Shown here in pieces: positions 1 to 64,000 of a stretch of DNA of 64,000 bases. The notes beneath the pieces were generated by a model, which saw nothing but the letters and a program-made list of their open reading frames with translations, made no database searches and was not told where the DNA came from. The translations under genes and the position numbers were made by a program. Position 1 is the first letter of the stretch. Each line of letters opens with the position of its first letter. The stretch spans positions 1,364,001 to 1,428,000 of the forward strand of contig OY730175.1 in NCBI GenBank assembly GCA_963422465.1. Direction: 5' to 3'. Source of the DNA: Lichina pygmaea (Eukaryota; Ascomycota; Lichinomycetes; Lichinales; Lichinaceae).

Positions 1-3000
1 CGTCGGGGGGCCGAATCGCCGGACGGGCGGCGCTCACATCGGCAGACTTTGCAGGCACAAGGCCCGGCGGCGGAGACGGCACTCGCTTTCGCTTCTCCGC
101 TGCGAGACCGGTGCGTGTGGCCTGCTGCTTGCTGGCCTGGCTGTTCGGTCCTGGAGCTTGCGCTCCCTCTCTCGCGCGCTGGATCGAGGGAACGCGAGGG
201 TCGTGGTCGCCGACCTGCCGCTGCTGTTGTCTGCCCTGGTGCATCCGCCTCTGGTCTTCGTATTCGCGCTCCTTCCGACGGAGGGCGGCCTGTTTTTCTG
301 GGCGGTAGGCATCCTTGTGCTGGCAGACGACGTCGGTGTGGCCGACCCGGCCACATCTCGTGCAGAATATCGCTGCGCAGCGCGCGACGACGTGATCGGT
401 TCCGCCACAGCGCCAACAGCCAGCGCCGTCTGCCGACGAGGGAGCCTTCTTGTCGCAGCGCGCTGCCAGATGGGCTAGGCTTCCGCAGCGATGACACGCG
501 AAGTTTGCGTTGAGACCGGCCCCCGCAGGTGCTCGTGCGACGGCCGGATACTGCGTCTGTACCGTCGTGTGCTCGGAGGCCCTGCGCGACTCCTGTTGCG
601 GCCTCGAGTTACCAGCGTCAAGGGCCGGGGCGTCGACCATCACGACATCCGGCCCGTCCGTGGTCGCTGTGGATGACTTGTCGTCAGAGCCGGGCTCCTG
701 CGCCTCGACCGTCGAGGCTGGCTCCTCCTCGGGGACGACTTCAACGTCGGCCGGGAGAGGCCTGCCGAGGAGACGCAAGACGTCGCCGCCTGAATATCGG
801 TCGCGCTCTCGAGCATCCCCGATGAGCTTGCCCCAGAACTCGTTCTGCGAGAGCGACCGAGAGTTGCCCAGCACCCAGAGCGAGCACTTCGCTCGCGTGA
901 GCCCGACGTTCATGCGCCGGATGTCGTCGAGGAAGCCGATGCGGCCGCTCGGGGACGCTCGCACGCACGAGAAGATGATGATCTCGCTCTCGCGCCCTTG
1001 GAAGGCGTCCGTCGTGTTGAACTCGATCGTCTTGAAGATGGACTCGCCGTAGCGTCGGCCGAAGACGATCTTGAGCTCGTTCAGCTGGCCTTTGTACGGC
1101 GTGATGACGCCGATCTTGCGCGAGAAGTCGTAGCCGCGGAAGTCGGTCGTCAGCCGCTCGTAGAGCTGGAGCGCGACGTCGAGCTCGGCGACGTTGACGA
1201 GGGAGTGCCCCTTCGGCGCACTCTGATGCTGGCCCTGAACGTCGAAGAATCGATACGGACCGAGGACGCTGTGCCGATGCCACGGCCGTTGCCGGAGCCT
1301 GCCCATGCTGGCGCCGTCGAGAAGTTTGCCGTCGTAGAAGGCCTGGCTGGGGTATCGACTGATGTCGGGATGCATGCGATACTGCGTGTCGAGGAGATGG
1401 ACGTCGTCTGGATGGTTCGTCTGCATGCGCACGAACAAGCTCTGCTCGTACAAGAAGCGAGCGGCCTCGCGCGAGAGGACCGTCGGCGGCAGTTGCTTCG
1501 GGTCTCCGACGAGGATGCACTTGGAGCAGCCGTACTTCAGCGGGATGAGGGCGCTCAGCTCGATGGACTGTGCGGCCTCGTCGATGATGACCGTCTCGAA
1601 CTCGATGCTGAGCTTCTGGAACATGTCGTGCCCGCTGCCGCTGAGGGTCGCGCAGATGATGTGCGCGCCGTCCAGGATCTCCTGCTGGATTCGGCGACGG
1701 TTGATGTCGACGTCGCGGGTCGCGCTCGAGCTCTTGTCTCGCAGCTCGTCGATCTTCGAGCCGATCTTCGCCTTCTTGTGCTTCTCGATCTCCCAGTCGC
1801 GCTGGAGGCCGCCGGCATCGCCACCCTTGGCCCTCGTCTCCTCGATCCGCCTCCTGAGCAGATTTTGCGACTCGGTCAGCGCCCGGCTCTCTTCCACCAG
1901 TTTGTGGATCTCCTCGCCGTGGTTCGTCTTCTGGCCGTTGACGCTCTCCAGTCTCTTTCCGACCAGCTCGTCCAGCGTGACGTCTATGACGTTGGCGTTG
2001 ATGGCGTCGCTCCTGCCCAGGCGGACGACCGAGATCCGCTCGTCCTTGCCGTTGAGCGTCCTGACCCCCTCCTTGAAACGCATGACCAGCTCGTCCACGG
2101 CAGCGTTGCTCGGAGCGCAGACGAGCAGCTTCTTGGACGCCAGCTGACCGGCCGTGCCTGACGATCCGTTGATGGGCCGAGGTCGGTCGTTGACGTGGCT
2201 CGAGTCGGTCATCGTCCGCGTGAGAAGGGCACCGACGATGGCGACGATTGTCTTGGTCTTGCCCGAACCAGGAGGACTGTGAGAGGATGGTCAGTCCAGC
2301 TACGGTGCCGGCCCCAAGGAACACAAGAGACTAGCGCAAGTGAGGTCGGATCCTTACCCTTGGATGAGCGTAAACCCGTCGTTGTCGACGGCGGAGCGCA
2401 GAGCCTTCGACTGAGCCGTGTTGAGGCTGTAGCTCTGCGCGATGCGCGAGAGCTGGTCGCCGGTGTAAGTCAGCAACGGAGATGGCTTCGCCCTGATGAT
2501 CTCGTCGCACAGGTCGTAGTACTGAAGGCCCAGCAGCGCGCCGTATTCTCGCTCGAGCGGTACGATGGAGCTGAGCTTGACGGCTTTGACGGTGGAATTT
2601 GGGCTGAGCGCCGCTCGGAGCGGATTGCCCATGTTCAACCGGTACGTGACCTCCGTGGCCGCCTTCTTGCGCACGATCTTCATGACGCGAGCCAGCGCGT
2701 GCGGCTGCTCGGCATCCCGGGCAGGCGATTCCGCCCTGGACAGGAGAATGACGTCGGCTTCGGACAGACCGACGCTCCTCCCCGTTTCCGGCGACATGGA
2801 CGATGCGATGTCGATGAAGTGGTCCACCCGGATGTTGCTGGCGACCTTCAGCTCAAACGGTCTGAAGTTGGACTCCTCCTTGGCTCTGAGAAAGCCTTGC
2901 CAGGCCTCGAGGACGAGCAGCGGCTGGAAGGTCGCCTGGTATTCGTTGGGGGTCTTGAATGCGTTGGTGACCAAGGAGTAGTTGTGCTTCTCCGAGCCCG

Positions 3001-6000
3001 GAGGGAGCTGGCCTGTGTAGAAGAAGTCCCAGCTGAGGATGACCTGGTGCAAGGCCGACAGGTCCGGCGTCAGGCGCGCTCGCATGTCCTTGGCGTTCCT
3101 GTGCTGCTTGACCTTCTTGACCGGGCCACGGCTCTGCGCTTGCTGCAGCGCTCGTACCTTGCTGTTCCGGTACTCTTGCACGCCTCTCGAGACCTGGCCG
3201 GACGACGCCAGCCCGAAGAGCTCCTCGTCGAGCGTCCCGTCGTCTCCTTCGTCCTCGGACTCGGAAGACACCATCATGCTCGAGCTTCCGCTGCACGGCT
3301 GTTTGGCGGCTGGGCCGAGATGAGCCTTGGCTACGTTCTTTTTGAGGAGCGCAAGCTGCAGCTGGTCCCTCTCGATCTTCTCCTGCCTCTCCTTCTCGCG
3401 CTTGACGCGGAAGTGTTTCATCTCGAGCTCTGCCTCCTTGCTGTCTCTCGCCGGGGCCATGCTGACGCGGCCGGCCTGGGCGGTCTCCCTGTGAAGTGTC
3501 CGAATGGCATTGTACTTCTCGAGAGAGCTTGAAGCCTGCAGAATAGGATCGTCCTTTGCGGGAACCGTCTTCCTCTTGCTGCCTCCCGCGTGAGTTATCA
3601 GACTCTGCGACAGGCGGCCGGCCTTGTCGGAGGCCCGCGGCAGGCCCGAGTCGGACGACAACTTCCTTTCCGTCGACGACGAAGACGAGCCAGGTAGTTT
3701 GCCCGCCGGAGTTCGGTGCTGCGGGCTCGATCTGTCGAGGTGCTTGTCGAGCGCCCTCGCGAGCTCAACCTTTTGTTGAGGCTGCAGGACGACCCGGATG
3801 ACGTGGTTGCGGCAGACATCGTCAATGTACTTGGTCGTGGACGGCTCGACTCGCAGTCCGTGCTCGCGTAGTCGGGGCAGCATCTCCTTCACCAGGTTTG
3901 CCAGGCCCTCGGCCAGGTATTCGTCCCGCAGCCGTAGCCACCTGACCATGGCGTCCAGGGTCGACTTTGGGCACTCGAGCAGCTTCGTCGCGGCCGTGTT
4001 CTGCGTGCTCGCATCGGAACCGTCGCCGTCGTTGGTCGCCGACGTGGCGCTGAGCGCGTTTGCGACGATGTCGTACTTGCTGAAACAGTACTCCGCAAAC
4101 TGCATCACGTCCCGGCAGAACTCCTTCATCATGCTCCGGTCGTTGACCTTGCCCCAGGCCTCCGTGTTGTCGAAGATGGCGGTGAGGGCGTACCATTGGC
4201 GCTCCCAGAACCCCCGCAGCGCGACGGACTCCTGGGCGGAAAGTGAACGGCTGTTGAGGTGGCCGTCCTCGACGCTGCAGAGCACCTCGAAGATGTCCGT
4301 CGACGTCTTTAGCATCCGCGGATTCCAGGTGAAGATTCTCCGGACCGCCACCTGCCGGACCGACCACGAGACGCAGGCCAAGGTCGTCTCGAAGAAGGTT
4401 CCCACGAGGAACGCCATCGCCTCTCGCCTGGTGGACTGGGCACTGACGACCTTGATCGCCTCGAGACTAGCGGCATGGATGGGGGGTTCCGCCATGAAGA
4501 GGCTCGCGATGAGGGGCATGGCGGTCTCGGGCCGCGCGAACAGGGTCGACAGCTTGTCCGGATCGAAGTCGCCGAGACGGTCGAAGAAGACGGCGATGCT
4601 CCCGGTGGTTTCATCGTACGCGAGACGGAACGAAGACCTCTCGTCGCCGGGCCGGTCGTCGTCGTTGGCGGCGAGTCTCTCGATCCCGATCCGATCGATC
4701 GTGGGAAGGAGGATGTTCTTGGCGTACCAAACGTCGTTGCGGGTCAGGGCCTTGCAAACAGTCGGCCAGAGAGGGCTCGAGCCGGTCTGATGTCGATCGT
4801 GCCGAGAGGTACCCCTACGAAGCATGTCGTAGTCGATCTTGTAGCACAGGCTGTCCATCGTCAGGGCGCATCTGACGACGTCGGCGCCGTGACGGCTGAG
4901 GGCGTTTGTGGCCTTGTCTTGCTGCGGCAAGCGAGCGATGACGGTCAGCTGCTGGATGTGCTTCGCCACGGTCGACAGGAGGTCGCCGATGACGATCCTC
5001 TCCACCGTGCTGACGGAGCCGACATCGTTCTTCGTCGCCACGAAATAGCGCAGTGTTGCGGAGATGACGGCGAGAGCGGTCTCGTAGCAATGCATGCGCG
5101 CGAGGTCGGGAACGGCCTCGACCTGGAAGCGCTCCATGAGCTGGGCCGAGACGGCGCGACAGGCCGGCGGCTTGCTGGTATTGTTCAGCGACTCGACGAG
5201 TCGACGGATGAAAGCAAGCACGGTCTCCAGCGTACTTCCCTCAAAGGGCTGGCTTTCGTTGGCCTTCTGGAGAGCGTAGGAGAAGCCGGGGGCGTTACAG
5301 ATGGCCTCGACGACCGATGGCGCGGAGATGGCACCCATCGCATCCCAGAAATCCATCGATGATGTGGCCAGCAGAGCGTCAAGCGACCAGATTATGTCAG
5401 AGAAGGCCGCAGAGTCGACCTGCAGATGATCGAGCGCCAGGCGGAAAATATCGATCTCGAGGGCACGGAGTCCGGTTCTGATCATCATGCAGTCGAGCCG
5501 GTGCACGATCGACTTGACGCCCCTCCAGAGGATGGTCACAGGCTCCTTCTCGAAGGGGTAGGTCGAGGCCGTCCGCATCGCTTCCAACAGAGGCTCTTGC
5601 ACGACCCACCAGAACTCCTGCTTGGTCGGAGTGCGGCTGACGTTGGCCCAAACTTTGACGGCCCAGGTCCGGTGGAAGTCGTCTTCGTCGAACAAGAACC
5701 GGCCCATGGCCGGTACGTAGTCGTTGAGCTTCAGCATACGGTTGGTTTGCACGAGACGAAAGGGTTCGTCGAGCGAGGTCTCCATCAAGTGCTTATCAGT
5801 CAGTAGGGCATCGGAGCTCAGAGCCTCAAAGATGGAGAAAAGAGCCGGTCCCTGTAGGACGGTCAAGCCTCGCCGGGCTGGCTCCAGCGATCTGAGCGTT
5901 TCCGTGGCCGACGCCAGACCCGTACGGATGCGTTCCTCGTCGAGGGCGGCCAGAACCCTCGCAAAGGCGGCAACTTCATCTTCGTCGTGTTCGCTGGAAG

Positions 6001-6495
6001 GGTCAGCCTGCCGGGACCACAAGACGGATATGGAGACAACTCACCCTTTGAGGGATTCAACGAACCGCTTTTTCCTGACATGGTAAACCTTGACGCATAG
6101 CTCGCACTTGCCCAGCTGCCCCTTCAAGTGCCGCTTGTACCAATCTGCAGCGGACGCCAGGTCCTCTCTCTCGAGCACCAGGATACGAAGACACGAAACG
6201 GCATCACGAGAGCGACGATCGGCCTCCTCGACAGAGGCAGGGATATCCGCGGTCTCGGATCGTAAGGCAGCGCCTAGACCAGCGACTTCGCCATAGTCCG
6301 TCGTGTCGCCGTCGTGCTTGCGTGGACAGAACCAATGGGCACCAGCGGGCAGATCGCGCAGCTCCTTGATCCTACGCAGCCATCAGCACACTCCTCTGAC
6401 GCCTGCTCCGGCGAGTTGGAAAGGGGTGGACCGTATCAACGGCGCCGATCTACGTACATGTGTTCGAACTCGGTCACCTCATCCGGCCCCTCCAT
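1..6495 (-). CDS. SEN1: Sen1-type RNA/DNA helicase, 3' end beyond the window
   Basis: Superfamily 1 5'-3' helicase of the Sen1/senataxin family, which in fungi ends transcription of non-coding RNAs and removes R-loops in the nucleus. Exons read 6495-6458, 6371-6045, 5993-2358 and 2276 to the left edge; introns of 86, 51 and 81 bp have GT-AG ends and keep frame. About 2090 residues are visible. The N-terminal half matches the long helical Sen1 N domain (HWFCPRK near residue 20, CELC near 105). The helicase core starts at Walker A GPPGSGKT (about residue 1334, codon split by intron 3), then IIDEAAQS (about 1566), GDPKQLPP, the FQGRESE motif and GLTRAK (about 1790). After a low-complexity stretch come three CCHC knuckles (CHRCGSLAH, CWRCGGTDH, CTRCGRVGH; about 1925-1985). 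The frame is still open at base 1, so the C terminus is missing. The ATG at 6495 was chosen because exon 1 joins in frame to the conserved N terminus. Confidence 0.93.
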
Positions 6496-7774
6496 GGTTG
6501 CAAGTGCGGCTGCAGTCCGGTCTCGACAAAACCAATTTCGTGGGACTTGATCGACGGTAGCTTAGCAGGCAGCGGGTCTTTTCTAGGCTGTGAGCCCTAT
6601 CAAGTACTTGTCACCGCTGGCCGTCGGTAGAGCTTGGTGCAGTCTCACTGTTGGTTTCGAGACTGGAAGCGAGCCCAGTAGTCTGACGACCAGCAAAGGG
6701 TGTTGTAGAACGGACAGATCGATATCGACGCTGGGGGCTGAGGAGGGTGGGTTTCGGAGCGGGTGAGAACGTAGACGCATCTATTGTTGGTGAAGGGTGG
6801 GGCTGCTGTTGTCGGACAAAGCCGGAGAGTTTCATAGAACGCCAGGTGAGCAGCTCCATCGGAGGAGGAGGACGGATGGCTTCCCATCAGGCAAGCATCG
6901 TCTTCATTCCAGACCAGCTCTCTGGCCCGGGTGAAAGTGGCAGCGATCTGAGCTTTTCCGGTGAAGTCATATGTCGACGCGTTTGGCGAGTGATGTTGCT
7001 GCTGTAAATTAGAGCGGTCTTGGCGGCACAGGTGGGACGTGAAGGACGCTTTTGGTCTTACTTTCTCGACGTAGTAAAGTGGTGTACGGGAGTACGTAAC
7101 GTACTTACAACAAGGTGCCGCAGAGCTGCACTATTGTTCCGGGCTTCTAGACTCACATAGAGGATCGGGCTCAGGATAGAAGTTCAAGAAATAATTGTGT
7201 TCAGTCTAAGGAATTGTTCTCAAGCAGGTGTCTTGCATTTCTATATACACAAGTCCTGAAGGCGGGAAATTCTTTCCGATGAAGTATCACCCTCTGTCCT
7301 GATCTGCTTGCCCTGTCCTAAGTAGACAGTCTGACAGAGCATCTCGGCACGGCTCGGGGGACGATCGTGACGATGTCCTGCTTAGTCATACTGTACATCC
7401 TCGGCAAGGTCCGACATTAACGACGATCAAAACATCTGAAGCCAGTCACTCTCACAAATAGGGGAGATAGACTCAGTGTTTATGAAGTACTCGCTGACTC
7501 AGTGAATTGGCATTACGGTAATGAACTCACCTCACACAGTACGTACATACCCGCGGCACCATGAAGGCATCCTTGCCCGGCCCACGCCGGCCCAGCTTCA
7601 GATCTCCAGCACGTCAGACTCATTACTTCTGTAGGCTTCGGTCAATCTGACAAAGAATTCTCAAAGCTGACAGAGACCGAAGGTGGCTACCTAGAACGTG
7701 CAAGTACAGTATGTACTGTGCTGTTGTGGCCCTAGGCAGGGCCAGGGGTCGGCCTAGATTAGTCAGTAGATTTG

Positions 7775-7875
7775 TTCGGCTAGTCGAGACTTATACGTAC
7801 TGTACGAAGTACGTACGTGTACGCCGATGCCTTCTGGCTGCAGCATGTACCCTCGCTGCCTCATACGTACGTGAC
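7775..7875. repeat. GTAC/TACGTA palindrome cluster
   Basis: Within about 100 bp there are repeated GTAC, TACGTAC and GTACGTACGTG words, each self-complementary. The same words recur in the spacers at 15010-15100, 15520-15620, 15835-15865 and 24565-24665. They are sparse in the host genes, although a few splice donors read GTACGT. Function unknown. Confidence 0.6.
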
Positions 7876-8673
7876 GTATCGGTTGAGTGTGCTTGAGTGC
7901 GGTCGTCTGTTGTGCTGATCCATACGCTCTTAAATTACTGGGAAAAAGAAGCTCACTGGTGTTTACCCTCTTGCATTGCCATACCAGTAAAGCTGTGGCG
8001 CGCAGTCATCGTGATCTTGACGTCAGTCTTCCCATCTCACTGTACTGTAGTGTCCATGAACGACGACACCGCATCAGTCTGTCCTCACCTTCACATACAG
8101 TCGAACCTCATATCCCCATCAACGATGATCTGGATGCTCATTTTCGGCCACAAGTCAAAAGCTCCTCACATCGACAGATTGTAGTAGAAGCGCTTGGGGC
8201 TCTGCAGCACCCTCTCGAGTACTGGTAGACCCCCCACCCCAATATAACGCTTCGCATGAAACAACGAGAAAGATGAAAAGAGATGGATGATTAAATACAT
8301 CTACAACTCGAGTGAAAAAATAGAATACCCGCTTGTTTGATTTCCTCCCAGGAGGCCAGACACAACGGACCAGCGTCACAACCACGACCTTATTCCTAGA
8401 AGTATGTGAGTTGACCTCGGCCAGAGCTCCTCCACCGAAGACATCCCAAGACTCAAAGGAGATGGCGAGAGCATGAAAAGAGGGAACACGTGCGAAAGAC
8501 GACAATGACGATAAAGAAGAGATCAGGAAGGTCCATCGCCAAAGACGCCGACATCTTTTTTTATCAACGCTAGAACGCCGGCACTTCTGTTCAATAAACG
8601 AAAAAACGATGGATAGAAAAACAACCTCGGAGTGGTGACTTTATGCTGTAACAGTACGAACACGGAGACCCCC

Positions 8674-8695
8674 GGGGGGGGGGGGGGGGGGGGGG
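8674..8695. repeat. G homopolymer, 22 bases
   Basis: Twenty-two consecutive G follow five C, making a potential G-quadruplex or slippage site in the 3' flank of the flippase gene. Its length may also be affected by sequencing error. Confidence 0.85.
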
Positions 8696-9006
8696 AGAGA
8701 AGGAGCTGGAGAGAGGGCGAAAAAGAAACTCGGGAGACAGGTGGGAAAATGGACATTGAGTAAAGGAAAATTGGAAGATCAAAGGAAAGTTGTTTTGACA
8801 ATGCAGATGGAAAATCATAGACAGACGACGTAATGGAGAGACACGAAAGAGAGAGAACGCCCTGGATAGTAGGCATATCAGCCTTAAAAAGAAGATCTCC
8901 CCACCCAACGGTTCACCGATCCAGGTTCACCGTTCGATGAACAGACGAGAAAGAGGGGTGGAACGAAAGTATGGACGAACGACCGCAACGAGACACACGA
9001 CCCCGG

Positions 9007-12000
9007 TCAGCTCATGTCGGCCGTGATATCGTCTGTCCTCCGAGCCCGGCCTGGATGGCAATGACTCGACTCCATGCGCGTGAGCATGGCGGCCGACGTG
9101 ATGTCATTGCTCGCCTCGAAGCTGGGCCGCATCTTGTCCATGGAGAGCCGGATGCGGTCGTAGGACTGCCTCGAATGCTGGACCGATGCCAGGTGAGGCC
9201 GTTCGAGGGACTCGCGAGGGACGTTGTAGTCGGTGCCGTCGCTACCGTGTTGGCTGCGTGGATCCTGCGTCGTTGCCGTCGCGGCCACGGACGGCGGATA
9301 CAGAGGCTGACGGTCCTCGGAGAGCTGCGCCGCGTGGCTCGGACCGACGGCCTTGACGATGTCGGACGACGCGGTGGAGGAGGTCTTCGAGGACCGTCCG
9401 CCCTGCTTGTCTCCGTCGTCGAGGTACTTGAACTGACCCTGCCGTAGCTGCTCGCGGATGATATCGACGTCCCGCGGCATGAAGAGTTTCTGGAAAGCTT
9501 TGGCGACGAAGCGAGGGGCCAGGCAGATGCAAACGCTGATGAGGAAGACGACCCAGAACGAGAGCTGCGCGTACACGTGCTCGGCGGCGCGGTAGAACCG
9601 GTCCGACGCTTCGAAAATCGAGTAGACCCCGGTCCAGAACCAGATCAGCAGGATGCTGACGGTCGTGACGAGCACCGTGAGCCAGTCCCAACGGTACGTA
9701 TTGAGCAGGATGTAGAAGTTGACCACGAAGATGGCAACGCAACCGACGTAGACACCCATCTGCGGCGGGTCGTTGACTTGATGCCCGGATTGGGTTACGA
9801 AGTCGGACGGCGCGAACGTCAGATAGGTCACGAAGAAGCACACCAAGGATTGGTAGATGCCATCGCTCATGTACACCCTTTGCGAGTCGGGGTTTCAGTT
9901 AGCGGACCGTGGAGCAGGAGGACGGGAGCTTTTCGAGCGGCGCGCTTACCAGAACTTGAGCTGCGTCCATTCCTTCCGCTCGATGCCACGTCGGTATAAC
10001 TGGGGAACGGCGAGCGCGACCTTGTCGTCGACGTCTTGATCGAGCACACCGATGAGGACGACGGGCAAGGAGGTGAAGGCGATGTTGACGAGCAAGATGT
10101 ACGTGTACTCGTAGAGGTATGTGCCGTCAAAATTCACGTAGATCTGATACCAGAAGAGACTGAAGGTCCACACGATGTTCTGTTTTCATTTCGTCAGTCC
10201 AGACAATCTACCAAGAAGTCACAGCAGAAGAGGAGATGACCAACGCGGAGAAAGAAAGAAAAAGAAAAGAAAAGGAAGAGCGGAGGGGAGGGAAGGGGGG
10301 ACACGCGTGAAACAGATGGAAGAGGTCTCAGGGCACCGACCTTGTAGAAGAAGTTGGCGATCATCTCGGCCAGCCGGCGATAGCTCCATCGTCCGTGGAC
10401 GAGGATCAACCGCTGCAAGAAGCGGAACTGGCCGATGGCGTAGTCGGAAGACATGACGGCCTGCCGACCTTCCTCGCCGGCGATGCCGACGCCGACGTCG
10501 GCCTCCTGGATCATGGCCACGTCGTTGGCGCCGTCGCCGACCGACAGCGTCATGACGTCGAGGCCGTTCTTGACCAGCCGCACGACGGCGGCCTTCTGGC
10601 TCGGACTGACGCGACAGCAGAGGATGGACTTGCATCGCTTGCAGAACAGCAGGAACTTCTGACGGAGCTCGTCGCCGAGCACCAAGCTGAGGGCTTCGCC
10701 GTCGATGACGAGCGCGTGCGTCGGCGGAGGCGCCTCGTGGTTCTTCCTCGCCGCCGCCAACTCCTCGTCCGAGCCGGTGATGTCGAACTGGGCCAGCAGC
10801 TTGTCCAACTCGGCCCTGGCCGTCTCGATCGTGCGGTCGTCGATCTTGAAGACGATCAACTCCATCTCGTTCGACAGCAGGTTGCTGGCGAAGCCGATGT
10901 TGATGGCCGTCTCGACCTTGTCGCCCGTCAGGACCCAGAGCTTGATGCCGGCGTCGGCGAGCAGCGCGATCGTGTCGGGGACGCCGTCCTGCAGCCGGTC
11001 CTCGATGGCGGTCCCGCCCAGGAGCGTGAGCTCGCGCTCGATCGTGTCGGCCACGAGCTCGAGCTTCTCGTCCCGGTTCTGGATGGCGGCGGCGGCGGCG
11101 TCGTGTTCTCGGTTCCAGCTCTGGTACTCCTCCTCGCCCAGCTCCCGCTGCGCGATGCAGAGCGTCCTCAGGCCCTCGCGCGCAAAGGTCTCGAGGTGCT
11201 CGGCCGTCTTGAGCCTGAGCTCGGCCTGCTCCCCGGGCTTCAGGCGCGAGTAGATGACGCTGTCGGCGCCCTTGCAGAGCAGGACGATCCGTCCGTCCTC
11301 GGGCATGCGGACGATGGCGCTCATGCGCTTCCTGGTCGAGTTGAACTCCAGCGTGTTCAGGATCTCGTAGTGCCGGTCGGAGCCCAAGGAGTTGACGATC
11401 ATGCTGTCGTGGGTGCGGCCGACGAAGGTGAAGCCGCAGTCGCGAGCGGTCGACACGAGCGCCGCCTCGTCGGGCGATTGCGCCTTGAACTCGATCTTCG
11501 GCGGATCTCCCGGCGTGATCTCGGAGATGACGGTGTGGCACAGGGCCAGGGCGAGCATGAAGTGCTTGTTCGCCTCGGCTTGGACGTGGGCTCGGGCGTC
11601 TCCGGACGATCCGGCCGAGAGGTCGGCGACAAAGTCCGGGGCGACGAAGGTCAGGCCGTCGTCGTGCAGGTAGGGGTTGCGGTGCATCTGACGGATCATG
11701 CCCAGCATCCGGTCCCGATCGGCCGCGATCTGAGCCTTGACCTTGGGCGCCTCCTCGTCGACGTTGACGCCCTGCCTCCGCTGCAGACCCATCTGGGCCT
11801 CGGTGTAGGCCTCGCCGTACGGCAGGCCGTCGACGGTGCACTTCTTGAACTCCATGACGTTCTGGGTCAGGGTGCCGGTCTTGTCGGAGAAGATGTACTC
11901 GATCTGACCGAGGTCGTCCGAGATGCTCCACGACTTGGGCGTGCACGGGTAGTCGATGCGGTCGTAGTACATGTCCGGGTCGCTGTAGATGAAGAAAACC

Positions 12001-13465
12001 TGGGCCAGCTTGACCAGCTCGATGGAGATGTACAGCGAGATGGGCACCAGGTTCTGGAAGAGGATGATGCAGGTCCAGAAGGTGACGAAGCCGTCCAACG
12101 GCGGGGAGCCGGCGACGGATCCGAACTCGAAGAAGTCGATGGTGCTGTTCTCCTGGGCCCAGGTGACGCCCTGCACGATGCCGCTCACGAGGCACATGAG
12201 GAAGAGGATGATGAAGTTGTAGATGACGTTCCAGTTCAGCTCGCGCGCGATGCGGGACCGCTTGCTCGGCGTGATGCCCGAGTTGATCATGATCTTGGTC
12301 TCCTTGCCGGTGAAGACGACGACGCCGAGCACCCACTCCGTGTTCCGGAGGCTGCAGCCTCGCAGCAGCAGGTTCTGGATCGAGATGGGCTCGGCCATGT
12401 CTCGGGCCGGCCCGTCCGGGTCCTCGGACTCGTGCTGCCTCCACCGCACCACGGCGCTGTACTGGTAGAGGTCGGCGTGCGGCGGCTCGCTCTCGAGGAC
12501 GAAGGCGGTCCGGTCGCAGTCGCGAGCGTGCTTCACCTTCCGACCGCAGTGCAGCGCATTGCGCACCTTGAGGTTGGTCTCGCCGTCGAGGTTCTTCGTC
12601 TCGACGTAGCACGCGCCGTCGGGATCCGAGGTCGACAGGATGACGATGTCGGCCGGGATCTGGTCGTCCTCGTAGATGCGGACGAAGTCGCCGACCTGGA
12701 CGTCCTTCCATCGGTCCTTGGCGAAGCGGGCCTTGCCGGTCGGGGTCCTGGTCGGATCGATGAGACTTCCGTAGAAGCGCGCCGTCGATTTCTTCGTCGG
12801 CGGCGGAGGGGTAGGGGCGGCAGACCCGTCCGGCACCGGCGGCCGTGCCCCGCCGTCCATGCCCGATGGGTCTTGTTCGAACGAAAAGGCCGTCTCCGGC
12901 CGCTCCGGCACCTGCAGCGTCGCCGACTGGTCCGGATCGAGATGACGCGCAGGTTCACGGCTGACCTCGGTCATAGGAATGGCCACCACCCCTCGTTGCG
13001 GCCCCGACGAGGAGCCGTTGCCGGCTCCGGCGGCGGCGCTGTCATCCTCATCCTCGTACTCGTCGCCGTGTTTGCGGGCCGAGTAGGTCGAATGGATCGA
13101 TGAACGCGGCGTGGCGCGCGTCGCGGTCGACCGACGTCGCAGGTCGACCGGGTCGTCCACGGACGCCCGGGCCTTTGTCTGCTTCTTCGCCCTTCGCGAT
13201 CTCCACAGACTCATCACTCGTTGCAAGGCGTGGGACGTGGCCTTCTTGATCCGGCGCCACGGCGAGATGCGGTCCTCGGTCGAGTTGACGTTGTCCCAGT
13301 CGGCCAACCGATGGACGGGCGAGTTGTTCAGCTCGTTGTCGAGGACGGTCCGGCGATAGTCCTCGATGGCGTCCTTGACGGCGGTCACGGCGAGGATGAA
13401 GATGAGCGGGACCGAGTTGAGGCCCGGATTCGAGGCCCCGAATATGGGAAAGAACTGCGGATCGT

Positions 13466-13497
<32 letters not shown>

Positions 13498-14011
13498 CGG
13501 TCAGACCTATGCGCGCCAGGCCACAAGAGGGCGAACGGCGAGGGAAGTGGGAGAAGCAGGGAGGGGCGCTCACGGAGAGGATGATGATGAACAAGAAATA
13601 CACGTTGGCGATGTTTAGGAACTGGAAGTACAGGTTCTTCGGGACGAAGCTGAGCGGCGTGTACTTGGCCGTCCGGATCTTGTTGCGCTCGAACGCAGCC
13701 CGTGGACGGCCGTCGTCGCCCTTGGCGTCGTCCGGCAGGTCAAGGTTGAAGAAGATGGTCCGGGCCTTGTCGTCGCCGGCGTCGGAGGCGTCGACGGCAT
13801 CGTTGCGGGCCTGGGTCGAGCCAGCGTCCGAGCTCCCCGCTCCGGTCGACTCGCGCTTCTTGCCGTGAGCGACGGAGGAGCGCCTGTGGAAGCGGTCCAT
13901 GATGGCGTGTCGCTTCCGACGGCCCTGATGCCCGGTCACCCGCTGCGTCGCCCATCGAATCCGTCTGATAGGCGTCGACACCTGCGTGAGACGGTGATCG
14001 TCGTCGGCCAT
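9007..14011 (-). CDS. DNF1: P4-type phospholipid-translocating ATPase (Dnf1/Dnf2 class)
   Basis: Aminophospholipid flippase that moves lipids to the cytosolic leaflet of plasma and endosomal membranes, usually with a Cdc50-family partner. Exons 14011-13574, 13454-10341, 10179-9950 and 9877-9007 give 1550 residues, about the usual fungal Dnf length; introns are 119, 161 and 72 bp. The order is P4-typical: N-terminal RNKIRTAKYTPLSF and first membrane helix (about 105-146), DGET of the actuator domain (about 440), the phosphorylated aspartate in SDKTGTLT (about 668), TGDKVETA, then GDGANDVA (about 1122) and the C-terminal membrane bundle through exons 3-4. A proline/serine-rich insert between helix 2 and the actuator domain is as in filamentous-fungal DnfA. 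Exon 2 to 3 joins FFYK to NIVWTF in frame. The start at 14011 is the first ATG that fits the family; an in-frame ATG at 14089 is the alternative. Dnf1 versus Dnf2 naming is arbitrary here. Confidence 0.94.
13468..13497. repeat. (GAC)10 microsatellite inside flippase intron 1
   Basis: Ten perfect GAC units lie about 10 bases from the intron's 3' splice site. On the coding strand they read (GTC)n just upstream of the CGCAG acceptor. Length change here would alter the distance between branch site (CTGAC) and acceptor. Confidence 0.9.
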
Positions 14012-16058
14012 GACGACGATGGGTCGGGACCCGGAGCCGGCAAGAGCGCGACCGCTTCTCGACCTGGCCTGGGTCGTCGACCGGACCAAGGCGCGCGCGA
14101 CGTGGCCACGACACCAGAACGGCAGCTGCGACGAAGGTCAACGCGAAAGGGCCCTCCCTTCCGGGAGCGACGGTCTCTGGAGCGCGCGAAGGTCGACCGG
14201 GCACCGACGTCGAACGTGGCCTTCCAGCGGAACGGCCGTCGTGGGGATGAGCGGACGGCCAATGCGTCGCCGGCCGCTCATTCCTGGTGCTCGCCCCCGC
14301 TTCAGGGTCCGGGAGGTCACAGCAGCGGTCAGCTACCGCGGCTACGATGCCAGCCTGCCATCGCCACGTCGTTGGCAACGAATGTTGTTTCCGGCCGTTC
14401 GCGAGGCGATATCGATCGAGGGTCTTCCCTTCTAAATCGGCGCGGACGGGGTCCAGGGCGCGGAATGTCGGTCTTCTTCGCTCCGTCCCTCGAAGCGATC
14501 AACCATTCGCTTCCTCCTCCTCTGATATCTCTAGGATGACTTACAGCAACAACGTCAGTCCACGATCGGCCCTGACGATGTGCTCCAGTGCAGTGGCAAC
14601 GGCGGCAATGATGGCGTCGTGCGACGTTCGACGTGCGACGCTCTCGTGCCTGTCTGGTCCCGGTCTCCGGGGCTCGAAGACACGACGAGCTGGACGCGAG
14701 GGCTGAGCTGGCCGAACTGAAATGAAATGAGATGGAATATCGCCTTTGGTTTCCCGTACTTACTGTACTTTCTCGAGCGAGAGACTGCTGGTTCTGGCGT
14801 CGTGCGAGACCCGGTCGAATTCCCCGCTTCCGGACGTTGGAGAGCAAGAGGGGCCGGCGACGATCAGGATGAGGACGAGGATGAGGATGTTGGACGTCGC
14901 CGTTGCTGTGTTGAGGCACGATCGATGCCGTGCGCCTCGGTCATACCAACGGTGTCCCCATACAGTTTGGACGGTATCGAGAGGCTCCGATCCGCCTTTG
15001 GCTGAGCATTACTAATTCGAAGTACCTCCGTACGGAGTACGTACGTACTGCAAGCCGCTGCTACTACAGTAGGGAGTACTCGTACAGATGTACGTTTCTA
15101 CATACGCATCTCCCCCCGTACAAGCGGACACGGGCGTCCTGGATCCTCCGGGAGTTTGTTGGAGGCCGAGGACAACGTGGCTTACCAGTACATGCTTACG
15201 TAAGCAAAGTCCGCGTCTCGGCGGAGCTGTATGGACGTACGGAGGCCCGGCACTGGCGCGACTGCGAGGTACCGTGCGTTACGCACCGGTAGGGGAAAAA
15301 GCTAGGGTACCCTTCGTACGCGGTATGGAGTACGGAGCAGACCCGTCTAAATCGTCAGGCATGTGGCACCCCCGAGAGCCTCCCACCGCTCCGAGTACAA
15401 AGAACTATAAATAGTCAGCTGTTGCGTTACGTCAGCAATGCCCTGACGCGGTGGTCGGTTCCGAAGCGGAAAGTGCTTTCGTGGAGCCGTTTCCGAATAT
15501 CAAACTTACAGTACCTCGTACTTGTCTGATACTCGTACGGACCGTACGTACTCGACGCCGGGAAGGCCGAAGTCGAGACGCATCATCAGAGACAGTCACG
15601 TGCCGTGTGGTACGTACTGTACGTCGGCCGAAGGTCTTGGGCCCTCGTACAATAGCCCTACAAGATCATAATTTTTGATAAACAGTCATCTGTTGCTTGC
15701 ACTCTCTTGACCCCGCCGCGCCCGCCAAGCGGAGTAACACGTGACAAAGTGGGGCTGAAGACCCGGTGCAATTACGTAATGGGTTCTAGTGCCTATCAAC
15801 GGAGACGTGGTTGAGTTCCCCCAGTCGTGCTCGTATGTAAACTTACGTACGTACGTACTGGCAGGAACAGCTATCTTCCTGTTGTATCAAGTGCGACATG
15901 CAGCCCTGAAAGGACGAGATGTGCCACGGTTCGACCCGACGCGAAAGTGCTAGCGAACAGCCGCGACAGCCACCTGGCCGAGGCGACTCGTTTGGTATGT
16001 CGTACTCTGATTAGCATCTCCATGAGATGCTAAGTCCTGCATTCCTCTCTCGCCGGTC
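14012..16058. other. Divergent spacer between flippase gene and the next gene
   Basis: Bidirectional promoter region of 2 kb. The first 700 bases are GC-rich and probably 5' UTR of the flippase. Bases 15000-15900 hold many GTAC palindromes. No protein or RNA gene could be supported; the open frames here have arginine/serine-rich shadow composition. Confidence 0.55.
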
Positions 16059-17955
16059 ATGTCCAAGTATCAGTTCTCGCTCGCGTCACTTCTCGATCAG
16101 ACGAGAGAAGACGTCGCCTCCGAGGCAGCCGTAGCCAAGGCGAAGGCCCTCCTGGAGACTCCCCAGCCTTTGGAGGGGCAGACGGACGAGGCAGAAGGGG
16201 AAGGGGGAGGGGAAGGGAGCCCGACGTCCAAGGGCCATGGCGCTCGTGCGCAGGAGGACCTGCTGGTCTCGCTGGCGGAGGAGGAAGCCGGGCCCGGAGA
16301 TTCGGTGGCCGTGCAGAGAATCAAACACGCCGCGGCCCGGACGGAAGCACTTCGTCAGAGTAAGGAATGGCACTTCTTCCAGCCGTCGTCGCCGGTGGAC
16401 GACCAGGCCGATAGACCGCCCTTTCCGGACTGGTCGTGTCCCTCGGACAGCGACGGCTGGCAGGCCATGCTCAAAGGTGAGAAGGAGGGGTCGATGTGGC
16501 CAGGGAGACGCCCCGCCAGAGCCTCGTTGACCTTGAAAGATGCCGTCCTTCGTCAGCAGGCCTTTGTCACCGGATACGCGGCCGAGATGACGCGCGTCAG
16601 AGAAGCCTTGCCAGACGAGGTGATCCGGTGGGTACTCCAAGAGAGTAGGTATACGTCCTCTGTTGCCGCAGGGAAAGAGCCCGTAGCTGAACCGCTGTCC
16701 GTATAGTCTGTACCGAACGACGAGATGACCTGCGCGCTGGCTATCTCGTCGTGCTCGAGGTGAGCTCGCCGACGGCTGTCTTTGCCTTTGTGCCGGACGC
16801 TCATCCCGCCTCGGCAGTCGTCCTCTGGCCAGATATCAAGACTGTTTGACGGGACGGTCGTAGATGCCCTCTTCCGGACCCTCGGCGCCTCGGCAGAGGC
16901 CTTGGATCTTGGTCGTCGTATCACCGCGGTTGAGGAACTCTCGGCAGGTTAGGCGATCCCAAGGCACGGCCGGCTCGCGGGATGATTGACGTTCCCAGCA
17001 CGGCCTGAAACGGACTTGACCAGGGCGACGACGATCGTGCAGTTGCTGGGCAAGGTTGCCTCAAGGTCGGTGGTCCGTGGCCCGGGTCGGTGGTGCCTCT
17101 GTCGTGTTGTTGACGTGCTGGTCCCAGCTTGTCCGTGCCCGCGCTCGAGCACGGTCTCTGCGTTCTCGCTCGGCTGACCATGGACTCGACCCTCCATCTG
17201 GCCGCCGATCTGATCGAGGCCTTGTTCGATACTTTCGCGTCCCTTGTCGAGGCGTTGCCGTCGTCAGGGTGGGACGAATCGGTATGTCTGACCGTGTCCA
17301 CCTCCCGAGCCAAGCTTATTGGGGGCACAAGGCGTCCCGTACGATCAAAGTCATCAACGGCTACACCTCCCATGCATCCTTTCAGATCCGGCTACTTGAA
17401 CAGCTACCTGCTCACTCGCCGCGCACCCATCTCTTCCGAAGCAATCTCGCGGCAACGTGCTTCCTCGACGACGTATCGAGCATAAGAAAGCCTTCCGACG
17501 GCCCTTTGGACCTGCGACATCTGACGAGACGGCTGCAGAAGATGGACTTTGGCGGCAGGCGCGACACGGACTACGTCGAGCTCTCCGCCACGGCGTCGAT
17601 CTTGGACGTGGCGTTGGACGTGTGCATACCACCGACTGTCGACGACGGGCCGGACAGAAAGCGGGAAAACGCGTTCGACCGAAAGGTGGACGAGCTGACG
17701 TACCTCATCAAATCGATGTTCTCGAGGATCCCCGACACCGGGGCTGGACACATGACGCGCACGGAGGCCAAGGAGGTGCTGAACCGCGTCCACTTCCGCA
17801 TCGCGTACGGCGTCCGGACGAGGCCGAAGCCGAAGAAGAACCTGTTCGAGACGTCGACGGTGGGAAAGGTCGACGATGGTCTACCCAAGGGGGTCCACGG
17901 GCCGATGGCGAGGTTCTTGAAGAAGAAGAGGGAGGAGAAGAAGGAGACGGAATGA
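16059..17955 (+). CDS. Conserved fungal protein of unknown function, six exons
   Basis: Function not recognised. Exons 16059-16644, 16707-16759, 16818-16947, 16999-17065, 17128-17281 and 17332-17955 join in frame to 537 residues; the introns are 50-62 bp with GT-AG ends. The first 100 residues are acidic, Glu/Gly-rich and probably disordered; KEWHFFQ near residue 120 begins the ordered part. The rest is alpha-helical and leucine-rich, suggestive of HEAT-like packing, with SPRTHLFR and TDYVELSA in the last third. The C terminus is basic (KPKPKKN, then FLKKKREEKKE), compatible with a nuclear protein. From memory it resembles hypothetical proteins of other Pezizomycotina; I cannot name a domain. 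The acceptor at 17331 was preferred over an in-frame alternative at 17385 because it gives a 50-bp intron like its neighbours. It shares a divergent promoter with the flippase gene. Confidence 0.78.
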
Positions 17956-18591
17956 GGGGGAAGGGTGATCGATGTCGATATTCTACTCGAAAGGATGTTT
18001 GGCTGACTGCTCAGTGCTACAGCGGCCGAACGTCCCAGAAAATTTCCCGATACATATAGAGAGCAGATGTTGAGCGCTGGATGTTGTGATATACCCTGCG
18101 CTCTTTTCTTCGTTCTCCAGGCATCTTCCCCGTTCTCTTTCATTTCTTCTCAGGCAATCTACCAGTCCACCTACAAGCCCATCTACCAGTCGACCAGTGA
18201 GTCCTCTGTCGACCCGCCCGATTCAACCAACATTTGCGGGGACGTACGCGCACACACCTACGCTACCTGGCAACATCTATCCAAGAACACAAACGTCTCG
18301 ATAGATTTAGCTACTTGGCTAGTACAAATGAGTATGACTACCATATCATGCCATACCAAATCATACCATATCACTCCATGTATGGAGGACGAGGAGAAGG
18401 GAGGAAGGAGGGGGGGGCATGTAGTAGTTGTAATGCAAGGACCCAAATTACTCCCGTACTAACGCATGCAAATGAGAACTACTATACTGTACGAAGAAAC
18501 TAAAGTCTATGCAGAATAAAAGGAGATGCATCGAAGCATGGAGAGGGAAAAAAACAAAAATAATCACTGTGGCTGTCTGAAAAACTTGGAG

Positions 18592-18633
<42 letters not shown>

Positions 18634-19024
18634 GAAGAAGAAGAGGAGCAGGAGCCAAAAGAGAGGTAAGAAGGAAAAGATGCAGAATAATTAAGCATAG
18701 CAAGTCCTCTACCTTTATACATACATATACACGATCCGGCCGGGCAAGGCTGGTGGTCCCAAAGAGGGGGGCCTTTTTTTCTCTCTGAATTATCGTCTTG
18801 TTCTGCCTTTCTCTCTCATCCGTCCGTTGGCTTTTCTCCCATCTACCAATACGTATTTCGTGCTCTACGTACCAGTACTGGTATTGGTATGTTTACTTCT
18901 CATGTACATGTCTTTCCGTATCCTTCCCCCCTCTAGTCCTCATCCCCATCCTCCTCCTCCTCCTCCTTCCAAAGAAGTGTGTCTAGATGCATGTCCATGT
19001 CTCTGAAGCCCATGTTTGCCTGGC
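17956..19024. other. Convergent 3' spacer
   Basis: Lies between the stop codons of the six-exon gene and VMA4, so it holds two 3' UTRs and terminators. It contains a GAC microsatellite at 18592 and a CCT-rich tract near 18944-18968. No gene seen. Confidence 0.6.
18592..18632. repeat. (GAC)n microsatellite, about 13 units
   Basis: Uninterrupted GAC units followed by GAA/GAG-rich sequence, in a non-coding convergent spacer. Same unit as in the flippase intron. Confidence 0.9.
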
Positions 19025-20028
19025 CTAATCGTAGAACTTTCGGTGCTCGTTGGCGCCAAAGAGCATGTTCCGCACGGTCGGCAGCGCATCGATCTGTAGC
19101 AGCCGCAGGCGTTCTTCGAGCGTGTTGTTTACGTCGATCTTGCCGTTGCCGTTCAGGATCCTTACGCCGCCGGCACTGGAGGATGTTAGATCGGTTGGCT
19201 GGAGGTGGGGAGGGGGGTGGGACGGGCAGTGTTCCGTTGGAAGAGAGGTTGTTAGTGGAGATGCAGGGGGCATTTTCTCCGGTTGGAGAAGGGAAGGGAC
19301 GATGGTGTCGAGTCAGGATCGTGGGACCTGGCTCGACGGTACTCGACGATCCTCGGGGCGGAGCTGAAAGAGTCACAGTGCCGACGGAGCAGCGACAAGA
19401 AAAGCTGCGTACCTCGATTGTGCCAACGCATCCTTCTCGTCGATATCAATCTCAACTTCCCGTTTCGCAACGTCCTTGTATTCGCTCTTGACCTCCCCGA
19501 TGGCATTCTGCAGCACGTCGTAGTCCCCCTCGCGCGCCCGGACGTGGATCTTATCCTCGTTCAACGCGTACACGCCCTCGAGCATGAGGTTCTTGAGCAC
19601 GCCGCGGTGCTTCTCTTGGTCCTTGGTCACGACGTCGGTCATGCTGGACCGCACCCGCTCGAACAGCTCGTCGAGCAGCTCCTGCCGCGCGCCCAGCAGC
19701 TTCAGCCGCGTCTTGTTGGCCAGCGTCGAGCGTGTGATCTGCTGCGACATGGCCGCCTGCTTGAATTTCTTCTCGTACGTCTTGTCGATGGCCGACGTCT
19801 CCTCCCGAACGAGCTTGGACTTTTCGATCGCAAACTCCTCGTCCGCCTTGATCTGGATCTCTTTGGCCTTCTCCAGGGCCTCTTGCCGGATGAAGGCCGT
19901 CATCTTGCGGAGCTCGCCTGCCACCTGCATCTTGCCGTGTCAGAGGCTGCCGACGACGACCATGTTCGGTCTCGGCTGGCAGGGGGGAGACGTACCTCAT
20001 CGTCGGAGAGAGCGTGTGGGTGTGACAT
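19025..20028 (-). CDS. VMA4: V-type proton ATPase subunit E
   Basis: Peripheral-stalk subunit E of the vacuolar H+-ATPase, which pairs with subunit G and holds the catalytic V1 head against the membrane sector. Exons 20028-19996, 19924-19413 and 19175-19025 give 231 residues, the normal family length; introns are 71 and 237 bp. The short first exon codes for 11 residues (MSHPHALSDDE), typical of fungal subunit E genes. The N-terminal half is a long charged helix (MTAFIRQEALEKA, DKTYEKK) expected to pair with subunit G. The C-terminal globular part ends with the family signature KIDVNNTLEERL, then ALPTVRNMLFG and terminal RKFYD. The second intron splits a serine codon. Divergent from the NIPA-like gene and convergent with the six-exon gene. 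Confidence 0.95.
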
Positions 20029-20695
20029 CTTGAGCGACGAGTCTGCAACGCACGCAGCGTTGTTCCTGTGGTCGAAGGTCGAAGATGGCCCCTTGGCTGC
20101 GAGACGAAAGCTGTCCGGTGTCCAAGACCGGCTTGCTCGCCTATATCGGTACGGTAGGGGCTGAGAAGAGCTAGTACCGGTAGGAGCTCCGATCAGCACA
20201 GGCTCTGTTGCAGGGCCCCTACTCTAACACCCAGTAGAAAGCATACAGCAAGTTCTACTCACATTCGGCGTCTTGTAAGGGATCAGACTCTAGACTGCAA
20301 TTAGAAGAGAGTTGGAGTCGTAGATTGTTGACGTAACCTTACCTGCAACGTTGGTCATCCCTCCTGACGCGACCACGCTTCCCATCGCATGCCGCGTCCG
20401 TCCAAGTTACACAGCAGGTTAGCGGTCCGGATGATGCAACCACCAAACAACCATACGGTCTCGACCGCGAAACTCCTGTCTCTATCGAAATCGATCTGAC
20501 GACGATGAAACGACATCTTCAGTTCCTGGAGAGGCCACCGAGTGCTGCATCTACTCCTCCAACTCCTACTGGCGTCCACCGCTGCCGTTGAAGGATTCCG
20601 ACATCGATCCTCTCGTCCGTAGCGACTGCCATGCTCAATCCCAGTTCGACTTGGACATCCGAGTCCCGGCAGTGCCCCAGCATTGTTATCGTGAG
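20029..20695. other. Divergent promoter region between VMA4 and the NIPA-like gene
   Basis: About 670 bp between two start codons. The frame upstream of the NIPA-like ATG is open for some codons but has no other ATG. No further gene seen. Confidence 0.55.
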
Positions 20696-22561
20696 ATGGG
20701 CAAGCTGGGAAGTCTGTCGCCGACTGGCAGCGTTGTGGTAGGTCGCGCCTTTGGTGGCCAGTGGCCAGCGGCCATTTTCCTACGTCGTCGACAGGGGGCT
20801 GCGTCTGACGGAGTTCCTCACAGATTGGAGTCCTCGTCGGGTTGCTTTCGACCTGCGTACAGAGTCTCGGCTTGACATTACAGCGCAAGTCACATCTTCT
20901 AGAGGACGAGAAGGCGCCGCAGCACGTCCGGCGACCTCCATATCGGCGGAGACGATGGCAGGTGGGATGAAATCCCCCATGGCGATACAGCCTCAGACGG
21001 CTGACGGAACGCCCTGCTACAACAGCTCGGGATGACGATGTTCGTCTTCTCAAACGTCATTGGCAGCTCCATCCAGATTACGACGTTGCCGCTTCCAGTG
21101 CTGTCGACGTTACAAGCGGTATGGCTCTACGCGCGCAGCCCTTGTCATCGCACGGCTGACGATATCTAGTCTGGACTGGTCTTCAATGCCATCTGCGCGA
21201 CATTGATCCTGGGAGAACCCTTCACAAGATGGTCCCTTGGTGGGACCACGCTCGTGTGTGCTGGCGCTGTGTTGATTGCGACCTTTGGGGCCATGAAAGA
21301 GCCGGCGCACAGCCTTGACGAGTTGCTCGACCTCCTGGGCCGTCGCCCGTTCATCGTGTGGATGATTTGCCAGGGCATTCTCGTCGGCGCCATTCTTGTC
21401 GTGGCCAAATTGATCAAGATGACAAGCCCCCGGACGAAACACAAGCCAGGCAAGCGGCTCGCCCGAGGAATGGCCTACGGATACATCAGGTTGGTTTTGG
21501 ACGCAAAGTTGTCTCGGCCTAGCATACGTGGTATACCCGTCGCTGATACAGACGTAGCGGAGTGCTGTCGGCGCATTGCCTGTTGATTGCCAAATCGGCC
21601 GTCGAGCTGCTGATCCGGTCCATCTTCGACCGAGCCAACCAGTTCAACCGCTGGCAGTCTTGGATGATCCTCCTGGGCCTGGTCGTCTTCGCCCTCGCGC
21701 AGCTCTACTACCTCCATCGCGGCCTGAAGCTGTGCTCGACCAGCATCCTCTATCCCTTTGTCTTTTGTACCTATAACATCACCGCCATCCTAGACGGCCT
21801 CATATACTTTCGTCAGACGAGCAAGTTGTCGGTGCTCTATGCGATTTTGGTATGTTGCCACGTTGCGACGGAACCGTCCGAGGTCGATGCTAAGCCAAAG
21901 CCAGATTGCCCTTGGGACCGCCATTCTCCTATCCGGTGTTCTTGCATTGTCTTGGCGTCTGGACCACGATACCACTCAGAGGCATATGACACCCAAGGTG
22001 AGCTTTCTCGATGCCGCCACCATATTGGGGGAACAGGAGGAGGAGGAAGACGGCATGGAGGACAGCGGGCTGCTTCCATACGACGACCGAGGCTCCCCAG
22101 ACCCCGAACGACGCCCCTTGCTGCAGGCTTCGCGTGTCAGACGGCTCTCGCAACCGAACGGGACGGTGGCGACGCCCGCGAAGTATCACCGTCGGCGAGC
22201 GACGCTCGAGGCCGCCGAGATCTGGAACGAGCTCGAAGACGACGGTGGTGCCGCGACCCGTGAGATCAGCCTGTCGTCTCTGTCGTCGCCGGTGTTCTGG
22301 CGCAGAGCAAGCATGCCCCTCCCCACCCGTCGAGCCTTCTCGGGGAGACGGCCCCGACGGTCGTCAGGTCTACAGCAAGGACTCGGTGATACCGGTGGCA
22401 GTGACGATAGCAACGGTCGGGCTCGAGACGGCGATGACGGAAGGGCAGGCCCCGTCGCTCGATCCACACCACGAGCGCGATCGAGCACAACCGCTACAGG
22501 CTATCGCCATGCTCATCGTGAAAGGACCGATGCGTTGCTCAGGCCGGAAGGCCCTTCATGA
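20696..22561 (+). CDS. NIPA-like (DUF803) membrane protein, putative magnesium transporter
   Basis: Multi-pass membrane protein of the NIPA/DUF803 group, a branch of the drug/metabolite transporter fold; some animal members transport Mg2+, and substrate for the fungal ones is inferred. Exons 20696-20737, 20824-20961, 21026-21118, 21170-21489, 21558-21849 and 21905-22561 give 513 residues; introns are 51-86 bp. Family landmarks in order are IGVLVGLLSTCVQSLGL (helix 1), QRKSHLLEDE, SNVIGSSIQITTLPLP, SGLVFNAICATLILGE, and later helices around WMILLGLVVFALAQLYY and LGTAILLSGVLALSW, about nine helices in all. The last 170 residues are hydrophilic, with acidic and Arg/Ser-rich stretches, probably a cytosolic tail. 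The ATG at 20696 is the only one in frame before the first helix, leaving a 14-residue leader; this start and first intron are the least certain parts. Confidence 0.85.
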
Positions 22562-22961
22562 AGAGCAGCGCGTGGTTCCTTCTTCTCTTCACCGTCGAGC
22601 GCGAGGTCACAATGCAATATATTGAAGCCATGGTTGTCACCTCCCAACAAGAAAGAGCACCGGTTATCAATCCATGACGCCGTCGCCGAACACTGCCTCT
22701 CGTTAGTCTGACTCCTCGCTGTTGGTTGTCCGCCGCTTTCTCGGGACATTTGAGAGTGCGAATGCCCGCAAAGTCCACGCTCGGGCGCCTGCAGCCGGGA
22801 CACGTTGTGCAACTACACGGTCATTGTCCAGATCCGACTTTGACTTCACAGTCGCCACCTGACAAGCCTTCGAGCAAGCACTCTCTAGTTGAGGTTGCTC
22901 GCCCCGGCACCGCTGTCGTTGCGTCCTCGAGGATGAATCTGGCTGGATAGGACTTGGCCAG

Positions 22962-23447
22962 CTACTCGCGCAATTTTGCGTGTTCGTTCAGCAACATCTG
23001 AATGCAAAATTGCGAGACGCGCACTTGCGGTTCGAGGCTCGCACGCTGCGTCAGAGCCCGCAAAGAAGTTTGTGTCAGCACCATCATCTGCAGGCTGTTT
23101 ACCAGCATATTGTATCTCATACGCGATCTCTGGGGATACCCTTACCATCCTGCTCTCACACCTGCCATAGCGCCTCTTCCCCTTTGTTGTTCGTCTCCAC
23201 CTTGAATAGCAACAGATTATTCCGGGCGGCCAACTCGTTGGACGTCAAGCGCTTGAGTTGGGTGGCTTCATCGGCAGTGGTGTCTGATGGACCTCGCCGT
23301 ACGGCCGTTGCTGCGGATGGGAGTTTCGATAAGCTAGTCGCCATCGACCAGCGGCGGTATCTCCTTCGACCTGCAGCCGGGCGTGAACCCAGCCGCACCG
23401 AACAGCAGCGCCGCGGCGGATGCGGCTGTCGCTGGATCGACGTCCAT
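22962..23447 (-). CDS. Candidate small coiled-coil protein (weak)
   Basis: Two pieces look coding. One runs 23344-23162 (61 codons from ATG, with KRLTSNELAARNNLL and a GEEALWQ end). The other is 23129-22962 (55 codons, MLVNSLQMM then LLNEHAKLRE before TAG). They join in frame across a 32-base GT-AG gap, which is short for an intron. A further frame beginning at ATG 23447 (MDVDPATAASAAALLFGAAG) has the composition of a real fungal N terminus, but I could not place an intron joining it. The charged, leucine-rich content suggests a small coiled-coil protein of about 116-150 residues. No family recognised. Antisense frames here are also open, so this is only a candidate. Confidence 0.3.
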
Positions 23448-24696
23448 GTCACCAATTCTGCTGTTGCTGCTGTCGGTCCTCATCTCGTTGCCTGTCTACC
23501 CCCTCTTTTGCACCGCTGGGCATGCCAAGCGCCAAGGCCATGACCGAGACCATCACCGAGGCCACCACCGTTGCAACCACGACGACGGGAAACAGCCGGA
23601 CGAGATGCATGATGACGGGTGTGTCTATCTGTTGGTACTATTCGTTTTCTCATCCAATGTCCAAATGGATGCACGACGTCGGGCTAGAAGCAGTTTCCGT
23701 GCTATCACCGAGCGATCATTCGAGCAATCACACAACCCTTCCTGAGCTGCCAAAGGCCAACAACACCCCGCCAACCCTATATCGTCCACAAAGCTAGCAG
23801 CCACGTACTGCACAGTACAAGCATAGTCTTCCTGCGCAAATACATGTTAGAGGCCTTTTTACTTGCTCTCTGCTTTTGAACTAGGCTCTGGAACTACTTG
23901 ATTACTATGATGTTCAGTTTCTCTGATACGTAGACCCCAGTCACGCCGTTTCTTCCAAAGGAAAGCATCACCGCAAAAGAAAAGCACTTTCGCGCGACAT
24001 CAAGGTGCAGATGCCACCGCTGCCGGAGTAGTCTGCCCGGCCAAGCTGTCCTGGACGATATGGATCGTACGATCTTCTCTGACGATCTAGGTCTGTTCTG
24101 TGCTGGGCCTCTTGAGAAGTGGAAGCTGTTGCTGGCACCAATTGCAGGCCCGGCGACCTTGTTCAGGATACCGAGTCTCCAACCACTTACCGGCATGGCC
24201 AACGTGGTTGGGCTCGGACCTCGGCGGCTTGTATCGTCTTACGGTACCAGTCTCGACGACGGAGACCGCTGTTTTTGTCTTGGGAACAGTCTGACGATGG
24301 TACTCTAATGTGGCACATCGGCCAACAAATGCCACTGCCCGAGGTTGTGCCGTACGGTAGCCCTGATCAGGGGAAAGAGGTCCGTACTGTACGACGAGGT
24401 TTAGCTCTGCGAAGTGCTTGAGGATGAAACTGGCTCTGTTGACCTGCCCACTCCTTTCCCCTCCCCCCTCCTGGCGCCTTCATGCGACTCCTCCTCCAAC
24501 AGACAAGATGTGTGAGGCGGGAGCGATAAACACAAAATATCTCCATGCGCAACAGTGCTGCCTGCGCAGTATGTACTCCGTACTGTACGGGGAGTATTCT
24601 CATCACACCTTTGTACTGTAGTGGTAAGAGGTACTCTACAGTACTCTTCTTGACAGTACTCAGTACTATTGACTGCGGAAGACCACGATAGTACTA
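23448..24696. other. Last host-like spacer before the transposon cluster
   Basis: No gene supported. The end (24560-24665) is dense in GTAC, AGTACT and TACTGTAC words, and the first LTR starts directly after. Probably includes flanking regulatory sequence of the genes to the left. Confidence 0.5.
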
Positions 24697-25223
24697 TGTT
24701 ACGACCCAGGAGGAACACGGTCTTTTATACTCACACAAGCAGCAGACAGGATACTGATTGGAAGTACCAAACAGCACGACACGGGAGAGAGTCACGTGAC
24801 TGTCGAGACCGACCAGGGGTTGCTCGACACAGTGCGCATATGCATCGAGCATGGCGAGCCCAACTCGACCAGCTCGACACAGCGTGCATATGCAGCGAGA
24901 CTTTCGAGCACAGCTCGACAGGCTCGACAGTGAGCAAGGCGAGCACAGCTCGCTGAGCTCGAAAACTGAGCACTATATAGTCAGGCGATAGTTCCCTTAT
25001 GGAACGATCGTCTTCAACTCATGTTGTGATCCAGACAACTAGATCTACGGTACTTCAATACAAACCAGTCTTGTACGAAGCCACTGATCAGGTGTCATCA
25101 CCACCACGTTCCACCAAACCCCTTCGCGCTCCTTGACACTCCTCTCCTGCGAGAACCAACCCGCCTTCCGCATCTCGCCCTAATCCTACACTCGGGTAGG
25201 ACGGTACGGTACGGACCGCAACA
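24697..25223 (+). repeat. LTR of copy C, flipped relative to the interior
   Basis: Begins TGTTACGACCCAGG and ends ACCGCAACA, so it reads in the plus direction like the LTRs of copy A. The interior that follows is the 3' end of a minus-strand element and should be preceded by the reverse complement, as in copies B and D. No matching 5-bp duplication was found around it. CpG is largely kept, unlike most other LTRs here. It belongs to the LTR type without 42-bp hairpin repeats. Confidence 0.85.
24723..24729 (-). promoter_or_regulatory. Antisense TATA-like box in LTR
   Basis: Reads TATAAAA on the minus strand, 27 bases from the LTR end. In an LTR of normal orientation this box faces the antisense ORF; here the LTR is flipped, so it points into the host flank to the left. 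Confidence 0.45.
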
Positions 25224-25266
25224 CCTCCCTCCTCTCCATCTTTCATCGTCCCGATGAAACTTGGTC

Positions 25267-25764
25267 ATGCCTCCGAAGTCACGTGCGACTGTTAACCGAA
25301 GGCAGCTTGCTGCTCAGATCCGCGATCGGAACTTTGCATCACCTGTTCCCTGCGACCTCTGCGTTCTCCGTGGTCAACCGTGTTTCCAAATGCCGGAAGA
25401 AGGCAGTAAATTGAAGTGTGCTGAGTGCACTCGTCGTGGGAAGCCTTGTGTCTCTCTGTCCTGGGATTCCCTGAATATGGCCCGGGATAACCTTCGTGAG
25501 GGCCTGGCTGTTGAAGCAACACGAGATGCGCTCGTTGAACAACTTGCTGTGGCGCAGGCCCGTGTCTCTCGAAAGCGGAAGGTGTTGGAAGAGACCGAGG
25601 TTCGTGCGAAGCAGAAGCTTCAGTGTCTTGTGAAAGAGATGGAGTCAGATGGCGAGGATTTGACTGCGACGGTCATCGACATGTCCCTCCTGCAGGCCGA
25701 GCTCTTCAGTCCTGCCCCTGCTGGAACTGTCGCAGAAGAAGCTGGCAGTTCTCGAGGTTCTTAA
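25267..25764 (+). CDS. Antisense ORF of copy C: Zn2Cys6-like, coiled-coil protein
   Basis: Open frame of 165 residues on the strand opposite to gag-pol, between the 3' end of pol and the LTR. Residues about 38-70 hold six cysteines with spacing C-x2-C-x6-C-x11-C-x2-C-x6-C (CDLC, then KCAECTRRGKPC), which fits the fungal Zn(II)2Cys6 rule. Next come a charged helix with regular leucine/valine (about 90-145, including VSRKRKVLEE) and a Ser/Gly-rich end. The last 59 bases overlap, tail to tail, the end of pol on the other strand. A clear homologue sits in copy B and decayed ones in D and A. Role unknown; DNA binding is inferred from the spacing only. Not a host gene by position. Confidence 0.75.
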   Translation: MPPKSRATVNRRQLAAQIRDRNFASPVPCDLCVLRGQPCFQMPEEGSKLKCAECTRRGKPCVSLSWDSLNMARDNLREGLAVEATRDALVEQLAVAQARVSRKRKVLEETEVRAKQKLQCLVKEMESDGEDLTATVIDMSLLQAELFSPAPAGTVAEEAGSSRGS

Positions 25765-26407
25765 GTGGTTCCCGGGTATTTTCCAAGTCTGGGTATCCTT
25801 TCCACTTGATGAGGTATCGCTGACTTTTCTTAGCCAGAATTTGTTCAACTTTGAATTCCTGTTCCTCTTCAGGCTGGTAATGAAATGTCTCCTGCAAGGG
25901 TGTGCTCTGGTCGGCTGGTTCAATTATTAAGATATGAAAGTTTGGATGGACTCTGGCATCCCTTGGTAGTCGTATCTTGACATTGACTGGTCCTGTTCTT
26001 TTTTCAACCAAAAATAGTCTGACCTTGATGTTGTCAAGTTTCTTTGTCTTTGGTTTCTTTGTTTTCCAATTTTTTGTGAGGAGGTAGACTTTATCCCCCT
26101 TCTTCAGCTGAGGTGCCGTTTTTGATTTTTTGTCTATTTGGCACTGCATTTTCTTCAAGGTTTCTTGAAGGTAGTGCCTCATCATTATGTGTGTTTGCTG
26201 TAGTAGCTTGTCATGTTGGAGTGCTTTCTCTGTGCTTGGTGAAGCTTTGCTTGGCATTCTGATGTTTGCATGTTGTCCAAAGTTGGCAAAGAATAGTGAT
26301 TCCTTTGTTGAGTCTGATCTGTGCTGGTTAACTGCCAGCTGTGCCACTGGTAGTAGTTGTACCCAATTGCTGTGGGTCTGATTGATGTAATGCTGCAAGC
26401 AAGTCTC
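25706..26407 (-). pseudogene. Copy C pol 3' part: integrase C terminus and chromodomain
   Basis: Long open stretch with the integrase C-terminal region (QLKKGDKVYLL) followed by a chromodomain (VEQILAKK, KWKGYPDLENT), which in chromoviruses guides insertion to heterochromatin. Cut off at 26408 by the insertion of the small-LTR element. Confidence 0.85.
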
Positions 26408-26692
26408 TGTTAGGATCCCGGCCACCTAGCGGAGTCTGGGCGGTATCCTATCAAAGGTTCTAGCCAGCAGTGTGGCGGCAGAGGAACAGAGGAGATCCTT
26501 CGGGCCCTGGAGAGTCTCTAGTAGAGCGGTGGGACCGAGTCGGGGCAGGGCCGTCAGGCGCCTGCAGGTGGATGCGTAGATTGATCGCTGAGGATCCTAA
26601 TCCTCAGCGAGAAGTGCGCTATGTAGGAGCTGCTAGCTAAGCAGCTGACTAAGCGCGGTCAGGTGACAGGGGTAGCTCGGTTGCTCCTGACA
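26408..26692 (-). repeat. Small-family LTR, left copy
   Basis: 285 bp, plus strand starting TGTTAGGATCCCGG and ending GCTCCTGACA. Matches 44538-44822 along its whole length, with scattered transitions mainly at CpG. Confidence 0.9.
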
Positions 26693-26899
26693 CTACCCCC
26701 CCCCCTCAACCAACGTCGCCCCGACGTTGCAGTAGTCCACTGCTATAGCCTCGCTATAGCTCCTAGTAGGTTGGTCCTACCCCTGCCCGCCTAACTAGAG
26801 TTCACCTCTAGCTAGACTATTCTTTGTGCAGATCACTGTGAGAGTTATAGCTCTCTTTTCAGTTCAAGCACAGCACGCAGTCGGTGACTCAGTCGCTTC

Positions 26900-27835
26900 T
26901 GCTAACTAGGTACTTGCGGCATCCAGCCTAACAACTCCATCTCCACGACTAGGCCCCGAAGGCGCCGTGTCGATTCCGCCAGGTAAGTCTCAGCCTTTAG
27001 CTTTTGACCTCCTGTTGCAGCTAATAGGGCAGTCTTCGGCATATAGCCTACCGACTCCTTTTCGCAGTTCCAGAGCCCTGAAGGCACTCCACAGACAGCT
27101 CGGTGAGTCCTTGGCCAGTAGCCTTGTGACCCCCTTCTGCAGCCCAGCTACCAGCTGACTGCTTTCTAGGCAATCTCCAGCAGCAAGCTGTCGATCCCTC
27201 TCTCCGCGGCTGGGGCCTCAAAGGTGCCACACAGCCGACTGCCAGCAGGAGAGTCTTCGGCCTCTGGCCTCCCGACCCCCCTGTTGCAGATCAGTAGCTA
27301 ACTGATTGCTTTCTAGGTGATCTCCAGCAGTGAGCTGTCGATCCCTCTCTCCGTGGCTGGGGCCTTGAAGGTGCCACACAGCCGGCTGCCAGCAGGAGAG
27401 TCTTCGGCCTCTGGCCTACCAACTCTCTTTGCAGATCAGTTGCTAGCTGATCTTATAGGCAGTCTCTGGCTTGCAGCCATCAACTCCTCCCTCCGCGACT
27501 GGGGCTCCAAGAGCACCGCACAGTCAGTCTTTGGCAGGTGAGCTTTCAGCCTCTGGCCTAGTGACCCCCTCCCTGCAGATCAGCTACTAACTGATCTGTT
27601 AGGCAATCTCCAGCTTGCAGCTGTCGACCCCTCTCTCAGTGTGACTGTGTCCCGGAGGCGCACAGCCAGCTCTGCGGTAAGTCCTTGGCCTTTGGCCTAG
27701 CGACCCCCTGATGCAGATCAGTGGTTAACTGACTGCTTTCTTAGGTGATCTCCAGCTTGCAGCTGTCAATCCCTCTTGTGCGACTGGGGCCTTGGAGGCA
27801 CACAACAGCTGACTTCCCACAGTAAATCGATAGCC
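26900..27835. repeat. Tandem array, about 142-148-bp units
   Basis: At least five recognisable units carry a shared core (ATCTCCAGCAGCAAGCTG or ATCTCCAGCTTGCAGCTG) starting near 27171, 27319, 27462, 27604 and 27747; more diverged units lie to the left. Units include GATCAGT...CTAACTG and CTTTCTAGG words. Part of the interior of the non-coding LTR element; no coding potential seen. Confidence 0.75.
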
Positions 27836-28395
27836 TTAGCCTATAGCTAACTTATAGCTAGTACCTGGCACAGGCATTCACCCTCTGTGCTTGCACCTGT
27901 GGCTAGGGTGAGAGCTAGTCTCACCCTCACCCCCCCCTCTGCACCCGCCTCCTGGCGGGTGGAGAGTGTACTCCCTTTCTCCAACTACTAGCCCTGCCGG
28001 GCCCTCCTTCAGAGTAGCTTGCTAGACTCTGCTAGAGACTTCTCTGGCTAAGAGGTAGTCTTGTTGCGGTCCGTACCGTACCGTCCTATCCGAGTATAGG
28101 ATTAGGGCGAGAGGCGGAAGGCGGGTTGGTTCTCGCAGGAGAGGAGTGTCAAGGAGCGCGAAGGGGTTTGGTGGAACGTGGTGGTGGTGACACCTGATCA
28201 ACGGCTTCGTACAAAAGGATTGTATTGAAGTAGATCTAGTTGTCTGGATCACAACATGAGTTGAAGACGATCGTTCCATAAGGAAACTATCGCCGGACTA
28301 TATAGTGCTGGCCTGTCGAGACGATCGAGATTGTCTCGACAGTCTCGACGTCGAGACGGGTGAGATTGTCTCGACGGTCCCACCATGTTATGCAC

Positions 28396-28556
28396 CCTGC
28401 GTCGAGACTGGTGAGATTGTCTCGATGCTTCATGCATGCTGCGTCGAGACTGGTGAGATTGTCTCGATGCTTCATGCATGCTGCGTCGAGACTGGTGAGA
28501 TTGTCTCGATGCTTCATGCATGCTGCATCGAGACTCCCGTGTGTGTCTCGACAGTC
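28396..28556. repeat. 42-bp hairpin units in LTR centre
   Basis: Nearly four direct units of 42 bp. Each contains GTCGAGAC, about 10 bases, then GTCTCGAT (7-bp arms), followed by the palindromic word TGCATG. Present in the LTRs of B, D and the solo LTR with varying copy number; absent from the LTRs of A and C. Confidence 0.85.
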
Positions 28557-28626
28557 ACGTGACCCCTTGTTGGTTGGTCACTTGACTTCCATGGTGTCCT
28601 CTTGCCTGGCCCGCGGCCTGATTGCC

Positions 28627-28633
28627 TATAAAT
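28627..28633 (+). promoter_or_regulatory. TATA-like box facing the antisense ORF
   Basis: TATAAAT, 30 bases from the LTR end and exactly 80 bases upstream of the antisense ORF ATG at 28707. The same box and spacing occur in copy D (47572 to 47652). Inferred promoter; no expression evidence. Confidence 0.5.
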
Positions 28634-28706
28634 GAGTGGCTCCCATCCCCTGGGTCGTAACACTACCCTTCTCTCCTTCATTCATCGTCCCGATGAATTC
28701 TTGAGT

Positions 28707-29207
28707 ATGTCTGCAAAATCACGTGCCTCTGCTTACCAAAACCAACTGGTAGCCCAGATCTGTGATCATAACTTTGTGTCGCTTGCTCCGTGTGACTTCT
28801 GTGTTTTGAACCACAAGCCCTGCTTCCGAATGTCTGACGACAACGATAAATTGAAGTGCGCTGAATGCACTCATCGTGGGAAGTCCTGTGTGTCACTTTC
28901 TTGGGAGTCACTGAACATGACTCGGGATAACCTTCGCGAGGATTTGGCTGTTGATGAGGCCAAGCGGGATGCTCTTGTTGAGCAGCTTGCCGAGCTGCAG
29001 GCTCGTGTGTCCCGAAAGCGAAAGGTTCTTGAAGTTGCTGAAGTCCGAGCAAAGAAGAAGCTCCAGTGCCTTGTTGCTGAAATGGAGGCGGATGGTGAAG
29101 ACTTGTCAGCAACAGTCATTGACGCGTCTGCGCTGCAGGCCGAGCTGTTCAGTCCTGCCTCTGCCGGAACTGCTGCAGGAGGAGCTGGCAGTTCGCGAGG
29201 TTCCTGA
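28707..29207 (+). CDS. Antisense ORF of copy B: Zn2Cys6-like, coiled-coil protein
   Basis: Open frame of 166 residues, collinear with the copy C ORF over its whole length. The cysteine array (CDFC, then KCAECTHRGKSC) has the same C-x2-C-x6-C-x11-C-x2-C-x6-C spacing, followed by DALVEQLAELQARVSRKRK and a charged helix. The last 59 bases overlap the end of pol on the opposite strand. That it stays open while gag-pol of the same copy is broken may reflect selection, or only its position in the CpG-rich, less decayed end. Start chosen at 28707; an earlier ATG at 28693 meets a stop at once. Confidence 0.75.
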   Translation: MSAKSRASAYQNQLVAQICDHNFVSLAPCDFCVLNHKPCFRMSDDNDKLKCAECTHRGKSCVSLSWESLNMTRDNLREDLAVDEAKRDALVEQLAELQARVSRKRKVLEVAEVRAKKKLQCLVAEMEADGEDLSATVIDASALQAELFSPASAGTAAGGAGSSRGS

Positions 29208-31282
29208 GTGGTTCCCAGGTATTTTCCGAGTCTGGGTAGTTTTTCCACTTGACAAGGTATCGCTGACCTTTTCTCTTCAAGATCTGTTTGACCTTGAATT
29301 CCTGTTCTTCCTCTGGTTGGTAATGAAATGTTTCCTGCAAGGGTGTACTCTGGTCGGCTAATTCAATCATTGAGATATGAAAGTTTGGGTGTACCCAAGT
29401 GTCTCTCGGTAGTTGCAGTCTGATGTTGACTGGTCCAGTTTTTTCTTTGACTGAAAATGGTCTGACCTTGACATAGTCCAGTTTCTTTGTTCTTGGTTTC
29501 TTCGTTTTCCAATTTCTTGTGAGGAGGTAGACTTTATCCCCTTTCTTTAGCTGAGGTGCTATTTTGGATTTCTTGTCCATTTGACGTTGCATTCTTTCTG
29601 AGGTCTCTTGAAGGTAGTGCCTCATCATCGTGTGCGTTTGTTGTAGGAGCTTGTCATGTTGGAGTGCTTTCTCCGCGTTTGGTGAAGCTCTGCTTGGTAT
29701 CCCGATGTTTGCATGTTGTCCAAAATTGGCAAAAAATGGTGATTCCTTTGTTGAGTCTGATCTGTGCTGGTTGATTGCCAGCTGTGCCACCGGTAATAAC
29801 TGTACCTAATTGCTGTGGGTCTTGTTGATGTAATGCTGTAAGTAAGTCTCCAGGACTTGGTTTGCTCACTCTGTCTGGCTGTCAGTTTGTGGGTGATAGG
29901 CCGTAGACATTTTGGGTTTTGTTCCCATGGCTGCACTGATTGTCTTCCAGTAGTTGGATGTGAAGAGTTTGTCTCTGTCTGTAATGATTGTGATCAGAAC
30001 TCCGTGGTCTCTGACCAATCTGTCTAGTAATAGGTGTCCCAACTGTTCTGCTGTGTGGGTCTCCTTGAATAGTACCACTATTAGATATTTTGTGAATCTG
30101 TCCACTATCACCATAATCAAGTCGTAGGTGATTCCTGTGACTGGGTCTTTGGACTTGGGTAGCTTCGTGATAAAGTCTATTGACACGTCTTCCCACAGGC
30201 CTCTTGGTATCATGTTCGGATGTTCTTCTCCATATGGCTTATGTCTTCCATGTTTGTTTTTCTGGCATAGTAGACACTTGCTGATGTAGTTTGTGACATG
30301 TTGTCAGAGGTTAATGATATTGTTCCCTGCCCGTTGGATAAGGTCTGTGGTCTTGGAGATTCCTGGGTGACTATGTGCTGGATTATCGTGGTAGTTCCTT
30401 ATTAGTTCTTCAGTGTCTTCTGCTGTGAGCTTGTTGATCTGTGGTTGAGGCACCAGGTTTCCTTGCTAGTCCTGCTGTAAGATTGTTCCTTGGTGTTCAT
30501 CATCTTCCATGTGGTCTTTTTGTCAGCTTAGTGCGTCTGCTCTCCTATTATCTTGTCCAGGGGTGTACAAGATCTTGAACTTGTGTTGCCCTAGGAGTTC
30601 AGCCCATCTGACTTGCCATCTGTTCAGCTTCTTGGTTGTCGTGAACATTGTCAGATTCTTGTGGTCTGTGAGAACAGTGAGTTCAGAACTGCTTTCCACG
30701 TACACTCTCCAGTGTTCAAGTGTGTTGACGACTGCCAGTAGCTCTTTGTCATGGATATCATAGTTTTGTTCCGCTTGTGTTATTTTTTGTGAGTAGTAGG
30801 CAACTGGGTGCCACTTGCCATCTGCCTGTTGGCATAGACATGCTCCCACTGCCTGATCTGAAGTGTCCATCTTGATTTGTGTCAGTTGGCCTGTCTTGAA
30901 GTTGAGGAGAACTGGTTCCTTGGCGCAAGTGTCCTTGAGCTGTTAGAATGCTTTTTGTTGTCTCTCTGTCCACCAGTACTCCATGTCCTTCTTTGTGAGT
31001 TCTGTCAGTAGTGTTGCCATCTGTGAGTAGTTCTTTATGAACTGTCAGTTGAAGTTGGCAAATCCTAGAAAGGCTTGTACTTCCTTAACTGATGTCGGTG
31101 TTGGCTATTGCTGAATCACTTTGATTTTCTCAGAGTCAATCTTGATCCCTTTGATCCCTATGACATATCTGAGGAATTCAACTTCTGGTTTGTTGAACTC
31201 GCATTTCTTTGGGTTGAGCTTGAGCTCTGCCTGTTGTAGGCATTGTAGAACATCCTTCACGTGTTTGGTATGTTCCTGTTAC

Positions 31283-32420
31283 CCAAACTCCACTGGCACA
31301 AACACCAGAGAATTATTCTTCAAAAAGCACAAAAAGCACTATCTTCTCTTTCTAGAACCTCTTACTCCACCTGGGGCTTTCCAGTTCTCACAGCACGCCT
31401 TGTGTACACTGCAATACTCAGATCTGTACTGAGCTATGCAGTGGGAATTTGGTTCAACCCACTCAGAAAATCCTCTAATATTTCCTCTCTTATCATATTC
31501 CAAAACAAATGTCTGAGACTTATTGGGGGTGCTTTCAAAGCCACTCCTTCTTTTCTATTAGAGAGTGAGCTTTTTCTTTTACCTCTAGATCTCTATTTTA
31601 AATTTCGCACAGCTTGTTTTCTATCTTCTATCCAAACCTCCTCTCTGAAAGACTTTCTTGACAGTACCTTTTCTACTATTTCTTCCTATGCTTCTTCACT
31701 GAGGAAACCTTTAAAGAAATCCTCAACTATCTCTCCTAATTGGAAGTTCACTTGGTTAAGTCAAATAACTACTAACCAGGCTAGTTCAAAGAAAGAACTA
31801 CAAATACTCTTTACTAAAGAGTGGGAAAACCAATGGGAGAAGAAGAAAAGAAAAGGCTATGCTGGATGGCAGGTGTTTTGCCAAAAACCTCACTACAACA
31901 ACCTAAAGCTCTACAAAGAGCTACAGAAAGCTGACGCAAGTCTACTACTGCAAACCAGAACTGGGAGAATTGGTCTAGCAAGTTTTCTTTTCAGAGCTGG
32001 AGTCCCTGACTTTCCTACCCCCCTATGCATGTGTGGTCAAGCAGAAGAGACAGTAAAGCATATCACCTCTTCATGCTCTCTCTACTCAAGTCAAAGACAA
32101 CATGCTCTCTTTAACCCCCAAGATTTCACTACTATTATTTCAAACCCAGAGCTTCTACAGAAGTTTCTGTACTGGTTTATGTCTTTGAAAAGACTAAACC
32201 AATTTAATCTGGCTTTCAAACTTCACTATTCACACTCCAACATCTAGAAGCTTTTCCTACCAGACACTACAAGATTTCCTTTTGCTACACTTTCTAGTCA
32301 CCTCCCTGTCTTCAGTTTTTATTCCTTTAAAGGTTTTCTGAAGAAGTTCACTATTAGCTGGAAGATCTGCATGGCTGTAAAGCTACAAACAGTGTAAGAA
32401 TCAAATCAAATCAAAAAAAA
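31283..32420 (+). mobile_element. 5'-truncated Tad1-like LINE inserted in copy B
   Basis: Matches 60959-62093 of the full-length LINE nearly base for base (a handful of differences in 1.1 kb), covering the end of ORF2 (C-terminal 320 residues, open, stop at 32245-32247), 3' UTR and TCAAA/A-rich tail. A 13-bp target duplication (ATGTTCCTGTTAC) lies at 31270-31282 and 32421-32433. It sits within the reverse transcriptase region of copy B. The low divergence compared with the decayed host element shows a recent insertion. Confidence 0.95.
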
Positions 32421-35155
32421 ATGTTCCTGTTACATGTTTGAGTAGACAAGAATGTTGTCCAGGTAGGCAATAGCTGTTTAGTCCAGGTGTGCTCTGATGA
32501 TGTTGTTGATCAATGCTTGACATGTTGCTGGTGTGTTCGTGAGTCTGAATAGTATAACCAGATACTTGTAGTGTCTGTATCAGGTTCTGAAAGCTGTCTT
32601 CCATTCTTCTCCTTCTTTCATGTGTATCAGGTTGTATGCTTCTTTCAAGTCCAGCTTGGTAAAGATTGTAGCTTGGCTGATCCTGTCTCGCAATTTGTTT
32701 GCATTTGGCAACAGATATCAGTTCTTGATGGTAATGTTGTTGAGTTTCCTGTAATCCACACAAAGTTGAAGACTTCTGTCTTTCTTTAGTGCAAATAGTA
32801 TCGGGTATCCTGCTGGCAATTGAGATTCTTGAATGAAACCTTTTTTCAGGTTTTCCTCCAGGTACTCGCGAAGTACTTGGAGCTCTTTCTCTGATAACTG
32901 GTAAATTAGTCCAAATCCTGGCTCTGTCCCTGGTTGCAACTTGATCTCATGATCCCAAGGTTAGTGCTTAGGCAACACTGCTGTCGTTGTCTCTTCCTGA
33001 AAGAGGTTATCATACCCAGGTCAGTACTCTTCAGAGATCTCCAGAGGGTTAACAACTTCCTCTCTCTTCATCTCTGACTGTTTGGCCACCTGGTTCTGGA
33101 GTGTGCCTGTCAAGGCAGACCTCTTCTCTTGAGAGTTGTCCTTTCTGTCAGTGAGGTTCCACTGAGGACTCCTTCCCTCATCTGTCCATGCCTTCTGCGG
33201 CTGGTAACAGGTCTGAGCTGTGTTGTTAGTGCAGTTCCTAAACATGAGTACTCCTGTCTTCCAGTTAACAACTGGGTTGTGCTTCTTTAGCCAAGGCATC
33301 CCCAAATAGATATCCTGAGTGGCCAACTCAACAATATCAAGGTGGATCCTTTCAGCATAGTGTCCGGTAACTATTTCCATTAGCTGCATCTCATGGCAGA
33401 CTAGCTCTGTCTGTCTATTTGCTATCGCGAGCTGATAGGGCTGCTGCTTGCGTCTCCTTCCAGTGCCAAGGGTGTTGTAAAGTTGTCTTGAGATGTAGTT
33501 TCCACTGGCTCCAGAGTCAACAAGTGCGTATGTCTGTACTGGCATGTTGGTGTGTAGTGACACAGGTAATCACAGGTGCTTTGTGTTGCTAGGGGTCATG
33601 TTGTTGAGCTCCTGATGTCACCCCTTGACAAGGGAGTTCAGTCTTTTCCTGATTGAAGTGTCTTTCCACTGACTGGGCAATGGGTCCAGCTATTCTCATC
33701 AGTCCTGAGGAATCTGTTCATGAATTTATCTTGCTGATGCTTGTCACATCCAGGCTTGAGGCAGTACTGCCAATTGTTGACGTAGCAGTTGTGGTTGTTG
33801 CCTTGCTGTAGGAACATGAGGTGTTTGTGCCAATCATGTGTGTGTCCGGGGAATGTGGTGTGTTAGTGTTTGTCCCAAAGATAGATCTCACACACATCCT
33901 TCTCGCAATTGACCCAATGCTTGTGGCAGGTGGTGTGGTAGGGTGAATGTCCTCTGTACCTTTGTAGTTGTTTGTGGTAGGTGCAGTAGTGCTTCATGCA
34001 AAACCTCCACTGTAGTTCACTGTGCTGTAGATTTCGTGGGTCTATACTGTAAGCATAGCTTCCTTGTAGTATTTCTTCTTTGATAGACATAGGTTTGTCT
34101 CAGTCTCTATCAGAGGTGGTTAAGAGCTCCTGTCCCTTGTCCTGACCTGTCTGTTCTGGTAGGTCCTTACCTCCTGATGTTGCCAGTTGGTGGGCTGCTT
34201 CCAATGTCTGATCATAGTTGTCCTATTGTTCAAGGGATAGCTGAGCCTCTCCTGGTGAGTCCTCTGGCTTGATAACATTCCAGTCTCTGTCAAGTGTATT
34301 AAGTTGCTGTCAGTGCAGCTTGTTCTTTGAACAACAGTCTTTCACCATGTGGTCTAGCTTGCCACAGACATAGCACTTCAGTGCTTTCCCCTTTGTATTG
34401 TTCCTTCCCTTCGTGAACCTTCCCTTGTGGTGGACTGCATCCAGTTCCATGGGTGCATAGCTATATAGGTCATGTGGTGGTGCCTTGTTAGGTGGCTTGT
34501 AGTGGTTGCTCACATGCCATGCAGGGTGGCTGTATCCTCTGTCGTGGTGTTTCTCCATCGCTCACTCAAATAGTTTGTCATCGATGTTGATTGCTTGTGT
34601 GATGAGTTTGTCCAGTGTGTTGACTGCTTGTCTGTCAAAGGTGATTTCATTCTTCATGTTTTCCTTGAGTCCACGTCAGTACATGACCATCAGGGCATTG
34701 TTGTCCCAGTCAGTCAGTACTGAGTATTGTTTGAACTGCGTGGTGTACTCTGCAGCTGAGTGTTGTTGCTTGATGTGCTGGATCATTCGTATAGCCACTT
34801 TGTCTTTGTTAGATAGTCTAAGGATTCTTTTGATCTTGTCCTTGAATCACATCCATTTTGTTATCCATTCTGTTGTGCTGTCGTGGTCTCTGTTTCCTGA
34901 GAGATGTTTGTTGACGTAGGGCTTGATCCATCAATAAGTATTACCTCTCATGTAAGTGGTTGTGAAGAGGGGCCACTTTTCCTTAGGCAGCTTTGTCTCT
35001 GGTTGGAATTGAAAGTAGACTTGGAGTTGTATAAGCCAGTCGTCAACCTTGTTTCTTTCGCTGTAGAACAGGTCTGGCTTGGCGACACTAATCTTTCTGT
35101 CTGGGAAGTTGGGGTTGGTTACTCCTGAGGTACTTATCCTTGAGGGTCTTCAAAG

Positions 35156-35756
35156 TGTTGTGGTCTGTACTGTACTGTCCTATCTGAGTATAGGATTAGG
35201 GTGAGAGGTGGAAGGCAGGTTGGTTCTTGCAGGAGAGGAGTGTCAAGGAGTGCGAAGAGGTTTGGTGGAACATGGTGGTGGTGACACCTGATCAACAGCT
35301 TCGTACAAAAGGATTGTATTGAAGTAGATCTAGTTGTCTGGATCACAACATGAGTTGAAGACAATTATTCCATAAGGGAACTATCACTGGACTATATAGT
35401 GCTGGCCTGTCAAGACAATCAAGATTGTCTTGACAGTCTTGACATCAAGACAGGTGAGATTGTCTTGATAGTTCCACCATGTTATGCACCCTGTGTCAAG
35501 ACTGGTGAGATTGTCTTGATGCTTCATGCATCCTGTGTCAAGACTGGTGAGATTGTCTTGATGCTTCATGCATCCTGTGTCAAGACTGGTGAGATTGTCT
35601 TGATACTTCATGCATGCTGTGTCAAGACTCCTGTGTGTGTCTCGACAGTCACATAACCCCTTGTTGGTTGGTCACTTGACTTCCATGGTGTCTTCTTGCC
35701 TGGTCTGCAGCCTGATTGCCTATAAATAAGTGGCTCCCATCCCCTGGGTCGTAACA
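35156..35756 (-). repeat. 5' LTR of copy B, CpG-depleted
   Basis: 601 bp partner of 28072-28662 with the same 42-bp hairpin units in the centre. Differences are dominated by CpG to TpG/CpA on both strands, so an LTR clock would overstate age. Confidence 0.92.
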
Positions 35757-35761
35757 AGTCT

Positions 35762-35836
35762 CTAGTCTCGCCCTGCTTGCTACTTCCTAATAGTAGTTGT
35801 GATTGCTGCAGAACTCTGCCAGCAACTTGGTAGCAA
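35762..35836 (-). other. Short island of the non-coding LTR element
   Basis: About 75 bp of interior sequence of the small-LTR element left between the insertions of copy B and copy A; the two Gypsy copies landed only about 85 bp apart. Confidence 0.7.
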
Positions 35837-35841
35837 TAGGG

Positions 35842-36335
35842 TGTTACGACTCAGGAGGAACACAGTCTTTATATACTCACAGAAAGCAGCAGACAGGATA
35901 CTGGACAGAAGTACCAGGCAGCGTGACACGGGAACCAGTCACGTGACTGGCGAGACAAACCAGGGGGTGCTTGCCGCAGTATGCATATACATGAACAAGT
36001 GAGCAAAGTGAGCAGAGCTCACTGATCTCACCGCAGTGTGCATGAACTGTGAGCAAAGTGAGCAGAGCTCACTGTGCTCATGAACTGGGCACTATATAGT
36101 CCAGCGATAGTTCCCTTATGGAACAATCATCTTCAACTCATGTTGTGATCCAGACAACTAGATCTACTTCAATACAGTCCTTCTGTATGAAGCTATCGAT
36201 CAGGTGTCACCACCACCACGTTCCACCAAACCCTTTTGCACTCCTTGACACTCCTCTCCTGCAAGAACCAACCCGCCTTCCACCTCTCGCCCTAATCCTA
36301 TACTCAGATAGGACAGTATAGTACAGACTGCAACA
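35842..36335 (+). repeat. 5' LTR of copy A
   Basis: 494 bp, TGTTACGACTCAGG...CTGCAACA. Shares ends and the ACTATATAGT region with the B/D type, but the centre instead has repeated GAGCAAAGTGAGCAGAGCTCAC words. The gag start lies only 19 bases downstream, and no standard tRNA primer site was recognised. Confidence 0.9.
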
Positions 36336-39300
36336 CTTTGAAGACCCTCAAGGATGAGTACCTCAGGAGCAACCAACCCCAACTTCCCAGATAGAAAGAT
36401 TAGCATTGCCAAGCCAGACCTATTCTACGGTGAAAGAAACAAGGTCAACAACTGGCTCATGCAACTCCAAGTCTACTTTCAATTCCAACCAGAGACAAAG
36501 CTGCCTAAGGAAAAGTGGCCTCTCTTTGCAACCACTTACATGAGAGGCAATGCTTATCAATAGATCAAGCCCTACATCAACAAACACCTCTCAGGAAACA
36601 GAGACCATGACAGCATGATAGAATAGATGACAAAATAGACGTGATTCAAGAACAAGATGAAAAGAATCCTTGGACTATCTAACAAAGACAAAGTGGCTAT
36701 ATGAATGATCCAGCACATCAAACAACAACACTCAGCCGCAGAGTACACCACACAGTTCAAACAATACTCAGTACTGACTGACTGGGACAACAACACCCTG
36801 ATGGTCATGTACCAACATGGACTCAAGGAAAATGTGAAGGATGAAATCACCTTCAACAGACAAGTGGTCAACACACTGGACAAACTCATCACACAAGCAA
36901 TCAACATTGATGACAAACTATTCAAGCAAGTGATGGAGAAATACCATGACAGAGGATACAGCCACCCTGCATAGCATGTGAGCAACTACTATAAGCCACC
37001 TAACAGGGCACTGCCACATGACCTATATAGCTATGCACCCATGGAACTGGATGCAGTCCACCACAAGGGAAGGTTCACAAAAGGAAAGAACAACAAAAAG
37101 AGGAAAGCACTGAAGTGCTATGCCTGTGGTAAGCTAGGCCACATGGTGAAAGACTGTTGTTCAAAGAATAAGGTGCACTGACAGTAACTTAATACACTTG
37201 ATGGAGACTGGAATGTCATCAAGCCAGAGGACCCACCAGGAGAGGCTCAGCTATCCTTCAAACAATAGGACAAGTACGATCAGACATTGGAAGTAGCCCA
37301 CCAACTGGCAACATCAGGAGGTAAGGATCTACCAGAACAGACAGGTCAGGACAAGGGACAGGAGCCCTTAACCACCTCTGATGGAGACTGAGACAAACCC
37401 ACATCTATCAAAGAAGAAATACCACAAGGAAGCTATACTTACAGCATAGACCCATGAAACCTACAGCACAGTGAACTACAGTGGAGATTTTGCACAAAGC
37501 ACTACTACACCTACCACAAACAACTACAAAGGTACAGAGAACATTCACCCTACCACGCCACCTGCCACAAGCATTGGGTCAATTGCGAGAAGGATGCGTG
37601 TGAGATCTATCTTTGGGACAAACGCCAACACACCGCATTCCCCAGGCACACACATGATTGGCACGAACACCTCATGTTCCTACAGCAAGGTAACAACCAC
37701 AACTGCTACATCAACAATTGGCAGTACTACCTCAAGCCTGGATGTGACAAGCATCAGCAAGACAAATTCATGAACAGATTCCTCAGAACTGATGGGAATG
37801 GCTAGACCTATTGCCCAGTCAGTGGAAAGACATTTCAATCAGGAAAAGACTGAACTCCCTTGTCAAGGGGTGACATTGGGAGCTCAACAACATGACCCCT
37901 AGCAACGTAAAGCACCTGTGATTGCCTGTGTCACTACACGCCAACACGCCAGTACAGACATACACACTTGTTGACTCTGGAGCCAGTGGAAACTACATCT
38001 CAAGACAACTTTACAACACCCTTGGCACTGGAAGGAGACACAAGCAGTAGCCCTATCAGCTCACAATAGCAAATGGACAGACAGAGCTAGTCTGCCATGA
38101 GACACAGCCAATGGAAATAGTTACCAGACACCATGCTGAAAAGATCCACCTTGATATTGTCAAGTTGGCCACTCAGGATATCTATTTGAGGATGCCTTGG
38201 CTAAAGAAGCACAACCCAGTTGTTAACTGGAGGACAGAAGTACTCACATTTAGGAACTTCACTAACAACACAGCTCAGACCTGTTACCAGCCGCAGAAGG
38301 TGTGGACAGATAAGGGAAGGAGTTCTCAGTGGAACCTCACTGACAGAAAGGACAACTCTTAAGAGAAGAGGTCTATCTTGACAGGCACACTCCAGAACCA
38401 GGTGGCCAAACAGTCAGAGATGAAGAGAGAGGAAGTTGTTAACCCTCTGGAGATCCCTGAAGAGTACTGACCTGGGTATGATAACCTCTTTCAGGAAGAG
38501 ACAACAACAGCAGTGTTGCCTAAGCACCAACCTTGGGATTATGAGATCAAGTTGCAACCAGGGACAGAGCCAGGATTTAGACCAATTTACCAGTTATCAG
38601 AGAAAGAGCTCCAAGTACTTTGCAAGTACCTAGAGGAAAACCTGAAAAAGAGTTTCATTCGAGAATCTCAATCGCCAGCAGAATACCTGATACTATTTGC
38701 ACCAAAGAAAGATAGAAGTCTTCGACTTTGTGTGGATTACAGGAAACTCAACAACATTACCATCAAGAACTGATATCTGTTGCCAAATGCAAACAAATTG
38801 CAAGACAGGATCAGCTAAGCTACAATCTTTATCAAGCTGGACTTGAAAGAAGCATACAACCTGATACACATGAAAGAAGGAGAAGAATGGAAGACAGCCT
38901 TCAGAACCTGATACAGACACTACAAGTATCTGGTTATGCTATTCAGACTCACAAACACACCAGCAACATGTCAAGCATTGATCAACAACATCATCAGAGC
39001 ACACCTGGACCAAACAGCTATTGCCTACCTGGACAATATTCTTGTCTACTCAAACATGTAACAGGAACATACCAAACATGTGAAGGATGTTCTACAATGC
39101 CTACAAGAGGTAGGGCTCAAGCTCAACCCAAAGAAATACGAGTTCAACAAACTGGAAGTTGAATTCCTCAGATACATTATAGGGATTGAAGGGATCAAGA
39201 TTGACTCTGAGAAAATCAAAGTGATTCAGCAATGGCCAACACTGACATCAGTTAAGGAAGTACAAGCCTTCCTAGGATTTGCCAACTTCAACTGACAGTT

Positions 39301-41677
39301 TATTAAGAACTACTCACAGATGGCAACACCACTGACAGAACTCACAAAGAAGGACGTGGAGTACCGGTGGATGGAGAGACAACAAAAAGTATTCCAACAG
39401 CTCAAGGACACTTGCACCAAGGAACCAGTTCTCCTCAACTTCAAGACAGGCCAACCAACACAAATCAAGACAGACACTTCAGATCAGGCAGTGGGAGCAT
39501 GTCTATGCCAACAGGCAGACAGCAAGTGGCACCCAGTTACCTACTACTCACGAAAAATAACACAAGCAGAACAAAACTATGATATCCACGACAAAGAGCT
39601 ACTGGCAGTTGTCAACACACTTGAACACTGGAGAGTGTACGCGGAAAGCAGTTTTGAACTCACTGTTCTCACAGACCACAAGAATCTGACAACATTCATG
39701 ACAACCAAGAAGCTGATTAGACAGCAAGTCAGATGGGCTGAACTCCTAGGGCAACACAAGTTCAAGATCTTGTACACCCCTGGACAAGACAACAGGAGAG
39801 CAGACACACTAAGCTGATGAAAAGACTATATAGAAGATGATGAATGCCAAGGAACAATCTTACAACAGGACCAGCAAGAAAACCTAGTACCTTGACCACA
39901 GATCAACAAGCTCACAGCAGAAGACACTGAAGAACTAATAAGGAACTACCACAATAATCCAGCACATGGTCACCCAGGAATCTCCAAGACCACAGACCTT
40001 ATCCAACAGGCAGGGAACAATGTCATTAACCTCTGACAACATGTCACAGGCTACATCAGCAAGTGTCTACTATACCAGAAAAACAAACATGGAAGACATA
40101 AGCTATACAGAGAAGGACACCCGAACACGATACCGAGAGGCTTGTGGGAAGATGTGTCAATAGACTTCATCATGAAGCTATCCAAGTCTAAAGACCCAGT
40201 CACAGGAATCACCTACAACTTGATTATGGTGATAGTGGACAGATTTACAAAATATCTAATAGTGGTACTATTCAAGAAAACCCACACAGCAGAACAGTTG
40301 GGATACCTCTTACTGGACAGATTGGTCAGAGACCACAGAGTTCCAATCACAATCATTACAGACAGAGACAAACTCTTCACATCTAACTACTGGAAGACAA
40401 TCAGTGCAGCCATGGGAACAAAACCTAAAATGTCTACAGTCTATCATCCACGAACTGACAGCCAGACAGAGCAAGCAAACCAAGTCCTGGAGACTTACTT
40501 ACAGTATTACATCAACCAGACCCACAGCAATTGGGTACAATTATTACCAGTGGCACAGCTGGCAATCAACCAGCACAGATCAGACTCAACAAAGGAATCA
40601 CTATTTTTTGCCAATTTTGGACAACATGTGAACATCAGGATGCCAAGCAGAGCTTCACCAAACATGGAGAAAGCACTCCAACATGACAAGCTCCTACGAC
40701 AAACACACATGATGATAAGGCACTACCTTCAAGAGACCTCAGAAAGAATACAACATCAAATAGACAAGAAATCAAAAATAGCACCTCAGCTAAAGAAGGG
40801 GGATAAAGTCTACCTCCTCATAAGAAATTGGAAAACAAAGAAACCAAGAACAAAGAAACTTGATAACATCAAGGTCAGACTATTTTCAGTCGAAGAAAAA
40901 ACAGGACCAGTCAACATCAAGATACGACTACCAAGGGATGCCAGAGTCCATCCAAACTTTCATATATTGATGATTGAACCAGCCGACCAGAGCACACCCT
41001 TGCAGGAAACATTCCATTATCAACCTGAAGAAGAACAAGAGTTTGAAGTTGAACAGATCCTGGCTAGGAAAGGTCAGCAATACCTTGTCAAAGTGGAAAG
41101 GATACCCAGACTCGGAAAATACCTGGGAACCACTCAAGAACCTCGCGAACTGCCAGCTTCTTCTGCAACAGTTTTGGCAGGAGCAGGACTGAACAGCTCA
41201 GCCTGCAGGAGGGATGTGTCAATGACTGATCAAGTCAAATCCTCACCATCCAACTCCATCTCTTTCACCAAGCACTGAAGCTTCTGCCTTGCACAGACCT
41301 CAGCACTCTCCAACATCTTTCACTTCCAAGACAGACAAGCCTGCACTGTGGCAAGTTATTCAAAGAGTGTGTTGCGTGTTGCCTTGTCAGTGGCCACATT
41401 CTCACGGAGGTTGTCCCAGGACATGTTCAGAGATTCCCAGGACACAGAGACACAAGACCTTCCGTGCCAAGTGCACGCAGCACATTTCAACTTATCATCT
41501 TCTCCTGATATCTGGAAGCACGGATGACCACAGAGAACATAAAAGTCGCAGGGCGTACATGAAACAAAACTCTGATTGTGGATTTGAGCAGTAAGCTGAG
41601 TTCAGCTAACAGTCGCACGTGACTTTGGAGGTATGACCAGATTTCATCAAGATAATAAAAGATGGAGAGGAGGATAG

Positions 41678-42121
41678 TGTTACGACCCAGGAGGAACACA
41701 GTCTTTATATACTCACAGAAAGCAGCAGACAGAATACTGGACAGAAGTACCAGGCAGCGTGACACGGGAACCAGTCACGTGACCGGCAAGACAAACCAGG
41801 GGGTGCTTGCCGCAGCATGCATATGCACGAACAAGTGAGCAAAGTGAGCAGAGCTCACTGTGCTCACAAACTGGGCACTATATAGTCTGGCGATAGTTCT
41901 CTTATGGAATGATTGTCTTCAACTCATGTTGTGATCTAGACAACTAGATCTACTTTAATACAGTCCTTCTGTACGAAGCCATTGATCAGGTGTCACCACC
42001 ACCATGTTCCACTAAACCCCTTCGCACTCCTTGACACTCCTCTCCTGTGAGAACCAACCCGCCTTCCACCTCTCGCCCTAATCCTATACTCAGATAGGAC
42101 AGTACGGTACAGACTGCAACA
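41678..42121 (+). repeat. 3' LTR of copy A
   Basis: 444 bp, shorter than its partner because it holds fewer of the central repeated words. Followed by the TAGGG target duplication. Confidence 0.9.
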
Positions 42122-42479
42122 TAGGGTCGCAGCCCCACTGGTGTTTGCACAGGCTTTTTTAGAGCTTGCTACCCCAAGATTCTGTATATTCTGCAACCTT
42201 GCTAGTAACGTAGTTCAATCCAGCTTAGCACAACCTTGTAGGTCTGCTAGCTAGCTTGAAGCCTCTCTGTAGACTCATCGCCATGTAGGCTGACTCTGCA
42301 GCATGGCACCTAGGCCCTGCAGGTCACTATGCGCTGCATCACACTATAGTTCTGGAAGTCTGCCTGCTTTGCAGTGCGGCTTCTGCACATCGCCCACACA
42401 TCAGTGGTGTGCACTCAGGCTGCGCCCTCCTTCTAGGAGACACTCAAGCCTAGGAGCTCACCCGCCTTGCCCCCGCAGG

Positions 42480-43420
42480 ACGCAAAAGCAGCTTCTTTGA
42501 CATCTGCGTACCTGCGCGCCCGCAGCGCACGGTCAGGCCGGGGCTTCTCAAAGTCAACCACACTCTAGAAGTTCAACCACCTCGCCCCTGCTGGGTGCGA
42601 AGTGGCTCCTTGACATCTGCGTACCCGCGCGCCCATAGTGCACGGTTGGGCCAGGGCTTCTCAAAGTCAACCACGCCCTAGGAGTTCAACCACCCCGCCC
42701 CCGCCAGGTGTGATGCAGCTCCTTGACATCCGTGTACCTGCACGCCCACAGTGCGCAGTCGGGCCGGGACTTCTCAAAGTCAACCGCACCCTAGGAGTTC
42801 AACCACCTTGCCCCCACCGGGCATGAAGCAGCTCCTTCAATGCGCCCGCACGCCCGCAGCGCGCAGTCGGGCCAGGGCTTCTCAAAGTCAACCACACCCT
42901 AGGAGTTCACCCACCTCACCCCTGCCGGGTGTGAAGCAGCTTCTTCAAGGTACCCACGCACCCCGCAGCAGCAGCATGCAGTCAAGCTGGAGCTTATTAG
43001 AGCCACCTAAGCCCTCGGAGTCTGCCGTCTTTGCAGCATGGCTCCTGCACATCACCCACACATCAGTGGTGTGAAATCAGACTGCGCTCTCCTTCTAGGA
43101 GGCGCTCTAGCCTAGGAGTTCACCCACCTCACCCCTGCAGAGTCCAAGCAGCTCCTTCAGGGTACCCGCGCACCTGCAGCACAGCTTCTGCATGTCGCCC
43201 ACAGATCAGTGGTGTGCAATCAGGCTGCGCCCTCCTTCTAGAAGGCGCTCTAGCCTAGGAGTTCACCCACCCCACCCTGCAGAGCACAGAGCAGCTCCTT
43301 GACAACGTACCCACACGCCTGCAGCGCGCGGTCAGGCCGGAACTTCTCAAAGTCAACTGCGCCCTAGGAGTTCACCCACCTTGCCCCCACCGGGCGTGAA
43401 GCAGCTCCTTCAAGGCACCC
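42480..43420. repeat. Tandem array, about 111-bp units
   Basis: Units share CTCAAAGTCAACC and CTAGGAGTTCA(A/C)CCACC and recur near 42549, 42660, 42772, 42880 and again at 43348. Related units with a CACTGTCGGGCAGGGG core continue to about 44100. This is the right half of the interior of the non-coding LTR element and has no support as coding sequence. Confidence 0.75.
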
Positions 43421-44537
43421 GCGTGCCTGTGGCGCACTGTCGGGCAGGGGGCTTCTCAGAGCTACACAAGCCCTAGGGGCCCGCCTGCTTCGCAGCGCGG
43501 CGTCGGGTGGGGGGCTCCTCAGTGCCACACAAGCCCTTGTCCGCCTTCTTCGCAGCGCGGCCTCTGCACAGTGCCCACACAGCCGCAGTGTGCATTCAGA
43601 CTAGGCCCTCCTGCTAGGAGGTGCCCTAGTCTTGAAGCCTGCCTGCCTTGTCCCCACAGGGTGCAAGAGCAGCTTCTTCAAGGCACCCGCACGCCTGTGG
43701 CGCACTGTCGGGCAGGGGACTCCTCAGTGTCACACAAGCCCTAGGGGCCCGCCTGCTTCACAGTGCGGTGTTGGGCAGGGGACTCCTCAGTGCCACACAA
43801 GCCCTTGTCCACCTGCTTTGCAGTGTGGCCCCTTGCACAGTGCCGACACGGCCGTGGTGTGTGTTCAGATTAGGCCCTCCTGCTAGAAGGCGCTCTAGCC
43901 TCAAAACCTGCCTGCCTCACCCCCGCAGAGTGCGAGAGCAGCTCCATCAAGACCCTCACACGCCCGCGCGCCCGCGCGCCCGCAGGGCACTGCTGGGCCG
44001 GGGCTTTTCAGAGCCACACAAGCTCTAGGGGCCCGCCTGCTTCGCAGCGCGGTGTCGGGCGGGGGGCTCCTCAGTGCCACACAAGCCCTTGTCCGCCTGC
44101 TTTGCAGTGTGGCCCCCTGCACAGCGCCTGCGCGGCCGCGGCGTGTAGCAGGGTTGGTGCTGGTGCTCCTCTCACTTTGGTTTGTATCGGGTACACATTC
44201 AGCTTAGTGTATTTGTTGAGATTTGCAGTGTTTGCGGTGGCTGCTCAGCGCAGTTTTGGTGTGCTTTTGCAGCGGCTTCAGTGCACCTTTGTGGCAGCTT
44301 TTGTTGAGGCATCATGGTGATTTTTGTAGAAGGCCTTTTGGTAGACTGCTTCTCTGCACCTTTGCGGTGGCTCTGGGATGCCAGTGCACTTTGGCTAGTA
44401 GCCATCTCTCTGAGAACTTGCAGTAGCACCTTGTTAGCCTAATGCATCTGCAGTCAGAACCACTATAGAGTGATAGTTCTCTTCTCCTCTTTTCTCCCGC
44501 TGGACTGCCTCCCTTTCCGGAGAAGAGTGATCAATAT

Positions 44538-44822
44538 TGTTAGGATCCCGGCCACCTAGCGGAGCCTGGGCAGTATCCTATCAAGGGTTCTAGCCAGCAG
44601 TGTGGTGGCAGAGGAACAGAGAAGATCCTTTGGGCTCTGGAGAGTCTCTAGTAGAGTGGTGGGACTGAGTCGGGGCAGGGCTGTCAGGTGCCTGCAGGTG
44701 GATGTGTAGATTGATCACTGAGGATCCTAATCCTCAGCAAGAAGTGCGCTATGTAGGAGCTGCTAGCTAAGCAGCTGACTAAGCGCGGTCAGGTGACAGG
44801 GGTAGCTCAGTTGCTCCTGACA
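44538..44822 (-). repeat. Small-family LTR, right copy
   Basis: 285 bp, aligned end to end with 26408-26692; would be the 5' LTR if the element is on the minus strand. Confidence 0.9.
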
Positions 44823-45769
44823 GTCTTGATTCACTCACTCTGTCTGGCTGTCTGTTTGTGGGTGATAGACTGTAGACATTTTGGGTTTTGTTCCCATGGC
44901 TGCACAGATTGTCTTCCAGTAGTTGGATGTGAAGAGTTTGTCTCTGTCTGTAATAATCATGATTAGAACTCTGTGGTCTCTGACCAATCTGTCCAGTAAG
45001 AGATGTCCTAATTGTTCTGCTGTATAGGTCTTCTTGAATAGTACTACTATTAGGTATTTTGTGAATCTGTCCACTATCACCATGATTGAGTTGTAGGTGA
45101 TTCCTGTGACTGGGTCTTTGGACTTGGGTAATTTTGTGATAAAGTCCATTGACACATCTTCCCATAGACCTCTTAGTATCATGTTTGGGTGTTCTTCTCT
45201 GTATAGCTTGTGTTGTCTATGTTTGTTTCTCTGGCATAGTAGACACTTGCTGATGTAGTTTATGACTTATTGTCAGAGATTGATGACATTGTTCCCTGCC
45301 TTTTGGATAAGGTCTATGGTCTTGGTGATTCCTGGGTGACTATGTGCTGGGTTGTCATGGTAGTTCCTTATTAGTTCTTCAGTATCTTCTGCTATAAGCT
45401 TGTTGATCTGTGGTTGTGGTACCAGGTTTCCTTGCTAGTCCTGCTGTAAGATCATTCCTTGGTGTTCATCATCTTCTATGTGGTTTTTTTGTCAGATTAG
45501 TGTGTCTGCTCTCCTATTATCTTGTCTGGGGATGTACAAGATCTTGAACTTGTGTTACTCAAGAAGTTCAGCCTATCTGACTTGTTGTCAGTTCAGCTTC
45601 TTTGTTGTTATGAATATTGTCAGGTTCTTGTGGTCTGTGAGAATAGTGAGTTCAGAACTGCTTTCTGTGTACACTCTCCAGTGTTCAAGTGTGTTGACAA
45701 CTACCAATAGCTCTTTGTTGTGGATATTATAGTTTCTTTCAACTTGTGACATCTTGTGTGAGTAGTAGG
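44823..45769 (-). pseudogene. Copy C pol: integrase and RNase H part
   Basis: Resumes copy C to the right of the inserted element. Integrase core (IVDRFTKYLIVVLFKK, then VYHPQTDSQTE) followed on the plus strand by zinc-binding/N-terminal integrase and RNase H regions. Broken. Confidence 0.8.
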
Positions 45770-46331
45770 TGTTACGATCCCTAGGATGGGAGCCACTCAT
45801 TTATAGGCAATCAGGCTGCGGGCCAGGCAAGAGGACACCATGGAAAATCAAGTGACTAAACTGACAAGGGGTCACGTGACTGTTGAGACAAACACGGGTG
45901 GCTTGACGCAGCATGCATGAAGCATCAAGACAATCTCACCAGTCTTGATGCAGGGTGCAGGAAGCATCAAGACAATCTCACCAGTCTTGACGCAGGGTGC
46001 ATAACATGGTGGGACTGTCAAGACAATCTCACCTGTCTTGACATCAAGACTATCAAGACAATCTTGATTATCTCAACAGGCCAGCACTATATAGTCTGGT
46101 GATAGTTCCCTTATGGAATGATCATCTTCAACTCATGTTGTGATCCAGACAACTAGATCTACTTTAATACAATCCTTTTGTACAAAGCCATTGATCAGGT
46201 GTCACCACCACCACGTTCCACCAAACCCCTTCGCACTTCTTGACACTCCTCTCCTGCGAGAACCAACCTGCCTTCCACATCTTGCCCTTAATCCTTTACT
46301 CAGTTAGGATGGCACAGTACAGACTGCAACA
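45770..46331 (+). repeat. Solo LTR inserted in copy C
   Basis: 562 bp, TGTTACGATCC...CTGCAACA, flanked by GTAGG at 45765-45769 and 46332-46336. B/D type with hairpin units. A solo LTR with a clean duplication points to a full copy that was reduced by recombination between its LTRs. Confidence 0.93.
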
Positions 46332-47004
46332 GTAGGCAACTGGGTGCTATTTGCTGTCTGCCTGTTGGCATAGACATACTTCCACTACTTGATCTGAAGT
46401 GTCTGTTTTGATTTGTGTTGGTTGGCCTGTCTTGAAGTTGAGAAGAACTGGTTTCTTGGTGCAAGTGTTCTTGAGCTGTTAGAATACTTTTTGTTATCTC
46501 TCTATCCACTGGTACTCCACATCCTTCTTTAAGATAAATATGAAGTGGATGAGTACTTGGAATATCTTAACCACTTTCTCCAAGAAATAGCAGACAGATG
46601 CACAGAACTCCAGAAGCAATCTAGCCACTCAGTCTCCTGGTGGAACCAAGACATCCAAACTAAAGTTAAACAGGAAAGAAGAATAAGAAGACAAGTGCTC
46701 AGAGGTCAGGCAAGCCAAGAAGAGCTAGAGCAAGCAACCAAGCTCAAGAAGAAAGCTGTCAGAGAAGGCAAACAGAACACCTTCAGAAAACAAGTACATG
46801 AGCTAGCTAGTTCCTCAAAATTCTGGAAGCTTGCAAAGTGAGGTAAATCAAAAGCTAACAAGACCTCTGATCTTCCTCTGGTCCCAGATCTGGAAACTCA
46901 AGAAGGACTAGCCAAAAGCTTTGAGGAGAAGACAAAGACTTTCTCAGCTTAATTCTTTCCAAAAGCACTTGTTCCAGAACTAGGTACAGAAAGCCACCAG
47001 AGTA

Positions 47005-47607
47005 CTGTTGCAGTCTGTACTGTACTATCCTAACTGAGTATAGGAGTAAGGGTGACATGTGGAAGGCAGGTTGGTTCTCACAGGAGAGGAGTGTCAAGGA
47101 GTGCGAAGGAGTTTGGTGGAACATGGTGGTGGTGACACCTGATCAATAGCTTTGTACAAAAGGATTGTATTGCAGTAGATCTAGTTGTCTGGATCACAAC
47201 ATGAGTTGAAGATGATTATTCCATAGGGGAACTATTATCAGACTATATAGTGCTGGCCTGTCAAGACAATTAAGATTGTCTTGACAGTCTTGACGTCAAG
47301 ACAGGTGAGATTGTCTTGATAGTCCCACCATGTTATACACCCTGCGTCAAGACTGGTGAGATTGTCTTGATGCTTCATGCATCCTGCGTCAAGACTGGTG
47401 AGATTGTCTTGATACTTTATGCATGCTGTGTCAAGACTGGTGAGATTGTCTTGATGCTTCATGCATGCTGCGTCAAGACTCCTGTGTGTGTCTCAACAGT
47501 CACGTGACCTCTTGTTGGTTAGTCACTTGACTTCCATGGTGTCCTCTTGCCTGGCCTACAGTCTGATTACCTATAAATAAGTGGCTCCTATCCCATGGGT
47601 TGTAACA
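47005..47607 (-). repeat. 3' LTR of copy D
   Basis: 603 bp, hairpin-unit type, followed by the antisense ORF remnant. Confidence 0.9.
47572..47578 (+). promoter_or_regulatory. TATA-like box facing the antisense ORF remnant of copy D
   Basis: TATAAAT, 80 bases upstream of the ATG at 47652, the same spacing as in copy B. Confidence 0.45.
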
Positions 47608-47651
47608 CTACCCTTCTCTCCTTCATTCATTGTCCTGATGAATTCTTGAGT

Positions 47652-48135
47652 ATGTCTGCAAAATCACATACCTCTACTTACCGAAAACAACTGGCAGCCC
47701 AGATCTGTGATCATAACTTTGTGTTGCTTGCTCTGTGTGACTTCTGTGTTTTGAACCACAAGCCCTGCTTCCAAATGTCTGACAACAACAATAAGTTGAA
47801 GTGTGCTGAATGCACTTGTCATGGGAAGTCCTGTGTGTCACTTTCTTGGGAGTTGCTGAACATGACCCAAGATAACCTTTGCAAGGATTTGGCTTTTGAT
47901 GAGGCCAAGTGGGATGCTCTTGTTGAGCAGCTTGCCAAGCTGCAGGCTTGTGTGTCCTGAAAGTGAAAAGCTCTTGAAGGTGCTGAGGGTTGAGCAAAGA
48001 AGAAGCTCCAGTGCCTTGTTGCTGAGATGGAGGTAGATGGTGAAGACTTGTCAGCGATAGTTATTGACACATCCACACTGCAGGCCAAGCTGTTCAGTTC
48101 TACTGCTGCCAGAACTGCTGCAGAAGGAGCTGGCA
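47652..48135 (+). pseudogene. Decayed antisense ORF of copy D
   Basis: Same start and cysteine-array region as the open copies in B and C, CpG-depleted and broken further along. Its presence shows the ORF is a regular part of this family rather than a passenger of one copy. Confidence 0.75.
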
Positions 48136-51100
48136 GTTCATGAGGTTCCTGAGTGGTTCCCAGGTATTTTCTGAGTCTGGGTAGTTTTTCCACTTGATAA
48201 GGTATCGCTGACCTTTTCTCTTCAAGATCTGTTTGACCTCAAATTCCTGTTCTTCCTCTGGTTGGTAATGAAATGTTTCCTGCAAGAGTGTGCTCTGGTC
48301 AGCTAATTCAATCATTGAGATGTGAAAGTTTGGGTGTACCTGAGTATCTCTCAGTAGTCGCAGTCTGATGTTGACTGGTCCAGTTCTTTCTTCAACTGAA
48401 AATAGTCTGACCTTGACATAGTCTAGTTTCTTTGTTCTTGGTTTCTTGACTTTCCAATTTTTTGTGAGGAGGTAGACTTTATCCCCCTTCTTCAGCTGAG
48501 GTGCCATTTTTGATTTTTTGTCTATTTAGCACTGCATCTTTTCTGAGGTCTCTTGAAGGTAATACCTCATCATCATGTGTGTTTATTGTAGGAGCTTGTT
48601 ATGCTGGAGTGCTTTCTCTGTGTTTGGTGAAGCTCTGCTTGGCATTCTGATGTTTACGTGTTGTCTAAAATTGGTAAAGAATAGTGATTTCTTTGTTGAG
48701 TCTGATCTGTGCTGGTTCATTGCCAGCTGTGCCACTGGTAATAATTGTACCCAATTGCTGTGGGTCTGGTTGATGTAATACTGTAAGTAAGTCTCCAGGA
48801 CTTGGTTTGCTTGCTCTGTCTGGCTGTCAGTTTGTGAGTGATAGACTGTAGATATTTTGGGTTTTGTTCCCATGGCTGCACTGATTGTTTTCCAGTAGTT
48901 GGATATGAAGAGTTTGTCTCTGTCTGTAATGACTATGATTGGAACTCCGTGGTCTCTGACCAATCTGTCCAGTAGGAGGTGTCCCAACTACTCTGCTGTG
49001 TGAGTTTCCTTGAATAGTACCACTATTAGATATTTTGTAAATCTGTCCACTATCACCATAATCAAGTTGTAGGTGATTCCTGTGACTGGGTCTTTGGACT
49101 TGGGTAGCTTGGTGATAAAGTCTATTGACACGTCTTCCCACAGACCTCTTGGTATTGTGTTCAGGTGTCCTTCTCTATATGGCTTGTGTTGTCTATGTTT
49201 GTTTCTCTGGCATAGTAGACACTTGCTGATGTAGTTTATGACTTATTGTCAGAGATTGATGACATTGTTCCCTGCCTTTTGGATAAGGTCTGTGGTCTTG
49301 GAGATTCCTGGGTGACCATGTGCTGGATTGTCGTGGTAGTTCCTTATTAGTTCTTCAGTATCTTCTGCTATAAGCTTGTTGATCTGTGGTTGTGGTACCA
49401 GGTTTCCTTGCTAGTCCTGCTGTAAGATCATTCCTTGGTGTTCATCATCTTCTATGTGGTTTTTTTGTCAGATTAGTGTGTCTGCTCTTCTATTATCTTG
49501 TCTGGGGGTGTACAAGATCTTAAACTTGTGTTGCCCTAGGAGTTCAGCCTATCTGACTTGCTGTCTGTTCAGCTTCTTGGTTGTCGTGAATGTTGTCAGA
49601 TTCTTGTGGTCTGTGAGAACAGTGAGTTCAGAACTACTTTCCACGTACACTCTCCAGTGTTTGAGTGTGTTGACAACTGCCAGTAGCTCTTTGTTGTGGA
49701 TATCATAGTTTTGTTCTGCTTGTGATATTTTGTGTGAGTAGTAGGTGACTGGGTGTCACTTGCCATCTGCCTGTTGGCATAAACATGCTCCCACTGCCTG
49801 ATCTGAAGTGTCTGTCTTGATTTGTGTCAGTTGGCCTGTCTTGAAGTTGAGGAGAACTGGTTCCTTGGCACAAGTGTCCTTGAGCTGTTGGAATACTTTT
49901 TGTTGTCTCTCTGTCCACTGGTACTCCACATCCTTCTTTGTGAGTTCTGTCAGTGGTGTTGCCATCTGTGAGTAGTTCTTAATGAACTGTCAGTTGAAGT
50001 TAGCAAATCCTAGGAAGGCTTGTACTTCCTTAACTGATGTCAGTGTTGGCTATTGTTAAATCACTTTGATTTTCTCAGGGTTGATCTTGATCTCTTTGAT
50101 TCCTATGATGTATCTGAGGAATTCAACTTCCAGTTTGTTGAACTTGTATTTCTTTGGGTTGAGCTTGAGCCCTGCTTTTTGTAGACATCGTAGAACATCC
50201 TTCACATGTTTGGTATGTTCCTGTTGCGTGTTTGAGTAGACAAGAATGTTGTCCAAGTAGGTGATAGCTGTTTGGTCTAGGTATACTCTGATGATGTTGT
50301 TGATCAATGCTTGACATATTACTGGTGTGTTCGTGAGTCCGAATAGCATAACCAGATACTTGTAGTGTCTGTATCAGGTTCTGAAGGCTGTCTTCCATTC
50401 TTCTCCTTCTTTCATGTGTATCAGGTTGTATACTTCTTTCAAGTCCAGCTTGGTGAAGATTGTAGCTTGGCTGATCCTGTCTTGCAATTTGTTCACATTT
50501 GGCAACAGATATCAGTTCTTGATGGTAATGTTGTTGAGTTTCCTGTAGTCCACACAAAGTTGAAGACTTCTGTCTTTCTTTGGTGCAAATAGTATCAGGT
50601 ATCCTGCTGGCAATTGAGATTCTTGAATGAAACTCTTTTTCAGGTTTTTCTCCAGGTACTCGCGAAGTACTTAGAGCTCTTTCTCTGATAACTGGTAAAT
50701 TAGTCCAAATCCTGGCTCTATCCCTGGTTGCAACTTGATCTCATGATCCCAAGATTGGTGCTTAGGCAACACTGCTGTCATTGTCTCTTCCTGAAAGAGG
50801 TTATCATACCCAGGTCAGTACTCTTCAGAGATCTCCAGAGAGTTAACAACTTCCTCTCTCTTCATCTCTGACTGTTTGACCACCTGGTTCTGGGGTGTGC
50901 CTGTCAAGGCAGACCTCTTCTCTTGAGAGTTGTCCTTTCTGTCAGTGAGGTTCCACTGAGGACTCCTTCCCTCATCTGTCCCCACCTTCTGCGGCTGGTA
51001 ACAGGTCCGAGCTGTGTTGTTAGTGCAGTTCTTAAATGTGAGTACTCCTGTCCTCCAGTTAACAACTGGGTTGTGTTTCTTTAGCCAAGGCATCCCCAAA

Positions 51101-52949
51101 TAGATATCCTGAGTGGCCAACTTGACAATATCAAGGTGGATTCTTTCAGCATGGTGTCCAGTAACTATTTCCATTGGCTGCGTCTCATGGCAGACTAGCT
51201 CTGTCTGTCCATTTACTATCACGAACTGATAGGGCTGCTGCTTGCGTCTCCTTCCAGTGCTGAGAGTGTTGTAAAGTTGTCTTGAAATGTAGTTTCCACT
51301 GGCTCCAGAATCAACAAGTGTGTATGTCTGTACTGGTGTGTTGGTGTGTAGTGACACAGGTAATCGCAGGTGCTTTGTGTTGCTAGGGGTCATGTTGTTG
51401 AGCTCCTGATGTCACCCCTTGACAAGAGAGTTCAGTCTTTTCCTGATTGAAGTGTTTTTCCACTGACTGGGCAATGGGTCCAGCTATTCCCATCAGTTCT
51501 GAGGAATCTGTTTATGAATTTGTCTTGCTGATGCTTGTCACATCCAGGCTTAAGGCAGTACTGCCAATTGTTGATGTAGCAGTTGTGGTTATTGCCTTGC
51601 TGTAGGAACATGAGGTGTTTGTGCTAATCATGTGTGTGTCCGGGGAATGTGGTGTGTTGGTGTTTATCCCAAAGATAGATCTCACACACATCCTTCTTGC
51701 AATTGACCCAATGCTTGTGGCAGGTGGTGTGGTAGGGTGAATGTCCTCCGTACCTTTGTAGTTGTTTGTGGTAGGTGCAGTAGTGCTTCGTGCAAAACCT
51801 CCACTGTAGTTCACTGTGCCGTAGATTTCGTGGATCCATACTGTAAGCATAGCTTCCTTGTGGTATTTCTTCTTTGATAGACATGGGTTTGTCTCGGTCT
51901 CTATCAGAGGTGGTTAAGGGCTCCTGTCCCTTGTCCTGACCTGTCTGTTCTGGTAGGTCCTTGCCTCCTGATGTTGCCAGTTGGTGGACTGCTTCCAATG
52001 TCTGATCGTAGTTGTCCTATTGTTCAAGGGATAGCTGAGCCTCTTCTGGTGGGTCCTCTGGCTTGATGACATTCCAGTCTCTATCAAGTGTATTAATTTG
52101 CTGTCAGTGCACCTTGTTCTTTGAACAACAGTCTTTCACTATGTGGCCTAGCTTGCCACAGGTATAGCACTTCAGTGCTTTCCCTTTTTTATTGTTTCTT
52201 CCCTTTGTGAACCTTCCCTTGTGGTGGACTGCATCCAGTTCCATGGGTGTATAGCCATATGGGTTATGTGGTGGTGTCATGTTAGGTGGCTTGTAGTGGT
52301 TGCTCACATGCCATGTGGGGTGGCTGTATCCTCTGTCGTGGTGTTTCTCCATCACTCACTCGAATAGTTTGTCATCAATGTTGATTGCTTGTGCGATGAG
52401 CTTGTCCAGTGTGTCGACCACTTGTCTGTTGAAGGTGATTTCATCCTTCATGTTTTCCTTGAGTCCATGTCAGTACATGACTATCAGGGCGTTGTTGTCC
52501 CAGTCAGTCAGTACTGAGTATTGCTTGAACTGCGTGGTGTACTCTGCGGCAGAGTGTTGTTGTTTGATGTGCTGGATTATTTGTATAGCCACTTTGTCTT
52601 TGTTAGATAGTCCAAGGATCCTTTTGATCTTGTCCTTGAATTGTGTCCATTTTGTCATCCATTCCGACATACTATCATGGTCTCTGTTTCCTGAGAGATG
52701 TTTGTTGACGTAGGGCTTGATCTATCAATAAGTATTACCTCTCATGTAAGTGGTTGCGAAGAGGGGCCACTTCTCCTTAGGCAGCTTTGTCTCTGGTTGG
52801 AATTGAAAGTAAACTTGGAGTTGCATAAGCCAGTCATCAACTTTGTTTCTTTCACTGTAGAACAGGTCTGGCTTGGCGACACTAATCTTTCCATCTGGAA
52901 AGTTGGGGTTGGTTACTCCTGAGGTACTCATCCTTGAGAGTCTTCAAAG

Positions 52950-53551
52950 TATTGCAGTCTGTACTGTGCTGTCCTAACCAAGTATAGGATTCAGGGTGAG
53001 ATGTGGAAGGTGGGTTGGTTCTCGCAGGAGAGGAGTGTCAAGGAGTGTGAAGAGGTTTGGTGGAACATGGTGGTGGTGACACCTGATCAATAGCTTTGTA
53101 CAAAAGGATTATATTGAAGTAGATCTAGTTGTCTGGATCACAACATAAGTTGAAGACAATTGTTCTATAGGAGAACTATTGTCAGACTATATAGTGCTGG
53201 CCTGTCAAGACAATCAAGATTGTCTTGACAGTCTTGACGTCAAGACAGGTGAGATTGTCTTGACAGTCCTACCATGTTATGCACCCTGTGTCAAGACTGG
53301 TGAGATTGTCTTGATACTTCATACATCCTGTGTTGAGACTGGTGAGATTGTCTTGATACTTCATGCATCCTGCGTCAAGACTGGTGAGATTGTCTTGATG
53401 CTTCATGCATGCTGCGTCAAGACTCCTGTGTGTGTCTCGACAGTCACGTGACCCCTTGTTGGTTGGTCACTTGACTTCCATAGTGTCCTCTTGCCTGGCC
53501 TGCGGCCTGATTGCCTATAAATAAGTGGCTCCCATCCCATGGGTTGTAACA
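52950..53551 (-). repeat. 5' LTR of copy D
   Basis: 602 bp partner of 47005-47607, with hairpin units; followed by the AGTAC duplication and the resumed LINE. Confidence 0.9.
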
Positions 53552-54064
53552 AGTACCCCAGAGATCCAGCTCTTCCAGGAGGTTACCACTGAAGAAGTAG
53601 AGCAAATTCTGAACAAGAAGAAACCTTTTACAGTAGGAGGAAAAGACAAGCTGCCAAATAGATTTCTGAAAGCTCTGGGTCCCAAGTTCTGCCAAACTAT
53701 AGCTATTCTCACATCAACATGCTGGAGACTGGAATACTTTCCAGAGAAGTTCAAGAATGTGAAAACAGTCTGTCTAAGAAAACCTGGCAAAGAAATCTAC
53801 AACCAAGCTAAAGTCTGGCACCCTATAGCTCTGCTAAACACAACTGGCAAGCTGATGGAAGCTATTACAGCAGCCAGGCTAAGCAAGGTAGCAGAAGAAG
53901 CCAAACTCTTGCCAGAAATCCAGATGAGGTTCGGGAAAGGCAGATCAACTGAATCAGTATTTTTTCTTCTAATTTCCCGAGTGGAAAAAGTCTGGAAAGA
54001 AGGCATGGTTGCATCCCTACTTTCTCTGGATATCTCAGGAGTATATAGCAGAGTTCTTCCAGAG

Positions 54065-54301
54065 TGTTGCGGTCCGTACCGTACCGTCCTATCCGAGTAT
54101 AGGATTAGGGCGAGATGCGGAAGGCGGTTTGGTTCTCGCAGGAGAGGAGTGTCAAGGAGTGTGAAGGGGTTTGGTGGAACGTGGTGGTGATGACACCTGA
54201 TCAGTGGCTTTGTACAAGATTGTATTGAAGTAGATCTACTTGTCTGGATCACAACATGAGTTGAAGACGATTGTTCCATAAGAGAACTATCGCCAGACTA
54301 T
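54065..54301 (-). repeat. Partial Gypsy LTR
   Basis: About 237 bp of the LTR side that starts TGTTGCGG on the plus strand, stopping at the ACTAT of the ACTATATAGT region. CpG-rich, unlike its neighbours. It joins directly to a short unknown stretch and a LINE 5' end; no duplication seen. Confidence 0.8.
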
Positions 54302-54315
54302 CAGCAGCCCGGATG

Positions 54316-56650
54316 AAAACTCTTCCCAGTACCACATTGTCAAAGGACCATCACTTTTGACAATCAGCGCATTTGGTCATAAGTCCTGGAAACCAGTCGT
54401 GAAGCTTGCTGAAACCACCCACTTCCCAAGAGTGAAAACCCATCACTTTTCTGAATCACGCCTATTGGTCAAAAGTTGTGATCCCAGAACTTATGTCTTC
54501 TTGCTTCAACTACCAACCACCCAGCCACAACAAGAGTGAGAGGGACCAGAGGTATTCTGAAGGACTGGGCAAAGCTCTACCTACCTTGGAACAATCAGCC
54601 CTGAGACTAAAACTCAGGATTAAGCCAGCACTCCCAGTCTATCAGAGATAAAACACAAAACCTCTCCTAAAAGTGAGAAACATCCACCAACAAGGAGATC
54701 AGGGCTCCCAGGATAAGAGGAATAGTTTAGAGCTTGCCTCTAGTGCTGGTAGAGTTGAAAAACTCTAGGAAAGCTCAGGCAGGGGGTGTGGTCCCTAGCT
54801 TGAGTTAATACAACCAGATTTCCCTAGAGTCTAGTTAGAAAAGACTGCCCAGGAAAGTACAGTCTTGGGGAGTGGTCCCAGGATTGTGCAACTACTGCTA
54901 GGAACCAGGTGACCCTTTGCGAACAACTGGAAGAAGTCTCCAAAAGAGCCTCACCAATCCCAGCCAAAAAGAACTACTGGAAGACACCTAAAACCACATA
55001 ATGTCAAAGAAAAAACCAGAGAAAGAGAAAGAAAACCAGTCTTCTCCAAGCTCCCAGCAACCCCCAGTGGCTAACTCCCTGACAGACCAATCCCAGACTC
55101 AAGAAAAAGAAGAAGAGAAGGGGCTGACACCTCCCCAGCTAGTGGAAGAATGGCTTATCCACACAAAAGCTCCCCAACACATCAAAAAAGCATAGGATAG
55201 TATTCTGTCCAAAGTGGTAGAAGCTCTGGACAAAGATGTCTCCACTCACTCACCTAACTCCCAGAGTCTCCAGAAGATACTTGAGAGACTGGACAGCATT
55301 GAGAAACAAGTCCAAAAACAAAACACCAAGCCAACATATGCCCAGGCAGCCCAGAAAACAGTAGGGCAGGAAATCCCTGTTCCAACCAGAATCCACAGTG
55401 AAATCACTATCAGACCTGGAACTCAGACTGGCCAGCTAGCAAACAGAACACCAGCCCAGCTTATGGAAGCTCTCAAGAAGAAAACACCACTCTCCTGCCA
55501 AAAAGAAATAAGAGCAGCCAGAAAACTACCCTCAGAAGATATTATAATCTCTCTGGAAACTCCTCAAGCCAAGACTCAGCTAGAGGAAAACAAGGACTGG
55601 ATCCCAGCTGTCTTTACAGCAGAGGCCAAGATATCACCCAGAATCTTTCCAGTGCTAGTCCATGGGGTGCAGACCAAAGACTTCAAGCCAGAAAACCTGG
55701 AGGAAATAAAAAAGGCAATCTTCTCCCAAAATCCTGGGATGGAAAGTAAGGTCAACATCCTAAGAACCTACTGGTCCAGAAAAGCCAAACTCCTCCAGAA
55801 GCCAGTCACATCTCTACATCTGGATCTAGCTACCCCAGAGCAAGCAAACCTCCTAATTAAGAAAGGAGTAGTTCTAGGATACACTCTACATAAAGTAGAA
55901 CCAGTCCTGCTAGCAACATCAGTCATCCAGTGCTACAAATGTGCTAGGTTTGGACACCAAGCACACACTTGCCAAGCCCAAGCCCAGTGCACAGCCTGTG
56001 GAGGAAAGCATGCCAGAAGAGACTGCCAGACTTCTCCAGAAACTCTAACACCAAAATGTGCAAACTGCAAGGGAAACCACCCAGCCTGGTCAAAGTCCTG
56101 CCAGAAAAAACAGGAAGCAATCCAGAAAGCAAGAGAGGTATAGCTAGCAAGACCAGGGAGGTACACAACAGCTCCCAGACTAGCTCTACCTCAGACTCCC
56201 TCAACACAAGAAAAAAGGCCAAGTCTACAAGACAGACAAGAAGCTAAGAAAAGAAAACAAGGGGAAGTACTAAGAGCATGCTCAAGCTCAAGACTGAACA
56301 CTCAGCTCCCCACTTTCCCACTTGCACAGAACTCAGAGTTCCAAATCAACATACCCAGAAAAAAAGCTACTGAGATCTTGGAAGACTCTAGCCAAGAAGA
56401 TTAATAAGTTACTCCACACTTAACCTTCTCCAGTATAATGTCTAGAAAAGCCAGACATGCCAAGAACTTCTACTGGCAAACCCTAGACTACAGGAAGTGG
56501 ACATCATCACTCTGCAAGAACTCTGGAAAAACCCCCACCAAGAATCAAGCATCTCTACAACATTCTCAGCCTTCTACCATTTACAAAGCCAGAAGCTAGG
56601 GAGAACACTTGTTCTTGTTAACAGAAGAATTTTGCAGTTATCTATAAGCC
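54316..56650 (+). mobile_element. Tad1-like LINE E, 5' complete, 3' cut by LINE F
   Basis: Starts AAAACTCTTCCCAG like LINE F. The 5' UTR runs to 55000, ORF1 starts at 55001 and the first part of ORF2 lies at about 56430-56650 (endonuclease start, LQEVDIITLQELWKNP). LINE F begins at 56651 and the rest of E is not found to the right. The ORF1 protein is only moderately like that of F, so E is a distinct subfamily, while the 3' half of its 5' UTR is about 95% identical to that of F. Confidence 0.85.
55001..56402 (+). pseudogene. LINE E ORF1, gag-like protein with zinc knuckles
   Basis: Starts MSKKKPEKEKE. In-frame stop at 55193-55195, after which the same frame continues to another stop at 56141-56143, just after three knuckle-like motifs (CYKCARFGHQAHTC, CTACGGKHARRDC, CANCKGNHPAWSKSC). 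The homologous F protein continues beyond that point, so the end is lost here. Such ORF1 proteins bind the LINE RNA. Confidence 0.8.
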
Positions 56651-57279
56651 AAAACTCTTCCCAGTACCACTACGTTCAAGGACCATCACTTCTGATAATC
56701 ACCGGACTTTGTCAGAAGTTCTGGAAACCAAGCGAGTATCTGTTGGGAACCACCAAAACCTTAAGGTGAAAACCCATCACTTTGGGTAACCCAGCTTGTT
56801 TGTCAAAAGTTGTGATCTCTGAATCTTCGATCTTCAACTTCAACAACCAACAGACTATCTATAACAAGGCAGAGAGTGGCCAGTGGGATTCTGAAAGACT
56901 GGGGACAGGCCCCAATTACCTAGGAACACTCAGTCTTGGGGTGTGGTCCCAGGATTGAGCAAGTACTCCCAGTCAGACAGATAACAGCTTGAACTTCTCT
57001 CAAGAGAAACATCTAGCATCAAGGAGATCAGGGCTCCCAGGATAAGAGAAATGGTTTAGAGCTTGCCTCTAGTGCTGGTAGAGTTGAAAAACTCTAGGAA
57101 AGCTCAGGCAGGGGGTGTGGTCTCCAGCTTGAGTTAATACAGCCAGATTTCCCTAGAGTCTAGTTGGAAAAGACTGCCCAGGAAAGTACAGTCTTGGGGA
57201 GTGGTCCCAGGATTGTGCAATTACTGCTAGGAACCAGGTGACTCTTTGTGAACAACCCACTGTGCAGGTTACCTACCCT

Positions 57280-58680
57280 ATGCCTGTCAAAAAGAAGAAA
57301 CCGGACTCCTCCCAGAACACTACCAGAAAAACAACACCTTCTCCAACAATGCCAGCTCCCAGTTCTGCTGGTACTCAGCCTAGTTCTTCTACCCCCTATC
57401 CAGCTCTCCAGAATGACTACAACCTACTGGACTCATGGCTCAAGACTCAAGCTACCCCAGAATCTGTACTGAAAAGCTGGGAGAATATTAAGAAAAACTC
57501 TTGTACTAATGAAGCCCAGTCCACCAAAACCCAGTCTCTCCCCACTGGTCTGACCAACAAGATTTTCCAGGAGCTGGAGAATATTAGCAAGCGGCTAGAC
57601 AAGCAAGAATCTAAGCCATCATATGCCCAGGCTGTTCAGAAACATATCCCAGCTCAAATCCCTCTAGCTCCAAGGATTCTGAAGGAAGTTCTTGTCCACC
57701 CTGGTAACCAGACACCTGATATGGCCAACAGGACTCACATCCAGCTTTTTCAAGCTCTCCAAGACAGACTCCCCAGTCCCTATAATAAACAAGTCAGAGC
57801 AGTGAGAAAACTTCCCTCAGGGGACATTCTTATTAACACTGAAACCCAAGAGACTAAGAGTTTTCTGGAGAAAGACTCTGCCTGGATATCAGCTATTTTT
57901 ACCAAGGAAGCAACTATCCAACCCAAGAGATTCCCAGTGTTGATTCATGGAGTCAGAACCACAGACATCCAGCCAGAAAACCTGGAAAAAACTCGCCAGA
58001 CTATCCAGAACAGCAACCCATCCCTGAGCAAGCAAATCACTATTCTAAGAGCCTACTGGTCAAAGAAGGCTATAGCTCAAAAGAAACCAGTTACTTCACT
58101 CCACCTGGATCTGGCCACCCCGGAACAGGCCAATCTTCTAATTGAGAGTGGAGTAGTGCTGGGCCACAGATTGCATGAGGCAGAGCCTTTTCTGGCTAAC
58201 ACAGTGGTGGCACAATGCTTCAAGTGCTTTGGGTATGGACACCAAGCTCGCCTGTGCAGGAATCAAGCTGTATGTGGTGCCTGTGGAGGCCAGCATGAAA
58301 GAAGAACCTGCCAAATCCCTGAGCAACTGCTAAAGCCAAAATGCAGCAACTGCAAAGGAGCTCACCCAGCCTGGGCTAGCACATGCCCAGTACGCCAAGA
58401 AGCAGTCAAGAAGGCAAGAGAGGCATGGATTTCCCGCCCAGGGAAGTATGAGATCTCCACTGCTACCACTGTCCCAGTCACACAGTCTCCAGTTACTTTC
58501 CCCTTCATACAGACTCTTCCAGGGGGAAAAAGACGGAAAACCACAGAGCCAACTAGAAGCTCAGAGAGACTCAGAGGAGGGTCTCCAGAAGTGCAAATTC
58601 TGTCTACAAGATCAACAAACACAGGGGGAAAGCAGTCAGTCAACCCCTTCAAGATCTTTGAAGATGAAATGTCTACATGA
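57280..58680 (+). CDS. LINE F ORF1, RNA-binding gag-like protein
   Basis: 466 residues. Basic, Ser/Thr/Pro-rich N terminus (MPVKKKKPDSS), a middle domain shared with LINE E (KPVTSLHLDLATPEQANLL), then three zinc-knuckle-like motifs at about residues 313-375 (CFKCFGYGHQARLC, CGACGGQHERRTC, CSNCKGAHPAWASTC). The start at 57280 is the first ATG and aligns with LINE E's start; the frame is open a little further upstream without ATG. The stop TGA overlaps the ORF2 start as ATGA, which suggests translation of ORF2 by reinitiation. Confidence 0.92.
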   Translation: MPVKKKKPDSSQNTTRKTTPSPTMPAPSSAGTQPSSSTPYPALQNDYNLLDSWLKTQATPESVLKSWENIKKNSCTNEAQSTKTQSLPTGLTNKIFQELENISKRLDKQESKPSYAQAVQKHIPAQIPLAPRILKEVLVHPGNQTPDMANRTHIQLFQALQDRLPSPYNKQVRAVRKLPSGDILINTETQETKSFLEKDSAWISAIFTKEATIQPKRFPVLIHGVRTTDIQPENLEKTRQTIQNSNPSLSKQITILRAYWSKKAIAQKKPVTSLHLDLATPEQANLLIESGVVLGHRLHEAEPFLANTVVAQCFKCFGYGHQARLCRNQAVCGACGGQHERRTCQIPEQLLKPKCSNCKGAHPAWASTCPVRQEAVKKAREAWISRPGKYEISTATTVPVTQSPVTFPFIQTLPGGKRRKTTEPTRSSERLRGGSPEVQILSTRSTNTGGKQSVNPFKIFEDEMST

Positions 58681-61600
58681 AGAATACAAAGTTCACACTT
58701 CTTCAATACAATGTGCAGAAAAGCCAATCAGTCCAAGAGCTACTTCTAGCAACCCCAACTCTTCAAGAAGTAGATATTATTGCACTTCAAGAACCCTGGA
58801 AGAATCCTCACCTTCAAACCAGCACCTCAACTGTTTTTTCTTCTTTTCTTCCTTTATATTCTCCAGAGATTGGTAGAACTCTTTTTCTTATTAACAAAAA
58901 CCTGAATCTGTCATCTCTCCACCCTACTTTCTGGAGTAAAGACTTTGTTTCTATTGAAATTCATCTGGAAAACACCTCTACTTCTCTGTGGGTGCATAAT
59001 CTATACTTCACTCCCTCAAGTCAAGAGAACTACCTACAAGCATCAGAAGCTCTTCTCTGTCTACTCCAAAATGCTTTACAAGCAAAAGGGCAGCATATTC
59101 TTCTTACAGACTCAAATCTTCACCACCCTGACTGGTCAAAGAAAAGAAGACTATATTCTGACACTGCACACAAGTTCCAAACTCTAATGAAAAACTCAAA
59201 TCTGGAGTTAGCTATTGCACCTTTTACACCCACAAGAGCTAGATCTCTTTCCCACAAACCCTGTTCACCTATTGATCTTTCCTTTATATCTTCTTCTCTT
59301 TCTAACTCTCTAATCTTTTCTAAAATTGCTTTGCAGTTCTTTCATAAGTCTGACCACAGACCTGTGCTAACTAGCCTGGACCTGGACTCACCAAGAAAAA
59401 CCTGGAAGCCAGAAAGGAACTGGAAAACACTGGACACAAACCTGGCAAAACAAGAGTGTAATAATTTGCAGCTGCCCTTCCACTTTCAAGATAAACATGA
59501 AGTGGATGAGTACTTGGAATATCTTAACCACTTTCTCCAAGAAATAGCAGACAGATGCACAGAACTCCAGAAGCAATCTAGCCACTCAGTCCCCTGGTGG
59601 AACCAAGAGATCCAAACTAAAGTTAAGCAGGAAAGAAGAATAAGAAGACAAGTGCTCAGAGGACAGGCAAGCCAAGAAGAGCTAGAAGAAGCAACTAAGC
59701 TCAAGAAGAAAGCTGTCAGAGAAGGCAAACAGAACACCTTCAGAAAACAAGTTCATGAGCTAGCCAGTTCCTCAAAATTCTGGAAGCTTGCAAAGTGGGG
59801 AAAATCAAAAGCTAACAAGACCCCTGATCTTCCTCTGGTCCCTGATCTGGAGACTCAAGAAGGACTAGCCAAAAGCTTTGAGGAGAAGACAAAATCTTTC
59901 TCAGCTCAATTCTTTCCAGAAGCACGTGTTCCAGAACCAAGTACAGAAAATCACCAGAGTACTCCAGAGATCCAGCTTTCTCAGGAGGTTACCACTGAAG
60001 AAGTGGAGCAAATTCTGAACAAGAAGAAACCTTTTACAGCAGGAGGAAAAGACAAGCTGCCAAATGGATTTCTGAAAGCTCTGGGTCCCAAGTTCTGCCA
60101 AGCTATAGCTGTTCTCACATCAACATGCTGGAGACTGGAATACTTTCCAGAGAAATTCAAGAATGCAAAAACAGTCTGTCTAAGAAAACCTGGCAAGGGA
60201 ATCTATAACCAAGCTAAAGCCTGGCGCCCTATAGCTCTGCTAAACACAACTGGCAAGCTGATGGAAGCTATTACAGCAGCCAGACTAAGCAAGGTAGCAG
60301 AAGAGGCTAAACTCTTGCCAGAAATCCAGATGGGGTTCAGGAAAGGCAGATCAACTGAATCAGCACTTTTCCTTCTAACTTCCCAAGTGGAAAAAGTCTG
60401 GAAAGAAGGCATGGTTGCATCTCTACTTTCTCTGGACATCTCAGGAGCATATGACAGAGTTCTTCCAGAGATTCTTCAAAAGATTCTGGAGAGAAAAGGA
60501 ATCCCTCTCTGGCTAACTTCTTGGATCTTCTCTTTCTGTACCAGACGTACCACCACTCTAGTTTTTGATGACTCTGAGTCCTCTTCTATTCCTATTCACT
60601 GTGGAGTTCCCCAAGGTTCCCCTTTGTCTCCTATTCTTTTTCTATTCTATATTTCTGAACTTCATGAGACTGTACATTCTCCTACTACTGGTGTTTCTGC
60701 TCTGGGATTTGCAGATGATACAAATCTGCTTGCATTTGGACACTCTCTTAAAAGCAACCTTCTGAAGTTGAAGAATACACATCTTAAATGTCTATCTTGG
60801 GCTGCAAGACATGGAATAGTCTTCTCTCCTGAGAAATATGAAATACTTCATTTTTCCAGAAGAAGATCAGACAATCTGCAGCTCAAGCTTAGACTTGGGA
60901 ATGTGATTCTAAAACCAAAAGAAGAAGTGCGAGTATTGGGAGTGCACCTGGATGCCAAACTCCACTGGCACAAACACCAGAGAATTATTCTTCAAAAAGC
61001 ACAAAAAGCACTATCTTCTCTTTCTAGAACCTCTTACTCCACCTGGGGCTTTCCAGTTCTCACAGCAGGCCTTGTGTACACTGCAATACTCAGATCTGTA
61101 CTGAGCTATGCAGTGGGAATTTGGTTCAACCCACTCAGAAAATCCTCTAATATTTCCTCTCTTATCATATTCCAAAACAAATGTCTGAGACTTATTGGGG
61201 GTGCTTTCAAAGCCACTCCTTCTTTTCTATTAGAGAGTGAGCTTTTTCTTTTACCTCTAGATCTCTATTTTAAATTTCGCACAGCTTGTTTTCTATCTTC
61301 TATCCAAACCTCCTCTCTGAAAGACTTTCTTGACAGTACCTTTTCTACTATTTCTTCCTATGCTTCTTCACTGAGGAAACTTTTAAAGAAATGCTCAACT
61401 ATCTCTCCTAATTGGAAGTTCACTTGGTTAAGTCAAATAACTACTAACCAGGCTAGTTCAAAGAAAGAACTACAAATACTCTTTACTAAAGAGTGGGAAA
61501 ACCAATGGGAGGAGAAGAAAAGAAAAGGCTATGCTGGATGGCAGGTGTTTTGCCAAAAACCTCACTACAACAACCTAAAGCTCTACAAAGAGCTACAGAA

Positions 61601-61919
61601 AGCTGAGGCAAGTCTACTACTGCAAACCAGAACTGGGAGAATTGGTCTAGCAAGTTTTCTTTTCAGAGCTGGAGTCCCTGACTTTCCTACCCCCCTATGC
61701 ATGTGTGGTCAAGCAGAAGAGACAGTAAAGCATATCACCTCTTCATGCTCTCTCTACTCAAGTCAAAGACAACATGCTCTCTTTAACCCCCAAGATTTCA
61801 CTACTATTATTTCAAACCCAGAGCTTCTACAGAAGTTTCTGTACTGGTTTATGTCTTTGAAAAGACTAAACCAATTTAATCTGGCTTTCAAACTTCACTA
61901 TTCACACTCCAACATCTAG
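58677..61919 (+). CDS. LINE F ORF2, endonuclease and reverse transcriptase
   Basis: 1080 residues. An APE-type endonuclease occupies about residues 1-230 (LLQYNVQKS, IIALQEPW, DSNLHHPDW, SDHRPV), which nicks target DNA. Reverse transcriptase spans about 430-740, with RPIALLNT, LDISGAYDRV, GVPQGSPLSPILF and the catalytic FADD at about 678. The C-terminal region ends in a Cys/His motif CMCGQAEETVKHITSSC (about 1008-1024), common in Tad1/CgT1-type LINEs. I see no RNase H domain between reverse transcriptase and this motif. It begins four bases before the end of ORF1. Confidence 0.95.
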   Translation: MKNTKFTLLQYNVQKSQSVQELLLATPTLQEVDIIALQEPWKNPHLQTSTSTVFSSFLPLYSPEIGRTLFLINKNLNLSSLHPTFWSKDFVSIEIHLENTSTSLWVHNLYFTPSSQENYLQASEALLCLLQNALQAKGQHILLTDSNLHHPDWSKKRRLYSDTAHKFQTLMKNSNLELAIAPFTPTRARSLSHKPCSPIDLSFISSSLSNSLIFSKIALQFFHKSDHRPVLTSLDLDSPRKTWKPERNWKTLDTNLAKQECNNLQLPFHFQDKHEVDEYLEYLNHFLQEIADRCTELQKQSSHSVPWWNQEIQTKVKQERRIRRQVLRGQASQEELEEATKLKKKAVREGKQNTFRKQVHELASSSKFWKLAKWGKSKANKTPDLPLVPDLETQEGLAKSFEEKTKSFSAQFFPEARVPEPSTENHQSTPEIQLSQEVTTEEVEQILNKKKPFTAGGKDKLPNGFLKALGPKFCQAIAVLTSTCWRLEYFPEKFKNAKTVCLRKPGKGIYNQAKAWRPIALLNTTGKLMEAITAARLSKVAEEAKLLPEIQMGFRKGRSTESALFLLTSQVEKVWKEGMVASLLSLDISGAYDRVLPEILQKILERKGIPLWLTSWIFSFCTRRTTTLVFDDSESSSIPIHCGVPQGSPLSPILFLFYISELHETVHSPTTGVSALGFADDTNLLAFGHSLKSNLLKLKNTHLKCLSWAARHGIVFSPEKYEILHFSRRRSDNLQLKLRLGNVILKPKEEVRVLGVHLDAKLHWHKHQRIILQKAQKALSSLSRTSYSTWGFPVLTAGLVYTAILRSVLSYAVGIWFNPLRKSSNISSLIIFQNKCLRLIGGAFKATPSFLLESELFLLPLDLYFKFRTACFLSSIQTSSLKDFLDSTFSTISSYASSLRKLLKKCSTISPNWKFTWLSQITTNQASSKKELQILFTKEWENQWEEKKRKGYAGWQVFCQKPHYNNLKLYKELQKAEASLLLQTRTGRIGLASFLFRAGVPDFPTPLCMCGQAEETVKHITSSCSLYSSQRQHALFNPQDFTTIISNPELLQKFLYWFMSLKRLNQFNLAFKLHYSHSNI

Positions 61920-62093
61920 AAGCTTTTCCTACCAGACACTACAAGATTTCCTTTTGCTACACTTTCTAGTCACCTCCCTGTCTTCAGTTTTTATTCCTTT
62001 AAAGGTTTTCTGAAGAAGTTCACTATTAGCTGGAAGATCTGCATGGCTGTAAAGCTACAAACAGTGTAAGAATCAAATCAAAATCAAAAAAAA

Positions 62094-63402
62094 TGAAGTT
62101 TGCACCTGAAAAGTATGAACTTCTCCATTTTTCTAGAAGAAGAAGAGACAATCTTCAGCTCAGTCTAAGACTTGGAGAAGTGGTACTTCAACCAAAAGAA
62201 GAAGTGCACATCTTGGGACTTTATTTTGACTCAAAACTTGTCTGGAAAAAACACCAAAAAATCATGTCACAGAAAGCCTCCAAATATTTCTCAGCTTTGT
62301 CCAGAACAACCTACTCTACTTGGGGACTACCAGTCCTAACAGCATGTCATGTCTACACTGCTATACTAAGATCTCTTCTTAGTTATGCAGTAGGAGTCTG
62401 GTTCAATCCCCAAAAGAAACTCTCTAATATTATTTCATTATCTACTTTCCAAAATAAATGTTTAAGAACTATAGGAGGTGTCTTTAAAGCCACTCCTATT
62501 TTCCTACTTGAATCAGAACTATTTCTACCCCCTCTAGACTTATACTTCAAGCTGAGAACAGCATGTTTTCTTTCATCTCTCTATTCAAACACACTACCCA
62601 ACTCTTCTTCTACACTTCTCCACAAACTACACAGTCAAATTTCTCTCTATGTTTCTTCTCTCAGAACTACACCAAAGTCTCTGACAACTATTTCTCTAAA
62701 CTGGAGAACAGTCTGGCTGGAACAACTAACTACTAACCAAGACTTCTCAAAGAAAAGTCTACAGGAGGTTTTCCACAAAGAATAGGAAGCCAGATGGCAG
62801 GTAAGCAGAGGAAATTGTTCTGCTATTTGGGACATGTTCACCAGAAGGCCACAGAAGAAAAACCTCAATATCTTCAAAGATTTGAGAAAAGCTGAGTCTA
62901 GTCTATTTCTTCAAATTCTGTCAGCAAGAATAGGACTGGCCAGTTTTCTTTTCAGAGCAAATGTTCCAGACTTTAACTCCCCTCTATGCACATGTGGTTT
63001 TGGAGAAGAAACAGCCCAACACATCACTTTTTTCTGTAACAAATTTTCAAACCAAAGACAACAAGTCCAATTCCCTCTACAAGATTTCCCATCTATCTTA
63101 TTCTCCTCCAAGCTACTTCCTAAACTTCTTTTCTGGTTTATGTCTTTGAAAAGACTTGACCAGTTCAACCTAGCCCACCAACTCTCTTTCTAAGCTCTAC
63201 CAAGTCAACTGTTTGTTTTAACAAATAGCTACATGTACAAATTTCCTTAGCTACTGCATATTCCACAAGATTTTCCCTAGTCTTTCCCAAGCTCCAGTTT
63301 TTATTCCTTCAAAGGTTTTCTGGAGAAACAAACATGTACCTAGAAGTTCTGCATGGCTCTACAGCTAAATCAGTGTAAGAATAAAATAAAATAAAATAAA
63401 AA
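62094..63402 (+). mobile_element. 5'-truncated LINE G, divergent Tad1-like subfamily
   Basis: Homologous to ORF2 of LINE F from the end of the reverse transcriptase onward (FAPEKYELLHFSRRRR against FSPEKYEILHFSRRRS) but clearly diverged. One in-frame stop at 62783-62785 is followed by a frame change; the C-terminal CTCGFGEETAQH motif lies near 62990. It ends with an AAAAT-repeat tail (about 63379-63402), unlike the TCAAA tail of F. Confidence 0.85.
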
Positions 63403-64000
63403 GAAGTATTAACCTAGACTAGGGACCAGACCCCCTATCTAGACTTTCCTTGAGCCAAAGACTCTGCTAGCTCCAGAGTCAGTCAGACTCTAACTATTCC
63501 TCTTATCCTAAGACTCTCTCTCTCTGGTTGTGGGTAGATTGCTGGTTGTTGAAGAAGAAGATCGTGGATTAAAGATCACAACTTTTGACAAACAGGTGTG
63601 ATTCTCAAAGGTGATGGGTTTTCACCTTAAGGTTTGGGTGGTTTCAGAGAGGAACTCGGCTGTTTTCCAGAACATGGACAAATTGTGGTGTTTGTCAAAA
63701 TTGATAGTCCTTGAAGAATGTGGTTCTGGGAAGAGTTTTGAAACTCTTTGTTAAAGAGTGGGAAAACCAATGGGAGGAGAAGAAAAGAAGAAGCTACTCT
63801 GGGTGGCAGGTGTTCTGTCAAAAGCCTCACCACAACAACCTGAAGCTCTACAAAGAGCTACAGAAAGCTGAGGCAAGTCTACTACTACAAACCAGAACTG
63901 GGAGAATTGGCCTGCTAAGTTTTCTATTCAGAGCTGGAGTTCCAGATTTTCCTACCCTTTTATGTGTCTGTGGTCAAGCAGAAGAGACAGTGAAACATAT
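63403..64000 (+). mobile_element. LINE H with inverted 5' segment (twin-priming structure)
   Basis: 63403-63738 is the reverse complement of a LINE 5' UTR, ending at the LINE's first bases (CTGGGAAGAGTTTT). It joins directly at 63739 to plus-strand ORF2 sequence (KEWENQWEEKKR region) that runs to the window edge. An inverted 5' part abutting a direct 3' part is what twin priming gives. It is related to but not identical with LINE F. Confidence 0.8.

Follow-up and report, generated by a model that had tools for sequence, protein, structure and literature searches.

Ty3/Gypsy elements of the ascomycete Lichina pygmaea carry, antisense to gag-pol and between pol and the 3' LTR, an open frame (hereafter aORF) that is a real protein-coding gene under purifying selection between its types. 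Its product is predicted to consist of a domain with six cysteines, followed by a long helix. From comparison of the copies, the gene and the U3 region of the LTR appear to form one divergent module, matched in type and flanked by similar pol and U5 sequences.

The window analysed (64,000 nucleotides, positions 1,364,001 to 1,428,000 of contig OY730175.1) holds two open aORFs, both on the plus strand: that of copy C, which is of a distinct type (25267-25764; 165 aa plus stop), and that of element B (28707-29207; 166 aa plus stop). Each meets tail to tail the minus-strand end of pol, at 25706-26425 in C (Pfam PF00385, 6.5e-12; PF24626, 2.4e-8) and at 29149-29790 in B, where SH3_Tf2-1 and the chromodomain are recognized (PF00385, 5.1e-16; PF24626, 1e-11). 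In both cases the overlap is limited to the last 59 nt. The host element, with Pfam matches to Chromo, SH3_Tf2-1, gag-asp_proteas, RT_RNaseH and rve, is a Ty3/Gypsy chromovirus whose pol ends in a chromodomain. The frame of B is already open from an upstream ATG at 28632, which was set aside because it overlaps an antisense TATA box (28627-28633); the likely start is thus 28707. Decayed versions, each with 4 stops, were located by tblastn in element D (D type, 41137-41634, minus strand), where the second cysteine is missing, and in element A (B type, 47652-48149, plus strand). The open frames of about 165 residues in C and B and the decayed ones in D and A, which a first, sequence-only reading of the window had described, were all recovered.

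The gene is not peculiar to these copies. At least 150 aORF copies occur in the genome, 30 of them without stops, and the 70 loci that were fetched divide into 40 of D type, 28 of B type and 2 of C type; the three types differ in length by one codon. An antisense pol end lies downstream of the aORF in 68 of these 70 loci, and the U5 of an LTR lies upstream in normal orientation in 66. Conversely, the aORF is present at all of 10 additional loci chosen from the 150 pol matches listed; all 10 are of B type, so that no fourth type was met among them. The linkage to Gypsy elements that the first reading had described is borne out across this genome. A scan of viral contigs for homologues elsewhere gave 6 pattern matches, none of which was confirmed.

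Selection was estimated between types on 4 D, 4 B and 1 C copies, picked among the open or little-decayed ones. The dN/dS ratio is 0.13-0.17 between B and D (16 pairs), 0.12-0.13 between B and C (4 pairs) and 0.19-0.25 between D and C (4 pairs); it is 0.18-0.20 when CpG transitions are set aside (3 B-D pairs). The adjacent end of pol gives similar values (0.13-0.22, 4 pairs). Because dN/dS stays within 0.12-0.25 between the three types, the aORF is more than a chance frame, and the excess of synonymous change that the first reading had called for exists between copies of the same genome. Within types, pairwise counts repeat shared changes and the copies were again picked among open or little-decayed ones. 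Among 12 B-type copies, all 1041 pairwise differences are transitions, 803 of them at CpG, and the non-CpG N:S count of 175:63 is near neutral, which points to the decay of young copies and not to constraint. Among 8 D-type copies, 395 of 409 differences are transitions, 315 differences lie at CpG, and the non-CpG N:S count is 26.5:67.5.

These data bear directly on two readings that deny the protein a role. That the aORF is a chance open frame, or the mirror image of sense coding, is hardly conceivable: it draws on the reduced dN/dS of the mirrored minus-strand frame (0.27 in one B-D pair), but in the six-frame control on that pair the aORF frame itself gives 0.16 with no inner stop, while stops interrupt the mirrored frame in all 3 copies (2-4 per copy) as well as each of the minus-strand frames (1-4). 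Furthermore, only the last 59 nt are shared with pol. This explanation was ruled out on these controls. The antisense RNA could instead be the functional product, acting by RNA-level silencing, with the open frame incidental; antisense transcripts are considered possible regulators of LTR elements in the available part of a review (PMC7264820). This is very improbable and already largely refuted by dN/dS, since RNA-level action does not account for constraint at the codon level, for six invariant cysteines or for a length change of exactly one codon among three types.

The surroundings of the gene point to its probable promoter. The 3' LTR of element B (28062-28662, minus strand, 601 bp) matches its 5' LTR (35156-35756, minus strand) at 91%, and its antisense strand runs into the aORF, whose ATG is 45 nt from the LTR edge. 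The antisense TATA box, TATAAAT (28627-28633, plus strand), lies inside this LTR, 80 nt before the ATG, and is probably the aORF promoter, as suggested by its constant place: B-type loci show a distance of 79-80 nt (26 of 28) and D-type loci one of 75-77 nt (40 of 40). It is absent before the ATG at both C-type loci. A candidate polypurine tract adjoins the LTR (28663-28679, minus strand, from sequence), and its complement would be the 5' UTR of the aORF. At the other end of U3, a candidate sense TATA, CTATATAG (28298-28305, minus strand), recurs in the B type at 27 of 28 loci and in the D type at 37 of 38 displayed loci, out of 40 in all. Between the two TATA-like sites of B lies a tandem array of 3.5 units of 42 bp (28390-28535; Tandem Repeats Finder, 97% matches).

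U3 is not alignable between the B and D types, whereas pol and U5 are mostly 90-99% alike. The first reading had noted that the protein is conserved between copies whose LTR centres differ, and this holds. The type of the aORF is that of the U3 repeats in 38 of 40 D-type and 27 of 28 B-type loci, with none crossed among the 65 scored; three other B or D loci and the two C loci were not scorable. Such a match of types may simply reflect the linkage of adjacent sequences. Within the U3 units, inverted repeats were compared with 1000 shuffles, with weak results (1 by count and 125 by arm for D; 275 and 51 for B; 276 and 683 for C), and palindromic sites as proof of dimer binding were dropped on this ground. 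The LTR beside copy C (24697-25224, plus strand) is inverted with respect to the usual layout, which makes this copy look rearranged; the sole LTR of the other C-type locus is likewise inverted.

The interpretation given by the sequence-only reading is supported in part; it had called the protein Zn2Cys6-like. Zn2Cys6 domains follow the rule CX2CX6CX5-12CX2CX6-8C, and the six cysteines, from C29 to C61 in both B (28791-28889, plus strand) and C (25351-25449, plus strand), have exactly the spacing C-x2-C-x6-C-x11-C-x2-C-x6-C, inside the rule; they are invariant in 25 chosen open copies. However, Zn_clus was listed for one of these 25 copies, with 8.2 bits and E 3.6, below the curated cut-off of 21 bits, and the fold models described below disagree. 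Zf-PHD-like (PF15446) was listed for 13 of the 25, a weak resemblance (best E 0.0029, 17.6 bits; cut-off 27), and DUF3716 (PF12511) for one (E 0.055; below its cut-off of 22 bits). In profile comparison, the six cysteines pair one to one with those of the host Zn_clus domains, a result reached by none of 200 column shuffles. The DUF3716 profile scores about as well as Zn_clus (hhalign E 0.0048) over its first half only, and 1 of 200 shuffles reaches it; the control is weak because shuffling also breaks the CxxC pairs. Like the aORF domain, the fungal DUF3716 has six cysteines, among them two CxxC pairs, but its usual spacing is at least x9, x10 and at least x8 in three of four host sequences (the fourth lacks one cysteine; three host loci with a stop were excluded from the alignment), against x6, x11 and x6 in the aORF. 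It was rejected as the true family on its spacing and its score. In Zn2Cys6 domains, basic residues between the second and third cysteines contact DNA. These are present in an alignment of 9 host Zn_clus domains, and the aORF has no such basic core (CDLCVLRGQPC, CDFCVLNHKPC, CDFCVLRGRPC). Searches of PDB sequences gave nothing convincing, and its membership of the Zn2Cys6 family is not established.

A helix after the cysteines, also proposed by the first reading, is predicted in both AlphaFold2 models as a long helix and possible coiled coil: residues 66-128 in B (28902-29090, plus strand; block pLDDT 89-98 over residues 71-130) and 66-127 in C (25462-25647, plus strand; 86-96 over residues 81-130, lower before). 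The zinc region is modelled with block pLDDT of 44-56 in the C type and 48-71 in the B type. The heptad pattern of the helix of copy C is moderate, with 65% hydrophobic residues at a/d in the best register vs 42% overall. With the C-type model, all 15 PDB chains found by Foldseek at E<=10 belong to Zn2Cys6 proteins or to a complex that contains such a protein; they represent about five proteins, and the best match is weak (E 0.38, probability 0.21). The B-type model gave 4 weak matches, none of them Zn2Cys6; its resemblance to TRIM proteins with a B-box plus coiled coil (KAP1, E 4.1; TRIM21, E 4.7) is not significant. Thus, the models weakly suggest a Zn2Cys6 fold for the C type only. A BFVD fold search yielded nothing convincing.

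There is, in our judgement, an even chance that the aORF, an accessory gene of this chromodomain Ty3/Gypsy family, encodes a regulator of its own LTR, by analogy with HBZ of HTLV-1. RNA polymerase II would start near the LTR edge from the antisense TATA and produce a short mRNA. The protein would bind zinc through its six cysteines, dimerise via the long helix, enter the nucleus and bind the tandem repeats in its family's U3, which are flanked by the sense TATA box on one side and the antisense one on the other. This binding would set the balance between sense (genomic) and antisense transcription, and could act by activation or by repression alike.

Other roles for the protein have to be weighed against such a regulator. 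It may act outside transcription, as a zinc-binding helical factor in nuclear import, particle assembly or integration targeting, with no sequence-specific binding to DNA. In favour of this, the resemblances to Zn_clus, DUF3716, PHD-like and B-box domains are all weak, and the aORF overlaps the chromodomain end of pol. This is nevertheless rather unlikely, as the type of the aORF runs with that of U3 and not with the bulk of pol, and its probable promoter is part of the LTR, separate from gag-pol. A narrower form of the regulator, in which aORF and U3 are a swappable control module and the zinc-motif dimer of each type recognises only its own U3 repeats, is unlikely; if true, families with almost the same pol would be controlled independently, like the repressor/operator immunity types of phages. 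That the protein is specifically a repressor controlling copy number, each type silencing the LTRs that carry its own repeats, is distinctly doubtful. The joint divergence of aORF and U3 beside well-conserved pol and U5, and the lack of crossed types in the 65 scored loci, agree with such a specificity module, but neighbouring sequences travel together in any recombination, and the B and D types coexist with many copies each.

The regulator of its own LTR, which is the reading preferred here, gains its interest from the state of the field. What antisense genes do in LTR retrotransposons is given as unknown in the part of PMC7264820 available. One such gene now has a constraint close to that of the pol end, a probable promoter whose position in the LTR is fixed, and a divergence shared with U3. 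Therefore, it becomes possible to test directly whether an antisense protein sets the transcription of its own LTR.

An antisense gene in a fungal chromodomain Gypsy element is not new as a kind, since brtn of the Boty-like Gypsy elements of Botrytis cinerea is in print (Zhao et al. 2011, Virology 417:248). From its description, to which the comparison is confined, brtn likewise lies between pol and the 3' LTR, whereas no zinc motif, selection test or pairing with the LTR is reported in the text available. The first reading accordingly overstated the novelty. No antisense ORF with a zinc motif was found in the literature searched, and the word 'antisense' is absent from PMC3248453 and PMC2774666. 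What looks new is this type of protein, together with the way it is paired with the promoter region.

Fungal Zn2Cys6 regulators, such as HAP1, Leu3 and Put3, resemble the aORF protein by the six cysteines, which align one to one with those of host Zn_clus domains, and by the helix that follows, and every weak match obtained with the C-type model falls in their class; the aORF protein differs by its score below the cut-off, by the lack of the basic core between the second and third cysteines and by a B-type model unmatched among them. In plants, Retand (TRP28 domain) and Grande (gene23) also carry antisense ORFs between pol and the 3' LTR, according to the accessible parts of PMC11963269 and PMC7264820, with putative DNA-binding or nuclear proteins and tandem repeats nearby. 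As described there, they have another domain, Retand is a non-chromovirus that has its repeats between pol and the 3' LTR and not in U3 as here, and in Grande the promoter lies upstream of gene23. The proposed role is best illustrated by HBZ of HTLV-1, which is encoded antisense by a transcript that starts in the 3' LTR and acts as a zipper-type regulator on its own LTR (PMC3185765, in the part available). HBZ is a bZIP protein of a retrovirus, and no homology to the aORF is claimed. If the proposed role is true, one and the same control scheme would have arisen in fungal elements and in retroviruses through different protein domains.

Element B, a Gypsy element at 28062-35756 with 601-bp LTRs, has its sense on the minus strand. 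The end of its pol (29149-29790, minus strand) matches Chromo and SH3_Tf2-1 in Pfam, and protease, RNase H and integrase domains are recognised in further frames. The antisense ORF (aORF) of this element (28707-29207, plus strand), located between pol and the 3' LTR, lies tail to tail with pol, its 3' end falling within the last pol codons with an overlap of 59 nt. Sequence and translation place this frame and that of copy C (25267-25764) exactly where the sequence-only reading had put them. Element B also holds a nested insertion (31283-32420), which is 99% identical to 60955-62093 and whose long frame, judged by eye, has a LINE-derived appearance.

The claim that Gypsy elements carry this antisense gene extends to the L. 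pygmaea assembly (32.47 Mb, 8 contigs). A first look gave 508 aORF candidates; the best 150 were scored and all matched, 30 of these lacking in-frame stops (hand count). Of 70 loci fetched out of these best 150, 68 have the pol end antisense downstream of the aORF, and 66 have a normally oriented LTR U5 upstream. By aORF sequence, 40 of these loci belong to type D, 28 to type B and two to type C. Conversely, 10 of 150 pol-end matches were picked among those not noticed in the listed aORF matches: all 10 possess a B-type aORF, broken in two at one locus.

Between types, open or little-decayed copies display the excess of synonymous change looked for in a conserved protein, with Nei-Gojobori dN/dS of 0.12-0.25: the 16 D-B pairs give 0.13-0.17 (dS 1.12-1.49), the four D-C pairs 0.19-0.25 and the four B-C pairs 0.12-0.13, the differences per codon position being, for example, 32/27/75. 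In one B-D pair, the ratio exceeds 1 in four of the five other frames; the mirrored frame gives 0.27 there, yet each of three copies has 2-4 stops in it. Once CpG transitions are excluded, the aORF ratio is 0.18-0.20 (3 pairs). The ratio for the last 417 nt of pol is 0.13-0.22 (4 pairs), so the constraint on the aORF is similar to that on the pol end. Differences within type B are near-neutral, with transitions mostly at CpG, which counts against constraint there; within type D, the non-CpG changes left over are mostly synonymous. The aORF is almost certainly a coding gene. Its copies decay through transitions, chiefly at CpG, which would explain many TGA stops, and this decay looks like methylation-linked or RIP-type mutation.

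The six-cysteine region of the aORF protein spans C29 to C61 and is followed by a predicted helix (residues 66-127 or 66-128), modelled by AlphaFold2 with high confidence from about residue 81 in the C type and 71 in the B type; its heptad pattern in copy C is moderate. The earlier assignment to Zn2Cys6-like proteins stood only in part: the Zn_clus score stays below the cut-off of 21 bits (8.2 bits in the one copy of 25 for which the profile is listed), but the cysteines do align with those of host domains. Indeed, hhalign pairs all six one to one with those of nine host Zn_clus domains (E 0.0053, probability 6.8), a score matched by none of 200 column shuffles. DUF3716, from four host genes, scores similarly, with a match confined to the first half and reached by 1 of 200 shuffles, and zf-PHD-like is listed for 13 of 25 copies, the best (E 0.0029) being below the cut-off of that profile. 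With the C-type model, Foldseek returns 15 chains at E<=10 (best E 0.38, probability 0.21), all from HAP1, Leu3, Put3, Pho7 and the CBF3 complex, the matched chain of the latter being a Zn2Cys6 protein. The B-type model, whose mean pLDDT is higher, returns four chains, with KAP1 and TRIM21 on top and none of Zn2Cys6 type. Zinc binding combined with dimerisation is likely; the predicted zinc binding taken separately is very probable, and a Zn2Cys6 fold has an even chance. Three very similar copies of a DUF3716 frame (L083, L086 and L087) share an identical stop and may belong to another repeated element. The whole genome gives only 27 Zn_clus matches at E<=0.001, which is few for a filamentous ascomycete.

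The LTR next to copy C (24697-25224) is in opposite orientation to those of 66 other loci, so C is probably a rearranged copy. The second C-type locus among the 70 fetched, L032, also has an inverted LTR, with its junction elsewhere, inside the aORF. Both C-type loci (L001 and L032) thus carry inverted LTRs near the aORF start with different junctions; such a structure may have arisen through self-integration of cDNA.

Types D and B, compared in an alignment of five loci, are mostly 90-99% alike in pol, falling to about 84-92% towards the chromodomain end and to 62-80% across the greater part of the aORF. No alignment is possible in U3, and U5 is about 96-99% alike (L004 and L034 only, L035 being interrupted by another element). 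Furthermore, the aORF type agrees with the U3 repeat type at 38 of the 40 D loci and at 27 of the 28 B loci, with no crossed combination; the three other B/D loci have either a truncated LTR or not enough repeats, and neither C locus could be scored. This pattern fits recombination that shifts the element's 3' end as one block. The agreement between aORF and U3 could be that of a regulator matched to its target, which is one reading, or could reflect plain linkage, which is another; for the aORF protein as a putative regulator of its own LTR, the chances appear evenly balanced.

All 40 D-type loci have a TATA motif on the aORF strand, 77 or 75 nt before the ATG (37 loci with a narrower motif); 26 of the 28 B-type loci have one at 79-80 nt, and neither C-type locus has any. 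These sites are consensus matches and hence candidates. With the LTR of element B ending at 28662 and the aORF ATG located at 28707, transcription directed by this TATA would begin at about the LTR edge. The opposite end of U3 carries a candidate TATA-like site, CTATATAG, at 287-505 nt; tandem units of 42 bp in B and 50 bp in D separate the two sites. An antisense promoter in the 3' LTR is predicted from this layout and seems quite probable. The palindrome GTCACGTGAC (28554-28563; L002 and L034), which may be recognised by host bHLH or bZIP factors, lies near the antisense TATA in both otherwise non-aligning U3 types. The 42-bp repeat (28390-28535) corresponds to 14 codons and generates a repetitive frame of ~100 codons on the aORF strand. 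Of the 10 B-type loci picked from the pol side, seven (L088, L091-L095 and L097) have this frame, which is probably a by-product of the 42-bp period.

Antisense genes are already known in LTR elements of fungi and plants. For example, Boty-like elements of Botrytis carry the antisense gene brtn (Zhao et al. 2011, as reported in passages of PMC8365987, PMC7264820, PMC4227169 and PMC5987419), and part of PMC4227169 lists a chromodomain for a Boty-like element. In plants, the antisense ORFs of Grande and Retand, which occupy the same position as the aORF, have a product described in excerpts of PMC7264820 and PMC11963269 as nuclear or possibly DNA-binding. According to an excerpt of PMC3185765, HBZ of HTLV-1 is the product of an antisense transcript starting in the 3' LTR and inhibits LTR activation. 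What the sequences compared here would add is an antisense protein with a zinc motif in a fungal chromovirus, selected between types and whose type tracks U3.
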